64,000 bases of DNA from Sporosarcina trichiuri. GTDB lineage: Bacteria > Bacillota > Bacilli > Bacillales_A > Planococcaceae. How positions within the stretch are numbered: the stretch's first letter is position 1; each line of letters starts with the position of its first letter. Shown one piece after another: positions 1-64,000 of the stretch. The translations under genes were made by a program, and so were the position numbers. Below the pieces are notes generated by a model. That model ran no database searches and was not told where the DNA came from. It worked only from the letters and a program-made list of their open reading frames with translations. The stretch is taken from the NCBI RefSeq assembly GCF_030406775.1, contig NZ_CP129119.1, positions 964,001 to 1,028,000 on the forward strand. Reading direction: 5' to 3'.

Positions 1-397
1 CATCGGACGTCTGCCAGTCCTTGAAAGCCTGTTCGTCTTTCCAGATTGTCAGGACCACATACGTATCGCTGTCAAGCGGACGCAGCACCCGGATTGCGCC
101 GAACCCTTCGGTGTCTTCGATTCTCCGTGCACGACCCATGAACCGCTCCTCGAACAGCTCCTGGCCTTCCGCAGTCACCGGAATGTTGTTAAATACCGCG
201 AATGCTCCGTCTGTCAGCGTTCCGGCAGTATCAAGGACGGTGTAGGAATCCGCGTCCGCAAAACTTGCGGATGCTTCATTCTCCTGGATAAGGACCGCTT
301 CGTTGCCTTGTTCCATCAAGACGATTTCGTCGTCTGCGAGACCATTCAAAATAGCTTTCAAGGCTGCGGGATCTCCGTATGTTACATGTAAATTCAT
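1..397 (-). CDS. Heme-degrading monooxygenase (IsdG/HmoB family), 3' end cut by window edge
   Basis: The frame is open from an ATG at 397 to the window edge, giving 132 residues without a stop. A GGAG ribosome site precedes the ATG. The first half is a poorly conserved extension. The second half carries the ferredoxin-like ABM fold signature (AFAVFNNIPV, then FEERF, then a WKDEQAFKDWQ stretch) typical of HmoB/IsdG-type enzymes, which open the heme ring to release iron in the cytoplasm. The N-terminal extension fits HmoB better than the roughly 100-residue IsdG. It lies 88 bp downstream of a small membrane-protein gene that follows a Fur-box promoter, so iron-repressed expression is likely. 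The family call is good; the exact product (staphylobilin-type or biliverdin-type) cannot be told. Confidence 0.75.
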   Translation of the reverse strand, partial: MNLHVTYGDPAALKAILNGLADDEIVLMEQGNEAVLIQENEASASFADADSYTVLDTAGTLTDGAFAVFNNIPVTAEGQELFEERFMGRARRIEDTEGFGAIRVLRPLDSDTYVVLTIWKDEQAFKDWQTSD

Positions 398-485
398 CTT
401 CAATCTCCTGTCTGATTATAGAATGGCACGAGTGCCGGAATGGGAAAAGCAGCAGACCGAGTCCGCCGGTGTTCCTATGCTTCTA

Positions 486-665
486 TCAGTGCCATGCGTG
501 CCGTTTGCGGTCTTTTCGCACAGCTGCTGCAGACCCGGCTGCCAGTACAATGATGGTGATGGCTCCGAGGATCAGACCATCCGAGAAGTAGTTCGATAAA
601 CCGCCTGCTGCCAGTACAGCCGACAATACACCGCAAAGTACTGCTGCTACGATAACTTTTTTCAT
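486..665 (-). CDS. Small two-helix membrane protein, unknown function
   Basis: 59 residues. The ATG at 665 is chosen because GGAAAGGTGAG lies just upstream; an upstream in-frame ATG at 725 has no ribosome site. The chain has a hydrophobic segment at about residues 3-21, a short polar loop (SNYFSDG), a second hydrophobic segment at about 30-48, and a basic tail (RKDRKRHAWH) that should be cytoplasmic. I do not recognise the family. It is the first gene after the Fur-box promoter at 728-775 and precedes the heme monooxygenase, so it may take part in heme or iron handling; that is inference from position only. Confidence 0.6.
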   Translation of the reverse strand: MKKVIVAAVLCGVLSAVLAAGGLSNYFSDGLILGAITIIVLAAGSAAAVRKDRKRHAWH

Positions 666-727
666 CGCACTCACCTTTCCCGCCCATCCGCCATCATGAA
701 TGCCGCATGGCTGGTATGTATTCATTG

Positions 728-775
728 AGATTGTTTCTCATTCTCATTGTAATGGATGTATCAGCGATGCGCAAC
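728..775 (-). promoter_or_regulatory. Fur-box promoter of the heme monooxygenase unit
   Basis: On the minus strand TTGCGC (770-775) and TACAAT (747-752) are separated by 17 bp. Immediately downstream, at 728-746, GAGAATGAGAAACAATCTC matches the 19-bp Fur consensus GATAATGATAATCATTATC at 14 positions. A repressor there would cover the transcription start. It fits the iron-related downstream gene. Confidence 0.65.
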
Positions 776-807
776 CGCTGGTGTGTTTGATAGGAAAAAA
801 GAATACG

Positions 808-833
808 AAAAAGGTGAAGCCATATGCCTCACC
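808..833 (-). terminator. Terminator of yunC
   Basis: Minus strand GGTGAGGC, loop ATATG, GCTTCACC with one mismatch, followed by five T (808-812). It lies 19 bp past the yunC stop. Confidence 0.6.
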
Positions 834-851
834 CTCCCCGATTGTTTTGGA

Positions 852-1154
852 TCAGCACATTTTCAGCAGCGCCTGCTCACCTGTCATGCCGGCGGTGATC
901 CCTCTCTTTTCCGCCTCCAATGTAACCGACTCCAGCGGGGCAGCCAGAAGCTCATCGATCGTCTTCACCCCTGTCGCACGGCCTGCGATGATTTTTCGAT
1001 CAGCCAGCAGACGGTTGAGCAGTCCGACATCGAGCGCTCCGCACATGATATAGCCGTGCTCGTTGGATACGGTGAGCAGCGTCGTCTTTGGAAGTGAGAC
1101 GGAAACGGCCGTGAAACTGTGCCCTTCAATTGTAATCGTGTTTACGGTGACCAA
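852..1154 (-). CDS. yunC: YunC family protein (DUF1805)
   Basis: 100 residues from a TTG start at 1154. TTG is chosen because GGGGAGGATCTA precedes it at the right distance, and the protein then begins where the family begins (VTVNTITIEGHSF). The conserved features NEHGYIMCGALDV, AGRATGVKTID and APLESVT are all present, and the length equals that of the family. The function of YunC is not established; the fold is a small alpha/beta protein thought to be cytoplasmic. It is monocistronic, with its own terminator, and divergent from the 51-residue gene at 1255. Confidence 0.85.
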   Translation of the reverse strand: MVTVNTITIEGHSFTAVSVSLPKTTLLTVSNEHGYIMCGALDVGLLNRLLADRKIIAGRATGVKTIDELLAAPLESVTLEAEKRGITAGMTGEQALLKMC

Positions 1155-1254
1155 TAGATCCTCCCCTTTCCCTCTATACGTATGGCATCTCCTCATGAAG
1201 GGTGATTAGGAAGCCCGTTCAGAAACCATACTGCACTCAAAAGGAGGGATCCGC

Positions 1255-1410
1255 ATGGCCAAACGGAATATCGATGGAGAAAAACAAGAGTACCGGGTGA
1301 AAAAACCCGGTCTCGAAGAAGTCGCACCTGAATTTCTGACGTATGGAGAAAAACGGGAAGCGATGAAAGACCTGTACCGCCAATCACAGAAGCAAAAAGA
1401 AGAGAAATGA
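1255..1410 (+). CDS. Small charged protein, unknown function
   Basis: 51 residues, ATG at 1255 with a strong AAGGAGGGATCCGC ribosome site, ending in TGA at 1408-1410. The protein is very hydrophilic, with many Lys, Arg, Glu and Gln (begins MAKRNIDGEKQEYR, ends QKQKEEK), no membrane segment and no cysteine. It resembles the small unstructured proteins common near spore or stress genes in Bacillales, but I cannot assign a family. It is divergent from yunC and converges on the YitT gene, with the hairpin at 1418-1451 between them. Confidence 0.7.
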   Translation: MAKRNIDGEKQEYRVKKPGLEEVAPEFLTYGEKREAMKDLYRQSQKQKEEK

Positions 1411-1417
1411 ACAAAAC

Positions 1418-1451
1418 AGCACCGGAAGCCGTCGTTACGGCATCCGGTGCT
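1418..1451 (-). terminator. Terminator of the YitT-family gene
   Basis: AGCACCGGA and TCCGGTGCT arms, extended to 14 paired positions with one mismatch around loop TCGTTA. On the minus strand it is followed by TGTTTTGTT. It may also stop the convergent small gene. Confidence 0.75.
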
Positions 1452-1460
1452 GATGTATGG

Positions 1461-2321
1461 TCAAGATGGAACCGATTCGCCTTCCCGGCGGAAGAATCCG
1501 AAAATGCCGACCGTCTGCACGATATTTGCAAATGCTTTCGGGTCCACCTCATTGATGATTTTCTCCAAGTCATAAAGTTCATAGCGTGTGATGACAAGGT
1601 ACATCATGTTTTTCTCTTCTTTCGTATACCCGCCCTTTGCAGGGATGATCGTGATACCCCTCACCATCTTTTCATGGATGGCTTCCTGCAGTTCATCCGC
1701 CTTCCGGGTGACGATCATGGCCGTCACTTTCTCATGGCGCGTATGGATCATATCGATCACAGCAGTCGATACATAAAGTGCCACCATCGTATAGAGGGCG
1801 TTTTCAGGTTCATACAGAATACCGGCCGCCACGATGATTACACCGTTCAGCAGCAGAAAATACGTGCCGATCGGTTTGTCCTGCAGGCGCGACAGCACCA
1901 TGGCGACGATATCCATACCGCCGGTCGATGCCCCCAGCTTGAGGGAGATCCCCACACCAACACCGCCGATCACACCGCCGAAGACGGCATTCAGAATGAT
2001 ATCATCCGACATGGACATGACAGGGATGATTCCCATGAAGATTGTCGTGAAAATGACGGAAACGATACTGTAGATCGTAAAGCCTTTCCCGACTTTGAAC
2101 CATCCGAGCACGAACACAGGAATGTTCAGCAGCAAAATCAGGATACCTGTGGAAATCGTGAGCCCGGCAAAATCATCCAATACACTCGACAAAAGCTGTG
2201 CCATTCCTGAAAAACCGCTTGCATAGACGTTCGCGTTGATGAGGAACAGGTTAAGGGATACCGCAAGAAGGAGGGCGCCGATAATGACAACCGCAATCCG
2301 CTTCGCTTCAATGAAAAACAT
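1461..2321 (-). CDS. YitT family membrane protein (DUF161 + DUF2179)
   Basis: 286 residues from the ATG at 2321, which has AGGAG seven bases upstream; the longer open frame beyond it lacks a ribosome site. Five or six hydrophobic segments fill residues about 8-175 (for example VVIIGALLLAVSLNLFLI and GILILLLNIPVFVLGWF), with the glycine-rich GVIGGVGVGISLKLGASTGG loop typical of the family. The last 90 residues form a soluble DUF2179 domain (MIVTRKADELQEAI, RGITIIPAKGGYT). These are plasma membrane proteins of unsettled transport role. It is a single-gene unit divergent from the LCP gene. Confidence 0.85.
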   Translation of the reverse strand: MFFIEAKRIAVVIIGALLLAVSLNLFLINANVYASGFSGMAQLLSSVLDDFAGLTISTGILILLLNIPVFVLGWFKVGKGFTIYSIVSVIFTTIFMGIIPVMSMSDDIILNAVFGGVIGGVGVGISLKLGASTGGMDIVAMVLSRLQDKPIGTYFLLLNGVIIVAAGILYEPENALYTMVALYVSTAVIDMIHTRHEKVTAMIVTRKADELQEAIHEKMVRGITIIPAKGGYTKEEKNMMYLVITRYELYDLEKIINEVDPKAFANIVQTVGIFGFFRREGESVPS

Positions 2322-2646
2322 GCATGGTCTCCTTTCAATACATAAATTTCTATAGTCAAATAAAAAAAGTCGCGACAGGCATTGCTGACGCAGACTCCCA
2401 GTTCCTGCAGCTTCCTGCAGGTTGCGGAACTTTATTCTCCTGTTATTATATCGGGGGATCCGCTGAGTTGCAAACGTCTTCCCGCAAGGAAGACGGCTGA
2501 TTGCATATTGCAAATTATGTCCGGACGTCGTATGCTTCATTAGTTAGGAAATAATCCGGCTGCTGAGAAAACATTTCCTCTTGAAATGCGTCCTACAGAC
2601 AGCAGGAACCCGCACTTACGCGGTACCAACTACAGGTGGTGGCACT
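2322..2646. other. 325-bp intergenic control region between YitT and LCP genes
   Basis: No gene seen. It contains a perfect 8-bp hairpin (CGTCTTCC/GGAAGACG, 2475-2495), a TTGCA-TAT-TGCAA repeat (2501-2513), a weaker hairpin near 2400-2432, and the ECF-like promoter at 2567-2592. The space is unusually long for this compact stretch. Confidence 0.6.
2567..2592 (+). promoter_or_regulatory. Candidate ECF-sigma promoter of the LCP gene
   Basis: GAAAAC (2567-2572), 16 bp, then CGTC (2589-2592). This resembles the sigma-M/sigma-X pattern TGAAAC-N16-CGTC, with the AAC core and CGTC kept. LCP genes in Bacillus are known cell-envelope-stress targets. The -35 matches only 4 of 6. Confidence 0.4.
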
Positions 2647-3648
2647 ATGAAACGTTCTGAAATCAGAACCCGTAAAAAGAAACGTAAACTTTGGGTGGGA
2701 CTGCTTGTATTCCTTCTGCTAGTCGGAGGAGGCATCGCACTCTATTGGTTTTCCGAATATAATGCAGGGCAGTCGCTTGCCGGAGAAACGCCTGATGACG
2801 GCGATGAGGATATCTTCGATGCACCTGAACCTCAATATGGAGAAATCAATATACTCCTGCTCGGTTCGGATGCCCGTCCCGAAGACGATGACGGCCGTTC
2901 GGACTCTCTCATGATCGCGCACTACAACCAAGATACGAAGGAACTGAAGACCGTGTCCGTCATGCGTGATATCTATGTAGAGATCCCGGGGCACGGCAAG
3001 CATAAGATGAACGCCGCCTACTCTTTAGGCGGCCCGGAACTTGTCCGCCAGACGATCAAGGAAAATTTCGGACTCGATGTGCATTATTATGCCGAGGTCA
3101 ATTTCGACGGGTTCCCGAAAGTCGTCGATGTCATCGCGCCTGACGGCATAGAAGTCGACATTCCCTATCAGATGTCCCATGGCATCAATATGACATTGGA
3201 ACCCGGCGTACAGCGTCTGCATGGCAAGGAACTTCTCGGATATGTGCGTTTCCGTCACGACAGCAAGAGCGACTTCGGCCGGGTGGAAAGACAGCAGGAA
3301 GCGCTCGCCAAACTGAAGAAGGAAGCGGTCAGCCTGCACAGTCTGCTCAGCCTTCCGAAACTTCTCGGTATGGCGGACAGCTATGTGAAAACCAACCTGG
3401 ACAAGCGGACGATGCTGTCCATCGGCAAGGGGCTGCTCGACAATAAGGATGCCGGCATCGAATCTCTCAGGATTCCGCTCGATGACTCGTATGAAGACAG
3501 ACGGGTGGAAGGAGCGGGACTGGTGCTCGATATCGACTTCGAAGAAAACACGGAAGCACTGAATAACTTCCTGGAAGGAAAACCGGTAACAGCTGATACG
3601 GATCAAAGTGACGCTGACGGTTCCCGGACAGAAACAGACAACGAGTAA
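2647..3648 (+). CDS. LytR-CpsA-Psr (LCP) family cell-wall polymer ligase
   Basis: 333 residues from the ATG at 2647, with AGGTGGTG just upstream. A basic N-terminus (KRSEIRTRKKKRK) leads into one membrane helix at about 15-35 (LWVGLLVFLLLVGGGIALYW), giving an extracellular catalytic part. The LCP domain runs from NILLLGSDARP (about 74) through RSDSLMIAHYN, VMRDIYVEIPG, KMNAAYSLGG and GYVRFRHDSKSDFGRVERQQ. These contain the Asp and Arg residues that bind the polyprenyl pyrophosphate and metal. Such enzymes move teichoic acid or other glycopolymers from lipid carrier to peptidoglycan. A bidirectional terminator follows. Confidence 0.9.
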   Translation: MKRSEIRTRKKKRKLWVGLLVFLLLVGGGIALYWFSEYNAGQSLAGETPDDGDEDIFDAPEPQYGEINILLLGSDARPEDDDGRSDSLMIAHYNQDTKELKTVSVMRDIYVEIPGHGKHKMNAAYSLGGPELVRQTIKENFGLDVHYYAEVNFDGFPKVVDVIAPDGIEVDIPYQMSHGINMTLEPGVQRLHGKELLGYVRFRHDSKSDFGRVERQQEALAKLKKEAVSLHSLLSLPKLLGMADSYVKTNLDKRTMLSIGKGLLDNKDAGIESLRIPLDDSYEDRRVEGAGLVLDIDFEENTEALNNFLEGKPVTADTDQSDADGSRTETDNE

Positions 3649-3654
3649 CAGAAC

Positions 3655-3702
3655 AGAAGGCTGGTCGGGCATGCAGCGATTTGCATGCCCGACCAGCCTT
3701 CT
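3655..3702. terminator. Bidirectional terminator, 21-bp stem
   Basis: Perfect inverted repeat 3655-3675 / 3682-3702 around loop GCGATT, with T-rich flank on the plus side. It separates the convergent LCP and DUF985 genes. Confidence 0.9.
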
Positions 3703-4188
3703 TTATGTCATCTTGCGGATGATCGCCTCGTGCTGCGGGAAACGGTTCAGAAGTTCGTCCGTTCCGAACAGCTTGAAATCCTCGAAGTCGAAGCCGGGCG
3801 CCACCATGCAGCCGACGAGGGAGCACTGTCCGGGACCGGTCATCGATGAACCGAAAATCGTACCTGCAGGAACTAGGATCTGCGGTCTCTCCCCCTCCTC
3901 GATCGCAAGACCAAGCTTAGCTGCTGTATAGACACCCTCTTCGGAAATCATGTGCACTGTAAGCGGCGCGCCGTCGTGGTAATACCACAGCTCATCCGAT
4001 TCCAGCTGATGGAAATGCGAGACCTCGCCAGCTTCGAGCAGGAAATAGATGCTCGTATAGAGCGGGCGCATGCCCTGCTCAGTTTCACTATCCTGCCCGG
4101 ATCGAAACGTGCTTGCATAGCTGCCGCCTTCCGGATGACTCTCAAGTCCTAACTGTGTTTTCCAGTATTCCGCATTCCGTTCCATCAT
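3703..4188 (-). CDS. DUF985 cupin-fold protein
   Basis: 161 residues from the first of two tandem ATGs at 4188 (the second, at 4185, is better spaced from AAAGGAGGAG). Family marks are SHPEGGSYAST, TSIYFLLEAGEVSHFHQLESDELWYYHDG, the pattern of two His and Glu expected of a cupin metal pocket, then PAGTIFGS and GCMVAPGFDFEDF. DUF985 cupins are small cytoplasmic beta-barrels without a settled reaction. The start overlaps the stop of the preceding gene (TAATG), so translation is probably coupled to the winged-helix gene upstream. Confidence 0.85.
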   Translation of the reverse strand: MMERNAEYWKTQLGLESHPEGGSYASTFRSGQDSETEQGMRPLYTSIYFLLEAGEVSHFHQLESDELWYYHDGAPLTVHMISEEGVYTAAKLGLAIEEGERPQILVPAGTIFGSSMTGPGQCSLVGCMVAPGFDFEDFKLFGTDELLNRFPQHEAIIRKMT

Positions 4189-4949
4189 TACTCCTCCTTT
4201 GTCAGATAGCGTTGCCGCCAATCGCCGCGCTCTCTCGTCAAAATGTACTCTTCAAGCGTTTCATCCCACTGTCCGGCTGCAGTATTCCATACGCGGACGA
4301 ACAGTGAATCCGTCCGTTTCTCATAGAGCCTGTACTCGTAACAAGGGTACTCAGCCTGCCCGGCTTGGGTGATCTCCAATACAGCACCTACAGTCTTCGT
4401 CCGATTCTCCGAGTTGTCAAGGCCGACCGTCTCCGCCAGGGCTGCTTCCAGACGGTCTTTCGGTATCATCCCCGGATTCCACGATTCCTCTTCCCAAGTG
4501 TAGCGAAAGTCGTTTTCCGGCGCCGCCGATGCGTCTGTCTCCGGTTCCTTGAAAAAAACGTCCAGCAGAGGACTGTACATCAGGATCGCCTGTTCCTTCT
4601 CGGCTGCATGGGTATAGTGCCCCTCCTGCAGCTGGGTCTTCCCTTTTTCCGTGATAGTCCATTGCCTATGGCGGACCACCAGTCCATCCGCTTCCATCAT
4701 CTTCAGAAGATCCGAAACGAACAGGGCCTCCACACCCAGCAGCCGGGCAATATCGGTCTCCTGTTCCAGCGGCAGGCGCTGCAGCGTCAGCAATGTCATA
4801 TTCATCAGGATATCCATTGTCGTCTTCGTGATCGTCTCGAAGCTTACTGCAAGCCGCACTGCGGGAAGCATCCAGCTCTGCTCCTCCAGCAGCCGGACGT
4901 CCTGTGATTGGAGCACTTGCGCACGAAGCTCTGCCTGGCTGGCTTTCAT
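4188..4949 (-). CDS. Possible winged-helix protein in the helicase unit, unknown function
   Basis: 253 residues from the ATG at 4949, preceded by GGAGGCGGTCTT. I do not recognise the whole protein. Residues about 45-115 (IARLLGVEALFVSDLLKMME then ADGLVVRHRQWTITEKGK) look like a winged-helix DNA-binding domain: recognition helix, then beta wing, then the ITEKG turn common in MarR/PadR-type folds. The C-terminal half is acidic, rich in Trp and Tyr, with no transmembrane segment. It begins 13 bp after the helicase stop and overlaps the cupin start, so it is co-transcribed with both. A role together with the helicase is inferred from operon position only. Confidence 0.65.
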   Translation of the reverse strand: MKASQAELRAQVLQSQDVRLLEEQSWMLPAVRLAVSFETITKTTMDILMNMTLLTLQRLPLEQETDIARLLGVEALFVSDLLKMMEADGLVVRHRQWTITEKGKTQLQEGHYTHAAEKEQAILMYSPLLDVFFKEPETDASAAPENDFRYTWEEESWNPGMIPKDRLEAALAETVGLDNSENRTKTVGAVLEITQAGQAEYPCYEYRLYEKRTDSLFVRVWNTAAGQWDETLEEYILTRERGDWRQRYLTKEE

Positions 4950-4962
4950 AAGACCGCCTCCT

Positions 4963-7900
4963 TCAATTAACTGCCGGTTCCGCGATTGGACGGATACCGT
5001 CAAGATTTTTCACCGTCTCATACAGCTGGCTGTACATCTTGCGGACTTGCGGAGATTTCGGCTTTCTGGTGAACATTTCCGAACTGCCGACGATGACGAG
5101 CAGTTCCTTTGCCCTCGACAGTGCGACATTCAGCCGGCGGTAGTCTTTCGCAAACCCGATATCCCCGCCGGCATCCCCATGATTGCGGACGAAGCTGACG
5201 ATGATGATATCCATCTCCATACCTTGGAACTTATCGACAGATCCCGTCCTGAATTCAAGATTGCCGAATGAATACTCTTCCTGGATCAGGTGATCGATCC
5301 GTTTGACCTGCTCTCCATAAAAGCTGATAACACCAATCCGTTTTTTCGTACCTGCAGGAAGCGTGCCATTCCGGATGGCCAATTCGGTCCCCTCTTCGAG
5401 TTCCAAAAGAAGATTCCGGATTGTTTCCAGCTCACTTTCGTTATAGCGGCTCGTTCCGCCCTTCGGTTTCGCCTCATAACAGGCAGGCGTATTCGGCTGA
5501 TCCAGCCAGATGACATGGCTGTCTCTTTGGATGAGCGGAGTTTCCAGGTTATGCGCACGAGCGGCATCCGAATCGGCGAGACCGCATGCAAGTGTATAGC
5601 CGTTTCCGTTATAGAACGGCGTGATGGTGCGCATGATTTTTTCATGCATGCGGTACTGCTTGCCGAGCATCGTCTTGTTCTGCTTCGGAAGTGTGCGGAA
5701 CAGCCTCTCGAACAATGACTCTTTCAGCAGCATCTCCATCTCCTTCTTCTGAGCATCCTCGGGCATTTCTTCCAGGAACTCCTCCATCGTTTCCTGGCCG
5801 ACCAGCGGCGGCAGCTGATGATGGTCGCCGACAAGGATGATCTTCTTGCCTTTCAGCATCGGCAGCAGCAGTTCAGGAGGCGTCGCCTTCGAGACTTCGT
5901 CAATGATGACAAGGTCGAACTGCGGATAATCTTCTGCAAATCCTTTCCTTGCAGACGCCACACAAGTCGTGCCGATCACGTTCGCGTGTTTCACATACAA
6001 TTTGCGGATTTCATCCAGATCATATGGGCTCGCCTCTTTCAGCATCTTCTGCCATTCCGCCTGCAATGACTGGATGACCGGCACATTCGCAAGCCTGCCC
6101 TTCGCTGACTCGGCACAACGGGCGGTTTCTTCCCGTTCGGACTTGACCTGCAAGAGACGCGGTGACGGATCACTGATGAGCCCGGAGCGCAGCGATTCGA
6201 TCTTCTGCCGGCTGTCTGCAGCAGTCTTCTCCGTCCGTCCCAGCTCATCCTGGAGTGATCGCTTACGCTGCTGGCATGATTCCAATTCCTCCTGCAGACC
6301 GGACAGCTGACTGGACAGAGCTGTGTGTTCCGACAGGACGGCCTCTCTTTCCGCCTCTTGCCCGGCAGCTTTCCTGATCGCCTCCGTGACGGACTTGTAC
6401 GCAGCCTCCGTCTCAGCCAGAACTTCCGGCAGCGCCCGTTCCTGGGCAGGGCCGGCTTCCTGCCGGATCGACGCCAGCTGCTGCTTCAGTTCATCGATCC
6501 GGCGGCTGTGTTCAGTCAGTCGCACCGATAGTGTTTCCGCTTCGGCAGCAACTTCGGCAGCCGCTCCTTCCCGTATGTCACGGAAAAGCGATGCTGCCGA
6601 TTTCGCTTCGGACAAATAGGCCAGGATGAAATTCCGTCTATCATGCAGCAGGGCTGCCGCTTTCGTCAGATTCTCGAGACAGTCGTACGCTTCCACTGAA
6701 AATGACGTCGTTGCAAGGATCTTTTTGACGGACGGCTGGATCAGGTATCTCCCGACTCGGCTTACCGTCTCCTGGATGGAGTCGATGGAGTGCCGGTTCC
6801 GGAAACCGGTCGGTACTGTGATCCGGTTCTGGAAGTGGTGGGTGCGCAGTATATCGGTCACTGTGCGGATCGCTTTGTCCACCCGCGCCAATGTCTCCGA
6901 CCACGCCGTCGCCCCGTCGCTGCCGCCGGCTTCCTGGAGGCTGTCGATCTGCCGGATCAGTGCTGTCATTTGCTGATCGACCTGGTTGGACGGGCTGTAC
7001 ATGATACTGTCCAGAAGGTCGTTGAGATCGTTCAGCTTAGCTGCCGAGGGAATCTTCCCGAGTACGGCAGCCACCGCTTCGTGACGTTGGAAGAGCTGCT
7101 CATAGTCGTTTTCAGAGACGCTCAGCTTCTCTTCGAGTTCTCCGATCGACCGGGCCTCCTTCAGAAGCCTGAGCCTGTCAGCCAAACGGCTCTGCTCCGC
7201 ATTCAGTTCCGCCAGGGGGCGGCCTGCACTTGCCAGACCGGCGAGCGCAGCCTTGCAGCTGTCACAGTCCTGCTGGATGGAATCGATCTTTTTCTGCAAT
7301 GACGTTTCCCGGCTGTGGTTCTTCTCGCTTTCCAGGGAAAAATTGCGAAGAGTCCGCTCGATTTCTTTTACGCCCTGCTCAAGGGATGCCAACTCCTCTT
7401 TCTGCTCCCGTCTCACTTGCAGGCGGTGCTTCAATTCCGCTTCTTCCGCGTCCAGTTCAGCCAAGCGGGCTCCGGCTGCGTCGATTTCCTGTTCCAGGCG
7501 TTCCGCCAGACTGCTGTGGGAAGCGAGCGCTCCTTCGATCGTTTCCAGCGTCTGCTGGCGCCAGTGCTCCGCCACGTTTTCTTCGATGAACTTGCGGCCT
7601 TCTTCCTCGATGCTCTCTGTCCGGCCATAACGGAGTATGCGGATCTCCGGATGGTCCAGCAGACGGCCGAGTGCATTGTCGACCGCCAAGTTCGCCTGGG
7701 ACGCCACCAATGTCCGCATCCCCGCTTTGACCGCCTGGCTGCAGATTTCCGAGATCACTGTCGTCTTCCCTGTACCCGGCGGCCCCTGGATGACATAGAT
7801 ATCGCTCGCATTCATGGCACCGGAGACGGCTTCCTCCTGGAACTCGTTCAGCTGCGTGCTGTACTCGAGCGGCTCTTTCCGGTTGTTGATACGGACGACC

Positions 7901-8778
7901 GGGCGTTCCTCGAACAGTATCTTTTCAAGGTTGCCATTGGCTGCAAGGCCGTCCTGCAGGTCTTTGAACCCTTTCCGCAGCCGCCTGACCTGGCTCAGCT
8001 CGGCAAAATTACTGAAGATGATCGAGCTGGATTCTTGGCCTTGAAAGCCTGTTTTGCGCGCCTGCGCGACCGCTGAGGCTTTCAGTTCGATCTCGACCCG
8101 GTTCCTTTTCCGGTCTGCCGAGATAACGTTCCCAAGGTCGTAGGCGGCTCCGTCAAACTTCGCTGAAAACCCTTGAATACGTTTCCAGTGTTTTGCCTGC
8201 ATACCCGAAATCCCGACGGACACTTTCTTCACATCCGCACTGACCGATACCGACCGGACCGGCACATGGATATCCTCCACGTCGGCATTCTTTTCCATGA
8301 TCCGCAAGTAGCCTTCCCAGCCGCCGATCCGCTTTTTCACATATTCAGAACGTTCTTCCGCAACCGGCAGCTCCCGGACCAGTGCTGCGAATTCGACGGG
8401 CAGTGTCCGGCCGGTGCTTTTGCCGGTTCTGAAACGGACGGACGCACGCAGCCGGCGGTTTGTTGCGGCAGGCTCCCGTTTCCCTCTGACATGGAAGCCG
8501 ACAGCCAGGAAGCCATCATTCTTCACTACGCAGTCGAGAACAGCCACTCTGCCTTCCAGCAGCTGCGAGAGTTTTGCATTTTCCGTATTATCGAAGAAGA
8601 AGGAGAATGACTGGCTGCCATGCTGGTTGTCGGGCCGCTTTTCGATATGGACAGTGAAGGATTTTTGAACAGCAAAAAAAGCGTGCTCATCCCGGGCCAC
8701 TTTGCCGATCCCTTTGCGTGCGCTTGCCGTCATCGCCAGTTCACACGTCACTGTATCCTCATATGTATTGCGGTTCAT
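4963..8778 (-). CDS. SF1 (UPF1/DNA2-like) helicase with giant coiled-coil insertion
   Basis: 1271 residues from the ATG at 8778, which follows GGAAAGAAGTG. An upstream in-frame ATG at 8814 sits inside a terminator-like hairpin and has no ribosome site, so it is rejected. Domains: residues 1-300 are unrecognised; Walker A (QGPPGTGKTT) is near 330; a Gln/Glu/Arg/Leu-rich coiled coil fills about 395-900; Walker B (VIIDEVSKATPPE) is near 955; then VGDHHQLPPLV, KQYRMHEKIM, a KFQGMEMDIIIVSF motif and RRLNVALSRAKELLVIVGS near 1220. All SF1 motifs are intact, so ATPase activity is expected. Related enzymes unwind DNA or RNA. It heads an operon with a possible winged-helix protein and a cupin. Confidence 0.85.
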   Translation of the reverse strand: MNRNTYEDTVTCELAMTASARKGIGKVARDEHAFFAVQKSFTVHIEKRPDNQHGSQSFSFFFDNTENAKLSQLLEGRVAVLDCVVKNDGFLAVGFHVRGKREPAATNRRLRASVRFRTGKSTGRTLPVEFAALVRELPVAEERSEYVKKRIGGWEGYLRIMEKNADVEDIHVPVRSVSVSADVKKVSVGISGMQAKHWKRIQGFSAKFDGAAYDLGNVISADRKRNRVEIELKASAVAQARKTGFQGQESSSIIFSNFAELSQVRRLRKGFKDLQDGLAANGNLEKILFEERPVVRINNRKEPLEYSTQLNEFQEEAVSGAMNASDIYVIQGPPGTGKTTVISEICSQAVKAGMRTLVASQANLAVDNALGRLLDHPEIRILRYGRTESIEEEGRKFIEENVAEHWRQQTLETIEGALASHSSLAERLEQEIDAAGARLAELDAEEAELKHRLQVRREQKEELASLEQGVKEIERTLRNFSLESEKNHSRETSLQKKIDSIQQDCDSCKAALAGLASAGRPLAELNAEQSRLADRLRLLKEARSIGELEEKLSVSENDYEQLFQRHEAVAAVLGKIPSAAKLNDLNDLLDSIMYSPSNQVDQQMTALIRQIDSLQEAGGSDGATAWSETLARVDKAIRTVTDILRTHHFQNRITVPTGFRNRHSIDSIQETVSRVGRYLIQPSVKKILATTSFSVEAYDCLENLTKAAALLHDRRNFILAYLSEAKSAASLFRDIREGAAAEVAAEAETLSVRLTEHSRRIDELKQQLASIRQEAGPAQERALPEVLAETEAAYKSVTEAIRKAAGQEAEREAVLSEHTALSSQLSGLQEELESCQQRKRSLQDELGRTEKTAADSRQKIESLRSGLISDPSPRLLQVKSEREETARCAESAKGRLANVPVIQSLQAEWQKMLKEASPYDLDEIRKLYVKHANVIGTTCVASARKGFAEDYPQFDLVIIDEVSKATPPELLLPMLKGKKIILVGDHHQLPPLVGQETMEEFLEEMPEDAQKKEMEMLLKESLFERLFRTLPKQNKTMLGKQYRMHEKIMRTITPFYNGNGYTLACGLADSDAARAHNLETPLIQRDSHVIWLDQPNTPACYEAKPKGGTSRYNESELETIRNLLLELEEGTELAIRNGTLPAGTKKRIGVISFYGEQVKRIDHLIQEEYSFGNLEFRTGSVDKFQGMEMDIIIVSFVRNHGDAGGDIGFAKDYRRLNVALSRAKELLVIVGSSEMFTRKPKSPQVRKMYSQLYETVKNLDGIRPIAEPAVN

Positions 8779-8797
8779 GATGGTCACTTCTTTCCGT

Positions 8798-8831
8798 AAA
8801 AAAAGGTCAGCCATATGGTGATGGCTGAACC
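8798..8831 (-). terminator. Terminator-like hairpin in the helicase leader (possible attenuator)
   Basis: On the minus strand a 10-bp stem (GGTTCAGCCAT / ATGGCTGACC, one bulged A, 6-nt loop) is followed by seven T (8798-8804). It lies after a TATAAT box at 8857-8862 and only 19 bp before the helicase ATG. It could be a terminator for the gene ending at 8906 or a conditional attenuator for the helicase. Confidence 0.65.
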
Positions 8832-8856
8832 TGTCCGTGTGTGGTACCCTGTTTTC

Positions 8857-8862
8857 ATTATA
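8857..8862 (-). promoter_or_regulatory. -10 box of the helicase promoter
   Basis: A perfect TATAAT on the minus strand, 26 bp before the leader hairpin. No good -35 is seen 16-18 bp upstream, so the promoter is either activator-dependent or weak. Confidence 0.45.
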
Positions 8863-8905
8863 CCGGAAATCGACGAAGTCTGCGAGAGGAAAAGTACTCC
8901 GCGGA

Positions 8906-9259
8906 TCAGTCGGCCTCTTTCTGGATACTGTTTTCGTGCAGTCCGGTTTCGTTCTTCCGTTTGTTCAATTCGTTTTCCGTCACGACTTCCCGGTCGAAAT
9001 CAGCCAATACGGCCAGTTTCACGTTCATCTGCTCCAGTTCCCCGCTGTCATACACCGGTTCAGCCCAATACACAGCGTCTTCCCCTGTGCAGGCGAGCAG
9101 CCTGACGACCTGCATATTGACTCCTCCTGACGTATCTTCGTCCGGTACGATCGCATCTTCCGGTGTGTAATCGGCCTGGTTCACGAGCAAGGTCCTTCCG
9201 CTGCCTCCCAGCTGCTGTGCGTACTCACAAAACTGTTCCAATGACTTCGGCTGTTTCAA
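8906..9259 (-). CDS. Hypothetical acidic protein, unknown
   Basis: 117 residues from a TTG start at 9259; the strong site TAGGAGGTGGCGTC precedes it and no ATG is near. The sequence is soluble and acidic, with no signal peptide or membrane segment. It opens with KQPKSLEQFCEYAQQLG, has a central VNMQVVRLLACTGEDAVYWAEPVY beta-rich stretch and ends with a charged helical tail (RKNETGLHENSIQKEAD). I recognise no family. It precedes the helicase gene by 127 bp on the same strand, with a promoter and hairpin between, so it may be a separate transcript. Confidence 0.65.
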   Translation of the reverse strand: MKQPKSLEQFCEYAQQLGGSGRTLLVNQADYTPEDAIVPDEDTSGGVNMQVVRLLACTGEDAVYWAEPVYDSGELEQMNVKLAVLADFDREVVTENELNKRKNETGLHENSIQKEAD

Positions 9260-9354
9260 GACGCCACCTCCTACTGATTCTCTTCTTCACTATTCCCTTA
9301 AGCGGATGTCTGTTAAACAAAAGTCAGGGAGCCCGGCTCCCATCCGGGAACTAT

Positions 9355-9400
9355 AAAAAACCGTCCGGGCATGCCAGCATCTGCTGGCATGTCCGGACGG
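9355..9400 (-). terminator. Terminator of the hydrolase/BCCT operon
   Basis: CCGTCCGG...CATGCCAGCA / TGCTGGCATG...CCGGACGG stem (9361-9400) with one mismatch. On the minus strand it is followed by six T (9355-9360), 11 bp past the hydrolase stop. Confidence 0.9.
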
Positions 9401-9410
9401 CACCTCTCGG

Positions 9411-11456
9411 TCAGGTGAAATCCCGTTCGATTTTCTCTTCCCATACTTTATGGAACACTTCAGCTCCGTTTTCCCAAGCTTTCAATTCATTCATCAGATA
9501 ATAGAACGATTCGTCCGCAGACATCGTACTCTTGGTTTCCAGGTATGTCTGCCAGTCCCCTTTTCCGACGCTCAGGGTCCAGTCGCATTCCACACGTGCG
9601 CTCAGCGGGTTGTTCTCCTGGATTGTGTAGACGTTGCGGTTCGTGCTGCCATATTCGATTCCGTTGATGTGCAGCTTCCTTTTGCCTTCATCCGAAAAGT
9701 CATCGAGCACCCAGATTCCCGTCGCTGCGTCCTGCTTGACTTCACGCGTCCGTCCGGCTTCACGCAATATGTCTTTTCCAAGAACTGGTGCCGTTTCCGC
9801 TTGAGGGAACGGCTTGAGTTCCCGATCGAGCTTTTTCGGCTCGCGGATCGGGAGGACCAATGCTGTCCGTTCCGAGGTTTCAAGGGTGAATGTCACCTCT
9901 TCGGGGAACGGCCAGATGTGCGGCCAGTAATTCGGTGATACCGCCAGCTGCCAATGGTGCCCTTTCTGCAGTGTATGGCCGATGACATTCATCTTCACAC
10001 TGATGTCGATCGCTTTTCCCGGTTCGAGATAGGACGGATGCTCGTCACTGTCCCTGTGCGTCAGGTTCAGCACTCCCCATGTGACCCTGGTGGACGACCC
10101 GTCAGGTGCCACGTCGTTCAGGCGGACGACCAAGTGTGCAGCTTTCTTATCAGGTGTGATACGGCAGCGGAATTCCGGCTCGCCGAGGATCGCTTCGTCT
10201 TCCTCTGCCGGCGACGCATCGAAGACGACAGCCATGCCGTTTTCAATCCGCTGATCCGCCGGAAGATCGCCCGGCTGGCCGAATGGGCAGAAGACACCTG
10301 CATAATGGCCATGCTGCTGGACCGAGGAGACGATGACATCTTTGCCTCCTGCCCGTCCGGCCAATTCCCTGCCGTTCAGGAAGAATTGCTTTTCCTTGAT
10401 GGCTGCAGGCGGCCATTGCTCTTCGGCCGCCCAGTGGCCGGGACGGCAGGCATAATCGGTCTGCGGGGAAACACTGTCCTGCATATAGACACGGAGCATT
10501 GGTTCGTCCATGATGCCGGTCTCTTCCTCTTTCAGCCACTCATCCCACCAGCGGACGGCTTCCTGGAGAAAGCCGATCTGCGGACCCGGAACTGCCATTT
10601 CCGGGTACTCATGCGCCCATGGGCCGATCAGTCCTTTTTTCGGTCCTTTCAGGCCTGTCAGCAGGCGGGGGATTGCATTGGTATAGCCGTCTGCCCAGCC
10701 GCCGACAGCGTACACCGGGATTTCGATATCATCGTAGTTTTCGATGACGGATCCGTGCTTCCAGTAGGCATCCCGTCTTTGATGACGGACCCAAGCCTCG
10801 GCGTATGGCGGCGTCAGTTCCATCCGTTCCAGCCAGTTTTCACGCCACGATTCGCCGCGCGCTTCGGGGAACTGCGGACGGGCGTTGTAAGCGAACATGG
10901 TCGACGCCCACCACAGCATGTCGGAAGCGAGCATGGCACCGCCTTTGTAATGGACATCATCTGCGTATCGGTCATCCGTGGAGCAAAGGGTGATGATCGC
11001 TTTCAATGCCGGATGCTGCCGTGCAGCAATCTGAAGCCCGTTGAATCCGCCCCACGACTTGCCGATCATGCCGACTTTCCCGGCAGACCATGGCTGCTTG
11101 CCGATCCAGTCCAGCACTTCCAGTGCGTCGTCCTGTTCCTGTTTCAGATATTCATCGTACAGGATCCCGTCCGAATCACCGGTGCCCCGGATGTCGATAC
11201 GGATGCTCGCATAGCCATGTCCGGCAAAATACGGATGACGGAGAGAGTCCCTCAGTGCGGTGAAATCATTCTTCCGGTACGGCAGATATTCCAGCACAGC
11301 CGGCACCGGATTTTGCTCTGCGTCTTCCGGCAGCCAGATGTGGGCTGCCAGCTGCGTGCCGTCAGAGAGCGGAATCATGACGCTGGACAGCTCTTTCACC
11401 TTATACGGATACTCCGTCCTGTTCGTGCGGTTTGTTTCTCGTACGTTAAAAACCAT
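9411..11456 (-). CDS. CocE/NonD family alpha/beta hydrolase (X-Pro dipeptidase-like)
   Basis: 681 residues, ATG at 11456 with GGAGGACTATTACT upstream. The N-terminal part is an alpha/beta hydrolase: oxyanion segment LEYLPYRKNDFTALRD, nucleophile elbow GKSWGGFNG (Ser near 130), acid residue in VGGWADGYTNA and His in GPWAHEYP. The C-terminal third is the jelly-roll domain of X-Pro dipeptidyl-peptidases (RLNDVAPDGSSTRVTWG, LQKGHHWQLAVSP). There is no signal peptide, so it is cytoplasmic. The family includes cocaine esterase, glutaryl-acylases and X-Pro peptidases. It lies 18 bp behind a BCCT transporter gene, which suggests it hydrolyses an imported quaternary-ammonium ester or amide; that is inference. 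Confidence 0.85.
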   Translation of the reverse strand: MVFNVRETNRTNRTEYPYKVKELSSVMIPLSDGTQLAAHIWLPEDAEQNPVPAVLEYLPYRKNDFTALRDSLRHPYFAGHGYASIRIDIRGTGDSDGILYDEYLKQEQDDALEVLDWIGKQPWSAGKVGMIGKSWGGFNGLQIAARQHPALKAIITLCSTDDRYADDVHYKGGAMLASDMLWWASTMFAYNARPQFPEARGESWRENWLERMELTPPYAEAWVRHQRRDAYWKHGSVIENYDDIEIPVYAVGGWADGYTNAIPRLLTGLKGPKKGLIGPWAHEYPEMAVPGPQIGFLQEAVRWWDEWLKEEETGIMDEPMLRVYMQDSVSPQTDYACRPGHWAAEEQWPPAAIKEKQFFLNGRELAGRAGGKDVIVSSVQQHGHYAGVFCPFGQPGDLPADQRIENGMAVVFDASPAEEDEAILGEPEFRCRITPDKKAAHLVVRLNDVAPDGSSTRVTWGVLNLTHRDSDEHPSYLEPGKAIDISVKMNVIGHTLQKGHHWQLAVSPNYWPHIWPFPEEVTFTLETSERTALVLPIREPKKLDRELKPFPQAETAPVLGKDILREAGRTREVKQDAATGIWVLDDFSDEGKRKLHINGIEYGSTNRNVYTIQENNPLSARVECDWTLSVGKGDWQTYLETKSTMSADESFYYLMNELKAWENGAEVFHKVWEEKIERDFT

Positions 11457-11474
11457 AGTAATAGTCCTCCAGAT

Positions 11475-12989
11475 TCAAGATTTGGCTCTGCCGCCGGGGT
11501 AATCCTCCCGCAGCCAGCGGATCAGTGATACGAGCAGCAGCAGATAGATGATGTAGATCGGAACGGCCACGACGACAGCTGACGTCTGGATGACCCGCAG
11601 ACCGCCGACCAGGAGCAGTGACATCGACAGGACGGCCATGACAGCCCCCCAGACCATGCGGTGCCAGCGCGCCGGGTCCTGCCCCGGCTGCAGTTCCTTC
11701 GTCGCGACAGCTGCCAGTATATACGTGGCGGAGTCCATCGAGGTCGACAGGAAGATGACACCGACGATGACGAAGAATGGCAGCACCAGAACGTCCAGTG
11801 GAAGCGAGCGCAGTATGTCGACAACCGCTGCCGGGCCGCCTTGTTCCGCCAGTGTTTTCGCAACATCCGTGATGCCTTCCAGCTGAAGATTCATCGAGTA
11901 GCCGCCGAAGACCATGAAATAGACCCAGCCGCCGATCGAACCCCACAAAAGCATATGGGTGATCAGCTCACGCAGCGTGCGCCCTTTGGAGATCCGGGCG
12001 ACGAACAGGCCCATGAACATGGCCGTCGCTGCGAACCAGGCCCAGTAGAACACCGTCCATGCCTGGGGGAATCCTCCCTGGCCGATCGGGTCCGTATGGA
12101 AGCTCATGAAGGTGAAATTCTGAAGCATCATGCCGAAGCTGTTCGAGAAATACGTGAGGATGAACGACGTCGGTCCGGCGATAAAGACGAACAGCGCCAG
12201 AGCGACCGCCAAGTAGATGTTGATATCACTCAGACGGCGGATCCCTTTATGCAGTCCGAGATAGGCACTTGAGGAGTAGATGATCGTGATAAGCGTGACG
12301 ATGACCGCATCCATTCCTAAAGATGGCTCGATACCGAAAATGGAACCGACCACTGCGGAAACCATCGGCACACCGAGACCCAGTGACGTACCGAGACCTC
12401 CGACCAGACTCCAGATGACAAGGACATCGATCAGTTTCGCCACCCACCCGTCAGCATACTTGCCAAGCGCTCCGCTCAGTGCGGTGCTGATCTTGAGGGA
12501 CGGCCGTTTTTTTACAAAATAGGAATATGCGATGACGACAGTCGGGAATGCATACAGGGACCATGCGGAAATTCCCCAATGGAACAGTCCGTATGTCAGG
12601 GACCATTCGGCCGCCTCCCCGCTGCCAGGAGCAATGCTGAACGGCGGTCCGTCGAAGTATGAGATCGGTTCGATCATCGACCAATACATGATGCTGGTCC
12701 CCATGCCTGCAGTGAACAGCATCGTTCCCCAGCTGAAGCTCGAAAACTCCGGCTTGCCTTCCCCGAGTTTGATCTTTCCATACTTGCTGAACGCCAGCCA
12801 GATCAGGAACACGAACAAGCCGAATGTCAGGAACTGAAACGCCCAGTCCATTTTGAATGTGATGAAACTCATCACATCATCGAGTACCGGCTCCGCGCTG
12901 TGCCGGAAAACAACGAGCATGACGGTGGCCACCAGGATGAAAATCATGGATGTCCAGAATACGAATGGATCCAATTTAGCTTTCTGCAT
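11475..12989 (-). CDS. BCCT family transporter (betaine/choline/carnitine type)
   Basis: 504 residues from the ATG at 12989, with AGGAGGTCGTTTG upstream; a TTG one codon earlier is less likely. About twelve hydrophobic segments. BCCT signatures present: FSSFSWGTMLFTAGMGTSIMYWSMIEP, and FYWAWFAATAMFMGLFVARISKGRTLRE. In the second, the tryptophan-rich box of glycine-betaine carriers (WAWWISWAP) has become WAWFAATAM, so the substrate may not be betaine. No long C-terminal osmosensing tail is seen. It is co-transcribed with the CocE hydrolase and divergent from a TetR regulator, which argues for a catabolic rather than an osmotic role. Confidence 0.85.
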   Translation of the reverse strand: MQKAKLDPFVFWTSMIFILVATVMLVVFRHSAEPVLDDVMSFITFKMDWAFQFLTFGLFVFLIWLAFSKYGKIKLGEGKPEFSSFSWGTMLFTAGMGTSIMYWSMIEPISYFDGPPFSIAPGSGEAAEWSLTYGLFHWGISAWSLYAFPTVVIAYSYFVKKRPSLKISTALSGALGKYADGWVAKLIDVLVIWSLVGGLGTSLGLGVPMVSAVVGSIFGIEPSLGMDAVIVTLITIIYSSSAYLGLHKGIRRLSDINIYLAVALALFVFIAGPTSFILTYFSNSFGMMLQNFTFMSFHTDPIGQGGFPQAWTVFYWAWFAATAMFMGLFVARISKGRTLRELITHMLLWGSIGGWVYFMVFGGYSMNLQLEGITDVAKTLAEQGGPAAVVDILRSLPLDVLVLPFFVIVGVIFLSTSMDSATYILAAVATKELQPGQDPARWHRMVWGAVMAVLSMSLLLVGGLRVIQTSAVVVAVPIYIIYLLLLVSLIRWLREDYPGGRAKS

Positions 12990-13026
12990 CAAACGACCTC
13001 CTTATGATTTGTCCATAATTACAAGT

Positions 13027-13040
13027 TGAGAACGCTTCCA
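13027..13040. promoter_or_regulatory. Candidate cre (CcpA) site in BCCT leader
   Basis: Minus strand TGGAAGCGTTCTCA matches the cre consensus TGWAARCGYTWNCW at 12 of 14 positions. It lies 38 bp before the BCCT start, where a bound CcpA could block elongation. Confidence 0.35.
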
Positions 13041-13107
13041 TTCCTCCTTTCAGCTGCAAAAGTAAATCCTGTCTTCAAAGGATTGCCAACTATATGTATC
13101 TAACTTA

Positions 13108-13119
13108 TAATCATGATTA
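13108..13119. promoter_or_regulatory. Palindromic operator candidate between BCCT and tetR
   Basis: Perfect 12-bp palindrome TAATCATGATTA in the divergent region; probably bound by the TetR-type protein encoded at 13239. The assignment is inference. Confidence 0.4.
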
Positions 13120-13157
13120 CAATATGACCTTGTTCATAATATCAGAATAAATCTTCC

Positions 13158-13186
13158 AAGACAAGTGGCAGGCGCGCCTGTATACT
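13158..13186 (+). promoter_or_regulatory. Sigma-A promoter of the TetR-type gene
   Basis: AAGACA (13158-13163), 17-bp spacer, TATACT (13181-13186), 52 bp before the TTG start. Confidence 0.6.
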
Positions 13187-13238
13187 GGACATACAAACGA
13201 TCTGCTGTTAAGCGGATTCAAAAAGTGAGGGTTCTTCA

Positions 13239-13892
13239 TTGGATAAGAAAAAGCTTCAAAAAGGGCGTATGTGGAAGTACTTTGTGGAGGCGGCGACCGA
13301 TATCATAAAGGAAGAAGGCACAGAGCATATTACGATCCGGAAAGTCGCAGACCGTGCCGGGTATAACAGCGCGACCATCTACAACTATTTCGAGGAGTTC
13401 TCACATTTGCTGTTCTTCGCATCCATGCGGCTCATGAAGGAGTATACAGAGGAAGTGGCGCGACGGATCGAACAGGCGGACAGTGCGCTGGCGCAATACC
13501 GCGCCGCGTGGCAGTGCTTCTCCGAATACTCGTTCCGCAGCCCGGAAATCTTCTATACGGTATTCATCCGGGATCTCGGCGACAATCCCGACAACCTGCT
13601 TGAGAAATATTACGGCTTCTACCCTTCCGATCTGGTGGATGTGCCTGAGGAGATACGCAGCAGCCTGCTTGAACCGAGTGTCGAAAAGCGCGGAAATCCG
13701 ATTTTGGTCCGTGCTGTGGAAGAAGGCAGCCTGGCGGCGGATAAGCGGGATTCACTGAATGAGGTAACCATCCTTATCTGGCAGGGCATGATGATGAGTT
13801 TCCTGAATAAGCGGCTGGACATTACTGCCGAGGAGGCCCACGAACGGACGATGACGTATATACTCGGCATTATCGGCCGGGAAACTGACTGA
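13239..13892 (+). CDS. TetR/AcrR family transcriptional regulator
   Basis: 217 residues from a TTG at 13239; GTGAGGG lies seven bases upstream and no ATG is near the start of the conserved domain. The N-terminal helix-turn-helix is clear: AATDIIKEEGTEHITIRKVADRAGYNSATIYNYFEEFSHLL in pieces, with the AGYNSATIYNYF recognition helix. The rest is the helical ligand-binding domain. It is divergent from the BCCT/CocE operon, whose intergenic region carries a 12-bp palindrome, so it most likely represses that operon until the imported compound or its product is sensed. Confidence 0.85.
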   Translation: MDKKKLQKGRMWKYFVEAATDIIKEEGTEHITIRKVADRAGYNSATIYNYFEEFSHLLFFASMRLMKEYTEEVARRIEQADSALAQYRAAWQCFSEYSFRSPEIFYTVFIRDLGDNPDNLLEKYYGFYPSDLVDVPEEIRSSLLEPSVEKRGNPILVRAVEEGSLAADKRDSLNEVTILIWQGMMMSFLNKRLDITAEEAHERTMTYILGIIGRETD

Positions 13893-13942
13893 TTGGCCTG
13901 CAGAAGCAACCTAAGCAGCCGGGAATCTTGATTTTCAAATCG

Positions 13943-13984
13943 AAAAAGCTGCATCGGGATTTATGCCCATGCAGCTTCTTTATA
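13943..13984. terminator. Bidirectional terminator after tetR
   Basis: AAGCTGCAT (13946-13954) / ATGCAGCTT (13969-13977) with inner GG/CC pairs, A-run before and CTTTAT after. It serves tetR and the convergent cyclase operon. Confidence 0.75.
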
Positions 13985-14006
13985 ATATCTGACCAGCCTC
14001 AGGCAG

Positions 14007-15776
14007 TCATGTGACCCGGATGAGCTCGGTATCACCGGACATGCCGCGGAGGGCTGCGGTAAACGGTTCTGCTTTGTGCAGACCGAGCCCGGGTGCAACG
14101 GCCGAATAGAACTGTCGATCCATGACGATGTCATCCCCGATGCTTTGCTGCTGGACCCGTGCTGCCATATTGACAGTGCGGCCGAAGTAATCCAGTACGC
14201 CGTTCGCATTGACGGCAATGACCGGACCTTCGTGAAGTCCGATTTTGATGGTCACCGGATTGCGGAGTGCCGTATTCAGACGGTCCACCGATGACTGTAT
14301 GTCAAGAGCTGCCTGCAGTGCATGTATCTGATTGCTGAATGCCGCCATGACGGAGTCGCCGATCGTCTTGACGATCGTCCCCCGGTGTTTGCGTATGATC
14401 TGTCCCAGTTCCGTGAAATGCCGCTGGACATCACTGTATGCGGCCGCATCTCCAGCCTGTTCGTAGAGACGTGTGGAATCTTTCAGATCGGTGAACATGA
14501 TCGTCAGTTTGCCGACGCCGATCTGCATGCCGGCTGCGAGGACCTCCTTCGGAAGCAGGTCCCTGAACAGCTGCATGCTTGTGACATCCCGAGCGGTCAG
14601 CGCATAGGGATCCCACTCAAGTGTCTCGACAGCCAGGATCATTTCCTCATCGGTGCTGTTCCTGATCGTTATCTCGTCTGCTTGCGGAACAGTCGTTTCC
14701 AGGAAACCATCGGAACTTATGTGCAGTGACGCATAAGGTCCTATATGCTGATGTGTGAACGGAACCACAAAGTTATGTTTCAGCACACGCAGCTGCAGGT
14801 CCACTTTGTCAGGCGTCCAGCTGATCGTTTTCGTCGTACCTGGACCTATCCTGAACTGGGCCGCCGTCTGTGGTGAGTTGGCAGGACCATTCAAGCAGAA
14901 CACTTGGGAAACGGTCTCCCTCAACGCTCCGTTGACTTTGAATCGCATTTCGATATAGCGGTCGAAATCCACGTCGAAATCGACCCCGCAGAGATCGCAA
15001 TGGACCGCATTATGCACATCCGCAAGATGGGCTGTCTGCATCTTGGAGACACGGCAGTTCGGACACATGAGGTTCCATTCGTAATCGAGAATGCCGGCAT
15101 CACTCGCCAAAAGAAACAGATCGACAGCCTCCTCTTTGGCCACCCCATGCTCCTCCGCCCACCTGTACGGCTGCATATGGGTCACTTCACTATCATCAGC
15201 TGTCGTGATTGTGCTGATCAGGGAATCGACAAGCGGTTCCCGGATGCCTAATGCATACAGATGGTCCTTCGCTTCTGCCAGCAATACTTCATTGGCAGGA
15301 GAAGACTTTCTGCCAGATGGTATATGTCCATCCGTCTCCGCCTCCCTGGCATACTCGAACGTCTTCAGAAGCTGCGGAATGATCCCTTTCTTCAAAGCGA
15401 GCTTCCCAATTCCGTTTTTATAGACGAACAAACCCGACAGCGTCACCCGGGTTGCCAGGCTGGTCAATTCCTCGACCGCCACTTTCCATATGACCCTGTC
15501 CACCGGCCCTTTCGTATAGTTGCGTTCGATTGAATAATACGATCCCTTCACCCATTCGAAGACGTGCTCCTTCCATTGGATATCGAGCAGTCCGTATGCC
15601 TTGCCCCGTGCTTCCCTGAAAAGCCGGCGAGCCTCCGTCCTGAATGGTGAAAACGTGACCGGGAACAATCCGATGGAACGGTTCAGCCGATTTGTATCCG
15701 CCAGGAGATCCCAGACTTCAGCGATCGGCCTTTCGATGATTTGTGATTGCTCCAGTTCCAGTTGTTTCCCCAACAT
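14007..15776 (-). CDS. Class III adenylate cyclase with SRPBCC and zinc-ribbon regions
   Basis: 589 residues, ATG at 15776 behind GAGGGTGACGG, three bases after the stop of the HD-GYP gene. Residues 1-160 resemble an SRPBCC lipid/ligand-binding fold (RPIAEVWDLLADTNRLN). A CPNC...CDLC pair near 237-265 looks like a zinc ribbon. The cyclase domain fills about 420-589: metal Asp in IMFTDLKDST, second metal Asp in TIGDSVMAAF, base-selecting Lys just before it (VKTIGD) and Asp in LDYFGRTVN, and the Asn/Arg pair in NMAAR. The Lys/Asp pair indicates ATP, so cAMP, as substrate. All catalytic residues are present. No membrane segment is seen. Such cyclases are uncommon in Bacillales. Confidence 0.85.
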   Translation of the reverse strand: MLGKQLELEQSQIIERPIAEVWDLLADTNRLNRSIGLFPVTFSPFRTEARRLFREARGKAYGLLDIQWKEHVFEWVKGSYYSIERNYTKGPVDRVIWKVAVEELTSLATRVTLSGLFVYKNGIGKLALKKGIIPQLLKTFEYAREAETDGHIPSGRKSSPANEVLLAEAKDHLYALGIREPLVDSLISTITTADDSEVTHMQPYRWAEEHGVAKEEAVDLFLLASDAGILDYEWNLMCPNCRVSKMQTAHLADVHNAVHCDLCGVDFDVDFDRYIEMRFKVNGALRETVSQVFCLNGPANSPQTAAQFRIGPGTTKTISWTPDKVDLQLRVLKHNFVVPFTHQHIGPYASLHISSDGFLETTVPQADEITIRNSTDEEMILAVETLEWDPYALTARDVTSMQLFRDLLPKEVLAAGMQIGVGKLTIMFTDLKDSTRLYEQAGDAAAYSDVQRHFTELGQIIRKHRGTIVKTIGDSVMAAFSNQIHALQAALDIQSSVDRLNTALRNPVTIKIGLHEGPVIAVNANGVLDYFGRTVNMAARVQQQSIGDDIVMDRQFYSAVAPGLGLHKAEPFTAALRGMSGDTELIRVT

Positions 15777-15779
15777 CCG

Positions 15780-16922
15780 TCACCCTCTGTCTGCATATTT
15801 GTTCCGGATGGCGAGGAACTCATCCAGATGGTCCAGGAACAGATCCACGAGTCTGCCTTCAAACTGCCGGTCACGCTGCTCCAGGAAGTATGCTTTTATT
15901 TTTTCGAGAGGCCATGCTTTCTTATACACACGGTCACTGCCCAGTGCGTCAAACACGTCAGCGACAGCCGTGATCCTTCCATATACATGGATTCCGTCTT
16001 CCTTGAGTCCGGACGGATATCCCTGACCGTCCCACCGTTCATGATGCTGGTGTGCAATGATGGCAGCCGTCTTCAGCAGCTGACGCCCCGATTTCCGGAA
16101 AATCTCATAGCCGTAGACAGCGTGTTTCTTCATCGTTTCATACTCCGCATCTGTCAACTTCCCGGGTTTGAGCAGGATGGCGTCCGGAATGGCGACTTTG
16201 CCGATATCATGCATCGGGGAGGCATACCGCAGCTCCATCGCTTCCTCTTCCGGTAATCCTGCCAGTTTTGCCAGGGCATAGGAATATTCTGCGACCCGTT
16301 TCACGTGATTGCCCGTTTCCTGGGAACGGCTTTCACCGAGCTCGCCAAGTGTCTCGATGATCTCCTTCTGCGTTTCTGCGAGTTCGTCCTGAAGAAGGAA
16401 GGATTCCAGGGATTTCCCCGCATAGGTGGCAGCGAACGTCAATATTTTTTCATCATTAGCCGTAAAGGAGGGCATGCCGATTTTGTTGATGGCCTGGAAA
16501 GCGCCGATGATGGTCCCTTCCTGATTACTGATCGGCATACAGAGTATGGAACGTGTCCTGTAACCCGTCTCCAGGTCGACGGTTTTGTTGAAGTGCTCAT
16601 CTAAGTAGGCATCTCCGATGTTCAATGTCACACCTGTCTGGATACTTCGGCCGACAAACCCGCTTGTGTCCGGTATGGAGATCCGTTCTACACCATGGCC
16701 AGCGACAGTCCACACTGTATGCCGATCACGATTATGCAGCCATACGGTGCAGCGGTCAGCCTGCACCAGCTTGGTGCCTAAATCGGCGAGCAGAAGGAGC
16801 ATTTTATGAATGTCGGTTTCCAGTGACATTTTTCCCATGTATTCAAAAATAGTGGCTAAGAGGATATCGGAGTTCGCGGCCCCCTTGGAGCGGTTCACTT
16901 CCCGCGTATGTTGGTTGATCAT
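15780..16922 (-). CDS. GAF-HD-GYP phosphodiesterase
   Basis: 380 residues, ATG at 16922 with AAAGGGC seven bases upstream. A GAF sensor spans about 38-175 (DRCTVWLHNRDRHTVW, SILCMPISNQEG, IIGAFQAINK). The HD-GYP domain follows at about 190-375, with the HD pair in SPMHDIGKVAIPD, the His ligands in AHQHHERWDGQGYPSGL (the GYP motif itself intact) and ITAVADVFDAL. These enzymes degrade cyclic di-GMP to pGpG or GMP. The protein is soluble, so it senses a cytoplasmic signal. It is the first gene of an operon with the adenylate cyclase, linking two cyclic nucleotides. Confidence 0.9.
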   Translation of the reverse strand: MINQHTREVNRSKGAANSDILLATIFEYMGKMSLETDIHKMLLLLADLGTKLVQADRCTVWLHNRDRHTVWTVAGHGVERISIPDTSGFVGRSIQTGVTLNIGDAYLDEHFNKTVDLETGYRTRSILCMPISNQEGTIIGAFQAINKIGMPSFTANDEKILTFAATYAGKSLESFLLQDELAETQKEIIETLGELGESRSQETGNHVKRVAEYSYALAKLAGLPEEEAMELRYASPMHDIGKVAIPDAILLKPGKLTDAEYETMKKHAVYGYEIFRKSGRQLLKTAAIIAHQHHERWDGQGYPSGLKEDGIHVYGRITAVADVFDALGSDRVYKKAWPLEKIKAYFLEQRDRQFEGRLVDLFLDHLDEFLAIRNKYADRG

Positions 16923-17050
16923 TCGTCAAGCCCTTTCTAAACCTATTGTCAGCAATCCAGCAATCTGTAATAATAGTATCATGAAAACAACACGAACACA
17001 CATCCAAAGTAATCTTTTAATGATTATTTTACGATCCGGAGGAACTACAA

Positions 17051-17401
17051 GTGACTTTATTCTCATATCTTCTGGTCGGTCATCTGATTGGTGATTACTT
17101 GCTGCAGACGCGCTGGATGGCAGAGCGGAAGGCAGCGGAATGGCTGCCGCTCCTGGCTCACTGCCTTGTGTATACCATCGTCATAATCGGTGCTTTCTTG
17201 ATCGGCAGCGGGTCATTTTCCTGGATTGCGGCGGCTTTCATCTTTGCCAGCCACGTATTCCTTGATCGCCGGACGTTCGTTGCCTGGTGGGCGCGGAACG
17301 TCATGGGGACGGCAGGCGGTAAGCCTGCATGGCTGCTGATCATGGCCGATCAGGTTTTCCACGTCATCGTTTTAGCGGTCATTGCACATTTCTGGTCATG
17401 A
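17051..17401 (+). CDS. DUF3307 membrane protein
   Basis: 116 residues from a GTG at 17051; GGAGGAACTACAA lies directly upstream and no better start exists. It has three or four hydrophobic segments with the family marks GHLIGDYLLQTRWMAERK near the start, LLAHCLVYTIVI and a central HVFLDRR motif, plus MADQVFHVIVLAVI. DUF3307 proteins are small integral membrane proteins of unknown role, often carried beside regulatory genes. It is divergent from the HD-GYP/cyclase operon and has a perfect 19-bp bidirectional terminator after it. Confidence 0.8.
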   Translation: MTLFSYLLVGHLIGDYLLQTRWMAERKAAEWLPLLAHCLVYTIVIIGAFLIGSGSFSWIAAAFIFASHVFLDRRTFVAWWARNVMGTAGGKPAWLLIMADQVFHVIVLAVIAHFWS

Positions 17402-17448
17402 AAACGAACCGCCCTGCAGGGGGCAAATTCCTGCAGGGCGGTTCGTTT
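17402..17448. terminator. Bidirectional terminator, 19-bp stem
   Basis: AAACGAACCGCCCTGCAGG (17402-17420) pairs perfectly with 17430-17448; nine-base loop. Confidence 0.9.
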
Positions 17449-17463
17449 CTCTTATGGAAGGAC

Positions 17464-18513
17464 TCAGCCGATCAGCTGCTTGACCAGTTCCTTGTTGCGT
17501 TCCTTGAACAGTTCGTTATGGGAACTCACCATACCCCATTGTGTCGCTTCAGGATCCAGGTGCATCTTCGCACTGTTGACAGCATTCGCTGCATCTTGGA
17601 AGGCTCCGGCAATCAATGTCACCTTGCTCTCATGGAAGAGGACATCCCCTGCTGCAAAAATTCCCGGAACTGATGTTGCGCTCATTCCAGTACCGGCTAC
17701 CCGGTGATCCGCTGTCAGTTCAAGCTGCACTCCGCCTCCTCCAATCAGGGATGTATCGATCTCATATCCATGATTGATGACGATTTCATCCACTTCCAGC
17801 AGTTTGGCATCTCCTCCCGTACAATCACTGAGCTCCACCTTTTCAACGGAATGATGATCATCCGAAGCGATCAGTTTTGTAATATGGGTATTGAAGTGGC
17901 ATTCCACTTTGCTTTGCAGCAGCTGCTCGACCTGGGCTTCATGGCCGTTCAGATCACATTTCCGATAGGTGAGCATCACTTGCTCTGCAATCGGCTCCAG
18001 CTCATTCGCCCAGTCGATTGCCGCGTTTCCGCCTCCTGAAATCAGAACACGTTTACCTTTGAAATGCTGCAGCGATTTAACAGTATAATGGAGGTTCGTC
18101 ACTTCAAACCGTTCAGCGCCGCTGATTTCGATCTTCTGGGGTTTCAGGATCCCTCCGCCGATCGCAAGGATCACCGTCCGGCTTCTGTGCGTTTCACCGG
18201 AATGTCCGGTCACTGTGAACAAGCCGTCTGCATCTTTCTCAATTTGGACAACCTTCTCATTGAGGACCACTTCAGGGTCGAATGTCAGCCCCTGTTCAAC
18301 GAGACGCGCGATGATATCTGCAGCCGGTGCTGGGGTAATGCCGCCGATATCCCAGATCATCTTCTCAGGATAGACATGGAGCTTGCCGCCGAGTTCCGGC
18401 TGGAATTCGATGATCCGCGCAGTCATTCCGCGGAGCCCGCTGTAGAATGCGGAATAGAGACCGGCAGGCCCTCCGCCGATTACCGTAACGTCGGTAACTG
18501 ATGATTGTGACAT
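17464..18513 (-). CDS. Ferredoxin--NADP+ reductase (YumC/YcgT type)
   Basis: 349 residues, ATG at 18513 with GAGGGGGATATAA upstream. It has the thioredoxin-reductase-like fold: FAD motif VIGGGPAGLYSAFYSG at the N-terminus, LGGKLHVYPEK, NADPH motif ISGGGNAAIDWA, and the C-terminal FAD segment GIFAAGDVL. The CxxC pair of true thioredoxin reductases is absent, which marks it as a flavin-dependent reductase of ferredoxin or flavodoxin. The promoter overlaps a perfect Fur box, and a siderophore transporter is divergent, so it probably supplies electrons for iron release from siderophores or heme, like Fur-regulated YcgT. Cytoplasmic. Confidence 0.9.
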   Translation of the reverse strand: MSQSSVTDVTVIGGGPAGLYSAFYSGLRGMTARIIEFQPELGGKLHVYPEKMIWDIGGITPAPAADIIARLVEQGLTFDPEVVLNEKVVQIEKDADGLFTVTGHSGETHRSRTVILAIGGGILKPQKIEISGAERFEVTNLHYTVKSLQHFKGKRVLISGGGNAAIDWANELEPIAEQVMLTYRKCDLNGHEAQVEQLLQSKVECHFNTHITKLIASDDHHSVEKVELSDCTGGDAKLLEVDEIVINHGYEIDTSLIGGGGVQLELTADHRVAGTGMSATSVPGIFAAGDVLFHESKVTLIAGAFQDAANAVNSAKMHLDPEATQWGMVSSHNELFKERNKELVKQLIG

Positions 18514-18535
18514 TTATATCCCCCTCAATAATTGT

Positions 18536-18564
18536 TTGACAATGCGTCTTCCGGACTTTATAGT
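18536..18564 (+). promoter_or_regulatory. Sigma-A promoter of the siderophore transporter
   Basis: Perfect TTGACA (18536-18541), 17-bp spacer, TATAGT (18559-18564). The expected start falls just before the Fur box at 18582. Confidence 0.8.
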
Positions 18565-18568
18565 CATA

Positions 18569-18597
18569 ACTATACCGCGAATGATAATCATTATCAA
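18569..18597 (-). promoter_or_regulatory. Sigma-A promoter of the ferredoxin reductase
   Basis: Minus strand TTGATA (18592-18597), 17-bp spacer, TATAGT (18569-18574). The Fur box lies inside the -35 and spacer. Confidence 0.8.
18582..18596. promoter_or_regulatory. Fur box (perfect 7-1-7)
   Basis: TGATAATCATTATCA is an exact match to the Bacillus Fur consensus TGATAATNATTATCA. One site covers the minus promoter and sits at the start of the plus transcript, so both units should be repressed by iron-loaded Fur. Confidence 0.92.
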
Positions 18598-18632
18598 TGT
18601 TTTTGTGGATATTCAGAATAGGAGTGTTCAAT

Positions 18633-19427
18633 ATGGTGAGGCTGGCAACTGAACAACTTCAGATCGCATACGGAGATCAGATCATCGTAGACAATATGAC
18701 CGTCGGTATTCCTAACAATCAGGTCACCGCGATTATTGGTGCGAACGGCTGCGGCAAGTCCACTTTCCTGAAAGGGATGACCCGTCTGATTCCCCGGCAT
18801 TCCGGAAAAGTGCTCCTCGATGGTGCTGATATTGCAGGAGAAAAGACGAAAGCCCTTGCCCGCAGGATGGCGATCCTGCCGCAGACGCAGGAGGCCGCAA
18901 GCGGCCTGACGGTCGGAGAACTCGTTTCCTACGGCCGCTTCCCCTACCAGTCAGGTCTCGGCCGTCTGACGAAAGCCGACTACGAGATGATCAACTGGGC
19001 GATGACCGTCACCAACACGATCCAGTTCCGGGACCGTCAAGTGGACGCCCTGTCCGGCGGTCAGCGTCAGCGGGTCTGGATTGCGATGGCGCTCGCCCAG
19101 GAGACCGAGATCATCTTCCTGGATGAACCGACGACCTACCTGGATATGGCCCATCAGCTCGAAGTGCTGGAACTGCTGGAGAACCTGAACGCCGAGCAGG
19201 GCCGCACCATCATTATGGTGCTCCACGACTTGAACCAGGCGGCACGGTTCGCCGACTATCTGATCGCCATGAAAGATGGGAAAGTCGTAAAGGCGGGACC
19301 GGCGGCCGAGGTCATCGAACCGTCCGTCCTGCGCGAAGTTTTCAAAATCGATGCGGAGATCGGTGTGGACCCTAGGAGCGGTAAACCTATGTGCATCACC
19401 TATGATCTGCTAAAAGGAGAACGTTGA
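18633..19427 (+). CDS. Iron-siderophore ABC transporter ATPase (FecE/FhuC type)
   Basis: 264 residues from the ATG at 18633 with AGGAGTGTTCAAT upstream; an open frame to 18597 has no ribosome site. Walker A is GANGCGKSTF, Q-loop LPQTQEA, signature LSGGQRQRVWIAMALAQ, Walker B EIIFLDEPTTYLDM, then the His switch VLHDLNQAARFAD, all intact. The sequence type is that of iron(III)-siderophore/citrate/cobalamin importers. It is the first gene of a four-gene operon with the binding protein and two permeases, under the Fur-box promoter, and overlaps the next unit by near contact (one base between stop and ATG). Confidence 0.93.
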   Translation: MVRLATEQLQIAYGDQIIVDNMTVGIPNNQVTAIIGANGCGKSTFLKGMTRLIPRHSGKVLLDGADIAGEKTKALARRMAILPQTQEAASGLTVGELVSYGRFPYQSGLGRLTKADYEMINWAMTVTNTIQFRDRQVDALSGGQRQRVWIAMALAQETEIIFLDEPTTYLDMAHQLEVLELLENLNAEQGRTIIMVLHDLNQAARFADYLIAMKDGKVVKAGPAAEVIEPSVLREVFKIDAEIGVDPRSGKPMCITYDLLKGER

Positions 19428-19428
19428 C

Positions 19429-20361
19429 ATGAAGAAACTTACACTCGTATTCACCCTGCTGCTCGTGCTCGTCCTGGGCGCCTGTTCGTCAGGCAGCAAT
19501 GACAGCAGCAAGAAGGAGAAAGAACCGGTTAAATCCGAGGAGAATAAGACCGGCACGATCACTTATGAATCCGAAAACGGACCTGTGGAAGTTCCGGCAG
19601 ATCCGAAACGGGTCGTCGTCCTGTCCGGGTTCGCCGGTCACGTAATGGCGTTGGATGTGCCGATTGTCGGCGTTGACTCCTGGTCGAAAGACAATCCGCG
19701 TTTCCAGGACACGCTGAAGGACGCTCAGGAAGTGACAGATGAGGATCTGGAGAAGATCCTCGAACTGGAACCCGACCTGATCATCGGATACTCCACGACG
19801 AATAATCTCGATCGGCTGAAAGAAATCGCACCGACGGTCACTTACACGTATAACAAGCTCGACTACCTGGCACAGTTCGAAGAAATTGGCAAGCTGCTGA
19901 ACCAGGAACAGGAAGCGAAAGACTGGGTCGCCGACTTCAAAGATCGCGCACACAAAGCCGGTGAAGAAGTCAAAGCGAAGATCGGCGAGGACAAGACCGT
20001 ATCTGTCATCGAGAATTTCGAAAAGCAGCTGTATGTCTTCGGCGACAGCTGGGGCCGCGGAACGGAGATCCTCTATCAGGAGATGAAGCTGAAGATGCCT
20101 GAAAAGGTTAAAGCGGATACTGAGAAAGAAGGCTATTTCGATCTGTCGGCGGAAGTCCTGCCTGAATACATGGGCGACTACGTCATCCTCAGTAAGAACG
20201 GCGCCGCTGATAATTCCTTCATGGAAACGGAGTCCTTCAAGAATACGGAAGCCGCCAAAAACGGGCACGTATTTGTAGCGAATGCAGATGAGTTCTACTT
20301 CAACGATCCGCTGTCGCTCGATTACCAGCTGGAATTCTTCAAAGAGAACTTCTTGAAATAA
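19429..20361 (+). CDS. Siderophore-binding lipoprotein of ABC transporter
   Basis: 310 residues, ATG at 19429 one base after the ATPase stop, with GGAGAACGTTGAC upstream. The signal peptide ends in the lipobox LGAC with lipidated Cys19, then a Ser/Lys/Glu-rich linker. The mature part is a class III helical-backbone binding protein: PADPKRVVVLSGFAG, LELEPDLIIGYSTTN, KEIAPTVTYTY, VYVLSKNGAA-type segments near the end. This resembles the Fe(III)-citrate or hydroxamate binding group (YfmC/FhuD). It is anchored on the outer face of the membrane and feeds the two permeases encoded downstream. The exact siderophore cannot be told. Confidence 0.9.
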   Translation: MKKLTLVFTLLLVLVLGACSSGSNDSSKKEKEPVKSEENKTGTITYESENGPVEVPADPKRVVVLSGFAGHVMALDVPIVGVDSWSKDNPRFQDTLKDAQEVTDEDLEKILELEPDLIIGYSTTNNLDRLKEIAPTVTYTYNKLDYLAQFEEIGKLLNQEQEAKDWVADFKDRAHKAGEEVKAKIGEDKTVSVIENFEKQLYVFGDSWGRGTEILYQEMKLKMPEKVKADTEKEGYFDLSAEVLPEYMGDYVILSKNGAADNSFMETESFKNTEAAKNGHVFVANADEFYFNDPLSLDYQLEFFKENFLK

Positions 20362-20372
20362 CCTGGTACAAT

Positions 20373-20403
20373 GGGGATTCTTTCAACTTATGAAAGGATC
20401 CCC
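20373..20403 (+). other. Intercistronic hairpin after the binding-protein gene
   Basis: GGGGATTCTTTC / GAAAGGATCCCC, 12 pairs with one wobble, 7-nt loop. There is no proper T-run, so it more likely stabilises the upstream mRNA or partly attenuates, keeping binding protein in excess over permease. Confidence 0.55.
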
Positions 20404-20431
20404 TTTCTGCTGATAGGAGTGTACATAGATC

Positions 20432-21427
20432 ATGAACAAAACCGCTTCATTTGGCGTGAAAATATTGTTGGCCGCAGCCGCTCTTGCCGCTGTCTTCTTC
20501 GGCGCTGTGATGCTCGGTGCGGCACCTGTCTCGGTATCCGATCTGTTTGGGGCGGTCACCGGGGGCGCAACGAAAAACAACCTGCTGCTGCGGGAAATCA
20601 GGATTCCGCGCGAACTGGCCGCCCTTTTCGTCGGATCGGCCCTTGCAGTCTCCGGGGCAATCATGCAGGGAATGACCCGGAACCCGCTCGCGGATCCGGG
20701 GCTTCTCGGCCTCACGGGGGGCGCGAACGCGGCCCTGGCTGCCGCGTATGCCTTCTTCCCTTCCCTGTCGACGATCGGCATCATGGCTGCCTGTTTCATC
20801 GGCTCTGCCGGCGGAGCGGGAATCGTTTTCGGTATCGCCGCTGTGCAACGCGGCGGGTTTTCACCGTTCAGGCTTGTCCTGGCCGGCGCAGCGGTTTCCG
20901 CCTTCTTCCTTGCTGTCGGACAGGGGATCGGCATTTTCTTCCGTGTTGCCAAGGACATCTCCATGTATACCGCGGGTGGTGTCAACGGAACGACCTGGCA
21001 CCAGCTGCAGCTGATCGTCCCGGTCATCGTGATCGGAATCCTCATCAGCCTGCTGCTGTCGAAACAGCTGACCCTCCTGAGCCTGAGCGAGGAAGTCGCA
21101 GTCGGCCTCGGCCAGCACACGCTGCGCATCAAAGTGCTGCTGTTCATCCTGCTGACGGTTCTGGCAGGAGCGGCGGTCGCACTTGTCGGAAACCTGGCGT
21201 TCGTCGGCCTGATGATCCCCCATATCACACGGGCGGTCGTCGGCACGGATTACCGGTTCATCCTGCCGATGTCCGCACTGATCGGCGGTATGTTCATGGT
21301 GCTTGCGGACACATTGGGGAGGACGCTGAACGCACCATATGAGATTTCGACAGCGGCACTAGTCTCCGTCATCGGTCTGCCGTTCTTCCTCATCATCGTG
21401 AAGAAAGGAGGCAGGGCCTTCTCATGA
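20432..21427 (+). CDS. FecCD-family iron-siderophore permease 1
   Basis: 331 residues, ATG at 20432 (AGGAGTGTACATAGATC upstream, spacing rather long). Around nine to ten membrane segments; family marks are RIPRELAALFVGSALAVSGAIMQG, TRNPLADPGLLGLTGGA, the ATPase-contact loop LSEEVAVGLGQ and VGNLAFVGLMIPHITR. It pairs with the second permease to form the channel. The 3' end overlaps the next start by four bases (ATGA), so the two are translationally coupled. Confidence 0.93.
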   Translation: MNKTASFGVKILLAAAALAAVFFGAVMLGAAPVSVSDLFGAVTGGATKNNLLLREIRIPRELAALFVGSALAVSGAIMQGMTRNPLADPGLLGLTGGANAALAAAYAFFPSLSTIGIMAACFIGSAGGAGIVFGIAAVQRGGFSPFRLVLAGAAVSAFFLAVGQGIGIFFRVAKDISMYTAGGVNGTTWHQLQLIVPVIVIGILISLLLSKQLTLLSLSEEVAVGLGQHTLRIKVLLFILLTVLAGAAVALVGNLAFVGLMIPHITRAVVGTDYRFILPMSALIGGMFMVLADTLGRTLNAPYEISTAALVSVIGLPFFLIIVKKGGRAFS

Positions 21428-22431
21428 TATCTGCACAGCTGAAACGGCGGCAGCGCATCTACCTGACACTGTTCCTCATTCTGACTGCAGCGACCGCTGC
21501 CGCCGCTATGACCATCGGACCCGCTTCCATCGAGCCCGGGCGCATCCTGCCTGCCCTGTTCGGTGACGGGACATTCAAAGAGGACTTTGTCCTGTTCTCC
21601 ATCCGTCTGCCCCGGGTTTTCATCACGTTCCTCGCCGGGGCGGCGCTGGCCCTTTCCGGCTCCCTCCTGCAGGGCATCACCCGGAATGATCTTGCGGATC
21701 CCGGTATCATCGGCATCAATTCCGGTGCCGGCTTGGCAATTGCCGTGCTATTCCTGTTCATCCCTGTTGAAGCCGGGAAATTCGTCTATCTGTTGCCGGT
21801 CGTCGGGTTCGCCGGCGCACTTCTGACAGCGGTGCTCATCTATCTGTTCGCCTGGGACCGGAAGACCGGTCTGCAGCCGGTCCGTCTCGTGCTGATCGGC
21901 GTCGGCTTCTCATTGGCGCTGTCTGGTGCGATGATCGTTCTAATGTCGTCCGCTGAACAGCAGAAGGTGGATTTCATAGCGAAGTGGATCGCCGGCAATG
22001 TATGGGGGTCCGACTGGACGTTCGTCCTGGCGCTTGCTCCATGGCTGATCATACTCGTACCATTTGCGTTTTATAAAGCGAGCCGGCTAAACCTGCTGTC
22101 CCTCAGCGAGCCGGTGGCTATCGGGATCGGCGTCTCCGTTCAAAAGGAACGCACCATCCTACTGCTGACGGCTGTCGCGCTCGCCGCTTCCGCAGTATCT
22201 GTCACAGGAGGAATTGCGTTCATCGGACTGATGGCGCCCCATATCGCCAAGGCGCTCGTCGGTCCGCGCAGCCAGCTGCATCTGCCGCTCTCCATCGTCC
22301 TCGGCGGATGGCTGCTGCTGTTCGCCGACACGCTCGGCCGCAACATCACGGATGCCGGCACGATCCCTGCAGGTTTGGCAGTGGCTCTCATTGGCGCTCC
22401 GTATTTCCTATATCTGCTCATGAAAAAATGA
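21424..22431 (+). CDS. FecCD-family iron-siderophore permease 2
   Basis: 335 residues, start overlapping the previous stop. Same fold as its partner: RLPRVFITFLAGAALALSGSLLQG, TRNDLADPGIIGINSGA, LSEPVAIGIGVS coupling helix and GGIAFIGLMAPHIAK. It differs enough from permease 1 to indicate a heterodimer. Last gene of the operon, followed at once by a terminator. Confidence 0.93.
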   Translation: MISAQLKRRQRIYLTLFLILTAATAAAAMTIGPASIEPGRILPALFGDGTFKEDFVLFSIRLPRVFITFLAGAALALSGSLLQGITRNDLADPGIIGINSGAGLAIAVLFLFIPVEAGKFVYLLPVVGFAGALLTAVLIYLFAWDRKTGLQPVRLVLIGVGFSLALSGAMIVLMSSAEQQKVDFIAKWIAGNVWGSDWTFVLALAPWLIILVPFAFYKASRLNLLSLSEPVAIGIGVSVQKERTILLLTAVALAASAVSVTGGIAFIGLMAPHIAKALVGPRSQLHLPLSIVLGGWLLLFADTLGRNITDAGTIPAGLAVALIGAPYFLYLLMKK

Positions 22432-22457
22432 AACGGCCCCTCAGCTGAGGGACCGTT
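22432..22457. terminator. Bidirectional terminator
   Basis: AACGG-CCCTCAG / CTGAGGG-CCGTT with one C/A mismatch. T6 follows on plus and T-rich sequence on minus; shared with the convergent SDR gene. Confidence 0.85.
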
Positions 22458-22463
22458 TTTTCA

Positions 22464-23219
22464 TTACCGTAATTTTGTTGCTCCGCCGTCGACCATGATT
22501 GTCTGACCGGTGATGTAGGAAGCATCTTCACTGCCGAGGAATACCGCCACACGGCCGATGTCTCCTTCCAATTCGCCAAGACGGCGCATTGGAATGTTAT
22601 TGATCATCTTATCATATGCGTCTGGCTGATCTTTTTTCCACTGCTGGATACCTGGCGAATTTGCAATCGGCGAGATAAGGTTGACGTTGATACCGTATTG
22701 GCCCCACTCGTTAGCTGCAACCCGTGTAATCGCGCGGATTGCTTCTTTCGCTGCCGCGTACGTGGACTGCATGACATCTCCGTTGATGCCTGCGCCAGAT
22801 GAGAAGTTGATGATCGTTCCTTTTGATTTTTTCAAGAATGGCAGCGCTGCCTGCATCAGGTAGAATGTCGGATAGAATCCTGTATTGAACGAGAAGTCCA
22901 GGTCTTCCTGTTTCACATCCTCGATCAGAGCCTGACGGGATGCGTGCGCGTTGTTGATGAGGATATCGAGACGGCCATACCGGTCAGTCACTTCCTTGAT
23001 GATGTCCTTCAATTTTGCACGGTCTGTCAGATCCGCCTGGATGAACATGCTGTCCGGCTGAACCGCCTGCAGCTCCTTCTCCATCGCTTTCCCGGTTTCA
23101 GGATTCAGGTCCACAATCGCTACGACTGCACCCTCTTTTACATAAGCTTTCGCCATACCGCTGCCGATGCCGCCGGCACCGCCTGTGATGATCGCTACTT
23201 TACCCTCTAATCTTCCCAT
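22464..23219 (-). CDS. Short-chain dehydrogenase/reductase
   Basis: 251 residues from the ATG at 23219, behind AAAAGGAGTGATCACA; a longer frame lacks a ribosome site. Classical SDR: cofactor motif TGGAGGIGSGMA, IVDLNPET (Asp at the end of beta-2 points to NAD rather than NADP), NNAHAS, catalytic Ser in FSSGAGI, then YAAAK, and the C-terminal ITGQTIMVDGGATKL. Cytoplasmic. The substrate is unknown; the SSGAGINGD loop and overall type resemble 3-oxoacyl or alcohol dehydrogenases. Monocistronic, with its own promoter. Confidence 0.85.
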   Translation of the reverse strand: MGRLEGKVAIITGGAGGIGSGMAKAYVKEGAVVAIVDLNPETGKAMEKELQAVQPDSMFIQADLTDRAKLKDIIKEVTDRYGRLDILINNAHASRQALIEDVKQEDLDFSFNTGFYPTFYLMQAALPFLKKSKGTIINFSSGAGINGDVMQSTYAAAKEAIRAITRVAANEWGQYGINVNLISPIANSPGIQQWKKDQPDAYDKMINNIPMRRLGELEGDIGRVAVFLGSEDASYITGQTIMVDGGATKLR

Positions 23220-23245
23220 TGTGATCACTCCTTTTCTACAAGACA

Positions 23246-23273
23246 AGTTTAACACCTAACTATTGGTCTTCAA
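23246..23273 (-). promoter_or_regulatory. Sigma-A promoter of the SDR gene
   Basis: Minus strand TTGAAG (23268-23273), 16 bp, TAAACT (23246-23251). Confidence 0.5.
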
Positions 23274-23324
23274 ATTAATCTGCCTGTCCAGCCGTTAACG
23301 AAAGTACGTATACAGATCACTTTC

Positions 23325-23354
23325 TTGATAAAAAGGCAACTTTTTTGGTATGCT
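23325..23354 (+). promoter_or_regulatory. Sigma-A promoter of the NCS1 permease
   Basis: TTGATA (23325-23330), 18 bp, TATGCT (23349-23354). Confidence 0.5.
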
Positions 23355-23432
23355 ATTGAAGAAAATGCTTTGCGTACGAGTACCTGACTCAGCAGGAAGG
23401 AGATGCATGTACCTACATAGAGGAGGAATTGA

Positions 23433-24842
23433 ATGAAGACAATCGACGAAACGACAAACGATTACAACGAAGAAATGGAAGAACTTGAAAGTGATTATTC
23501 CCTTGACCGTGTGCCGCGGAGCGAGCGGAACAAGAGCTGGCTGAGCATCACGAACATCACATTCGGAATTGCAACCGCCATTTTCTATTTCCAGATGGGC
23601 AGTGTCATGGCCTTATCCTACGGGGCAGTCAATGCAATGATCTCTTCCGCGTATGCCATCGTCGTGGCAGGGATTCTCGGAACAGTGATCGCTTTCCTGT
23701 CCGCCAAATCAGGCATGAACGTCAATCTGCTGTCGCGCGGCGGCGGTTTTGGATATATAGGATCTTCCCTGACATCATTGATCTACGCATCCAATTTTAT
23801 TATGTACTGCGCATTCGAAGGACTGATTTTGGTTTCTGCAGTCCACCACTTTTTTCCATCCCTCCCAAAGTGGATTTTCATCATCATTTTCGGATCAATC
23901 GTCATCCCCTTGAATTGGTTCGGAATCGAGCAGCTCGATAAGCTGCAAAAATGGTCCATGCCATTATTCGTCGTGTTCCTGCTGGCGGCTATCGTCATTT
24001 CGTTCATGAAGGAGCCGGCGTATGCGGGATCTGTATTTTCTTATATGCCTGAAGGTGTGACAGTTGGCGGTACAGCACTTCTGATGTGCATCGGCATGCA
24101 CAACGGCATTATGGGGCTTACCGCACTGCTCGCATCGGATTACGCCCGCTTCCTGAAACCGAAAGATATCAAACTCGGTTCCGTCATGATCGGATTCATC
24201 CCGCAGATATTCTGTTTCGGCATGATGGGCGGGCTCGGCATCTGGTTCGGGGTCCGTTTCATGGAACCGGACCCAGGTGTCTATATCGTCCTGCTGCTCG
24301 GTATTTTCGGAGCGCTCTTCACCATGCTGACGCAGCTGCGCATCAATGTCACGAACATTTACAGCAGTTCGCTGTCGCTGTCGAATTTCTTTGAAAACGT
24401 GATCCGCTTCACGCCGGGACGCCGTTTTTGGGTTGTCGTATCAGGAGTTGCGGCTATTTTACTCATGCTCGCCGACATCGTCGATCATCTGGATACGATG
24501 ATGACCTTCCAGGGTGTGTTCCTGCTTTCCTGGGCGGCGATCCTCGTGACGGATGCACTCGTCGTCAAGAAGCTTCTGAAGATCGGTCCGGACTACTATG
24601 TCGCCCGTCAGGAATACCTGTATAAATGGAATCCTGTCGGTGTCGCGTCCCTGCTGATCGCGAGTCTTCTCGGTACACTGGCCGCACTTGGCTATATGGG
24701 CGTGTTCCTCGAGTCGACGGCCGCTTTCTTCGCAGCATTGCTTGCGGCTGTTCTGACAATCGTGATCGCCGTGATGACGAAAGGAAAGTATTATCTCATC
24801 CGGGAACCGGAACATATCCACCAGGATGACCGGCTCTCGTAA
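23433..24842 (+). CDS. NCS1 family nucleobase permease (CodB-like)
   Basis: 469 residues, ATG at 23433 with AGAGGAGGAATTGA. The N-terminal 35 residues are acidic and cytoplasmic, then about twelve membrane segments. NCS1 marks: DYSLDRVPRSERNKSW, ITNITFGIATAIFYFQMGS, the loop SGMNVNLLSRGGGFGYIGS, GIEQLDKLQKWSMP and the DYARFLKP segment. Members carry cytosine, purines, allantoin or thiamine precursors with sodium or protons. The substrate is not evident, because no catabolic or regulatory gene is attached and it stands alone between promoter and terminator. Confidence 0.85.
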   Translation: MKTIDETTNDYNEEMEELESDYSLDRVPRSERNKSWLSITNITFGIATAIFYFQMGSVMALSYGAVNAMISSAYAIVVAGILGTVIAFLSAKSGMNVNLLSRGGGFGYIGSSLTSLIYASNFIMYCAFEGLILVSAVHHFFPSLPKWIFIIIFGSIVIPLNWFGIEQLDKLQKWSMPLFVVFLLAAIVISFMKEPAYAGSVFSYMPEGVTVGGTALLMCIGMHNGIMGLTALLASDYARFLKPKDIKLGSVMIGFIPQIFCFGMMGGLGIWFGVRFMEPDPGVYIVLLLGIFGALFTMLTQLRINVTNIYSSSLSLSNFFENVIRFTPGRRFWVVVSGVAAILLMLADIVDHLDTMMTFQGVFLLSWAAILVTDALVVKKLLKIGPDYYVARQEYLYKWNPVGVASLLIASLLGTLAALGYMGVFLESTAAFFAALLAAVLTIVIAVMTKGKYYLIREPEHIHQDDRLS

Positions 24843-24892
24843 CTCCCCCGCTGCCTCAAGCAGGCAGGTACGTACAGCTTTGCATAATTCGT

Positions 24893-24924
24893 AAGAAGGG
24901 CCATGCCCTTCTTCTTTTTATTTT
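24893..24924 (+). terminator. Terminator of the NCS1 permease
   Basis: AAGAAGGGC / GCCCTTCTT, three-base loop CAT, then CTTTTTATTTT. Confidence 0.9.
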
Positions 24925-24941
24925 GCAATTTTTAAAAAGGA

Positions 24942-24969
24942 TTGTTATAGTATATAACCGTTGTATACT
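24942..24969 (+). promoter_or_regulatory. Promoter of BCCT carrier with inverted repeat
   Basis: TTGTTA (24942-24947), 16 bp, TATACT (24964-24969). An inverted repeat GTTATA-GTA-TATAAC (24944-24958) overlaps the -35 and spacer, a likely operator. Confidence 0.5.
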
Positions 24970-24990
24970 ACGAAGATCTTAGGGGGAATC

Positions 24991-26487
24991 ATGAGAAAAA
25001 TTTCAAACGTGTTTTACATTACGATCGGACTGATCGTCTTGGCAGTAGGCTATGGTGTTCTCGCGCCGAAAAGCTTTGCTGAACAAACTGGTATGATCAA
25101 AAACTTTGTCGCTTCTGGATTTGGCTGGTATTACCTCATGCTTTTATCTGTACTTGTTCTGATTTGTGTTTTCCTGGTCTTCAGCCCATACGGCAAGATC
25201 CGTCTTGGGAAAGACACCGATAAACCGGAATTCTCCACGGTCTCCTGGATTGCCATGCTGTTCTCCGCCGGAATGGGCATCGGACTCGTCTTCTATGGTG
25301 CTGCTGAACCGATTTCCCACTATGCGGTCTACTCTGCAACCGGGGAGATCAACACACCGGCTGCCTTCAAAGACGCATTGAGAGAGTCGTTCTTCCACTG
25401 GGGCATCCATGTCTGGGCAATGTACGGTTTCGTTGCACTCGCACTCGCATTCTTCCAATTTCGCAAAGGGGAGCCTGGGTTAATTTCTTCAACATTGAAG
25501 CCGATCTTCGGCGACAAGATGAACGGCCCCTGGGGGGTTCTTGTCGATGTCCTTGCTGTCTTTGCAACCGCTTTCGGCGTTGCGACGACTCTCGGCTTTG
25601 GTGCTGTACAAATTAATGCAGGGCTGAACTACCTCTTCGGAGTCTCCATCAGCACACAGTCCCAGTTCTACATCGTGCTGGTCGTCACTGTACTGTTCAT
25701 CGCTTCTGCCTGGAGCGGTCTGAGCAAAGGGATCCAGTATCTGTCCAACCTGAATCTGGTGCTGGCAGTGTTGCTCCTCGTGCTCGTCGTCATTCTCGGA
25801 CCGACTTTGCTCATCTTCAACATGTACTCCGATTCGCTGGGCGGATATTTGACGAACTTCATCAAAATGAGTTTCGGCACATCCCCGCTCAATACAGAGA
25901 ACCGTCAGTGGCTCGATGACTGGACGATCTTCTACTGGGCCTGGTGGATCTCCTGGGCGCCGTTCGTCAGCATGTTCATCGCCCGTGTGTCGAAAGGCCG
26001 CACGATCCGTGAGTTCATCGTCGGTGTGATGATCGCTCCGACCATCCTCTGTACGTTCTGGTTCACGACATTCGGCACGACAGCGATCGAAGCACAGAAG
26101 GCCGGAGTTGCAAACTTGGCTGATCAGGCGACGGAGCTCGTCATCTTCGAACTGTTCAACACGATGCCTTGGGGTGTGTTCATCTCCATCGTAGCAATCG
26201 TTCTGATCGGTTCGTTCTTCATCACATCTGCGGACTCGGCGACGTTCGTCCTCGGCATGCAGAGTTCGTACGGGTCCCTGACCCCGCCGAACAGCATTAA
26301 GATGATCTGGGGTGTCCTCCAGTCGGCGATCGCCCTCATCCTGCTGTCGGTCAACGGTCTGACCGCTCTGCAGAACACGATCATCATCGCCGCCCTGCCC
26401 TTCTCGTTCGTCATACTGCTCATGGTCTTTTCATTGATGAAAGGCCTGAGCGCCGAACTGGATCTCATGCGGGCAAAACGGAAATAA
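24991..26487 (+). CDS. Glycine betaine transporter, BCCT family (OpuD-like)
   Basis: 498 residues from the ATG at 24991 with AGGGGGAATC upstream; the open frame starting at 24961 has no ribosome site. Twelve membrane segments. The betaine-type marks are complete: MLFSAGMGIGLVFYGAAEPISHY and the tryptophan box WTIFYWAWWISWAPFVSMFIARVSKGRT, then FFITSADSATFVLGM. This is the pattern of sodium-coupled uptake of glycine betaine for osmoprotection. It contrasts with the BCCT protein at 11475, where the tryptophan box is altered. Single gene with own promoter and terminator; regulation by osmotic state is likely but not visible. Confidence 0.88.
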   Translation: MRKISNVFYITIGLIVLAVGYGVLAPKSFAEQTGMIKNFVASGFGWYYLMLLSVLVLICVFLVFSPYGKIRLGKDTDKPEFSTVSWIAMLFSAGMGIGLVFYGAAEPISHYAVYSATGEINTPAAFKDALRESFFHWGIHVWAMYGFVALALAFFQFRKGEPGLISSTLKPIFGDKMNGPWGVLVDVLAVFATAFGVATTLGFGAVQINAGLNYLFGVSISTQSQFYIVLVVTVLFIASAWSGLSKGIQYLSNLNLVLAVLLLVLVVILGPTLLIFNMYSDSLGGYLTNFIKMSFGTSPLNTENRQWLDDWTIFYWAWWISWAPFVSMFIARVSKGRTIREFIVGVMIAPTILCTFWFTTFGTTAIEAQKAGVANLADQATELVIFELFNTMPWGVFISIVAIVLIGSFFITSADSATFVLGMQSSYGSLTPPNSIKMIWGVLQSAIALILLSVNGLTALQNTIIIAALPFSFVILLMVFSLMKGLSAELDLMRAKRK

Positions 26488-26494
26488 TCTAAAC

Positions 26495-26529
26495 AAGCCC
26501 TTTCTCCGTCATAGGAGAAGGGGCTTTTT
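26495..26529 (+). terminator. Terminator of the OpuD-like gene
   Basis: AAGCCCTTTCTCC / GGAGAAGGGGCTT (13 pairs, one wobble), loop GTCATA, followed by a T-run. Confidence 0.88.
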
Positions 26530-26530
26530 G

Positions 26531-26770
26531 TCAGTAGAAGATGCCAATGACGACAAGAGCGGCAACGATCCAGAATCCGCTGATGGCGAGTGCGTCGGTT
26601 GAAATGACAGGTTTCTTCTGGAACAGGTCGATCGCATGCAGGTCTTTTTTCAGCTCCCTCACTTCGTCCTCCAGCTCTTTCACCTGCTCTGTCAGCAGGC
26701 GGACATCCCGCTCCGTGCGTGCTGGCAGATGCTCCTTGGTGACGTCCGGCAAGTTGGTCTCTTCCATCAT
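26531..26770 (-). CDS. Tail-anchored small coiled-coil protein, unknown
   Basis: 79 residues from the first of two ATGs (26770), with AAAAGGGGATC seven bases upstream. Residues about 18-46 form a heptad coiled coil (RDVRLLTEQVKELEDEVRELKK), and the C-terminus is a single hydrophobic helix (ALAISGFWIVAALVVIGIFY) reaching the last residue. So it should be a tail-anchored membrane protein facing the cytoplasm, probably oligomeric. I recognise no family. It has its own extended -10 promoter at 26809 and is divergent from the membrane protease. Confidence 0.7.
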   Translation of the reverse strand: MMEETNLPDVTKEHLPARTERDVRLLTEQVKELEDEVRELKKDLHAIDLFQKKPVISTDALAISGFWIVAALVVIGIFY

Positions 26771-26808
26771 GAATGATCCCCTTTTGAATTTTCCATAGTA
26801 TCACTTCC

Positions 26809-26814
26809 ATTATA
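26809..26814 (-). promoter_or_regulatory. Extended -10 promoter of the tail-anchored protein
   Basis: Minus strand TGGTATAAT, a perfect extended -10 (TATAAT at 26809-26814). The -35 is weak, as expected for this class. Confidence 0.6.
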
Positions 26815-27001
26815 CCAATTATTCTGACTCCGAGAAAGCTATAGTTCAGCTATGCGGCTAAACTTTCCAGGACGGTTTGTGATACACTTTGCTTGGAGAG
26901 AGCATGTATGCAAAAATCTGCGTGTCCTGTATTCCAGCCTGCTTGAGGATGCTGCTGTCGTATGACCGTCCATATAAAAGTTCAGCCAGCAAGGAGAGTG
27001 T

Positions 27002-27913
27002 ATGATGAAAGAGGAAGGAACGCAGCCGGGTCATCCGGACTGTGAAATTGAAGACAACTTCGGTGCGGATCATCCGGACCATCCTGGTCAGCTAGGGGAA
27101 GAGCAGCCGGATGTAACCGACGTTCCTCTGACCCCGGAGGAACTCGAGGAGGAGGAATTCCGGCTGATGGTCCTGCAGGCGCAGCAGGAAGCACTGGAGG
27201 AAGAACGGGCGGAAAGGCACGCACCGGCAAAACGGCGGAAAGTGCCCCGTGCCGCCATCTGGGTGATGGCCCTGGTCCTGCTGTTCCAGCCCATCGCATT
27301 CCTGTTCGACATCTATTCACTTCCTGCCATCGACTTCCTGAAAACGTCCGCCCGCCTGTCGAAACAGCCGGACATCGCAGAGTGGAAGCAGTCGGTCGCA
27401 GTCATCCTGACCGAGGACGGCAAAGGGACCGGGTTTGTCGTATCCGGCGATGGGAAAGTCATCACGAATCATCATGTCGTCCAAAACCGGAAACAGATCA
27501 CCGTCTCGTTCGATAAGAATGGCAGGTATGCCGCTGACATTATCGCAGAAGACAATGTCAACGATCTGGCTGTTTTGCAAATGAAAGATCCTCCGGATGT
27601 CCCGCCCCTGCCATTGGCCAAATCACCGGATTATTCCCCAGGCGAGGCCGTCCGGTTCATTGGAAATCCGCTGAACTTCTATGGGATCGCCAACGAAGGG
27701 GAACTTATCGGAGAAACACGATGGGCCGGACGGACAACCCCCGTCATCCTGCTGGCTGCACCTGTTTACAGAGGGAACAGCGGCAGTCCGGTTTTTCAGG
27801 ACAAGGAAGTCATCGGTGTCATTTTTGCAGTAACGGATCTGGACAAATACGGCAAAGCGGGGATGTTCATCCGCATCGAGGAAGTGCTGTACCTTCTCGG
27901 CACAACGAAATAA
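27002..27913 (+). CDS. Membrane-anchored trypsin-like serine protease
   Basis: 303 residues, first of two ATGs at 27002 (AAGGAG upstream). Residues 1-80 are a very acidic cytoplasmic tail (DVPLTPEELEEEEFR and a Glu/Gln helix), then a basic stretch and one membrane helix at about 85-105 (AAIWVMALVLLFQPIAFLF), so the protease domain is outside. The catalytic triad is visible: His in VITNHHVV, Asp in VNDLAVLQM, Ser in YRGNSGSPVF. No PDZ domain follows, unlike HtrA. Targets are unknown. It ends in a long bidirectional terminator. Confidence 0.85.
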   Translation: MMKEEGTQPGHPDCEIEDNFGADHPDHPGQLGEEQPDVTDVPLTPEELEEEEFRLMVLQAQQEALEEERAERHAPAKRRKVPRAAIWVMALVLLFQPIAFLFDIYSLPAIDFLKTSARLSKQPDIAEWKQSVAVILTEDGKGTGFVVSGDGKVITNHHVVQNRKQITVSFDKNGRYAADIIAEDNVNDLAVLQMKDPPDVPPLPLAKSPDYSPGEAVRFIGNPLNFYGIANEGELIGETRWAGRTTPVILLAAPVYRGNSGSPVFQDKEVIGVIFAVTDLDKYGKAGMFIRIEEVLYLLGTTK

Positions 27914-27957
27914 CCCGGCCGTTCCTGTATTGATGGTACAGGAACGGCCGGGTTATT
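27909..27957. terminator. Bidirectional terminator, 21-bp perfect stem
   Basis: 27909-27929 pairs perfectly with 27937-27957 around TTGATGG; T-runs on both sides. It overlaps the stop of the protease gene and abuts the stop of the yfhE-like gene. Confidence 0.92.
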
Positions 27958-28095
27958 TTATTCGCTCTTCTTGTCTTCCTGTTCGGCTGCTCGATCCGCC
28001 TTCTTGAAATCACTCGCATACTCGACTTCCTGAGCCGAGGATAACTCATTGTTCTTGTCTGTCAATGTTTCGTGCGGTTGTTTCTTCTCTTCCAT
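27958..28095 (-). CDS. YfhE-family small protein
   Basis: 45 residues from the ATG at 28095, preceded by AAAGGAGGATGCATC. The core AQEVEYASDFKKADRAA is the conserved heart of the YfhE family found in Bacillales; the function is unknown. Highly charged with no membrane segment. It lies 65 bp downstream of the HprK-like gene on the same strand and may be co-transcribed with it. Confidence 0.75.
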   Translation of the reverse strand: MEEKKQPHETLTDKNNELSSAQEVEYASDFKKADRAAEQEDKKSE

Positions 28096-28160
28096 GATGC
28101 ATCCTCCTTTACCCGTTGTTTCAACAGTTTTCCCGCCAGGACACAGAGTAAACATTCCAG

Positions 28161-29081
28161 TCAGTCTTCCGTGAATTTCGGCTCCAGCCGCTCCATGAAC
28201 TCATCCAGGGCGCTGTACCCCTGCTGCTGGAGGTACCAGTTGTTCGCCGCCGCTTCAATCAGGCCCGCCACATCGCGGCCGGGCTGCAGCTGGATTTGGA
28301 TATACGGGACCGGCACTCCCATGTATTCCGTGAATTTCTCATCGAGTTCCAGTTCGTTGTTCAGGGAGTTGTCCTTCCATTCCGTCAGTTCAATATCGAG
28401 CGCAATCCGCGTCTCTTCCTGGAACGCAGCACGGCCGTACAGCCGCACAACATTCAGGAGGCCGATACTCCGCAGCGCCAGGAACTCCTTATTCGTTTCG
28501 TTATGGGTGCCGAGCAGGGTCTGCGGACTCAGTTTGCGGAGTACGACGATATCGTCAGCGACCAGACGGTGGCCGCGCCCGATCAGTGTATGCGCCGTTT
28601 CGCTCTTGCCGACGCCCGACTTCCCGCGCAGCAGAATCCCGATTCCCGACACATTGACGATGACCCCGTGGACCGCAATCTCTTCAGCCATCGAACTGAT
28701 GACGAACGCATCCAGTTTGGCGCTCGCCACCCCCATGGAATCCGGGGTCCGCAAGACAGGTATCCCGTTCTCCGTACAGTATGTATGCAGACCGTATGGC
28801 TGCTCCTGGTCGGATGTGATCAGGATGCATGGCGGATCATATTCCACCAGATTGGCAATCCTGCATTTGCATTCTTCATCGGTCAATGTGTGCAGATAGT
28901 TGACTTCATTCTTCCCGAGGATTTGGATATGCCCCCGTGCAATGAATTCGAAGTTGTCCATGAACTCCAATCCCGGGCGCCGGACTTTTGTCTTCTTCAA
29001 GGGCCTTGTGAGATGATCTTGCCCGGAAAGCAGTTCAAACGTAAATTTCTGCACAATATCCTGCACTGTTAGTTGTTTCAT
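28161..29081 (-). CDS. HPr kinase/phosphorylase-like protein, divergent
   Basis: 306 residues from the ATG at 29081 (GGAAAGGTG upstream). The N-terminal half has the HprK fold (TVQDIVQKFTFELLSG, RRPGLEFM, RGHIQILGKNEVNYL). The kinase half has an intact P-loop GKSGVGKSETA followed by RGHRLVADDIVVL. The region matching the HprK signature EIRGLGIINV here reads ALRSIGLLNV, so Glu and Gly are changed; that motif is tied to the reverse phosphorylase reaction in the family. It stands alone, not beside lgt where Bacillales hprK normally lies. It may be a second, specialised HprK that phosphorylates HPr or Crh, or it may have another target. Confidence 0.75.
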   Translation of the reverse strand: MKQLTVQDIVQKFTFELLSGQDHLTRPLKKTKVRRPGLEFMDNFEFIARGHIQILGKNEVNYLHTLTDEECKCRIANLVEYDPPCILITSDQEQPYGLHTYCTENGIPVLRTPDSMGVASAKLDAFVISSMAEEIAVHGVIVNVSGIGILLRGKSGVGKSETAHTLIGRGHRLVADDIVVLRKLSPQTLLGTHNETNKEFLALRSIGLLNVVRLYGRAAFQEETRIALDIELTEWKDNSLNNELELDEKFTEYMGVPVPYIQIQLQPGRDVAGLIEAAANNWYLQQQGYSALDEFMERLEPKFTED

Positions 29082-29195
29082 GACGGAACACCTTTCCTGC
29101 TGCTGGTTGTGACAATAGTGTAGCATAATTGCCTGCGCTATGCAGACGGGAAAAGTTTTACTAAAAGAATTGAAAACAAGGTTTATGGTATGTGA

Positions 29196-29291
29196 ATGCG
29201 GGGTATCGATTACTACAAGGCGAAATCCGGATACGCGTCATACGCCGACCGGGAGAAATGCACAGCCTTGGCGGAAAATTTGCTGAACTGA
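29196..29291 (+). CDS. Possible 31-residue peptide or gene remnant
   Basis: ATG at 29196 to TGA at 29289-29291. The peptide begins MRGIDYYKAKSGYASYADRE and has protein-like composition, but the ribosome site is poor (AAGG about 14 bases upstream) and no family is recognised. Kept only because a plus-strand terminator lies downstream. Confidence 0.2.
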   Translation: MRGIDYYKAKSGYASYADREKCTALAENLLN

Positions 29292-29460
29292 CGATCTATC
29301 ACCGTGATTAGAAGAACGTGTGGAAGAAAGACAGTGTATTGTAAGTTTTTTGTGCAAGTGCATGATGGATTGTACGGATTGAATGCAAGAGGTATGCCAG
29401 TCAGCTAACGGTAGAAACGTCAGCAGCATGCATCTCAGAACCATAAAATTTTCCGCAGCG

Positions 29461-29496
29461 GAAGAGGCATCCGAATTCTGGATGCCTCTTCTTTTT
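29461..29496 (+). terminator. Strong orphan terminator
   Basis: GAAGAGGCATCC / GGATGCCTCTTC, 12 perfect pairs, loop GAATTCT, then five T on the plus strand. On the minus side, 12 bp after the stop of the TetR gene, the T-run is interrupted, so its main polarity is plus. Confidence 0.8.
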
Positions 29497-29508
29497 GTCT
29501 GCTGCGAC

Positions 29509-30354
29509 TTACTCACCGGAAAGCCAGACGGAAAGTCCTTCTGCTGCCTGTTTCGCTGACCTGCTCTTTGTCAGATTGGTTGCCATGCCGGAGAGGACAG
29601 CCCGCCTCGGCTTGCCTGTCATTAGCTCCGTGCGGATCATTTCCGCGCTGACAATTTCCTCTTCAGGTGCGTCAGGGTCTTTCATGACCTCTTCAAGTGC
29701 GGCGACCAGTTCTTCGGCCGTCATCTCCGCCGGCCCCTCCGTGAATTGAAACTCGATCAGCTGATCTCGGGTCAGAAAAGGTGTCTCGACAGCCGATGCG
29801 ATCGCATCCATCGTATTCCGGATGAATGCTGGCAGATTTTTATGATCCAACGTTCCGTTACTGATTACAATCAGTTCAATATACCCTTTAATGATGCCAT
29901 TCAGCATCGTGATCAGATCAGGCATCCGGTCCCGATACTCTTCCCCGTACAGATCGATCAGCAGTTTTTCCTGTGTCAGATACATCTTTTTCCGCATACT
30001 TTCCATCTGGTCCCTCATAGATTCATTCATCGGATTCGCCTGCTCCCTGATCAGGGTGAGGATGAACGATGAGTAGTCATCCAGTTCCTCGAAATAGATG
30101 GATAGCGAGTGTTCAAACCGGCTTGCACTTGTGCTTTCCCCGATGAACACACCCTCGATCCGATTGACGATTTTTTCACTGAAATACGTGATGATACCCC
30201 CAAGAAGACTTTCCTTCGATTTGAATGATAAATAAAAAGAGCCTTTCGATATTCCGCAGGCATCGGTGATCTGCTGGATGGATGTTGCGTCATACCCATT
30301 CTTTGCAAACAGTTCCGCCGCTTTCTTGATGATCATTTCCTTTTTTTCTGTCAC
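29509..30354 (-). CDS. yerO: TetR-family regulator with long C-terminus (YerO-like)
   Basis: 281 residues from a GTG at 30354; GGAGGCGTATCT sits upstream, and the longer frame runs through the operator. The helix-turn-helix occupies residues about 8-50 (AAELFAKNGYDATSIQQI, ISKGSFYLSFKSKESLL). The ligand domain follows to about 190, then an extra 90-residue helical tail (MTAEELVAALEEVMKDPD and onward), which is long for TetR but matches the size of B. subtilis YerO. It is divergent from an RND pump gene, as yerO is from swrC. A 14-bp palindrome in the pump promoter is its likely operator. Confidence 0.85.
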   Translation of the reverse strand: MTEKKEMIIKKAAELFAKNGYDATSIQQITDACGISKGSFYLSFKSKESLLGGIITYFSEKIVNRIEGVFIGESTSASRFEHSLSIYFEELDDYSSFILTLIREQANPMNESMRDQMESMRKKMYLTQEKLLIDLYGEEYRDRMPDLITMLNGIIKGYIELIVISNGTLDHKNLPAFIRNTMDAIASAVETPFLTRDQLIEFQFTEGPAEMTAEELVAALEEVMKDPDAPEEEIVSAEMIRTELMTGKPRRAVLSGMATNLTKSRSAKQAAEGLSVWLSGE

Positions 30355-30391
30355 AGATACGCCTCCTCCGTCTGATATGGACGTCCAATTA

Positions 30392-30420
30392 TTGACTCTG
30401 ACTGACCGGTCAGTTATCAT
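30392..30420 (+). promoter_or_regulatory. RND-pump promoter with TetR operator filling the spacer
   Basis: TTGACT (30392-30397), 17-bp spacer, TATCAT (30415-30420). The perfect palindrome ACTGACCGGTCAGT (30401-30414) occupies the spacer, so bound repressor must exclude RNA polymerase. Confidence 0.85.
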
Positions 30421-30468
30421 TACAACGTATTATAGCAAACTGTTAAAATTAACGCTATGGAGGTTATT

Positions 30469-33400
30469 ATGAACCCGATCATCAATTTTGTCATGAAGAA
30501 CAAGTTAGCGGTATGGATCTTGACAATCATCATTACAGCGGCCGGCATCTATTCCGGCACGCGAATGAAACTCGAAACCATTCCGGATATCACAGTGCCG
30601 ATCGTCAGTGTGACGACCATCTATCCAGGAGCGCCCCCCCAGCAGGTCGATGATGAACTGGCAGCACCTCTTGAGAGGCTGATGCGCAACTTGAAAGGCG
30701 TCTCCGCAGTCAGTTCCACGTCCTACCAGAATGCCTCCTCCCTCCAGATCGAGTACAAATTCGGCACGGATATGAAGGCCGCTGAAGAAGACGTAAAAGA
30801 ATCCCTCAGCAGCTTCGATCTTCCGGAAAACGCGGAAGAACCATCGGTAGGAAGAATCAGCATCAACGCGTTTCCGATCCTCGGACTGAGTGTCTCAGAA
30901 GAAGGAGCTTCGCTTGAAGACCTCACGAGCCATGTCCAGAACGACCTTGTGCCATCTCTGGAAGGTATCGACGGTGTATCGGACGTCGCAGTGACCGGCC
31001 AGCAGGTCGAGGAAGTCCAGCTTACGTTCCTCCCTGACAAATTGAAGCAGTATAATCTGGATGAAAAGACGGTCAGGCAGCTGATTCAGGCAACTGATAT
31101 GAAAATGCCGCTCGGACTGCTGGGATTCGGCAGTGAAGAACAATCAGTCGTCGTTGATGGTAAACTGACCACCATTGAAGAGCTGAAAAAGCTTGAAATC
31201 CCGATTACACCGCAAGCCCCTGCTGCCGGGGCAGCTGACAGTGCTGCTCTGCAGAGCGGGCTGTCCGGGCAGCCCGACGGACAGATGCCGGGTCAGATGC
31301 CTGCTGACATCCAACTGCCTGCCGTAACACTTGGCGACATTGCGGATATCGAAGAGGTCGGCAAAGCCGAGTCCATCTCCCGCACGAACGGAAAAGAAGC
31401 GATCTCCCTGCAAATCACGAAATCGCAGGATGCCAACACTGTAACAGTTGCCAATGGCGTCAAGGATAAAATTGAGCAATATCAGAAAGACAATAAGGAT
31501 TTCACGATTTCCACTACGCTCGATCAGGGGGAACCGATTGAACAATCCATCGAAACGATGCTCAGCAAAGCGATATTCGGTGCATTATTCGCAGTCGTCA
31601 TCATTTTGCTGTTCCTGCGTAATTTCAAGTCGACCCTGATTTCGATCATCTCGATACCGCTGTCCCTGCTCATTGCAGTCCTTCTGCTGAATCAGATGGA
31701 CATTACACTCAACATCATGACGCTCGGTGCCATGACCGTTGCGATCGGCCGGGTGATCGATGACTCGATTGTCGTCGTCGAAAATATCTACCGGCGCATG
31801 CATCTCCCGGATGAGAAGCTGAAGGGCCGGGAGCTCATACGGGAATCGACGAAACAGATGATCCGGCCGATCTTGTCCTCCACCCTTGTGACCATTGCCG
31901 TTTTCGTACCGCTCGGACTCGTCAGCGGTATGGTCGGTGAGCTGTTCATGCCGTTCGCTCTGACTGTCGTGTTCGCACTGCTCGCTTCCCTGCTTGTCGC
32001 CATCACGATCGTTCCGATGATGGCCCACTCGCTGTTCCGGAAACAACTGGACGGAACGGTGAAGGCGAAGAAAGAGCACCATGGCAGACTCGCACTCAGC
32101 TACAGGCGGATGCTTGAGTGGTCGCTGAACCATAAAGTGATTACAGCGCTGATTTCGATCGCCCTGCTCGTCGGCAGTCTTTTCCTCATCCCGAAAGTGG
32201 GCGTCAGCTTCCTGCCGGATGAAGAGCAGAAAACGATGTACATCACCTATACGCCAGCACCTGGCGAGCCGCTTGAAACCGTGGATGAAAATGCGGAGAA
32301 AGCGGAAGATCTGCTGCTCGGTAAGGACGATGTGGAAACGGTTCAAGTATCAGTCGGCGGGCAGAACCCGATGGCGCCGGGAGCGTCAAACGGCGGCCTG
32401 CTATTCGTCACATTCGATGAAGATACACCGGAATTCACGAAAGTGAAAGATGACACGCTTGCGGAACTGCAGAATATGAAGACGGACGGTGAATGGAAAT
32501 CCCAGGATTTCGCAGCAACCGGAGCGAGCAGCCAGGTGAGCTATGGCATCTATGGCAGCAGCCTGAAAGATCTGCAGGCCGCTGCTGAAGAAGTCGAAAC
32601 TGTCTTGACAGATAACAAGGAACTGAAAGATCCGAAAACCAGCTTATCCCGCACCTACAAGGAATACACACTGGAAGCCGATCAGGAGAAACTGACGCAA
32701 GCCGGCTTGACGACTGCACAGATCGGCGGTGTGCTGTATCCGGATACGCGGAAAGATGTTCTGACCAAATTGGATCAGGACGGCCGTTCCATCGATGTGG
32801 TCATCCATAAGGATACCGAGTCACTGAAATCGATCGACGACCTGCTGAAACAGACGGTCATGTCCCCTCTCGGCAAGGAAATTCCGGTTTCCGACCTGGT
32901 CACTGTCAAGGAAGGCACTACATCGGATACAGTGTCCCGGAAAGACGGAAAGCTGTACGCCAGTGTGACAGCGGACATCACCTCCAAAGATGTCGGAAGT
33001 GTCTCGGCCGACGTTCAGAAACAGATCGACAAACTCGATCTGCCGTCCGGCGTCCAGGTGAAATCAGCAGGTGTGACAGAAGATATCGCGGAAGCTTTCA
33101 CCCAGCTCGGACTGGCGATGCTTGCTGCCATCGCAATTGTCTATCTGATTCTCGTCATCACGTTCGGCGGAGGACTTGCGCCGCTTGCAATTCTCTTCTC
33201 GCTGCCATTCACAGTCATCGGAGCCCTCGTCGGTCTGCTGATTGCAGGCGAAACGATCAGTGTATCCGCGATGATCGGACTGCTGATGCTCATCGGTATC
33301 GTCGTCACGAACGCCATCGTGCTGATCGATAGGGTCATCCACCAGGAACAGGCCGGTTCACCGACCCGTGAAGCACTCCTCGAAGCCGGCGCCACACGTC

Positions 33401-33612
33401 TGCGCCCTATCCTGATGACCGCACTGGCTACGATCGGTGCACTCATACCGTTAGCGATCGGCGCGGAAGGCAGCGGGCTGATCTCGAAAGGACTCGGCGT
33501 TACCGTTATCGGCGGTTTGGTGAGTTCCACATTGCTGACACTGGTCTTCGTACCGATTGTCTATGAATTCCTCGGTAAGTTCAGAAGGAAAAAAACTGCA
33601 GCCCGGATGTAA
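30469..33612 (+). CDS. swrC: RND-family efflux transporter (SwrC/AcrB-like)
   Basis: 1047 residues from the ATG at 30469 (GGAGG seven bases upstream); an ATG at 30457 overlaps that ribosome site. Layout is typical: TM1 near the N-terminus, porter loop to about 340, TM2-6, second porter loop, TM8-12. The proton relay Asp pair is in GRVIDDSIVVVENIYRRM (TM4). Early marks are IPDITVPIVSVTTIYPGAPPQQV. A Gln/Gly/Pro/Met-rich linker lies near 260-285. In B. subtilis SwrC exports surfactin-like lipopeptides and other amphiphiles. No membrane-fusion protein gene is adjacent. Regulated by the divergent TetR protein. Confidence 0.9.
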   Translation: MNPIINFVMKNKLAVWILTIIITAAGIYSGTRMKLETIPDITVPIVSVTTIYPGAPPQQVDDELAAPLERLMRNLKGVSAVSSTSYQNASSLQIEYKFGTDMKAAEEDVKESLSSFDLPENAEEPSVGRISINAFPILGLSVSEEGASLEDLTSHVQNDLVPSLEGIDGVSDVAVTGQQVEEVQLTFLPDKLKQYNLDEKTVRQLIQATDMKMPLGLLGFGSEEQSVVVDGKLTTIEELKKLEIPITPQAPAAGAADSAALQSGLSGQPDGQMPGQMPADIQLPAVTLGDIADIEEVGKAESISRTNGKEAISLQITKSQDANTVTVANGVKDKIEQYQKDNKDFTISTTLDQGEPIEQSIETMLSKAIFGALFAVVIILLFLRNFKSTLISIISIPLSLLIAVLLLNQMDITLNIMTLGAMTVAIGRVIDDSIVVVENIYRRMHLPDEKLKGRELIRESTKQMIRPILSSTLVTIAVFVPLGLVSGMVGELFMPFALTVVFALLASLLVAITIVPMMAHSLFRKQLDGTVKAKKEHHGRLALSYRRMLEWSLNHKVITALISIALLVGSLFLIPKVGVSFLPDEEQKTMYITYTPAPGEPLETVDENAEKAEDLLLGKDDVETVQVSVGGQNPMAPGASNGGLLFVTFDEDTPEFTKVKDDTLAELQNMKTDGEWKSQDFAATGASSQVSYGIYGSSLKDLQAAAEEVETVLTDNKELKDPKTSLSRTYKEYTLEADQEKLTQAGLTTAQIGGVLYPDTRKDVLTKLDQDGRSIDVVIHKDTESLKSIDDLLKQTVMSPLGKEIPVSDLVTVKEGTTSDTVSRKDGKLYASVTADITSKDVGSVSADVQKQIDKLDLPSGVQVKSAGVTEDIAEAFTQLGLAMLAAIAIVYLILVITFGGGLAPLAILFSLPFTVIGALVGLLIAGETISVSAMIGLLMLIGIVVTNAIVLIDRVIHQEQAGSPTREALLEAGATRLRPILMTALATIGALIPLAIGAEGSGLISKGLGVTVIGGLVSSTLLTLVFVPIVYEFLGKFRRKKTAARM

Positions 33613-33629
33613 ACCGTCCCTGCACAAAT

Positions 33630-33668
33630 GAAAGCCCGCCAGCCCCATAATGGGGCCGGCGGGCTTTC
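33630..33668. terminator. Bidirectional terminator
   Basis: GAAAGCCCGCC-GCCCC / GGGGC-GGCGGGCTTTC with one mismatch, loop ATAAT. Confidence 0.85.
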
Positions 33669-33688
33669 GTTCGTCCAGGACATCTCCG

Positions 33689-34447
33689 TCATTCCAGCTT
33701 CTTCATGAAATATTTCTTGCCGATCCGCTCGGTCAGCGCAGGAGCGAGTGCATGCAGCCGGCTCGTCACCCCCATGATTCTCGGAAGGCTGATTTCCCGA
33801 ACCGGCTGTTTGACCGCCGCCACGACAGCGGCAGCCACCTCATCCGCCGTCAGCAGATGTCTCCCGACCGACGTCCGGTAGTTCCCCGTGTCGTCTGCCG
33901 TGTCGAGGAACGCTGTATCGATGGGACCCGGATTGACGACGGTCACATCGATTCCGGACTGTGCGGCTTCCATGCGGAGTGCATCCGTATAACCGATCAG
34001 CGCGTGCTTCGTTGCTGCATAGACCGCAGCTTTTGGTGTGGCCACTTTTCCGGCCTGCGAGCCGATAAAGAGGAAGTGGCCGCTCTGTCTCGCGACCCAC
34101 GCCGGAAGGATCCGCTGCGTGAGCTGGATCACGCTCTGTACATTGACCGTAAACATCCGGTCAATGTCCTCATCGCTTGTGTCCGCTGCAAGCGCGAACT
34201 TGGCGACCCCTGCGGAAAAGATGACGGTATCCGGCATATCGATCAGTTTCATCAGTCGGTCGGCAGCCCCTTCCAAGCTGAGATCCTCCCTATAGACAAC
34301 CGCACCATATTGTTCAAGTTCAGCCAGCCTGGCCGGATTCCGCCCGGTCGCCTGGACGGCGTGCCCTTCGGTGACAAGCCGTTTTGCCGTCTCGAATCCG
34401 ACACCACTCGTCGCGCCGGTGATGAGCACTTTCTTACGACTGCTCAT
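33689..34447 (-). CDS. yqjQ: Short-chain dehydrogenase (YqjQ type)
   Basis: 252 residues; the ATG at 34447 lies inside the end of the preceding gene (14-bp overlap), with GGGGGATCGATCGGT upstream. SDR marks: TGATSGVGFETA, TGRNP (Arg suits NADP), FSAGVAKFA, catalytic Ser in IGSQAGK, YAATKHAL, and NPGPIDT. This matches the short YqjQ-like reductases that follow yqjP in Bacillus. Cytoplasmic; substrate unknown. Confidence 0.85.
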   Translation of the reverse strand: MSSRKKVLITGATSGVGFETAKRLVTEGHAVQATGRNPARLAELEQYGAVVYREDLSLEGAADRLMKLIDMPDTVIFSAGVAKFALAADTSDEDIDRMFTVNVQSVIQLTQRILPAWVARQSGHFLFIGSQAGKVATPKAAVYAATKHALIGYTDALRMEAAQSGIDVTVVNPGPIDTAFLDTADDTGNYRTSVGRHLLTADEVAAAVVAAVKQPVREISLPRIMGVTSRLHALAPALTERIGKKYFMKKLE

Positions 34448-35378
34448 ACCGATCGATCCCCCGATCGTCCCTATTCCGCTTGATGAGCCCCTGTTCCATC
34501 AGGTAATCCATCTGGCCGAGAGTCTCGGATAAGGTCAGTCCCAGCTCCCGCTGATAGGCTTTCGGGAACAGCTGCGTGGTCAGTTCGAAGACCGATTTAG
34601 GGCCGTCCGCGAGCATGCCGTGCACTTTCATCGCCCGTTCGTGCTGTTTCTCAAGCCGCTGCCGGATGAGAGGATGAACGTCGGTGACAGGATCGCCATG
34701 CCCGCTGAAGACGATTCCGACCGGCAGTTCCAGCAGCCGTTCCAGGGAGCGGTTGTACTGGAGCAGTGTTTTTGGCCGTTCCTCATCAGGTGAAAGCGGC
34801 GGTTCGATGAGCGGGTTGGATGATACTTTCGACAGCAGAAGGTCCCCGCCGATCAGCACCTGCTTCCCAGGATTCCAAAAGGAAAGATGGCTCTGTGCAT
34901 GGCCTAATGTTTCCAGTGCTGTCCAGCCGGGCAGGCCGGGAAGTTCATCGCCTTCGGTCAGAATCCGGTCGAGCCTGCGCTGCCCCATCAATTCCGCGGC
35001 CCGTTTCATTTTTTTCACAAGACCGAGATACTGTTCGGGCACACCCTGTTCGACAAACCGGTCCATATAGAAACGGTCATGCCGTTCGATGAACCCACCA
35101 TCGCGGGTCAGCCAATTGTTATTATATTCGTGGCCGAGGAGCACGGCGTTCGGAAATGCGTCTGTCCACCCGCTGTGATCGGGATGATGATGGGTCAGAA
35201 GCACCTGCTCGATATCCGTCATCCTCACACCGAGTTCACCAAGTTGGTTCTCAAGAACTCCATAGGCTTCCTTTGTACGCGGTCCTGCATCGACAAGTGT
35301 CAGTGCATCCCCTTTCACAAGGAATGCATTCACATCGCCCACTGCGTACGGTGTCGGGATTGTCAGTTGATGAATCAT
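34434..35378 (-). CDS. yqjP: Metallo-beta-lactamase-fold hydrolase (YqjP type)
   Basis: 314 residues, ATG at 35378 with GGAGGAAACAGA. The metal motif is LTHHHPDHSGW near residue 62, further ligands are in LETLGHAQSHLSF, GGDLLLS and FSGHGDPV, and a C-terminal winged-helix-like part follows (LGQMDYLMEQGLIKRN). This is the glyoxalase-II-like hydrolase that pairs with YqjQ in Bacillus. Translation is coupled to yqjQ by overlap. A 7-bp inverted repeat near its promoter suggests local repression. Substrate unknown, perhaps a thioester. Confidence 0.85.
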   Translation of the reverse strand: MIHQLTIPTPYAVGDVNAFLVKGDALTLVDAGPRTKEAYGVLENQLGELGVRMTDIEQVLLTHHHPDHSGWTDAFPNAVLLGHEYNNNWLTRDGGFIERHDRFYMDRFVEQGVPEQYLGLVKKMKRAAELMGQRRLDRILTEGDELPGLPGWTALETLGHAQSHLSFWNPGKQVLIGGDLLLSKVSSNPLIEPPLSPDEERPKTLLQYNRSLERLLELPVGIVFSGHGDPVTDVHPLIRQRLEKQHERAMKVHGMLADGPKSVFELTTQLFPKAYQRELGLTLSETLGQMDYLMEQGLIKRNRDDRGIDRYEQS

Positions 35379-35393
35379 TCTGTTTCCTCCAAT

Positions 35394-35411
35394 ACTGAAT
35401 CACTATTCAGT
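35394..35411. promoter_or_regulatory. Operator candidate before yqjP
   Basis: ACTGAAT-CACT-ATTCAGT inverted repeat 16 bp before the yqjP start. A TACAAT-type -10 (ATTGTA on plus near 35413-35418) lies directly upstream on the minus strand. Binding protein unknown. Confidence 0.45.
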
Positions 35412-35463
35412 CATTGTACCTCTTTTCCCTGAGTTCGTCATGTCCCGCCGTCTTACACAGCAG

Positions 35464-35491
35464 TTGACTTATTTTCCGAATCCTCTAAACT
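35464..35491 (+). promoter_or_regulatory. Sigma-A promoter of proC
   Basis: TTGACT (35464-35469), 16 bp, TAAACT (35486-35491), 36 bp before the ATG. Confidence 0.6.
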
Positions 35492-35527
35492 GGTACAAAA
35501 CAGCCTTTGCGGAAAGAGGGAGCTACC

Positions 35528-36358
35528 ATGAAGACGATCGTATTTATCGGCGCCGGATCGATGGCTGAAGCCGTCATTGCAGGCATCTGCGCCAAACGGA
35601 CAGTGGAGCCGTCCGGCATCCATGTGCTGAATAAGTCCGACGATGAACGGCTCAATTATCTGAAGACGGAATACGGTGTATCTCCTGTGCTGAAGGACCG
35701 CAGTGTGCTGACAAAGGCCGACCTCATCGTTCTTGCCGTCAAACCGAAGGATGCGGAGAGCGCCATGCAGGAAATCGCATCGGCTATCCCGTCCCATGCA
35801 GTGGTGCTGTCCGTCCTTGCAGGTATACCGATCGCAGCGATTGAAGCGGGACTCGGCGTGAGGGGAATCGCCCGTTCCATGCCGAACACATCCGCTGCTG
35901 CAGGTTTGTCCGCCACCGGGATTGCCTGGAATCGTCAAGTGACGGCCTGCCAGAAAGAGTTCATCCTGACACTTCTCCGATCGTTCGGCATGGTTGCCGA
36001 GGTGGAGGAGGATGATCTGCACGCAGTGACCGCTTTATCAGGAAGCGGTCCTGCGTATGTCTATTACTTGGCGGAGGCACTTGAGGAAGCGGCTATACAG
36101 GCAGGGCTCAAGCAGCGGACCGCACGGGATCTGATCATCCAGACGATCGAAGGGGCTGCAGCCATGCTGCGGCAGACGGCAAAGGAGCCTGCCGTGCTCA
36201 GGAATGACGTCACGAGCCCGGGCGGCACGACGGCAGCCGGTCTGCAGGCATTGGACGATCACGGCTTTCAGGCCGCCGTGGACGCTTGTATCCGGCAGGC
36301 GGAGCGGCGCTCAAGGGAACTGGGGGCCGGTTTCGGCCAGCCCGTAAGCCGCAGCTGA
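35528..36358 (+). CDS. proC: Pyrroline-5-carboxylate reductase (ProI/YqjO type)
   Basis: 276 residues from the ATG at 35528 (AGAGGGAGCTACC upstream). The NAD(P) motif is [29 protein letters not shown] and the family signature [16 protein letters not shown]...VTSPGGTT are present. It catalyses the last step of proline synthesis in the cytoplasm. The position next to yqjP and namA matches B. subtilis proI. A 58-bp gap leads to namA, so the two are probably co-transcribed. Confidence 0.93.
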
Positions 36359-36416
36359 TGACAGACTGGCACTTTCTGCTACAATGAAGTCATTCGCAGA
36401 AAGGTGTGAGCAGATA

Positions 36417-37436
36417 ATGACCAAACTATTCGAACCCTATACGATCCGCAATCTTACATTGAAGAACCGTATCGCTATGGCGCCGATGTGCATGTATTCC
36501 TGCATGGATGAAGACGGCATCGCAGGGGACTGGCATCGCGTCCACTACGCTTCCAGGGCTGTCGGCCAGGCCGGTCTCATCATCCTGGAGGCGACCGCAG
36601 TCCAGCCGCAGGGACGGATCAGCCCGCAGGATCTCGGCATCTGGAGTGATGATCATGTGGAGGGGCTGTCGCAGGTCACGTCGCTGATCCGCCAGCATGG
36701 AGCCGCCGCGGGCATCCAGCTCGCCCATGCCGGACGGAAATCGGAAGTCGACGGACCGATCCAGGCACCGAGCGCAATTGCGTTCAGCGAGGACTATAAA
36801 ACACCTGTCGAGATGAGCACAGAGGACATCAGGGAAACCGTCGAGGCATTCACAGCTGCCGCCCGCCGTGCCGGCAGCGCCGGTTTCGATCTGCTGGAAC
36901 TGCACGGAGCGCACGGCTACCTCATCAATGAGTTCCTGTCTCCGCTCGTGAATCACAGGAACGACAAGTACGGCGGATCCGCAGAAAACCGCTACCGGTT
37001 CCTCAGGGAAATCATCGACGGCGTCCGCTCCGTCTGGCAGGGTCCCCTGTTCGTCCGGATTTCCGCTGAAGACTACGCGGACGGCGGCATGACGGCTGAC
37101 CAATATGTCCAGATGGCGGAATGGATGAAAGAACAGGGGGTCGACCTGATCGATGTCAGTTCGGGTGCAGTCGTCCCAGCGAAAATACGTCCGTACCCGG
37201 GGTACCAAGTGCCTTTCTCGGAAACGATCCGGACAGGTGCGGACATTCCGACTGGCGCCGTCGGACTCATCACATCGGGACTGCAGGCGGAAGAGATCCT
37301 GCAGAACGAACGGGCGGATCTCATATTGATCGGCCGGGAAATGCTCCGCGATGCCTACTGGCCATACCAAGCTGCCCGGGAGCTCCATACTGAAATCGAG
37401 CCTCCCGTGCAATACAGCCGCGGCTGGACGTTCTAA
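36417..37436 (+). CDS. namA: NADPH dehydrogenase, Old Yellow Enzyme family
   Basis: 339 residues from the ATG at 36417 with AAAGGTG upstream; YqjM of B. subtilis is 338. FMN-binding marks: [13 protein letters not shown] with Cys25 and Tyr27 (the redox-tuning Cys and Tyr of YqjM), [11 protein letters not shown], the substrate His pair in [16 protein letters not shown], and GLITSG plus IGREMLRD. It reduces activated C=C bonds of enones and quinones and is often induced by electrophile or oxidative stress. Followed by a terminator. Confidence 0.93.
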
Positions 37437-37460
37437 CAGCCACTGGCTGAACCCAACATA

Positions 37461-37502
37461 AAAGCGCTTGGACGGATACTGAGATATCCATCCAAGCGCT
37501 TT
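37461..37502. terminator. Bidirectional terminator of namA and rnz
   Basis: AAAGCGCTTGGA / TCCAAGCGCTTT (12 bp) plus inner GGAT/ATCC. Confidence 0.85.
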
Positions 37503-37517
37503 CCTATACGGCATGCT

Positions 37518-38471
37518 TTACCTTCTGAATGAGCTTTCGACGACTTCCCCGCCCTGCAGTGTATATTGCGAGAAATCCTCCGCCACGAATACATTCGGGA
37601 AGACGGCCTGCCCTTCCCGCCTGAACGCCTCCATATCGGAGGGCAGGAACCGGGAACTGATATGAGTGGCGATCAGCGCCTTCGCTCCGGCTTCCTTCGC
37701 AACCGCAGCAGCCTGCTGGATCGTCGAATGCCCGAAGTCTTCTGCAAGCTGTCCCGTCTCTGCGTCGAACGTTGCTTCATGCACGACAATATCTGCATTC
37801 TCCGATAGGACCCGGGACGCCTCGCAAACACGTGTATCGCCGAGTATCGTCACAATGAACCCCTTCTTCGGTTCCCCGAGCACACTGGCACTGGTCACCA
37901 CGGTGCCGTCTTCCAGTGTAATATCATTGCCGAGTTTCAGCTGCTGAAGAAGAGGTCCTTTGGGCACACCGGCTGCTGTCGCTTCGTCGATGAGCAGCTT
38001 GCCGGCGAGCGGCTTCTGTTCCACCCGGAAGCCGAAGCTTGGGATCACATGCGCGAGCAGCCGGGCGGTCACTTTGTATTCATCATCTTCATACAGGATT
38101 CCTTCTTCGGTGATCTCATGGATCCTCAATTGATAAGCGAGATGAGTCCTCGTCAGGCGGAGTGTCGTTTCCACCCACTCCCTGATACCGGGCGGCCCAT
38201 AGAGATCCAGCGGCTCGTTCCCGCCGAGGAACGAGCGGGAACCGATGAATCCCGGGATCCCGAACAAATGGTCCCCGTGCAGATGGGTGACAAACAGTTT
38301 ATTCACTTTCCGCGGTTTCAGCGTCGTATGCAGCATCTGATGCTGGGTCGCTTCCCCGCAGTCGAACATCCAGTACCCGCGCTCCTCTGCAGAAAGATTC
38401 AGCACGATCGATGTCGTATTGCGCAGTTTTGACGGCATGCCTGCCCCTGTCCCTAAAAATTGGACTTCCAT
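37518..38471 (-). CDS. rnz: Ribonuclease Z
   Basis: 317 residues, ATG at 38471 with AAAGGAGCAGATCGAA. The tRNase Z metallo-beta-lactamase fold is clear: FLGTGAGMPSKLRNTTS at the start, MFDCGEATQHQM, FVTHLHGDHLFGIPG, the exosite loop, ILGDTRVCEA, HEATFDAE and THISSRF. It trims the 3' end of tRNA precursors, needed where CCA is not encoded. It is 20 bp behind dinB on the same strand, an arrangement close to yqjH/yqjK in Bacillus. Confidence 0.95.
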   Translation of the reverse strand: MEVQFLGTGAGMPSKLRNTTSIVLNLSAEERGYWMFDCGEATQHQMLHTTLKPRKVNKLFVTHLHGDHLFGIPGFIGSRSFLGGNEPLDLYGPPGIREWVETTLRLTRTHLAYQLRIHEITEEGILYEDDEYKVTARLLAHVIPSFGFRVEQKPLAGKLLIDEATAAGVPKGPLLQQLKLGNDITLEDGTVVTSASVLGEPKKGFIVTILGDTRVCEASRVLSENADIVVHEATFDAETGQLAEDFGHSTIQQAAAVAKEAGAKALIATHISSRFLPSDMEAFRREGQAVFPNVFVAEDFSQYTLQGGEVVESSFRR

Positions 38472-38491
38472 TTCGATCTGCTCCTTTCAAT

Positions 38492-39676
38492 TTACTGCTG
38501 GCCTTTCCGGACAGCCCCTTCGCCGAATTGATCGTTCATGCGCACGACCAGCTTCTCCATGGCCACTTCTTTTTCGTGACGTTCGTAGTTATCGAACGAC
38601 AGCTGCTCGTACAATTCCTCACGGGGGATGACATTTCCAACAGTGATGCCGAGCAGACGGATCGGCTCTCCGTCCCAATGCTGCTTGAACAGACTTGCCG
38701 CTTCCTTGTAAATATCATCCTTCCGGTAGATCGGATTAAGCAGCGTCCGGCTCCGCGACTGATTGCGCCAGGAGGCTGTCCGGATCTGTATCGACAGCAG
38801 CGGGCCTGCCAGATTGCGTCTGGCCAGCCGTTCCTCGACCCGTTCCGCCAGCCCCTCCAGCACACGCAGGCAGGCAGGGAGCTCTGTTTCGTCGACAGGC
38901 AGCGTGGTGGAGCTGCCGACGCTTTTCCGTTCTTCCGCCGCCTCCGGATCCACCGGACGGCTGTCAAATCCGTTTGCACGCTCCTTCAGACGCAGTCCAC
39001 GCTTGCCGAGCACCTGTTTGACGAGTAAGTCCTCAGCGCAGGCAAGATCCCCAATAGTGAGAATCTTGCTGTCCTCCAGCTTCTGGGCGCTGCTCTTGCC
39101 GATGCCATGCATATCGATGACCGGCAGCGGCCACAGCAGTTCCGGCAATTCCCGTTTGCGCAATATTGTGATGCCCATCGGTTTTTTCATATCAGATGCC
39201 GTCTTGGCAAGGAACTTATTCGGGGCGATTCCGATTGAACAGGGCAGGTCGAGTTCCCGGAGGATACGGTCCTGCATATCCTTTGCCAGCCCGATCGCAT
39301 TCGTCAGCCCGCCGATTGCCGTGATATCAATATAGGCTTCATCGATGGAAACCGGCTCTACGAGATCGGTATATGTCCGGAGAATGCCGAAAACCGCCTG
39401 TGATGCCTGCCTGTACTTCTCACCATCCGGCGGAACGAGGACCAGTTCCGGGCACAGACGCTTCGCTTCCCCGACAGTCATCGTCGTATATACACCTTTC
39501 GCACGAGCTTCATAGGAACACGTGACAAGGATGCCCCTCCTCGCTTTCGGGTTGCCGGCGACCGCCATGGCAAGACCTTTCAGGTCCGGGTTGTGGGCCT
39601 GTTCGACGGAGGCAAAGAAACAGTTCATATCCAGATGCAAAATGACTCTCGGTGTCTTCTGTCCATTGTCCGCCAT
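38492..39676 (-). CDS. dinB: DNA polymerase IV (Y family)
   Basis: 394 residues from the ATG at 39676, behind AGGAGGCGCCCGT; a longer frame runs into the terminator. Catalytic motifs: HLDMNCFFASVEQ and EPVSIDEAYIDIT give the three acidic metal ligands; GIAPNKFLAKTASDMKKP and the HhH region MHGIGKSSAQKLED follow. The C-terminal little finger ends without an obvious QLxLF-type clamp motif, though QLSFDNYE near the end may serve. It performs error-prone bypass synthesis. No LexA box is evident in the short upstream gap. Confidence 0.93.
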   Translation of the reverse strand: MADNGQKTPRVILHLDMNCFFASVEQAHNPDLKGLAMAVAGNPKARRGILVTCSYEARAKGVYTTMTVGEAKRLCPELVLVPPDGEKYRQASQAVFGILRTYTDLVEPVSIDEAYIDITAIGGLTNAIGLAKDMQDRILRELDLPCSIGIAPNKFLAKTASDMKKPMGITILRKRELPELLWPLPVIDMHGIGKSSAQKLEDSKILTIGDLACAEDLLVKQVLGKRGLRLKERANGFDSRPVDPEAAEERKSVGSSTTLPVDETELPACLRVLEGLAERVEERLARRNLAGPLLSIQIRTASWRNQSRSRTLLNPIYRKDDIYKEAASLFKQHWDGEPIRLLGITVGNVIPREELYEQLSFDNYERHEKEVAMEKLVVRMNDQFGEGAVRKGQQ

Positions 39677-39694
39677 ACGGGCGCCTCCTTTACG

Positions 39695-39722
39695 AAAAGG
39701 CCAGGCAGCAAGCCGCCCGGCC
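39695..39722 (-). terminator. Terminator of the mce-to-cheW run
   Basis: Minus strand GGCCGGGC / GCCTGGCC (8 pairs, one G-U), 8-nt loop, four T. It lies 7 bp past the CheW-like stop, so dinB and rnz may be read through or have their own start. Confidence 0.6.
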
Positions 39723-39729
39723 GTGTTAA

Positions 39730-40206
39730 TCACTTTACGTTGGCTTCCCGGGAATGGACATAGTCTGCAATATCCTGCATTCCGGAAAGTGTTTCGGTCA
39801 ATACTCGAGGATCGATCACCGTGATGATCCGATCTTCCAGATTGGCTACCGATGAGAAATACGGTGTCCGTGAATAGGCCATCAGCCCCTGTGTCGTCAG
39901 CCGGTCTGCCGGGATATCGAGGATTTCCTTCGCTTCCAATACGAGCAGCCCGTAAAAGAAGTCCCCAGTCTGGACGACGACGACCTTCGCATCCGGCTCA
40001 TCCTTTGCAGACGTATTGTATAGGATCTGCTGGAAATCGAGGATCGGCACAAGCTCTCCCCTGATTCTCATGAGACCGAGCAAGTAGTCCGGCAGATGGG
40101 GGATCGGATTGATTTTCTCCAGCTCTTCGATGGATACCGTCTTTTCGACAGGAAGCGCATACTCTTCGTTTCCGCACCGGACGACAATCGCTTTGAAATC
40201 TTCCAT
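39730..40206 (-). CDS. Stand-alone CheW-domain protein
   Basis: 158 residues, ATG at 40206 one base after the peptidase stop, with GAAGGAAC upstream. A single CheW domain fills the chain: IVVRCGNEEYALPVEKTVSIEEL, then INPIPHLPDYLLGLMRIRGELVPILDFQ, and VLEAKEILDIPADRL. There is no CheY-like receiver, so it is not CheV. CheW couples chemoreceptors to the CheA kinase in the cytoplasm. Its position in a metabolic gene run, away from any che or fla operon in view, is odd; a link to a receptor-like sensor elsewhere is possible. Confidence 0.85.
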   Translation of the reverse strand: MEDFKAIVVRCGNEEYALPVEKTVSIEELEKINPIPHLPDYLLGLMRIRGELVPILDFQQILYNTSAKDEPDAKVVVVQTGDFFYGLLVLEAKEILDIPADRLTTQGLMAYSRTPYFSSVANLEDRIITVIDPRVLTETLSGMQDIADYVHSREANVK

Positions 40207-40207
40207 A

Positions 40208-41344
40208 TTACTGTTCCTTCTTCCCTTTGTTCACGACTGTCCGGACAATTTCAAGCAGCAGATCAGCCAGCTTGTTGAGCTCTTCGACCGGCATCCGTTC
40301 TTCTTTTGTGTGGATCTTTTCGTAGCCGACGGACAGTGTGACCGTCGGGAACCCATGTCCATTGAAAATGTTACCGTCGCTTCCCCCGCCGCTCGTCAGC
40401 AGTTCAGGCTGCCGGCCGATTGCCCGGATCGCTTCCGATGCGACCTGCACGACCTCGTCCTGTTCGCTGAACCGGAAGCCCGGTGAGTTCAGTTTGACAT
40501 CGGTCTCCGCAGAGCCGCCCATCTCTTCGGCAGTCTCCTTGAAGGCGCTGACCATATGGTCGGTCTGTTCCTGCAGTTTCGCACGGTCGATCGAGCGCGC
40601 TTCCGACAGGATATGGACTTCGTCGCAGACGATATTGGTCGCCTGGCCGCCTGTGAACTGGCCGATATTCGCAGTCGTCTCGGAGTCAAGTCTGCCGAGT
40701 TTCATTTTCGCGACGGATTTCGCAGCAATCGTGATCGCTGAAATCCCTTTTTCCGGCTCGACACCTGCATGTGCTGTACGGCCATGGATCACCGTCTTCA
40801 GTTTTGCATTGTACGGTGCTGCTGTGACAATGCCGCCGACTTTCCCGTCGCTGTCGACCGCATAGCCGTACTTCGCATGCATCAGGTCACGGTCGATCTC
40901 CCGGGCTCCGACAAGGCCGCTTTCTTCGCCTGCCGTTATGACAAACTGGATATCCCCGTGCGCTTCCCCGCTCTCTTTCAATGTCCGCATCATTTCGAAC
41001 AAGGCGGCAAGCCCTGCTTTGTCATCCGCACCGAGAATCGTCTCGCCTGCCGAGTACACATATCCGTCGTCCTTCAGTACAGGTTCGATACCTGTCCCCG
41101 GTGTGACGGTGTCCATATGGGATGTGAAGTAGATGGGATCCGACTCAGGGACGGATCCTTTCATCGTAGCGATCAGGTTGCCCGCTCCATGGCCGGTACG
41201 TTCTTTCGACGAATCTTCGACCACTTCGAATCCGAGGTCTTCCAGTTTCTTTTTCAGCACTGCTGAAATCGCTTCCTCGTGCCCGCTTTCCGAATCAATC
41301 TTCACCAGTTCAAAAAACTCATCCAGCATACGTTGGTAATTCAT
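40208..41344 (-). CDS. M20 family peptidase (YqjE, tripeptidase-like)
   Basis: 378 residues, ATG at 41344 with AAAGGAGCGATTCG. The metal ligands of the M20 family are all there: His in FTSHMDTVTPG, bridging Asp in LGADDKAG, Glu pair in TAGEESGLVG, Asp in YAVDSDGKVG and His in EKIHTKEE. The lid domain has HGRTAHAGVEPEKG. The type is PepT-like dimeric aminopeptidase of short peptides. It lies 12 bp behind the carboxyltransferase gene, the same order as yqjD-yqjE in B. subtilis. Confidence 0.9.
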   Translation of the reverse strand: MNYQRMLDEFFELVKIDSESGHEEAISAVLKKKLEDLGFEVVEDSSKERTGHGAGNLIATMKGSVPESDPIYFTSHMDTVTPGTGIEPVLKDDGYVYSAGETILGADDKAGLAALFEMMRTLKESGEAHGDIQFVITAGEESGLVGAREIDRDLMHAKYGYAVDSDGKVGGIVTAAPYNAKLKTVIHGRTAHAGVEPEKGISAITIAAKSVAKMKLGRLDSETTANIGQFTGGQATNIVCDEVHILSEARSIDRAKLQEQTDHMVSAFKETAEEMGGSAETDVKLNSPGFRFSEQDEVVQVASEAIRAIGRQPELLTSGGGSDGNIFNGHGFPTVTLSVGYEKIHTKEERMPVEELNKLADLLLEIVRTVVNKGKKEQ

Positions 41345-41356
41345 CGAATCGCTCCT

Positions 41357-42904
41357 TTATAGTGGCATATTTCCGTGTTTCTTTTTCGGACGCTGTTCCT
41401 CTTTGGTCCGCATCATGTCAAGCGCCTGCACGAGTTTGATGCGCGTCTCGCGCGGGTCGATCACATCGTCGACCATCCCTTTCGCGGCAGCTGCATACGG
41501 ATTCGAGAACTTTTCCCGGTATTCCGCGATTTTTGCCGCGCGCGTCGCTTCCGGATCCCCGCTTGCTGATATTTCACGGGCAAAGATGATGTTGGCGGCC
41601 CCTTCCGCCCCCATGACGGCAATCTCCGCGTTCGGCCACGCAAACACGAGGTCTGCGCCGATTGCTTTGGAGTTGAGTGCTACATAGGCTCCCCCGAATG
41701 CTTTCCGTAAGATCACCGTGATTTTCGGTACTGTCGCTTCCGAGTAGGAATACAGGATTTTCGCTCCGTGGCGGATGATTCCGCCGTGTTCCTGTTTGAC
41801 ACCCGGGAAGAAGCCTGTCACGTCCTCGAACGTGATGATCGGAATGTTGAAGGAATCGCATGTGCGGATGAACCGTGAGATTTTATCCGACGAATCGATA
41901 TCGAGACCGCCCGCCATCACTTTCGGCTGGTTGCAGACAAACCCGACGGACTCGCCTTTGATGCGGGCGAAGCCGACGACTGCATTGCGGGCGAATTCCT
42001 TCTGGACTTCCATGAAGGACCCAGCGTCTGCAATCTGCTCGATCACTTTCCTGACATCGTACGGGCGGATTGTTTCATACGGCACGACATCGGCCAGATC
42101 CGGCCGGTAATCATCGCCGCCGCCTGTTTCTGCAACAGGGGTCCTTTCCTTATTGTTCTGCGGCAGGTACGTCAGCAGGCGCCGAACGTCTTCCAGCACT
42201 TCCTGTTCGGATGCCCCCCGGAAGTGGGCGTTGCCGCTGATACTGTTATGGACTTCCGCACCGCCCAGGTCTTCTGATGTGATCTTTTCGCCTGTCACGG
42301 TTTCAATGACTTTGGGGCCGGTGATGAACATCTGGCTCGTCTCATCGGTCATGAAGACAAAATCAGTGATGGCGGGAGAATAGACTGCCCCTCCGGCACA
42401 TGGTCCGAGAATGACGGAAATCTGCGGAATCACACCGGAGTAGATGGAATTCCGGTAGAAGATTTCCCCATAGCCATCCAGTGACACAACGCCTTCCTGG
42501 ATCCGGGCGCCGCCTGAATCATTCAGCCCGATGAAAGGTGCTCCGTTCTTGGCGGCCAAGTCCATGACATTGGCGATTTTCATGGCATGCATCTCCCCGA
42601 GCGCCCCGCCGAACACGGTGAAGTCCTGGGAAAACAGATAGATCGGCCGGCCATGGACTTTCGCATAGCCTGTCACGACACCATCACCCGGTCCTTCCAG
42701 TTTGTCCATGCCAAAATCCTGTGTCCGGTGTGCGACGAACGGGTTCAGCTCGACAAACGTCCCTTCGTCGACAAGCAGATCGATCCGTTCGCGGGCAGTC
42801 AGCTTCCCTTTTTCGTGCTGCCTGGCAATCCGTTCGTCCCCTCCGCCAAGTTCGATTTTCCGTTTCCTGTCGTACAACTCATTGATCTTTTCATAGATAT
42901 CCAT
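41357..42904 (-). CDS. Acyl-CoA carboxylase carboxyltransferase subunit (propionyl-CoA type)
   Basis: 515 residues from the ATG at 42904, with GGGGG nine bases upstream; an ATG three codons earlier overlaps the epimerase stop. The biotin carboxyltransferase fold is clear: LTARERIDLLVDEGTF, GDGVVTGYAKVHGRP, the acyl-CoA site GGARIQEGV and ILGPCAGGAVYSPA, then the carboxybiotin half GVKQEHGGIIRHGAK and AFGGAYVALNSKAIGAD. With the epimerase and mutase nearby it should make methylmalonyl-CoA from propionyl-CoA (YqjD type). No biotin carboxylase or biotin carrier gene is in the window, so the complex must borrow those from elsewhere. Confidence 0.9.
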   Translation of the reverse strand: MDIYEKINELYDRKRKIELGGGDERIARQHEKGKLTARERIDLLVDEGTFVELNPFVAHRTQDFGMDKLEGPGDGVVTGYAKVHGRPIYLFSQDFTVFGGALGEMHAMKIANVMDLAAKNGAPFIGLNDSGGARIQEGVVSLDGYGEIFYRNSIYSGVIPQISVILGPCAGGAVYSPAITDFVFMTDETSQMFITGPKVIETVTGEKITSEDLGGAEVHNSISGNAHFRGASEQEVLEDVRRLLTYLPQNNKERTPVAETGGGDDYRPDLADVVPYETIRPYDVRKVIEQIADAGSFMEVQKEFARNAVVGFARIKGESVGFVCNQPKVMAGGLDIDSSDKISRFIRTCDSFNIPIITFEDVTGFFPGVKQEHGGIIRHGAKILYSYSEATVPKITVILRKAFGGAYVALNSKAIGADLVFAWPNAEIAVMGAEGAANIIFAREISASGDPEATRAAKIAEYREKFSNPYAAAAKGMVDDVIDPRETRIKLVQALDMMRTKEEQRPKKKHGNMPL

Positions 42905-42905
42905 C

Positions 42906-43319
42906 TTACTCATCCCCCAGTCTGCGTTTCGAGCATAATTCAAACAGGACGCCGAACGATGACTTCGGATGCAGGAAAGCGACCTCTGCGCCGCCTGCAC
43001 CCTCTTTCGGCTCCTCCTGGAGGAGCCGCACACCATGCGATCGCAACTCTTCCATGCGTCCGCGGATATCCCGGACACCGAATGCGATGTGATGCACCCC
43101 TTCACCGCGTGTCTCGATGAATTTAGCGACAGGGCCATCTGTTCCGATCGGCTCGAGCAGTTCCAGTTTGATGTTGCCGGCATCCAGGAACGCAACGGTC
43201 ACCTGCTGCTCGGGAACCGTTTCAGTGCCGAGCAGTTCCAGGCCCAGTGTATGTATGTAATACGAAAGCGAATCGTCCATGTTTTTCACGGCAATCCCGA
43301 TGTGATCCACCTTTTCCAA
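42906..43319 (-). CDS. mce: Methylmalonyl-CoA epimerase
   Basis: 137 residues from a TTG at 43319; GGGGTGGGACT is directly upstream and the protein then begins EKVDHIGIAVKNMDDS as the family does. It is a VOC/glyoxalase fold with metal ligands His in VDHIGIAV, His in GVHHIAFGV and Glu in GVLFELC. It converts (S)- to (R)-methylmalonyl-CoA between the carboxylase and the mutase. Its stop lies two bases before the carboxyltransferase ATG, so the two are coupled. Confidence 0.93.
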   Translation of the reverse strand: MEKVDHIGIAVKNMDDSLSYYIHTLGLELLGTETVPEQQVTVAFLDAGNIKLELLEPIGTDGPVAKFIETRGEGVHHIAFGVRDIRGRMEELRSHGVRLLQEEPKEGAGGAEVAFLHPKSSFGVLFELCSKRRLGDE

Positions 43320-43367
43320 AGTCCCACCCCTATTCTGATGTATATGAATAAAAAGACAGACTGCCTG

Positions 43368-43395
43368 TTGAGAATTCCGCTGATTCTGTTAGAAT
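43368..43395 (+). promoter_or_regulatory. Sigma-A promoter of prli42
   Basis: TTGAGA (43368-43373), 16 bp, TAGAAT (43390-43395). Confidence 0.6.
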
Positions 43396-43428
43396 GGAGA
43401 TATCAAACCAATTAAGGGGTTATCGCTC

Positions 43429-43524
43429 ATGAGCAACAAGAAAGTCCAGAAAGTAATCGTCTATGTCATGATCGCAACTATGGTGATCTCCACTGTCGTC
43501 ATAGGTATCAGCACCCTGTTCTGA
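43429..43524 (+). CDS. prli42: Stressosome-associated membrane miniprotein Prli42
   Basis: 31 residues, ATG at 43429 with TTAAGGGG upstream, TGA at 43522-43524. The sequence MSNKKVQKVIVYVMIATMV, then a hydrophobic end VVIGISTLF, follows the Prli42 pattern: short Lys-rich cytoplasmic start and one membrane helix. In Listeria it anchors the stressosome to the membrane and is needed for sigma-B activation. It has its own promoter and a perfect terminator, in the opposite direction to its neighbours. Confidence 0.88.
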   Translation: MSNKKVQKVIVYVMIATMVISTVVIGISTLF

Positions 43525-43539
43525 TCACGCTCGAATATG

Positions 43540-43577
43540 CAGGCCGGCATCAGTAATCTGATGCCGGCCTGTTTGTT
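43540..43577 (+). terminator. Terminator of prli42
   Basis: CAGGCCGGCATCAG / CTGATGCCGGCCTG, 14 perfect pairs, loop TAAT, then TTTGTT. Confidence 0.9.
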
Positions 43578-43580
43578 CAA

Positions 43581-44021
43581 TCAGAGTTCGTCGCAGTACT
43601 TATCGAACTGTTCCTGCAGATTCATGACGACGGACATCGGATCGTGCCCCTCGATTTCGTGACGGCCTACTTCAGCGACCATCTCCCCATCTTTCATGAG
43701 CGCGAAGGACGGCGAGGAAGGCAGATGATACTCACCGAAATGCATCCGTGCCTGTGCAGTCGCTTCCTTATCCTGACCGGCAAAGACCGTGACAAGGTGA
43801 TCCGGCCGCTTATCGTAGTGGATGGCATGCAGCGCTGCGGGACGGGCGATTCCGCCTGCACAGCCGCATACGGAGTTCACCATCACAAGCGTCGTGCCGG
43901 GGCGCGTGAACGCCGTTTCCACCTCTTCAGCCGTCTTCAGCTGCTCATAGCCGCCCGCTTCCATTTCACTGCGTGCCTGGCCGGTTATATCGTCCATATA
44001 GAAATTGAAATCCATAGTCAT
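43581..44021 (-). CDS. brxB: Bacilliredoxin BrxB (YqiW)
   Basis: 146 residues, ATG at 44021 with AAGGAGGAGGACAACTGTT. Family marks: [18 protein letters not shown] at the start, the CGC redox site in [49 protein letters not shown]. It removes bacillithiol from mixed disulfides after oxidative stress. Monocistronic, with a good extended -10 promoter. Confidence 0.95.
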
Positions 44022-44053
44022 AACAGTTGTCCTCCTCCTTGCAAGATATCTCT

Positions 44054-44082
44054 ATCATACCAGTTTACGGGGCTGATGAAAA
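44054..44082 (-). promoter_or_regulatory. Promoter of brxB
   Basis: Minus strand TTTTCA (44077-44082), 17 bp, TATGAT (44054-44059) with an extended TGG ahead of it. Confidence 0.6.
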
Positions 44083-44094
44083 CCGTTCAGCCGC

Positions 44095-45207
44095 TCAGCT
44101 GTTTTCCTCGGGGGCACCCTCATCCTCACTGAATACCCGCTTCACCGCTCCGGCTACGGTCAGCTCGTCTGCAAGAACTCTCGCTTCGAGCGCAGCAACA
44201 AGTTCCTTCCTGCCCGGTGTCTCGTAGAACGAATGGATCAGCTGGTCTTCGATCATGGAATGGAACCAGCTCCGTGTCTGTTCCTGACGCCGCTGGGTCC
44301 AGTAACCTGCGGACTGCATCTGGTCCCTGAATGATTCGATCATCGCCCAGGTTTCCGCAAGTCCTGTTTTCTCGATGGAAGAAACGGCAAGCGCCTGTGT
44401 AGTCCAGCCGGGGGTGGCAGGCTGCAGGAAGTGTGCGAGCTGCCGGTAATCCCGTACGGTCTTTTTGGCCAGCCGTTCATTGCCGCCGTCGGCTTTGTGG
44501 ACAAGGACTCCATCCACCAGCTCCATGATTCCTTTTTTCATCCCCTGCAGCTCGTCTCCCGCACCGGTGAGCGCCAGCATCAGGAAGAAATCCGTCATTT
44601 CCCTGACGGCTGTTTCCGATTGCCCGACGCCCACGGTCTCCACTAAGATGACATCATAGCCGGCAGCTTCACACAGCAGCATCGTCTCCCGTGTCTTCCT
44701 GTGGACGCCGCCGAGGGTTCCAGCGGACGGTGACGGGCGGATGAATGCCTTCGGCTCGCGTGCAAGCAGCTCCATCCGTGTCTTATCACCAAGAATACTG
44801 CCACCCGAAACGGTGGAACTCGGATCGACGGCAAGAACCGCGACACGGTGACCGGCCTCCGTCAGCATCAGTCCGAACGCTTCGATGAATGTACTTTTGC
44901 CGGCTCCCGGGACTCCGGTGATGCCGACCCGCACACTGCGCCCGGTTTTCGGCAGGAGGCTCAGCAGCAGCTCCTGGCCAGCCGGCCGGTCTTTGGCAGC
45001 GGTGCTTTCTAGCAGAGTGATCCCCTTAGCGAGGCTCAGCCGGTCGCCTGAAGAAATGCCTGCAGTCAGCGCACCGATATCGAGCGGACCAGAGCTTTTC
45101 CTGAACACCTTGCGTCCCGTCCGGCGCATGCCGTCATGGGAGGAGGTGACACCCTCAGCTATATTGAGTGCCGTTTCCTTACCCCGGACATTGTCCTGGC
45201 TGCTCAC
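44095..45207 (-). CDS. meaB: MeaB (ArgK) GTPase chaperone of methylmalonyl-CoA mutase
   Basis: 370 residues from a GTG at 45207 that overlaps the mutB stop (GAGGAAGTGATGGA upstream). G-protein motifs: Walker [22 protein letters not shown], Walker [14 protein letters not shown], and the base motif VHKADGG in the NKxD position. The 45-residue N-terminal stretch before [12 protein letters not shown] is longer than usual. It gates cobalamin loading and protects the mutase from inactivation. Last gene of the mutA-mutB-meaB operon. Confidence 0.92.
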
Positions 45208-47363
45208 TCCATCACTTCCTCGTAACCGAGCTGGCGGTAGATCTCTTCAATCACCTTTTGAGCTGCAACAGGGATGACCGTCCCGGGACCGAAAATTGCG
45301 GCCGCTCCGTTCTCACGCAGGAATTCATAGTCCTGAGCGGGAATCACACCGCCGACGATGACCAATATGTCCGGTCTGCCAATCTTGGCGAGTTCACTGC
45401 GCAGTGCGGGTACGAGGGTTTTATGGCCTGCCGCAAGGGAACTGACACCGATGACATGTACATCGTTCTCGGCCGCCTGCAAGGCTGTTTCTTCAGGCGT
45501 CTGGAACAGCGGGCCGATGTCCACATCGAATCCAAGATCGGCAAATGAGGAGGCGATGACTTTCGCGCCGCGGTCATGGCCGTCCTGCCCCATTTTCGCG
45601 ACGAGTATGCGCGGACGGCGCCCCTCGTTTTCAAGGAATTCATCTGTCATCAGTTTGACTTCATCAATCTCTTCGGAATTGGAGAAGTTTTGGCTGTAGA
45701 TGCCGCTTACGGACCGGATGACCGCTTTGTGACGTCCCGAAACCGCTTCAATGGCATCGGAGATTTCTCCGATGGTCGCCCTGGCGCGAGCTGCATCGAC
45801 AGCGAGTGCCAGAAGATTGGCTGACCCATCGGCAGCCGCTGAGCTCAGGCGGTCCAGCGCCGTTTTGACGGCCTGCCCGTCCCGGTTCTCCTTGACCCTG
45901 CCGAGACGCTCGATCTGCTTCTGCCGGACGAGCGTGTTATCGATATCGAGGATGTCGATCGGTTCCTCCTCATCCAGCCGGTATTGGTTAACTCCAACGA
46001 TCGTCTCGCTTTTCGAGTCGATTTTCGCCTGTCTTTTTGCTGCGGCTTCTTCGATCTTCATCTTCGGCAGGCCGGTCTCGATCGCTTTCGCCATTCCGCC
46101 GAGGTCTTCGATCTCTTCGATAAGTGTCCATGCTCTGTCCACGAGTTCCGCCGTAAGCGATTCGACGTAATAGGACCCTCCCCACGGATCGATCGTTTTG
46201 GTCATCAGTGTCTCTTCTTGCAGGAACAACTGCGTGTTGCGTGCAATCCGGGCAGAGAAATCTGTCGGCAGGGCGATCGCTTCATCGAGCGCATTCGTGT
46301 GGAGCGACTGCGTATGCCCCATGGCCGCAGCATTCGCTTCGATCAGCGTCCGGGCGACATTGTTGAACGGATCCTGTTCCGTGAGGCTCCATCCCGAGGT
46401 CTGAGAATGTGTTCGGAGGGCAAGGGACTTCGGATTTTTCGGATCGAACGTTTTCATCATTTTCGCCCAAATGATACGGGCTGCCCGCATCTTTGCGATT
46501 TCCATGAAATAGTTCATGCCCACTGCCCAGAAGAACGACAGTCTCGGTGCGAACGAATCGATATCGATACCTGCCTGCAGCCCGGTCCGCACGTATTCCA
46601 GGCCGTCCGCGAGTGTGTAGGCCAGTTCGATATCCGCTGTGGCACCCGCCTCCTGCATATGATAGCCGGAGATGGAGATCGAATTGAATTTCGGCATATT
46701 TTTGGATGTGTACTCGAATATGTCTGCAATGATTTTCATGGACATTTCGGGAGGGAATATATAGGTGTTCCTCACCATGTATTCTTTGAGGATATCATTC
46801 TGTATTGTGCCGGCGAGCTGTTCGGGCGTTACCCCCTGTTCTTCCGCTGCAACGATATAGAAGGCCATGATCGGCAGGACGGCACCATTCATAGTCATGG
46901 AGACAGACATCTGGTCGAGCGGGATGCCGTCGAACAGGATTTTCATATCCTCGACGGAGTCGATGGCGACACCAGCTTTCCCGACATCGCCGGTCACCCG
47001 CGGGTGGTCCGAGTCGTATCCTCTGTGTGTCGCGAGGTCGAACGCCACGGACAGCCCTTTCTGGCCCATCGCAAGATTGCGGCGGTAGAACGCATTGCTT
47101 TCTTCAGCCGTCGAAAATCCTGCATATTGCCGGACCGTCCACGGACGGGATACATACATCGTCGGGTACGGGCCGCGTGTGTTCGGGGCGATCCCCGGAA
47201 AGCCGTCCAAATGCCCGGCGTCCTTCATGTCCTCAGCAGTATACATGGGACGGACGGGGATCCCTTCATTGGTCATGAATGGACTGTCTGATGCTTGCCC
47301 CCTCTGCTGTCCCCCGTTCAGCACTCCTGTAAGATTGACTTGGCTGAAATCAGGCTTTTTCAT
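45204..47363 (-). CDS. mutB: Methylmalonyl-CoA mutase large (catalytic) subunit
   Basis: 719 residues, ATG at 47363 behind AGGGAGGGATCACAG and overlapping the end of mutA by 14 bp. TIM-barrel marks: [69 protein letters not shown]. The C-terminal cobalamin domain has the lower-ligand motif in [13 protein letters not shown] (DxHxxG) and [11 protein letters not shown]. It isomerises (R)-methylmalonyl-CoA to succinyl-CoA with adenosylcobalamin. Forms a heterodimer with MutA. Confidence 0.95.
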
Positions 47364-49032
47364 CTGTGATCCCTCCCTTGCTGAGACTGATGATCTCTGT
47401 GAGTTTCATAACCTTATCCTGTCCTGCATGGATGAAACCGTTCAGCCCGGATCTGAGCCACTGCTCAGCTAGTGCCGGAGCTGCCTTACCGGCTGCATCG
47501 AGACGGATGCTGTCCGCCACTCTGGCAAGCACATCGGCGGTAACTGACTCCAATTTCGCGGGATCGGCACAAAGAATAGCATAATCGGGTGTTTCACTGT
47601 TCAGCCAGGCAGCAGCATCCGAGCCGCTGCTGCACGGCGGCGCCATTCGTGCCGTCAACCCTGCAACCGCAAGGAAGCCGGCTGCGAAATCAGTGCGGGG
47701 TTTGTAGTCTGCGAGCTTTCCGAACGGAATGAGGACGATGTCGAGTCTGCATCCTTTCGCCCTCTCCCTCAGACGCTCGAACGGATAGGCTGGCCGGTCT
47801 TCCGCGCTGATCGCAGTCAGCGACAGCTGTTCTGCACCCTCCGGATCGGCGTATACATTCGTTCCGATCAGCCGCAGCTCACCTGCAGCCGCCTTCGTTT
47901 TCCGTTCGTCCGCGAGCTCTTCAAGCCTGCCTGAGGCAAGGAACCCTTCGGTGCCCCCCGCCTCCTGCATATCGAGGAAGCGCTGCCATGCGCGCCGGAT
48001 CAGTTCGTCCGTCAGCTGTTCGATGAAATATGAACCTCCTGAAGGGTCTGCGGTCTTTCCGGCGTGCGTCTCTTCACGGAGGATGAGCTGCATGCTGCGC
48101 GCATAGCGCTGCGACTGCGGCGTGTCACCGGTCAATGCATTGTATGGTGTCACCATCAGCCAGTCGGCACCGCCGAGCACGGCGGAAAACGCACTGTTGG
48201 CCGCTCTCAGCAGGTTGACATGAGGGTCGATCTTGGAGAATGACCTCATGGAGGTGATGCCGCAGACTGGGATGGTTATATCATCATCCGCTCCATAGGC
48301 ACTGCTGAACAATGACCAGAGCGACCGGAATGCACGGAACTTGGCGATTTCCATGAAGAACTGCGTGTCTGCGGCAAATCGGAAGAACACGCTGTTCGCG
48401 AACTGTTCGAAGTCCTCTGATTTCTCGGCACGTTCTGCAGCCGCTGCCAGAGCGTATGCCAGTTCAGTCACACTGTCGGCGCCTTTCATATGGATCGGTT
48501 CGAGATCGATCCCTTCCGTCCGGACGTTCGGATATCCTGCAGGCATGCGGAAATTACCTGCGCACAGAAGCCCGGACACCGATTTCCGGTCCGTTTCCTG
48601 CACTTTCCCGAACACTTTCAGGATCTCGTCCTCTTCTTCAATGTGGAACCAGGCGATCGGCGACTCTGTCAGCAGTTCTGCAAGCTGCTCCAGCGACGTG
48701 TCGTCCCATTCGATCTTCTGCTGTCTTCCGTCCAGGCAGATCGCTTCATTGCCTTTCTCCAGCCCTTCCCTTACACCAGTGAGCCATTCCTGCCCTGTCT
48801 GGCCTCCTGCGCCCTGCGCAATCACCCAGCTGCCGTTATCCGGCCGCACCGGCAGCCGGGCAGGCCGTTCCATATACAGCGGTTTGAGGCGGATCCCTTC
48901 CATCGTCTCCGTCTCCAGCGTCTCCACCTTCCTGCCCTTCAGTGACGTTTCCGCTGCGGCTCTCCATTCTTCTGCTGTCGGCCGGCTGAACTCCTGCTGT
49001 TTCATCGTATGTATGTCGGACTTGCCCATCAT
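47350..49032 (-). CDS. mutA: Methylmalonyl-CoA mutase small subunit
   Basis: 560 residues from the first of two ATGs at 49032 (GAGGAGGGACA upstream; 49029 is equally possible). It has the mutase barrel in degenerate form ([71 protein letters not shown]), but the C-terminal domain lacks the DxHxxG cobalamin motif, as expected for the non-catalytic subunit. It heads the mutA-mutB-meaB operon after the bkd terminator. Confidence 0.92.
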
Positions 49033-49101
49033 TGTCCCTCCTCGGCTTTTCATGAGTACTGATGAATCCAGTGTACATCATGCTGCACCTGATTGAAAAG
49101 A

Positions 49102-49137
49102 AACCCCCGCGTCCAGTTCATCTTGGCCGGGGGGGTG
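49102..49137 (-). terminator. Possible terminator of the bkd operon
   Basis: Minus strand ACCCCC / GGGGGT (six GC-rich pairs around a long loop) followed by TTCTTTT, 9 bp past the bkdB stop. Weaker than other terminators here, so some read-through into mutA is likely. Confidence 0.5.
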
Positions 49138-49146
49138 CATGCTTTT

Positions 49147-50463
49147 TCAGTAAACGGATGTGTTATCCGGGGAAACAGATTCAAGGATCTCTTTGACGCG
49201 TGCCAGGAAGTTTCCGGCGACGAGTCCATCGAGCACCCGGTGGTCGAGCGACAGACACAGGTTGACAATATCACGCACTGCGATCATACCGTTTTCCATG
49301 ACGACCGGACGTTTGACGATTGATTCCACCTGCAGGATCGCTGCCTGAGGATGGTTGATGATGCCCATCGACTGGACCGAACCGAACGATCCGGTGTTGT
49401 TGACAGTGAATGTGCCGCCCTGCATTTCAGCGGACGTCAGTTTTCCGGACCGCACTTTTCCTGCAAGTTCTGAGATTTCGCGGCCGATGCCTTTGATGGT
49501 CTTCTCGTCAGCCTGTTTGATGACCGGCACGAACAGCGCATCTTCCGTCGCGACAGCGATCGAGATGTTGACGTCCTTTTTCTGGACGATCTTATCGCCG
49601 GCCCACATGGAATTCATCATCGGGAATTCTTTGAGCGCCTGGGATACCGCTTTGACGAAGAATGCGAAGTATGTCAGGTTGAAGCCTTCTTTTTTCTTGA
49701 AGTCGGCTTTCAGCGAGTCACGGTACTGCACCAGCTGAGTCACATCGACTTCGACCATCGTCCATGCATGCGGAGCTTCGTGCACGGATTTCAGCATATT
49801 GTTTGCGATCGCCCGGCGGACACCGGTTACCGGGATTTCGACATCTCCCGGAGCCGTCGGTACGTTCGCAGTGCCGCTGGCGGCCGGTGCTTTTGCAGCC
49901 TGCTGTGCAGGGGCGGATGGAGCCGGTTCTGGCTGTGACGCTGACGATTCTTCTGTTTTCGGCTGCGGTTTTTCACCGCTGTCGATGATGGCCTGGATAT
50001 CTTTGCGTGTGATCCGCCCGTCACGCCCCGAACCGTCTACGAGCGACAGATCGATATCGTGCTCCTGTGAAAGACGGAGGACGGCCGGTGAATAGCGTCC
50101 GGATGCCGCGCCTTTCTCCTTTTTCAAAGGCGTCGACGGCTTCTGTGAACCCGCAGCCGGCATTTCGCTGGCCGGTTCTTCTGCTGCCGGCACTGCTGCC
50201 GGTTCATCCGCCTGGGCACCGCCTTCGGTTTCGATCGTACAGACCACTTCACCGACAGCGACCGTCTGTCCTTCTTCGGTGATGATCTCCTTGATGATGC
50301 CGCTGAAGGAAGATGGCACTTCCGCTGTCACTTTGTCAGTGTTCACTTCCGCAAGCGAGTCATATTTCTCTACATGGTCTCCTGGTTTCACAAGCCATTT
50401 CTCGATAGTCCCCTCGGTGACACTTTCACCGAGCTGGGGCATTTTGATCGATTCGATTGCCAC
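49147..50463 (-). CDS. bkdB: Branched-chain 2-oxoacid dehydrogenase E2 (dihydrolipoyl acyltransferase)
   Basis: 438 residues from a GTG at 50463 (CGGAGGGAATTCCA upstream). One lipoyl domain at 1-78 with the lipoylated Lys44 in EVNTDKVTAEV; an Ala/Pro/Glu linker; the E1/E3-binding domain at about 122-160 (YSPAVLRLSQEHDIDLSLV, DGRITRKDI); a second Ala/Pro-rich linker; then the catalytic domain from about 210 with HRVLDG near the C-terminus. It transfers branched acyl groups to CoA and forms the core of the complex. Last gene of the bkd operon. Confidence 0.95.
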   Translation of the reverse strand: MAIESIKMPQLGESVTEGTIEKWLVKPGDHVEKYDSLAEVNTDKVTAEVPSSFSGIIKEIITEEGQTVAVGEVVCTIETEGGAQADEPAAVPAAEEPASEMPAAGSQKPSTPLKKEKGAASGRYSPAVLRLSQEHDIDLSLVDGSGRDGRITRKDIQAIIDSGEKPQPKTEESSASQPEPAPSAPAQQAAKAPAASGTANVPTAPGDVEIPVTGVRRAIANNMLKSVHEAPHAWTMVEVDVTQLVQYRDSLKADFKKKEGFNLTYFAFFVKAVSQALKEFPMMNSMWAGDKIVQKKDVNISIAVATEDALFVPVIKQADEKTIKGIGREISELAGKVRSGKLTSAEMQGGTFTVNNTGSFGSVQSMGIINHPQAAILQVESIVKRPVVMENGMIAVRDIVNLCLSLDHRVLDGLVAGNFLARVKEILESVSPDNTSVY

Positions 50464-50484
50464 TGGAATTCCCTCCGTCCGTTT

Positions 50485-51468
50485 TTAAAATTCAGCGAGA
50501 TCGCGTGCTGCTTTTTCGACTTTATCCGGATTGACCATGAAGAACTTCTCCATTGTCGGCGCATACGGCATCGCCGGGACATCCGGGCCGGCAAGCCGCT
50601 GGATCGGCGCGTCGAGATCGAACAGGCAGTTCTCGGAGATGATGGCAGCCACTTCGCTCATGATGCTGCCCTCTTTGTTGTCTTCTGTGACGAGAAGGAC
50701 TTTCCCTGTTTTCTTCGCTGCTTCGATGATCGCGTCCCTGTCGAGCGGATAGATCGTCCGCAAGTCGAGGATGTGCGCTGAAATTCCGTCTTCTGCAAGC
50801 CGTTCAGCAGCCTGCAGCGCAAAGTGGACGCAGAGTCCGTATGTGATGATTGTAATGTCTTCGCCTTCACGCTTGACGTCCGCCTTGCCGATTTCAAGAA
50901 CATATTCCTCTTCCGGCACTTCTCCTTTGATGAGGCGGTACGCCCGCTTATGCTCGAAGAACAGGACAGGATCCTCGTCGCGGATTGCCGCTTTCAGCAA
51001 TCCTTTTGCATCATATGGAGTCGACGGAATGACGATTTTAAGTCCCGGTGTGCCGGCAAACATGGATTCCACTGACTGCGAGTGATAAAGCGCGCCGTGG
51101 ACACCGCCGCCGAAAGGTGCACGGACGACAAGCGGACACGACCAATCATTATTGGACCGGTAGCGGATCTTGGCTGCTTCGGAGACAATCTGATTGACCG
51201 CAGGCATGATGAAGTCCGCAAACTGCATCTCTGCGATCGGCCGCATTCCGTACATGGCAGCACCGATCGCTACGCCGGCAATCGCCGATTCGGCCAGCGG
51301 CGTATCAAGAGCGCGGTATTCACCATATTTGTCATACAGCCCGGTCGTTGCTTTGAATACGCCGCCTTTGCGGCCGACATCTTCACCCATGACGAAAACG
51401 TTCTCGTCACGTTCCATCTCTTCTGCCATGGCGCTGGTAATTGCGTCGATATATGAAATGACCGCCAT
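50485..51468 (-). CDS. bkdAB: Branched-chain 2-oxoacid dehydrogenase E1 beta
   Basis: 327 residues, ATG at 51468 sharing a base with the previous stop (TGATG), with AGGAGGGAACGACTG upstream. Transketolase-type beta chain: VISYIDAITSAMAEEMERDENVFVMGEDVG, ADFIMPAVNQIVSEAAK, RAPFGGGVHGALYHSQS, then the C-terminal half ILDLRTIYPLDRD and VTEDNKEGS. It forms the thiamine-diphosphate E1 heterotetramer with BkdAA. Confidence 0.95.
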   Translation of the reverse strand: MAVISYIDAITSAMAEEMERDENVFVMGEDVGRKGGVFKATTGLYDKYGEYRALDTPLAESAIAGVAIGAAMYGMRPIAEMQFADFIMPAVNQIVSEAAKIRYRSNNDWSCPLVVRAPFGGGVHGALYHSQSVESMFAGTPGLKIVIPSTPYDAKGLLKAAIRDEDPVLFFEHKRAYRLIKGEVPEEEYVLEIGKADVKREGEDITIITYGLCVHFALQAAERLAEDGISAHILDLRTIYPLDRDAIIEAAKKTGKVLLVTEDNKEGSIMSEVAAIISENCLFDLDAPIQRLAGPDVPAMPYAPTMEKFFMVNPDKVEKAARDLAEF

Positions 51469-52475
51469 CAGTCGTTCCCTCCTTGTTCCGCATAGACATG
51501 ACGGAGCGCATACTCAGGCTCCGCATACGGCGCCTGTTCCGCATAGTCTGTCGCTTCGTTCACTTCTTTCATGATACGCGTCTCGATCTCATCCCGGCTT
51601 TCGTCTGTCAGGACTCCTGTCTCTTTCAGGTACGCCTCGAATTTCGGCAGCGGATCAAGTCTGCGTTCCGTCTCCAGTTCTTCAGCATCACGATACAGCC
51701 GGTGGTCGTCATCGGACGAGTGGGCTGTGAGACGGTAGCAGACAGCTTCGACAAGGCTCGGACCGTCTCCGCGCCGCGCACGGTCGGCTGCTTCCTTCAT
51801 GACTTTGTAGACCTCGAGCGGATCTGTGCCGTCCACCGTGACGCCCGGCATGCCATAGCCCGCTGCACGGTCGGATACATGCTCACAGGCGATCTGCTTC
51901 TCAAGCGGCACGGAAATCGCATACTTGTTGTTTTCGACCATGATGACTGTCGGCAGCTTATGCACGCCTGCAAAGTTCATGCCTTCATGGAAGTCCCCCT
52001 GGTTGGAAGAACCTTCGCCGAGTGTCGAGAATGTAATGAAATCTTCGCCTTTTATCTTCGCGGCAAGCGCGACCCCTACAGCATGGGGCAGCTGTGTCGT
52101 AACAGGGGAGGAGCCGGTCAGTATACGGTTTTTGTGCTGCCCGAAGTGTCCGGGCATCTGCCGGCCGCCTGAATTCGGATCTTCCGCCTTGGCGAACGCC
52201 GACAGCATAAGATCTTTCGGCGTCATGCCGAAATGGAGAACGACGCCCATATCACGATAATACGGCGCAATCCAGTCCTTGTCTTCGTCGAGCGCGAACG
52301 CTGCGCCGATCTGCGCCGCTTCCTGGCCCTGGCAGCTGATGACGAACGGGACTTTCCCTGCCCGGTTCAGCAGCCACATCCGTTCGTCGATCTTTCTCGC
52401 CATCAGCATAGTTTCATACATCTTGAGCACATCATCATTTGTGAGACCGAGCTCTTCGTGCCGGTTCGTTGCCAT
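51468..52475 (-). CDS. bkdAA: Branched-chain 2-oxoacid dehydrogenase E1 alpha
   Basis: 335 residues, ATG at 52475 with AAAGGGGGAAACACC. The thiamine-diphosphate motif GEGSSNQGDFHEGMNFA ends in VENN as usual; YYRDMGVVLHFG, GRQMPGHFG and the phosphorylation-loop-like AHSSDDDHRLYR are present. It decarboxylates the 2-oxoacids made by leucine dehydrogenase. Coupled to bkdAB by overlap. Confidence 0.95.
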   Translation of the reverse strand: MATNRHEELGLTNDDVLKMYETMLMARKIDERMWLLNRAGKVPFVISCQGQEAAQIGAAFALDEDKDWIAPYYRDMGVVLHFGMTPKDLMLSAFAKAEDPNSGGRQMPGHFGQHKNRILTGSSPVTTQLPHAVGVALAAKIKGEDFITFSTLGEGSSNQGDFHEGMNFAGVHKLPTVIMVENNKYAISVPLEKQIACEHVSDRAAGYGMPGVTVDGTDPLEVYKVMKEAADRARRGDGPSLVEAVCYRLTAHSSDDDHRLYRDAEELETERRLDPLPKFEAYLKETGVLTDESRDEIETRIMKEVNEATDYAEQAPYAEPEYALRHVYAEQGGND

Positions 52476-52494
52476 GGTGTTTCCCCCTTTTTGG

Positions 52495-53922
52495 TTACAT
52501 GTGGATTGCTTTTCCGTCTACCGCCAATGCCGCTTCCCCGATCACTTCTGATAGGGATGGGTGCGGATGGACTGTTTCCGCGATCTCCCAAGGCGTCGCA
52601 TCCAGCACCATCGCAAGCCCCGCCTCGGAAATCATGTCCGTCACACCGGCGCCGATCATATGGACGCCGAGGACATCATCTGTCGCTTCGTCTGCGACGA
52701 TTTTGACGAATCCGTCCGCTTTGCCGTTGACTAGCGCCTTGCCGACCGCCTGGAATGGGAACTTCCCGATTTTCACTGAGTAGCCGCGGTCTTTCGCCTG
52801 CTGCTCGGTGATTCCGACGCTTGCCGCTTCGGGACTCGAGTAGATGCAGCGGGAAATCTTTTCATAATCCATCGGTGCAGGTGACTGGTTGGCAATATGT
52901 TCGACTGCCGCAATCCCTTCGTGGGAAGCGACATGGGCAAGCTGGAGACCGCCGATGCAGTCGCCGATCGCATAGATATGACTTTCTTTCGTCTGGAACG
53001 TGGGCAGTGTCTTAATATAGCCCTTCTCGATTTCGATATCCGTATTCTCGATCCCGATGCCTTCCGTATTTGCCTGACGGCCGACGGAGACCAGCATTTT
53101 CTCCGCCGTGAATGTCTGCTGATCGCCGCCTGTTTCCGCGGAGATCGTAACACTGTTTTCGGACTTCTCGATTGTATCCGGCAGCACTTTTGCCCCGGTG
53201 ACGAAACGGATGCCCTTTTTCTCGAGCAGTTTCTTCATCTCTTTCGAAATGTCCGCATCCTCCGTCGGCAGGATCCGGTCAGCGTATTCGACGACAGTCA
53301 CTTCCACACCGAAATCATTCAGCATGGATGCCCATTCGATTCCGATGACACCCCCGCCGATGATCAGCATCGACGCGGGAAGTGATTCCATGGCAAGCGC
53401 CCCATCCGATGACAGCACCTGCTGTTCATCCAGTTCAAGGCCCGGCAGCGTACGCGGGCGGGACCCGGTGGCAAGTACCAGATTTTTGAGGATGAGCATC
53501 TCATTTTCCTCTCCGTTGTTCATCTCCACCGAGATGGTTCCCGGCATCGGCGAGAAGATGGACGGTCCGAGCATCCGGCCGGTCCCTTCGTAGACATCGA
53601 TCTTGCCTTTCTTCATGAGACCCTGCACACCTTTGTACAACTGGTCGACGATCGACTGTTTCCGCTGCTGGACCGCCTGGAAATCGAGTGAGACACGTTC
53701 CGTGCGCACACCGAAATCTCCGGCTTTCTCTTTTGCCAGCTGGAACACTTCCGCACTTTTCAGAAGTGCTTTGCTCGGAATGCAGCCTCTGTGCAGGCAA
53801 GTGCCGCCGAGTTTCCCCTTTTCAACAAGCGCCGTTTTCAGACCGAGCTGGGCGGAACGGATTGCGGCGACATATCCGCCGGTCCCTCCTCCGAGTATCA
53901 CTACGTCATATTCTTGAGCCAT
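52495..53922 (-). CDS. lpdV: Dihydrolipoyl dehydrogenase (E3) of the Bkd complex
   Basis: 475 residues, ATG at 53922 with CAGGAGGCAGCACACG, overlapping buk by 17 bp. FAD motif [16 protein letters not shown], redox cysteines Cys42 and Cys47 in [12 protein letters not shown] motif [14 protein letters not shown], and the C-terminal catalytic HPHPSLSE. It reoxidises the lipoyl arms of BkdB and makes NADH. Its place in the operon makes it the dedicated E3. Confidence 0.95.
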
Positions 53923-55024
53923 CGTGTGCTGCCTCCTGTTCTATACTGGGATACGTCTTCGCTTCCTCTTCACCGGTGAGAACACGGATTGCCCCTTCTG
54001 CAAGGGCCTGCAATTCGTCTTCCCCCGGATAGACGGCGACTTCTGCGATCCACTCGATATAGTTCCTGATCTCTTCCACAAATCCTCTGCCGTATGCAAG
54101 TCCGCCCGTCAGGATGATGGCATCCGCTTTCCCGCGAAGCACCGCAGCGGCACTGCCGACTTCTTTTGCGACCTGATAGGCCATCGCATCGTAGACACGT
54201 TTCGCTTCCTCATCACCTGCTGCAATCCGTTTCTCAACCTGCACTGCATCATTCGTGCCCAAATACCCTGTCATACCGCCTTGGCCTACGAGCATCTCCA
54301 TCACTTCCTGACGGTAATACTTGCCGGAAAAACAAATATCGACAAGGTCCCCGGCCGGGACGGTCCCTGCCCGTTCCGGACTGAATGGTCCGTCCCCGTG
54401 CAGGCCGTTGTTGACATCGATCACATTGCCGTACTCATGGGCACCGACAGTGATACCGCCGCCCATATGGACGACGATCAGTTTCAGATCACTGTAATTC
54501 CTGCCTGTATCCTTGGCATAGCGCCTGGCGACCGCTTTCTGGTTCAGCGCATGGAAGATCGAATGCCGTTCCAGCAGTTTGAATCCAGACAGCCGGGCGA
54601 CCGGCTGCAGTTCGTCCACGACGACCGGGTCCACGATGAACGCGGGGATCCCTTCTGCCGAGGCGATCTCGTTCGCGAGGATGCCGCCGAGATTCGAGGC
54701 GTGCTGGCCGGAAACGCCCCGCTTCAGATCTTCCAGCATCTGTCCGTCGACACGGTACGTACCGCCGGCGATCGGGCGGAGCAGTCCGCCGCGCCCGACA
54801 ACTGCAGCAAGGGCTGCTGTGCTGATTCCATGGTCGGCGAGCGACCGGATGATCAGTTCTTTCCGGAAGCCGTACTGCGCGGTGACATTGGGAAACGGTG
54901 CAAGTTCTTCAGTCGAATGACGCAGGGTTTCTTCCATTATCAGCCGGCCGTCATCAAACACCCCGATTTTTGTTGACGTCGATCCTGGATTGATCGTCAA
55001 TATTGTCATTCCTGAAGCAGCCAT
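53906..55024 (-). CDS. buk: Butyrate/branched-chain fatty acid kinase
   Basis: 372 residues from the ATG at 55024, which is nine bases from AAAGGAG; an ATG two codons earlier is too close. ASKHA fold: [15 protein letters not shown] at the N-terminus, [28 protein letters not shown] and the ILTGGLAYG loop. It converts branched acyl-phosphates to acids with ATP gain, after Ptb. Cytoplasmic. Confidence 0.93.
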
Positions 55025-55066
55025 GGCCATTTTCTCCTTTCGCGGTACACGTGTCCGGCAGGTCTG

Positions 55067-56164
55067 TTACTTGCGCCGCGACAGAACGCTTTTTTCATTT
55101 TGCAGGAACTGATTGCGCGCTTTCGCGACACGCTCGATCCGTTCTTCGGCCAGACGGTCAGCTGCCACGTATGACGGAATGCTGTCCCGCTTGGAAATTG
55201 CAAAGATCTTTTCGATTGTCTGGTAGATCGTGTCGACTTTCTTAAGAGCACGTTCACGGTTGTAGCCATCCAGTTCGTCCGCGACGTTGATGACGCCGCC
55301 TGAGTTGATGACATAGTCCGGTGCGTAGACGATACCCATCTCATGGATTCTGTCTCCGTGTTCCGGATTTTTCAGCTGGTTGTTCGCCGATCCTGCGATC
55401 ACTTTCGCTTTCAGCTGCGGAATCGTGTCGTCGTTGATGACCGCGCCGAGTGCGCATGGCGAGAAGATGTCCGCGTCCTGGCTGTAGATCTCATCGATGT
55501 CGACTGCTGTTGCGCCGAAGTTGTCGACTGCGCGCTGGACCGCGTCCTGGTTGATGTCTGTGACGATCAGTTTCGCGCCTTCTTTGTGGAGGTATTCGCA
55601 CATTGTGTACGCGACATTTCCGACGCCTTGGACAGCAACCGTTTTATCCTTCAGGGAATCGCTGCCGAATGCTTCTTTCGCTGCTGCCTTCATGCCTTTG
55701 TAGACGCCGAGTGCAGTGATCGGCGATGGGTTGCCTGAGGAACCGAATTCAGCGGAGACACCCGTGACATAGTCCGTTTCCAGATGGATGAGGTCCATGT
55801 CCTCTTCTGTTGTGCCGACGTCCTCCGCTGTTATATAGCGCCCGTTCAGCCCTTCGATGAAACGGCCGAATGCGCGGAACATCTCATCGTTCTTGTCGGT
55901 TTTCGGATTGCCCATGATGACGGCCTTGCCGCCGCCGAGGTTCAGTCCGGCTGCAGCATTCTTGTATGTCATGCCGCGCGCAAGACGGAGTGCGTCTTCG
56001 ATCGCTTCTTCTTCGCTGTCATATGTCCACATACGTGTTCCGCCGAGTGCCGGTCCGAGTGTCGTGTCATGGATGGCGATGAATGCTTTCAAGCCTGTTG
56101 TCTTGTCCTGGCAGATCACAAGCTGTTCGTAGTCATAAGTTTCCATATATTTCATGATTTCCAT
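55067..56164 (-). CDS. bcd: Leucine dehydrogenase
   Basis: 365 residues from the ATG at 56164 (CGGAGGAAACTAAA upstream), one base after the ptb stop. Glu/Leu/Phe/Val dehydrogenase marks: [11 protein letters not shown], catalytic Lys80 in [25 protein letters not shown] motif [15 protein letters not shown], and SANNQL. It deaminates leucine, valine and isoleucine to the 2-oxoacids that feed the Bkd complex. The size equals characterised enzymes (364-366). Confidence 0.95.
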
Positions 56165-56165
56165 T

Positions 56166-57098
56166 TTAGTTTCCTCCGTTTTCGGTTTGATTTTTGCTGA
56201 CAAGCAAGGCGAGTGCCAGCGAGTTCAGTTTTGTTTCGGCACTGTCCGCCCTGGATGTCATGACAATCGGAGCGGCTGCCCCTTGGATCATGCCGCCTAC
56301 TTTCGCTTTCGCGAAATAGGTGAGCGACTTGTAGAGCATATTCGCGGATTCGAGGTTCGGTGCGACCAGGATATCCGCTTTCCCTGCGGCCGGTCCTGTC
56401 AGCCCTTTATGCAGGGCCGCTTCTGTTGAAATTGCGTTGTCGAGTGCCATCGGCCCGTCCACTATGCAATTGTCCAGCTGCCCTCGCTGATTCATCATCG
56501 TCAAGGCAGCAGCATCCAAAGTCGCCTGCATGGCAGGATTGACGGCTTCCACGGCAGCGAGCGGAACGGCGACCGGCAGCTCAAGTCCGCACGCCCGGGC
56601 GACTGTAACTGCATTCCGGATGATCTGCGCTTTCGTCTCCAGGTCCGGCAGAAGACTCATCGCCGAATCCGTAAGGTAGATCAACTTGTCATACCCGGGT
56701 ATCTCGAATGCCGCTACATGCGACAGTACATTTCCGCTGCGCAGCCCGCCTTCTTTCTTGAGAGCGGCCTTCATGAGGGAAGCCGTCGGGAGATTCCCTT
56801 TCATGAGAACCTGCGCCTCGCCGGATGAGACGGATTGCACAGCCATCGCGGCCGCATTGTCCCGTCCTGCTGCCTGGATGAACTCCACATCAGGATGGCC
56901 GATCAGTTCGGGTGTATGCTTGCGGACCATTTCATTGAGTTCCTGTCCGTCATCGAACAGCTTGAATGCAGCCAGCCCTCTGGATACGGCGTGTTCCACA
57001 GCTTCCAGAACATCCTGGTCGGCTGCACAAGCAACCGCAGTGCATGGCCTGCCCGGCAGCTCCGCTGCACGTCTGACCACTTCAGCGAGCGTTTTCAT
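56166..57098 (-). CDS. ptb: Phosphate butyryltransferase
   Basis: 310 residues, ATG at 57098 with GGGGGGATCGG. Marks of the phosphotransacylase group: [15 protein letters not shown] segment ([18 protein letters not shown]), [28 protein letters not shown] and [18 protein letters not shown]. It swaps CoA for phosphate on isobutyryl-, isovaleryl- or butyryl-CoA, working with Buk. Only 18 bp separate it from bkdR, so it is in the same transcript. Confidence 0.93.
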
Positions 57099-57116
57099 CC
57101 GATCCCCCCATTTCCA

Positions 57117-59111
57117 TCAAATCAGTTTGTACTTCTCCAGTTTGTAGTAAAGCGATCGCAGCGAGATGCCGAGCTTATCGGCAGCGGCGACTTTTTGGCC
57201 GCCGTTCTCTTTCAAAGCCGTTTCCAGCAGTAATTTTTCATGGGCTTCCATGAGGGAAGCGAGTGTCCGCTTTTCAGGAAGTGTCTGTGCTGCTGTCAGT
57301 TCACTCCCTGAGGACAGGGCGCGGATGATATCCTCTTCATCCAGAATATCAGATCCGGGTTCGGACAGGATCATTGCACGGCTCAGCACGTTCTCCAGCT
57401 CCCGGACATTCCCTGGCCATTCGTAGGACTGGAGGCGCTTCAGGGCGCTGCCGGTCAGGGAATGGACAGCCATCCCGAACTCCTGGTTCAGCATGGCAAG
57501 CAGCACTTCCGTCATTTCTGGGATATCACCGGAGCGTGCCCGCAGGCTCGGGATGCGGATGGATATCCGGGTCAGCTGGAAATAGAGTTCCTCACTCAGC
57601 GTACCGCCGTGGACCGCCCGCTCCAGGTTCGCAGATGACGAGGCGATGATCCTCATGCCAAGCTGTCTCGGCTGTCCAGCTGCCGTGACCCTGCCTGACT
57701 CGAGATATTCCAGCAGACTCTCTTGGATTTCCGGTTTCAGGTCCGTGATTTCATCCAGGAACAGGGTGCCTGACAATTCATCAGTCTGTAATTTGGAATG
57801 GATGAGAGCCAATTCGACAGAATCCATATCAAGTGAACTGCATGACACACGGATGAAATCGCTTTCATGCCGGTTGCTGCCAGTATGGATAGCATGGGCG
57901 AACAGCCCTTTGCCTGTTCCCGGCTCCCCGCGCAGCATGACAGGGATTTCACAGCCGGCAGCTATCTTTGCCTGGCTGACTGCAATTGTCAGATCTTCGT
58001 CCCCGCCGATAATGTCATCGAATGTATAAGAGGATTCAAGGTCACGGATCATCGCTTTCGCCTGATCCAGCTGTCTCATCAAGCTGCGCATTTCGGTGAT
58101 ATCGTGGATGACCCCGACGCTTCCCTTCACTTCTTCGTCGACGATGATCGGAGCGACATTGACAATGACATCACGGTTATTCTCTCCGATTTTCATCTTG
58201 ACTCCGCGCACCGGCCGCTCGGTCTCGAGCACTTTCATATGGATGCTTTCACCTGAACTTATGTCAGCTGTCGCCGGCTTGCCGATCACTTCTTTTTCCG
58301 ACAGGCCGGTAAGCCGGGTGTACGCAGGGTTGACCAGAATACCGAGGCCATTCGAGTCGACAACCGAAATAGCATCGTCACTGGAATGGATAATCGCTTC
58401 AAGCATCGTTTTCACACGCTTCAAGTCCGTGATCTCTTCAGCGGTTTCAATAACATCTGTAATCTCCTTGAACACGGCGAATGCGCCGGCAGTGGTGCCA
58501 TCTGCCAGGGTGATCGGATAACGGGAGCTTAAAATATCCAGCCCGTTCGGCAGCTGCAGCTTGACGTTCACTTCCCCGTGTCCGCTGTTCGCAACTTCCA
58601 AAAGCCGCGAAGACGGAATTACTGACGAGATCGGTTTCCCTGCCGCTTTTCCTAAAGGGATACCGAGCATTTTGGAAGCGCTGTCATTAAAGAGCTGAAT
58701 TATTCCGTTCCTGTCGATTCCGATCATTCCTTCCTCGACAGAATGGAAAATCGCCTCGTATGTAAAACTTTTTGACAGGATCGTCTGCAAATGTGTAATC
58801 TCCCTCTCGATCAGCCGGAAATATAATGTGCTGATCTCTTCAGGAAAGACAGTAATACCAGGAAACCGCTGTGCTGATTCGGCGGCATCCATTCCCGAGA
58901 AAACAAACGCGGTCTGTACGTCATCTGTTAAAACAGCCGAAGGATCGGTGTCATACGCAATGGAATGGCGTGCAGCAAAACTCCGTGCCTCAGCCGAATC
59001 TTCCCGGCTGGCAATAGCAGTGATCCGGCAGAAGTCCGATTGGATGATCTTTTGCAAAATGTTCAGCTGCTGGTCATTCGGATCTATCACAACGATGTTT
59101 TGCAAAGTCAT
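57117..59111 (-). CDS. bkdR: BkdR-like PAS-AAA-HTH regulator lacking GAFTGA
   Basis: 664 residues, ATG at 59111 with GAAGGAGATTGA. Residues 1-110 are a sensor-like region, then two PAS domains (about 115-230 and 235-355), and an AAA+ domain from about 370 with Walker A RGEPGTGKGLFAHAIH and Walker B GTLFLDEI. Between them the stretch is only about 20 residues (CSSLDMDSVELALIHSKLQ), and the GAFTGA loop that contacts sigma-54 is gone. Arg-containing SIRIPSLRARSGDIPE and a Fis-type HTH (KVAAADKLGISLRSLYYKL) remain. So it should not activate sigma-54 polymerase; it may act like TyrR, directly on sigma-A promoters. It leads the bkd operon. Confidence 0.88.
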   Translation of the reverse strand: MTLQNIVVIDPNDQQLNILQKIIQSDFCRITAIASREDSAEARSFAARHSIAYDTDPSAVLTDDVQTAFVFSGMDAAESAQRFPGITVFPEEISTLYFRLIEREITHLQTILSKSFTYEAIFHSVEEGMIGIDRNGIIQLFNDSASKMLGIPLGKAAGKPISSVIPSSRLLEVANSGHGEVNVKLQLPNGLDILSSRYPITLADGTTAGAFAVFKEITDVIETAEEITDLKRVKTMLEAIIHSSDDAISVVDSNGLGILVNPAYTRLTGLSEKEVIGKPATADISSGESIHMKVLETERPVRGVKMKIGENNRDVIVNVAPIIVDEEVKGSVGVIHDITEMRSLMRQLDQAKAMIRDLESSYTFDDIIGGDEDLTIAVSQAKIAAGCEIPVMLRGEPGTGKGLFAHAIHTGSNRHESDFIRVSCSSLDMDSVELALIHSKLQTDELSGTLFLDEITDLKPEIQESLLEYLESGRVTAAGQPRQLGMRIIASSSANLERAVHGGTLSEELYFQLTRISIRIPSLRARSGDIPEMTEVLLAMLNQEFGMAVHSLTGSALKRLQSYEWPGNVRELENVLSRAMILSEPGSDILDEEDIIRALSSGSELTAAQTLPEKRTLASLMEAHEKLLLETALKENGGQKVAAADKLGISLRSLYYKLEKYKLI

Positions 59112-59131
59112 TCAATCTCCTTCCCTCACTG

Positions 59132-59145
59132 TGCAATCTTTTGCA
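59132..59145. promoter_or_regulatory. Inverted repeat in the bkdR leader
   Basis: TGCAA-TCTT-TTGCA between the -10 and the bkdR ATG, a possible autoregulatory or CodY-type site. Five-base arms only. Confidence 0.35.
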
Positions 59146-59155
59146 TTTCCCATTT

Positions 59156-59184
59156 ATCATACCGCATCTTCTCGTTCTTGACAA
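59156..59184 (-). promoter_or_regulatory. Sigma-A promoter of the bkdR-ptb-bcd-buk-lpdV-bkd operon
   Basis: Minus strand TTGTCA (59179-59184), 17 bp, TATGAT (59156-59161). No GG-N10-GC sigma-54 element is seen upstream of bkdR or in the 18 bp before ptb. Confidence 0.75.
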
Positions 59185-59205
59185 TCCTTCGGCAGCAGGT
59201 AAAAT
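59178..59205 (+). promoter_or_regulatory. Sigma-A promoter of the DUF2627 gene
   Basis: Perfect TTGACA (59178-59183), 16 bp, TAAAAT (59200-59205). Its -35 overlaps the -35 of the divergent bkd promoter. Confidence 0.75.
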
Positions 59206-59228
59206 GAAATACGAATGGAGGAGATCAT

Positions 59229-59459
59229 ATGGCACGTTTAGCCGCCTTCATAGTCCTGATCGTACCGGGCATTGCAGCAGCTCTCGGCATTAAACTGATG
59301 CGTGATGCTATCTTTGGTGTACTATTCAATCCCTTCCCATACATATGGCTGCAATTTATTGCAGGTTTGGTCCTTCTGGCTGCGGGTATCGGCTTCTTTG
59401 CTGGATTCCTGTTCCGCCGTGATCAGCGTAAAGGACGCATTCCGAAGAAAAAACAATGA
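59229..59459 (+). CDS. yqzF: DUF2627 membrane protein (YqzF)
   Basis: 76 residues, ATG at 59229 with GGAGGAGATCAT. Two membrane helices (AAFIVLIVPGIAAALGI and WLQFIAGLVLLAAGIGFFAGFLF) around a conserved loop LMRDAIFGVLFNPFPY, then a basic tail. This is the YqzF family, found beside glycerophosphodiesterase and bkd genes in Bacillus too. Function unknown. Confidence 0.88.
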   Translation: MARLAAFIVLIVPGIAAALGIKLMRDAIFGVLFNPFPYIWLQFIAGLVLLAAGIGFFAGFLFRRDQRKGRIPKKKQ

Positions 59460-59503
59460 AAAAGGCTGCCCCGGATAACAAAGTTATCCGGGGCAGCCTT
59501 TTT
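59459..59503. terminator. Bidirectional terminator, 21-bp stem
   Basis: Arms 59459-59479 and 59483-59503 pair perfectly around AAA; A-run and T-run flanks serve both strands. Confidence 0.92.
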
Positions 59504-59528
59504 CAGTTTGACGGCCGGCCGCTTGCAA

Positions 59529-60245
59529 TCATTTGCAAAAGCGGCCGGGATAGTCGGTGATCCAGCCATGGATGTACGCCGGCGGATCCTCTATGAAGGG
59601 TTCCGTCCCGTCCACACCGTATATCCTGATCGGCCGATCTGCCGCCTGCCATTGCTCGGCATAGGTATCGGTCAGCATCCGTTTATGGAAGTGGAATGCA
59701 TCCGCGGCAGGATAATCTGCCAGCGACTTTTCCTTCAGCACAGCCTTTTTCAGCAGAAATGCAGTTTCCATCGACGGCTCCAGTTCCTTCGCTTTCACGA
59801 TCAGTGAATAATCGAAAGAAGACAGATGGACATCATCCAGCACTGCCAGCTGATTCAGCAGAGCCTGCAGGCAGTCCGGATTTTCCGAAATCGTCTCTTT
59901 CATTTCAACATTGAGTCCGATCGGCTCCATGAGGGCGAAGGTGATGACTTTCGACAGCCTCGGTATATGAAAGCCCCTGAATTTACGGGTGAACCGTCTG
60001 CCTATCTGCACTTGGTCGATATCGGCCGCTTCCATATCGGAAATCCGGCATCGGATGCCTGCCAGCCTGACAAGATCCGGATCATGGATGACAAAGAACA
60101 CACCGTCCTTCGACAGCTGGACGTCCAGCTCGATTCCGTCTGCGCCTTCCTCCGCCGCCCCGCGGAATGCCTCCATCGTATTTTCAAAGTACGCGCCGGA
60201 CGCCCCCCGGTGCGCATAGACTCTCGGCCTGTTTCCGAGCTCCAT
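59529..60245 (-). CDS. Glycerophosphodiester phosphodiesterase
   Basis: 238 residues from the ATG at 60245, behind AAAGGGGCTGAGTCC; an ATG six codons upstream has no site. The GDPD TIM-barrel signature is at the start: YAHRGASGAYFENTMEAF, then GADGIELDVQLSKDG and VIHDPDL, giving the two His and the Glu/Asp ligands; NVEMKE follows. No signal peptide, so cytoplasmic. It splits glycerophosphodiesters to glycerol-3-phosphate and alcohol. It sits 27 bp behind the FapA gene. Confidence 0.9.
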   Translation of the reverse strand: MELGNRPRVYAHRGASGAYFENTMEAFRGAAEEGADGIELDVQLSKDGVFFVIHDPDLVRLAGIRCRISDMEAADIDQVQIGRRFTRKFRGFHIPRLSKVITFALMEPIGLNVEMKETISENPDCLQALLNQLAVLDDVHLSSFDYSLIVKAKELEPSMETAFLLKKAVLKEKSLADYPAADAFHFHKRMLTDTYAEQWQAADRPIRIYGVDGTEPFIEDPPAYIHGWITDYPGRFCK

Positions 60246-60272
60246 GGACTCAGCCCCTTTCATATGCCGCTT

Positions 60273-61835
60273 CTAAATATTCAGCACACCATCCGTCAGC
60301 TCAAAGACCCCTCTTGTCGGAGAGGTGAGAACTGTCGATTTCGCACCCACCTGGATTGTAACGCCTGCATTCGCTTCTTTCGTGATTTCTATCTTTGGCC
60401 GGACCGCTGTTTTTATCGTATGCAGCTTTTTCTGTATGATTCCATCCAGCGCGAATACTTCGTCAGTATTCGTGCGGATCATCTGCTGGATCTTATCATA
60501 CGCCTCACGCTGCGGAGGTGGCAGTGTGTCTTTCATCGGTTCCAGGGGATCTGCATGACTTTCAAGGGTGGTGATCTGTTTCTGCAAATCTTTGATGGTC
60601 TGTGCGAGCTGCTGGATTTCGATATGGAGAGCCTCTTTATCAATACCGCATGCTATGAGTTCCGTACTCCGTTCATGATGATTTCCTGCATATGCGCATT
60701 CGATCAGGTATACACTCTCCGTTTTGCCGCCGATGATCTTGCCTTTGTGGCGATCGACATGGACGTAATCTGCTGCTACATGGGAGCCGAGTATATACAG
60801 CCCGGCCTGGACAGTGTGGGCGAACAGGCAGCAGTCGTTTGCGTGTTTGATGAATATCGTGCCGCTTGCCTCCAAAACGGTCGAACCGCCGCCGAAGACT
60901 CCGCCCTGTATGTAGATATCCGCCTGTTCGGAGCGGATTTCTTTTGCATTCGTGACCCCTTCTTTGGCACCTACCGATATATCTCCTGTTGCATTGACAC
61001 TGTATCCTGCCAGGACAGTTCCGGAAATGATGACTGTGCCGTCAAAGGTGACAGACCCTGTCTCCGGGCCGACATCCCCGTCGATCATCAGCTGCCTGCC
61101 GACCCCGACGATCTGATTGTGATAGTCAAGAACGCCGCCATGGATGGCGCGCAGGACGGTTCTGCCGTCTTCCTCGATTTCTTCCACGGATTTACGGTCA
61201 TAGACCAACTTGGCATCCAATCCACGTTTCGCCTGGATTTGGCCGCCTGTAACATCCCATCCCGAGCTACCTTCCTGTGCCGGCAGTTTCTCTCCAAGCC
61301 AGTCCCCTTTTTTTATATGTTTGACAAAATTCATTTCATAATAGTTGGCTGATCCGTCCTCCCGGATGACGGGACGTCTTTCAGGTGCTTCTATGTATGT
61401 GAGCTGAGCGTCTCTGCCTTTGACCGGCTCTGTACCTTTAGCTGCCAGGATGGTCTGCCTGGGCTTGACGGCATCCCAATCGATCGGGCAGCGGCCATGA
61501 ATGATCCGTGACTCATCAAGCAGCCGGTCCACATAGGCCGGCAGCGATTGCTTTCTCTCAGCAAGCTCTTCCTCCGTTAATAAGATGACTGCTTCGGCTT
61601 TCATCTTATCGGCGGATAGAGTGATTTCGATTTCAGGTGCATATTGACCGATTTCCGTTACGGCGCCTTCAGCCGACAGGGCACTGCGCAGCTCGGGGAA
61701 GGAAGTGATCCTCAACCGGGGCAGCTCGCGGGTCACCCGGTCGAAAGATTTCAGCGGAAAACCGCTCTTTATCGTCTCCATGATGACTGATTCGCCATCC
61801 AGTGTCAAAGTTATGAAATCGTTTTCATACAGCAT
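60273..61835 (-). CDS. fapA: FapA family protein (DUF342)
   Basis: 520 residues from the ATG at 61835 (AGAGGTGAGCGAG upstream); the longer frame has no ribosome site. The N-terminal 110 residues are mixed alpha/beta (LRITSFPELRSALSAEGAVTE), followed by the DUF342 beta-helix with repeated Gly/Val turns (RAIHGGVLDYHNQIVGVG, ISGTVLAGYSVNATGDISVG, IYIQGGVFGGGSTVLEASG), a coiled coil near 400-440 (IEIQQLAQTIKDLQKQITTLE), and a C-terminal beta tail. Members are polymer-like cytoplasmic proteins of uncertain role, named for flagellar assembly in some species. Confidence 0.85.
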   Translation of the reverse strand: MLYENDFITLTLDGESVIMETIKSGFPLKSFDRVTRELPRLRITSFPELRSALSAEGAVTEIGQYAPEIEITLSADKMKAEAVILLTEEELAERKQSLPAYVDRLLDESRIIHGRCPIDWDAVKPRQTILAAKGTEPVKGRDAQLTYIEAPERRPVIREDGSANYYEMNFVKHIKKGDWLGEKLPAQEGSSGWDVTGGQIQAKRGLDAKLVYDRKSVEEIEEDGRTVLRAIHGGVLDYHNQIVGVGRQLMIDGDVGPETGSVTFDGTVIISGTVLAGYSVNATGDISVGAKEGVTNAKEIRSEQADIYIQGGVFGGGSTVLEASGTIFIKHANDCCLFAHTVQAGLYILGSHVAADYVHVDRHKGKIIGGKTESVYLIECAYAGNHHERSTELIACGIDKEALHIEIQQLAQTIKDLQKQITTLESHADPLEPMKDTLPPPQREAYDKIQQMIRTNTDEVFALDGIIQKKLHTIKTAVRPKIEITKEANAGVTIQVGAKSTVLTSPTRGVFELTDGVLNI

Positions 61836-61860
61836 CTCGCTCACCTCTTCTTCTCCTTCT

Positions 61861-61866
61861 ATTATA
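61861..61866 (-). promoter_or_regulatory. -10 box of the fapA promoter
   Basis: Perfect TATAAT on the minus strand 25 bp before the fapA ATG; the -35 (TTTCTA) is poor. Confidence 0.35.
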
Positions 61867-62012
61867 GATGGTACGGTTGGATTAGAAATAGGCGTTTTGT
61901 CTATTCTTCCGCCTTTATATTTTCTGTGTTTTTCATCTATTGCAACTTTCTTCACACGGGAAGAGGGCAGTTATACTGCCATCGACTGCAAACTATCCTC
62001 AATACGACATTG

Positions 62013-62067
62013 AAAAAGGGGCTGTCCTCCAAAAATCCGGGATGGACTTTTGCAGGACAGCCCCTTT
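62013..62067 (-). terminator. Terminator of spo0A, long imperfect stem
   Basis: AAAGGGGCTGTCCT (62015-62028) / AGGACAGCCCCTTT (62054-62067), extended inward by about eight more pairs with two mismatches, ending in a T-run on the minus strand, 13 bp past the spo0A stop. Confidence 0.88.
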
Positions 62068-62080
62068 ACCGGGACGTTAT

Positions 62081-62875
62081 TCAGCTGGCCATGTGTTCAA
62101 TCCGGATCTTGTCCGCTATCATGGCGATGAACTCGCTGTTTGTCGGTTTGCTCTTCAAATGGTGGACGGTGTAACCGAATGTTTTTGAAATCACTTCGTA
62201 ATTCCCCCGGTTCCAGGCCACTTCAATCGCATGCCGGATCGCCCGCTCGACACGGGATGGAGTTGTTTTGTATTTTTCCGCTATTTCAGGATACAGGATC
62301 TTCGTCACTGCTCCCAGCAGATCATGGTCTGCATAGACCATGTGGATCGCTTCACGCAAATAGGAATAGCCTTTAATATGGGCCGGCACACCGATCTCCT
62401 TGATAGTGGACGTGATGGCCGTATCCAGGACCTTCTGGGACACAGCTTCATCAGTCCGGGCCTCCTGTTGGGCCGGAGCCTGCGCTTTGGCCGGTTTCTG
62501 GATCTGCGCTGCCTGGAACACTTGGTTGACGAGCTGTTCGAATTCAAACGGCTTCAGCATGAAATACGAAGCGCCAAGGCCCGCCGCCTGTGTCATGACA
62601 TCTTCCTGACCGAAAGCGGTCAGCATGATAATTTTGACATTCGCATACGCTTCCTGCTGTCGGATATTCTCCAATACGGCGATTCCGTCAAGATACGGCA
62701 TGATGATATCCAGCAGCAGTACGTCCGGAACAGCTTCTCCCAGGCTACGAAGGCAGATTTTCCCGTTTGGTGCTGTCCAGATCACTTCAATTTCGGGGTG
62801 TTTCTCAAAGTATGCACTCATCGTTTTCACAAGTTCTTTATTATCATCTGCGATTGCTATTTTAATTTTCCCCAT
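62081..62875 (-). CDS. spo0A: Sporulation master regulator Spo0A
   Basis: 264 residues, ATG at 62875 with AAGGGGGACGTAAAA. Receiver domain: acidic pocket Asp10/Asp11, phosphorylated Asp56 in [14 protein letters not shown], and Lys in [10 protein letters not shown] Gln/Ala-rich hinge ([12 protein letters not shown]) leads to the Spo0A C-terminal DNA-binding domain with the highly conserved [38 protein letters not shown] and [17 protein letters not shown]. It follows spoIVB on the same strand as in Bacillus. Confidence 0.98.
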
Positions 62876-62908
62876 TTTTACGTCCCCCTTGTTTACCCGC
62901 TGTAAGAG

Positions 62909-62934
62909 TTATTCTACGTGTAATTTTTCGACAA
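62909..62934 (-). promoter_or_regulatory. spo0A upstream site: 0A box and sigma-H-like -10
   Basis: TTGTCGAA (62927-62934) matches the 0A box core TGTCGAA. GTAGAATAA (62909-62917) fits the sigma-H -10 pattern RNNGAATWW; the matching -35 is imperfect. A further inverted repeat TTGTATCC/GAATACAA lies at 62955-62975. Confidence 0.5.
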
Positions 62935-63030
62935 ATCTACATCTGTTCCTCCATTTGTATCCAAAATGAATACAAGGACATACAGTTTCTTCTTATTTCG
63001 ACTGGATTCTTGCCTATTTTACAAAAAATT

Positions 63031-63059
63031 AAAAAAGACCAGCCGGAGGTCCGGCTGGT
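63031..63059 (-). terminator. Terminator of spoIVB
   Basis: ACCAGCCGGA / TCCGGCTGGT (63038-63059) followed on the minus strand by six T. Confidence 0.9.
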
Positions 63060-63064
63060 TAGCT

Positions 63065-64000
63065 TCAGCTGCCTTGCTCTGTCATTTTATCGAGGAATAG
63101 ACCGGCTCCTTTTGCAGGCTGGTCAACAAACATGTGCGTGACGGCTCCGACGAACTTCCCGTCCTGGATGACAGGACTTCCGCTCATCCCCTGCAGGATG
63201 CCGCCGGTCTTTTCCAGCAGCCGTTCATCTGTCAGCGTGAATTTGAAAGCATCCGCTGACGAATCAGTCACATTGATCTTGAATGATTCCACTTTTGTCC
63301 CTTCAATGGTTGTCAAGATCTCGGCTGGACCGAGAGCGAGTTCGTCCGGCTGCATAACTTCCATTGGTTTCGTCAAGACTTCTTTATAAGAAGCGTTCCA
63401 TTCACCGAAAATACCGACCACACTGTTGGTCACAATTGTGCCGAGTGTCTCATTCTGATCGAGGATGGAAGAGATCTTATATCCTGGATGTCCAGGCGAA
63501 CTCTTTTTGATCTGTTCGATTTCGGACAGATAGATTGAACCAGTTTTGAAGTCCGGCGCACTGTTGAACGAACTGTCGATGATCTGATGACCGAGAGCGC
63601 CATATGTTTTCTCTGTGATATCCACATACGTAAGTGTCCCGGTCCCTTCCGTCGTGTCTTTCAGGAACGACAGCGACCGTTTGAAGGATAAGCCATCCGT
63701 TTCGAACACCTTTTCACGGCCGTCCCGCATGATGGACAGCTTTACCGTCCCATCGTCCTTGAGGGATGCTGCTGCATCCGTCAGAGATTCCAGGGAATTC
63801 ACAGAAACACCATCAACAGCAGCGACCTGATCTCCCGCCTTCAAGAGTCCGTCCCCTTTGGATAATGGGATATCATTTGTAACGAAAACTCCCGACAGTG
63901 CCAGCTGGATACTGATCGAATTCCCCATCGGGATCAATGTTGCCGGCGCAGCGAGAACCGTTATGGACCCCGTGAACAGCATCACCATTGCCGCAGCGGA
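63065..64000 (-). CDS. spoIVB: SpoIVB peptidase, 5' end beyond window
   Basis: The frame stays open to position 64000, so the start lies outside; 311 residues are seen. A hydrophobic segment (MVMLFTGSITVLA) near the edge is probably the membrane anchor. A PDZ domain follows (ALSGVFVTNDIP, AGDQVAAVDGVSV), then the serine-peptidase domain: His in YGALGHQI, Asp in TLTDERLLEKTGG and Ser in GMSGSPVIQDG, matching the SpoIVB triad. In sporulation it crosses from forespore to cleave SpoIVFA and trigger sigma-K processing. Membrane anchor and PDZ are closer together than in B. subtilis. Confidence 0.95.
   Translation of the reverse strand, partial: SAAAMVMLFTGSITVLAAPATLIPMGNSISIQLALSGVFVTNDIPLSKGDGLLKAGDQVAAVDGVSVNSLESLTDAAASLKDDGTVKLSIMRDGREKVFETDGLSFKRSLSFLKDTTEGTGTLTYVDITEKTYGALGHQIIDSSFNSAPDFKTGSIYLSEIEQIKKSSPGHPGYKISSILDQNETLGTIVTNSVVGIFGEWNASYKEVLTKPMEVMQPDELALGPAEILTTIEGTKVESFKINVTDSSADAFKFTLTDERLLEKTGGILQGMSGSPVIQDGKFVGAVTHMFVDQPAKGAGLFLDKMTEQGS

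Follow-up and report, generated by a model that had tools for sequence, protein, structure and literature searches.

The bkdR gene of Sporosarcina trichiuri, which lies in the 64,000-nucleotide stretch of DNA analyzed here (the window), encodes a BkdR-like enhancer-binding protein without the GAFTGA loop. We think it probable that this protein is a former sigma-54 activator turned autogenous, nucleotide-binding repressor of the sigma-A-dependent bkdR-ptb-bcd-buk-lpdV-bkdAA-AB-B operon, and that it acts through a palindromic box, TGCAA-N4-TTGCA, located just downstream from the -10 element of its own promoter. Individual loop-less enhancer-binding proteins have been described, and we found no worked example of a joint exit of protein and promoter from sigma-54. 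Here one regulator of one operon has relatives in intact, intermediate and completed states, which makes the order of the steps, and the proposed role of autorepression as a bridge between them, directly testable.

Results

The BkdR protein of the window

The bkdR gene (57117..59111, minus strand; 664 aa) was defined by its open reading frame, profile matches and alignment. It belongs to the BkdR group by its location directly upstream of the ptb/bcd/buk/bkd operon and by the presence of two PAS domains, an AAA+ domain and a Fis-type HTH. The protein consists of an N-terminal domain, PAS1 (residues ~115-215), PAS2 (~230-342), the AAA+ domain (~364-523), the lid (524-604), and the HTH (622-661); the stretches corresponding to both PAS domains, which had been proposed in the initial annotation, were found by profile search. 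The TTG codon at 59105 is more likely to be the start codon than the ATG at 59111, because the TTGCAAA context is, as judged by eye, common to many orthologs.

The Pfam Sigma54_activat profile matched BkdR in the genome scan in two stretches (profile positions 1-67 and 94-167), with the middle part missing, and the alignment with orthologs that keep GAFTGA showed a 14-column gap spanning the motif. The deletion junction is located between K440 and L441 (57789..57794, minus strand), and Walker A (GEPGTGKG) and Walker B (LFLDEI) are both present. This agrees with the first description of the protein, in which GAFTGA was missing, about 14 residues were lacking before Walker B, and the Walker motifs were kept. 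The same gap is found in BkdR of S. koreensis S-K12, which differs from the window protein by two residues (I217V and S439F), and in the relatives L011-L016 and L054, so that a local sequencing error, which had been considered as a possible source of the missing motif, is unlikely.

The alignment also showed that both arginine fingers, the sensor-I Asn and the Glu-switch Asn are replaced. In the arginine-finger segment (57576..57596, minus strand) the two arginines are substituted by S506 and Q512, at positions which we take to correspond to R162 and R168 of PspF, and the sensor-I and Glu-switch asparagines are both replaced by serine. The roles of these residues in BkdR are assumed by reference to PspF and NtrC. 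In the protein tree, window BkdR grouped with relatives having both GAFTGA and a -24/-12 promoter; the B. subtilis protein was not placed by name in this tree. The score against the NCBIfam TyrR model (159.1 bits versus a cut-off of 576) places BkdR outside the TyrR orthologous family. GAFTGA, the full set of catalytic residues, a detectable genomic sigma-54 and a -24/-12 target, which together would mark a functional sigma-54 activator, are all missing, and the protein is best classed as a loop-less enhancer-binding protein, in which GAFTGA is lost and the AAA+ domain is otherwise recognizable. Pfam still matches such proteins as 'Sigma-54 interaction domain', and they should not be counted as sigma-54 activators.

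The operon and its promoter

On the minus strand, bkdR is followed by ptb (phosphate butyryltransferase, 56166..57098), bcd (leucine-dehydrogenase-like, Glu/Leu/Phe/Val dehydrogenase family, 55067..56203) and buk (butyrate kinase, 53906..55030), which were recognized by profile matches, and further by open reading frames named from their translations as lpdV-like dihydrolipoyl dehydrogenase (52495..53922), bkdAA-like E1 alpha (51468..52475), bkdAB-like E1 beta (50485..51468), and bkdB-like E2 acyltransferase (49147..50463). Two open reading frames on the same strand after bkdB (45204-49053), named by reading as methylmalonyl-CoA-mutase-like, possibly extend the valine/isoleucine pathway of the operon.

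The gap between bkdR and ptb (57099..57116, minus strand) is 18 bp long and contains no -24/-12 element, no box, and no strong hairpin as examined by folding. The nearest GG-N10-GC candidates scored 6/12 inside bkdR and 8/12 inside ptb, the latter being the best in the 300 nt after bkdR. Both the stop-to-start distance and the motif scoring are thus in agreement with the original description of a gap of this length without GG-N10-GC. In nearly all Sporosarcina rows with an unbroken bkdR the next gene follows within 6-38 nt; one exception is locus L020, where ptb is not the next gene. A -24/-12 candidate of 10/12 in L017 was set aside as lying inside ptb. In two Viridibacillus loci a terminator-like hairpin (-20.6 and -17.0 kcal/mol, z -7.0 and -6.0) is located between bkdR and the -24/-12 promoter. 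These hairpins were found by folding; the automatic terminator scan, whose hits were L100, L101 and, doubtfully, L021, had missed them. With so short a gap and no strong hairpin in the window, the bkdR promoter probably reads through into the catabolic genes. The locus of Paenisporosarcina TG20 (L035), which has an intact loop and promoter and no strong hairpin (z -0.6), counts against the proposed explanation.

The promoter TTGTCA-17-TATGAT reported before bkdR was located on the minus strand, with the -35 element TTGTCA at 59179..59184 and, after a 17-nt spacer, the -10 element TATGAT at 59156..59161. A candidate divergent promoter, TTGACA-16-TAAAAT (59178-59205, with TAAAAT at 59200), is directed toward the DUF2627 gene. 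Its TTGACA overlaps the TTGTCA of bkdR, and one -35 stretch possibly serves both directions; the ATTTTA stretch at this site looks conserved in Sporosarcina by eye.

Loss of the loop and of the -24/-12 promoter among relatives

The family set contained 124 BkdR orthologs, of which 102 were distinct after merging identical proteins. Rows L030, L055, L056 and L061 (cut, masked or broken) and L161 and L163 (shorter than 600 aa) were dropped before the counts. L061, from Sporosarcina thermotolerans, is a broken bkdR copy with a short open reading frame, and L161, from genus g4, is a broken copy with internal stops. In L016 and L029 (556 and 585 aa) the open reading frame begins immediately downstream of the box; these proteins lack about 100 N-terminal residues and are kept from PAS1 onward. 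The rpoN status of each genome was entered by hand, and weak matches were counted as absent.

GAFTGA (or GSFTGA) was intact in 12 of the 102 family orthologs. Nine of these belong to genomes with rpoN, and all nine have a -24/-12 promoter after bkdR, eight of them within 300 nt at 11-12/12 and L100 at +317 with 12/12. The other three are in genomes without an rpoN match: L035, from the draft genome of Paenisporosarcina TG20, kept the promoter at 11/12, and in L104 (genome 81 % complete) and L106 the corresponding position holds an eroded -24/-12. In relatives with GAFVGA, DAFAGA or DAFVGA a site reduced to 7-8/12 is found at an unchanged offset. Intermediate states were found in Paenisporosarcina, where loop and promoter vary between close relatives. 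In Planococcus and Indiicoccus other motifs (GAIPGV, GALPGV, GAFDHI and others) stand in place of GAFTGA, the -24/-12 is absent, and the boxes after bkdR are kept, while the loop, the -24/-12 and the boxes after bkdR were all absent from the examined rows of Psychrobacillus, genera g2 and g3, and Sporosarcina. The change is thus not confined to the window: the loop is missing from all the BkdRs of Sporosarcina, Psychrobacillus and Planococcus that were examined, often in genomes with rpoN. Unordered parsimony on the family tree gave three changes for the loop, three for the promoter, one for the boxes after bkdR and 16 for rpoN, and four losses of the loop when its regain was barred. The 90 loop-less family orthologs comprise 40 whose genomes gave a strong rpoN match, 42 whose genomes did not, and eight whose genomes were not searched. 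The idea that loop loss follows rpoN loss as a general rule was therefore rejected; loss of sigL is not needed for loss of the loop.

The class-wide set combined 44 of the 102 family rows with 65 of the 193 BkdR matches outside the family (218 matches less 25 own-family). Of the 65 non-family rows, 28 had been chosen mainly because they scored low, 20 came from mid-list, mostly as single representatives of their groups, and 17 belonged to the top-scoring loci, and hence this chosen, not random, sample gives no rate of loss. GAF[TS]GA (or GSFTGA) was present in 62 of the 65, and 59 of these 62 have a -24/-12 of at least 10/12; L196, where the contig ends, and L219 and L220, at 9/12, fell short of the threshold. 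The three rows without the motif (L207, L221 and L239) have no -24/-12, and all are in rpoN-containing genomes. Altogether, 108 BkdR relatives were scored, L100 by hand from its gap sequence, and one more had no data. Both motif and promoter were found in 69, neither in 35, the motif only in four (L104, L106, L219 and L220), and the promoter only in none. Thus, the -24/-12 was absent in 35 of 35 loop-less rows and present in 69 of the 73 scored GAFTGA rows, and the suggestion that protein and promoter have changed together was borne out, with such changes occurring more than once. The joint tree gave at least six unordered changes for each trait, while the losses-only count, with a rooting that we chose, was seven for the loop and ten for the promoter. 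Among independent pairs, five on average supported co-loss, none opposed it and one was undecided (median p = 0.0625, short of 0.05).

The TGCAA-N4-TTGCA box

The palindrome TGCAA-N4-TTGCA, with at most one mismatch, was found within 300 nt after bkdR in 57 of the 64 non-family loci with data, and it was exact in 36; first-order shuffles of the same stretches gave on average 3.4 such loci (maximum 9; exact 0.2). Since this is where the sites of an enhancer-binding protein are expected, the box is, by its position, most likely the BkdR site. The box (at most one mismatch) was also present before bkdR in 99 of the 102 family orthologs, 84 of them exact (shuffles: mean 2.2, maximum 6), including 11 of the 12 with GAFTGA. 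In the 73 rows having a -10 of at least 4/6, the distance from the -10 to the start of this box is 10-12 nt in 67, and the spacer is 17 nt long in 72. Two observations count against the proposed explanation: 26 of the 99 boxed rows (25 Planococcus-type and L036) have no -10 of at least 4/6, and in genus g17 the copy before bkdR is degenerate (one mismatch); in L099 it lies next to the start codon, and L107 has none. After bkdR, Paenisporosarcina and Planococcus-type rows carry two boxes in tandem, and Viridibacillus has one or two copies. In Sporosarcina only the box before bkdR is common.

In the window the latter box is O1, TGCAAAAGATTGCA (59132..59145, minus strand), a putative site 10 nt downstream of the -10, and its 14-mer is identical in 26 of the 29 Sporosarcina rows. 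With a transcription start about 7 nt downstream of the -10, the box would extend roughly from +4 to +18. The location of O1 just 3' of the -10 suggests a repressor-like position; a box at about +4 to +18 could also have a non-repressing action. O2 (59350..59363, minus strand) is located 218 bp upstream of O1, inside the DUF2627 coding sequence, and O3 (59524..59537, minus strand) overlaps the stop of a phosphodiesterase gene. The S. trichiuri genome contains four exact boxes, three of which are at the bkdR locus within 406 bp, compared to one match of a reversed control pattern. The fourth box (C1:876462) lies about 120 nt before a binding-protein-like open reading frame. The spacing of O2 to O1 (218-219 bp) is the same in L010-L015 and L054, and O2 is absent in L016; as O2 is inside the codon run LQFIAG, it may be a coding coincidence. 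Among the loci scanned, O3 was found in the window and L010 only, and a looping role for O2 and O3 is therefore only suggested. Boxes located 1.7-2.6 kb upstream in several Sporosarcina were set aside; the one in L018, the only one checked individually, is coding (HANNC, in a FapA-like protein).

The initial annotation had proposed a TyrR-like mode on sigma-A promoters, and ATP-bound, loop-less BkdR could indeed activate a sigma-A promoter in the manner of TyrR or Rhodobacter NtrC, perhaps from O2 and O3 by looping. The presence of three boxes at the window locus would fit this, and the loop-less NtrC proteins of R. capsulatus and Caulobacter activate sigma-70 promoters (PMC10274813). In Planococcus, a CTTATA...TCTGTTTTAATTA element that has become conserved at the place of the old -12 is preceded by the tandem boxes. 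However, in most Sporosarcina rows there is no second box within 1.2 kb upstream of bkdR, and the distribution of O2 and O3 described above also speaks against it. Moreover, the one widely conserved box is in a repressor-like position, and the change in the protein exceeds the loop, as it includes the arginine fingers, sensor I and the Glu switch. Hence, activation is an unlikely mode for the window protein. For Planococcus, which kept the tandem boxes after bkdR, the idea of a TyrR-like activator is still viable, and the conserved CTTATA...TCTGTTTTAATTA at the former -12 position is perhaps a sigma-A promoter evolved in place. A cre-like AAAACGCTTTCA is kept together with the tandem boxes in the bkdR-ptb gap of these loci (L037-L047 and similar).

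It is less probable still that O1 only tunes the level of BkdR, with the catabolic genes mainly under other regulators or substrate flux. The box at the bkdR promoter is also found in Viridibacillus and Paenisporosarcina, whose catabolic genes own a separate -24/-12, and so its original role was probably autoregulation. In the window, however, the 18-bp gap without a hairpin means that the catabolic genes probably share this promoter, and the conservation of PAS2, which exceeds that of every other domain, suggests a continuing importance of the signal.

ATPase residues and selection

The Walker A Lys, the Walker B Asp-Glu and the sensor-II Arg were kept in 102 of 102 family orthologs, while 68 and 51 rows retained the two arginine fingers, 51 the sensor-I Asn and 91 the Glu-switch Asn. 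The 12 GAFTGA rows have lost none of these residues. The invariant Walker residues together with the lost fingers fit a protein that needs ATP binding but not its hydrolysis. Among six pairs tried in the loop-less clade, the five unsaturated ones, two of which have dS above 1.2, gave dN/dS of 0.066-0.113. The values for PAS2 in the same pairs were 0.017-0.043, and PAS2 is the most conserved BkdR domain (93 % in this clade). The low dN/dS, including that of PAS2, indicates purifying selection and argues for a working, ligand-sensing BkdR. The loss of catalytic residues in many rows, the broken copies L061 and L161, and the absence of the N-terminal part from L016 and L029 could be explained by decay of BkdR into a relic without regulatory function after its link to sigma-54 was lost. 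Such decay is very improbable, however, given dN/dS near 0.1 in the loop-less clade, the strong conservation of PAS2 and the HTH, and the nearly invariant O1.

Sigma-54 in the genome

There was no match to Sigma54_DBD or Sigma54_CBD in the one-contig 3.06-Mb genome (96 % estimated completeness). In each of these two profile searches 4 of 14 control genomes were positive, B. subtilis among them. The genome search for sigL, which had been proposed as a check, thus gave no sigma-54 domain match with working controls, and the bkd operon must consequently be read by another holoenzyme. The PF00158 profile gave nine matches in the same genome, two of which are BkdR of the window and one a 439-aa RocR-like protein. 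The other six are in Clp-like, MoxR-like and ComM-like open reading frames, named by reading; the ninth match, 0.7 kb from the fourth and with the same frame length, presumably belongs to one open reading frame with it. That a missed or very diverged sigma-54 is contacted by BkdR via another route is hardly credible, because, even though its absence rests on profile searches of an assembly of 96 % estimated completeness, two domains were searched with working controls, the target has no -24/-12, and the other enhancer-binding-like protein of the genome also has no loop.

Discussion

The explanation that we prefer, in which window BkdR has become a repressor of its own operon, would start from an ancestral BkdR that used one type of DNA box for two jobs. 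The TGCAA-N4-TTGCA boxes after bkdR would have served the activation of the -24/-12 promoter, while the single box just after the -10 of bkdR would have damped the sigma-A promoter of BkdR itself. In the window lineage the first job would have disappeared together with the loop, the -24/-12, the boxes after bkdR and the gap itself, and the autorepression would have captured the whole operon via read-through. The ligand of PAS2 is probably a branched-chain keto acid or acyl compound. From the residues kept and lost we infer a lack of ATPase activity; whether O1 is held or released would probably depend on an oligomeric state determined by bound ATP that is not effectively hydrolyzed.

In B. thuringiensis, both BkdR and sigma-54 are required at the promoter that precedes the phosphate butyryltransferase gene (PMC4428206). 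The window protein is like BkdR of B. subtilis and B. thuringiensis in its operon and domain order (two PAS domains and AAA+), but in contrast to them it has no GAFTGA, no -24/-12, no boxes after bkdR and no detectable sigma-54, and its arginine fingers and sensor I are replaced. The HTH part of the domain order presumably matches as well.

Other enhancer-binding proteins with a deleted or substituted GAFTGA include TyrR and DhaR of E. coli and HupR of R. capsulatus, which are sigma-70 dependent, and VpsR of V. cholerae and YplP of B. subtilis, which were judged probably not sigma-54 dependent (PMC3162934). BkdR differs from these proteins in its operon, and from TyrR also in its family; co-decay of the cognate promoter is not described for them in the parts of that article on which we draw. 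The preference for Pro at the Thr position of GAFTGA (PMC3162934) matches many Planococcus rows. NtrC of Caulobacter and R. capsulatus carries the L1 deletion, as does window BkdR, but those proteins are two-component response regulators. R. capsulatus NtrC needs the binding of ATP, not its hydrolysis, at sigma-70 promoters, and Caulobacter NtrC activates the glnBA sigma-70 promoter and is both activator and repressor (PMC10274813). A role of ATP hydrolysis was predicted for Caulobacter NtrC by its authors (PMC10274813), while window BkdR has lost its arginine fingers. Among the literature matches listed, no title concerned a loop-less BkdR. Loop-less enhancer-binding proteins working with sigma-70 were already known; what sets the present case apart are the intermediate states and an operator connecting the former mode with the proposed new one.

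More tentatively, sigma-54 activators that repress themselves via a single box at their sigma-A promoter may in general carry a built-in exit: deletion of the downstream -24/-12 region would let the operator capture the operon, and a nucleotide-gated pseudo-ATPase repressor, with Walker A/B invariant and the arginine fingers lost, would subsequently evolve from the AAA+ ring. The BkdR loop would have been lost about 6-7 times in Bacilli, with the stages surviving in different lineages. These stages would apparently be represented by Paenisporosarcina, with the -24/-12 and loop eroding; Planococcus, with loop and -24/-12 gone and boxes and fingers kept; Psychrobacillus, with the boxes and one finger gone; and Sporosarcina, in which the gap has collapsed and neither finger remains. 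RocR, a member of the same family, may have left sigma-54 earlier along a similar route.

The RocR-like protein of the S. trichiuri genome (L164:3412-4731, corresponding to C1:359911-361230) is a second loop-less enhancer-binding protein. Its gene is divergent from rocA- and rocD-like genes, GAFTGA is absent, and FCERI stands at the place of Walker B. RocR-like matches were found in 146 of the 151 family genomes. All 30 RocR-like loci examined are without GAFTGA, even in Viridibacillus, whose BkdR is intact, and the sequence at the Walker B place is FCER in 28 of them, FFER in one and FCAR in one.
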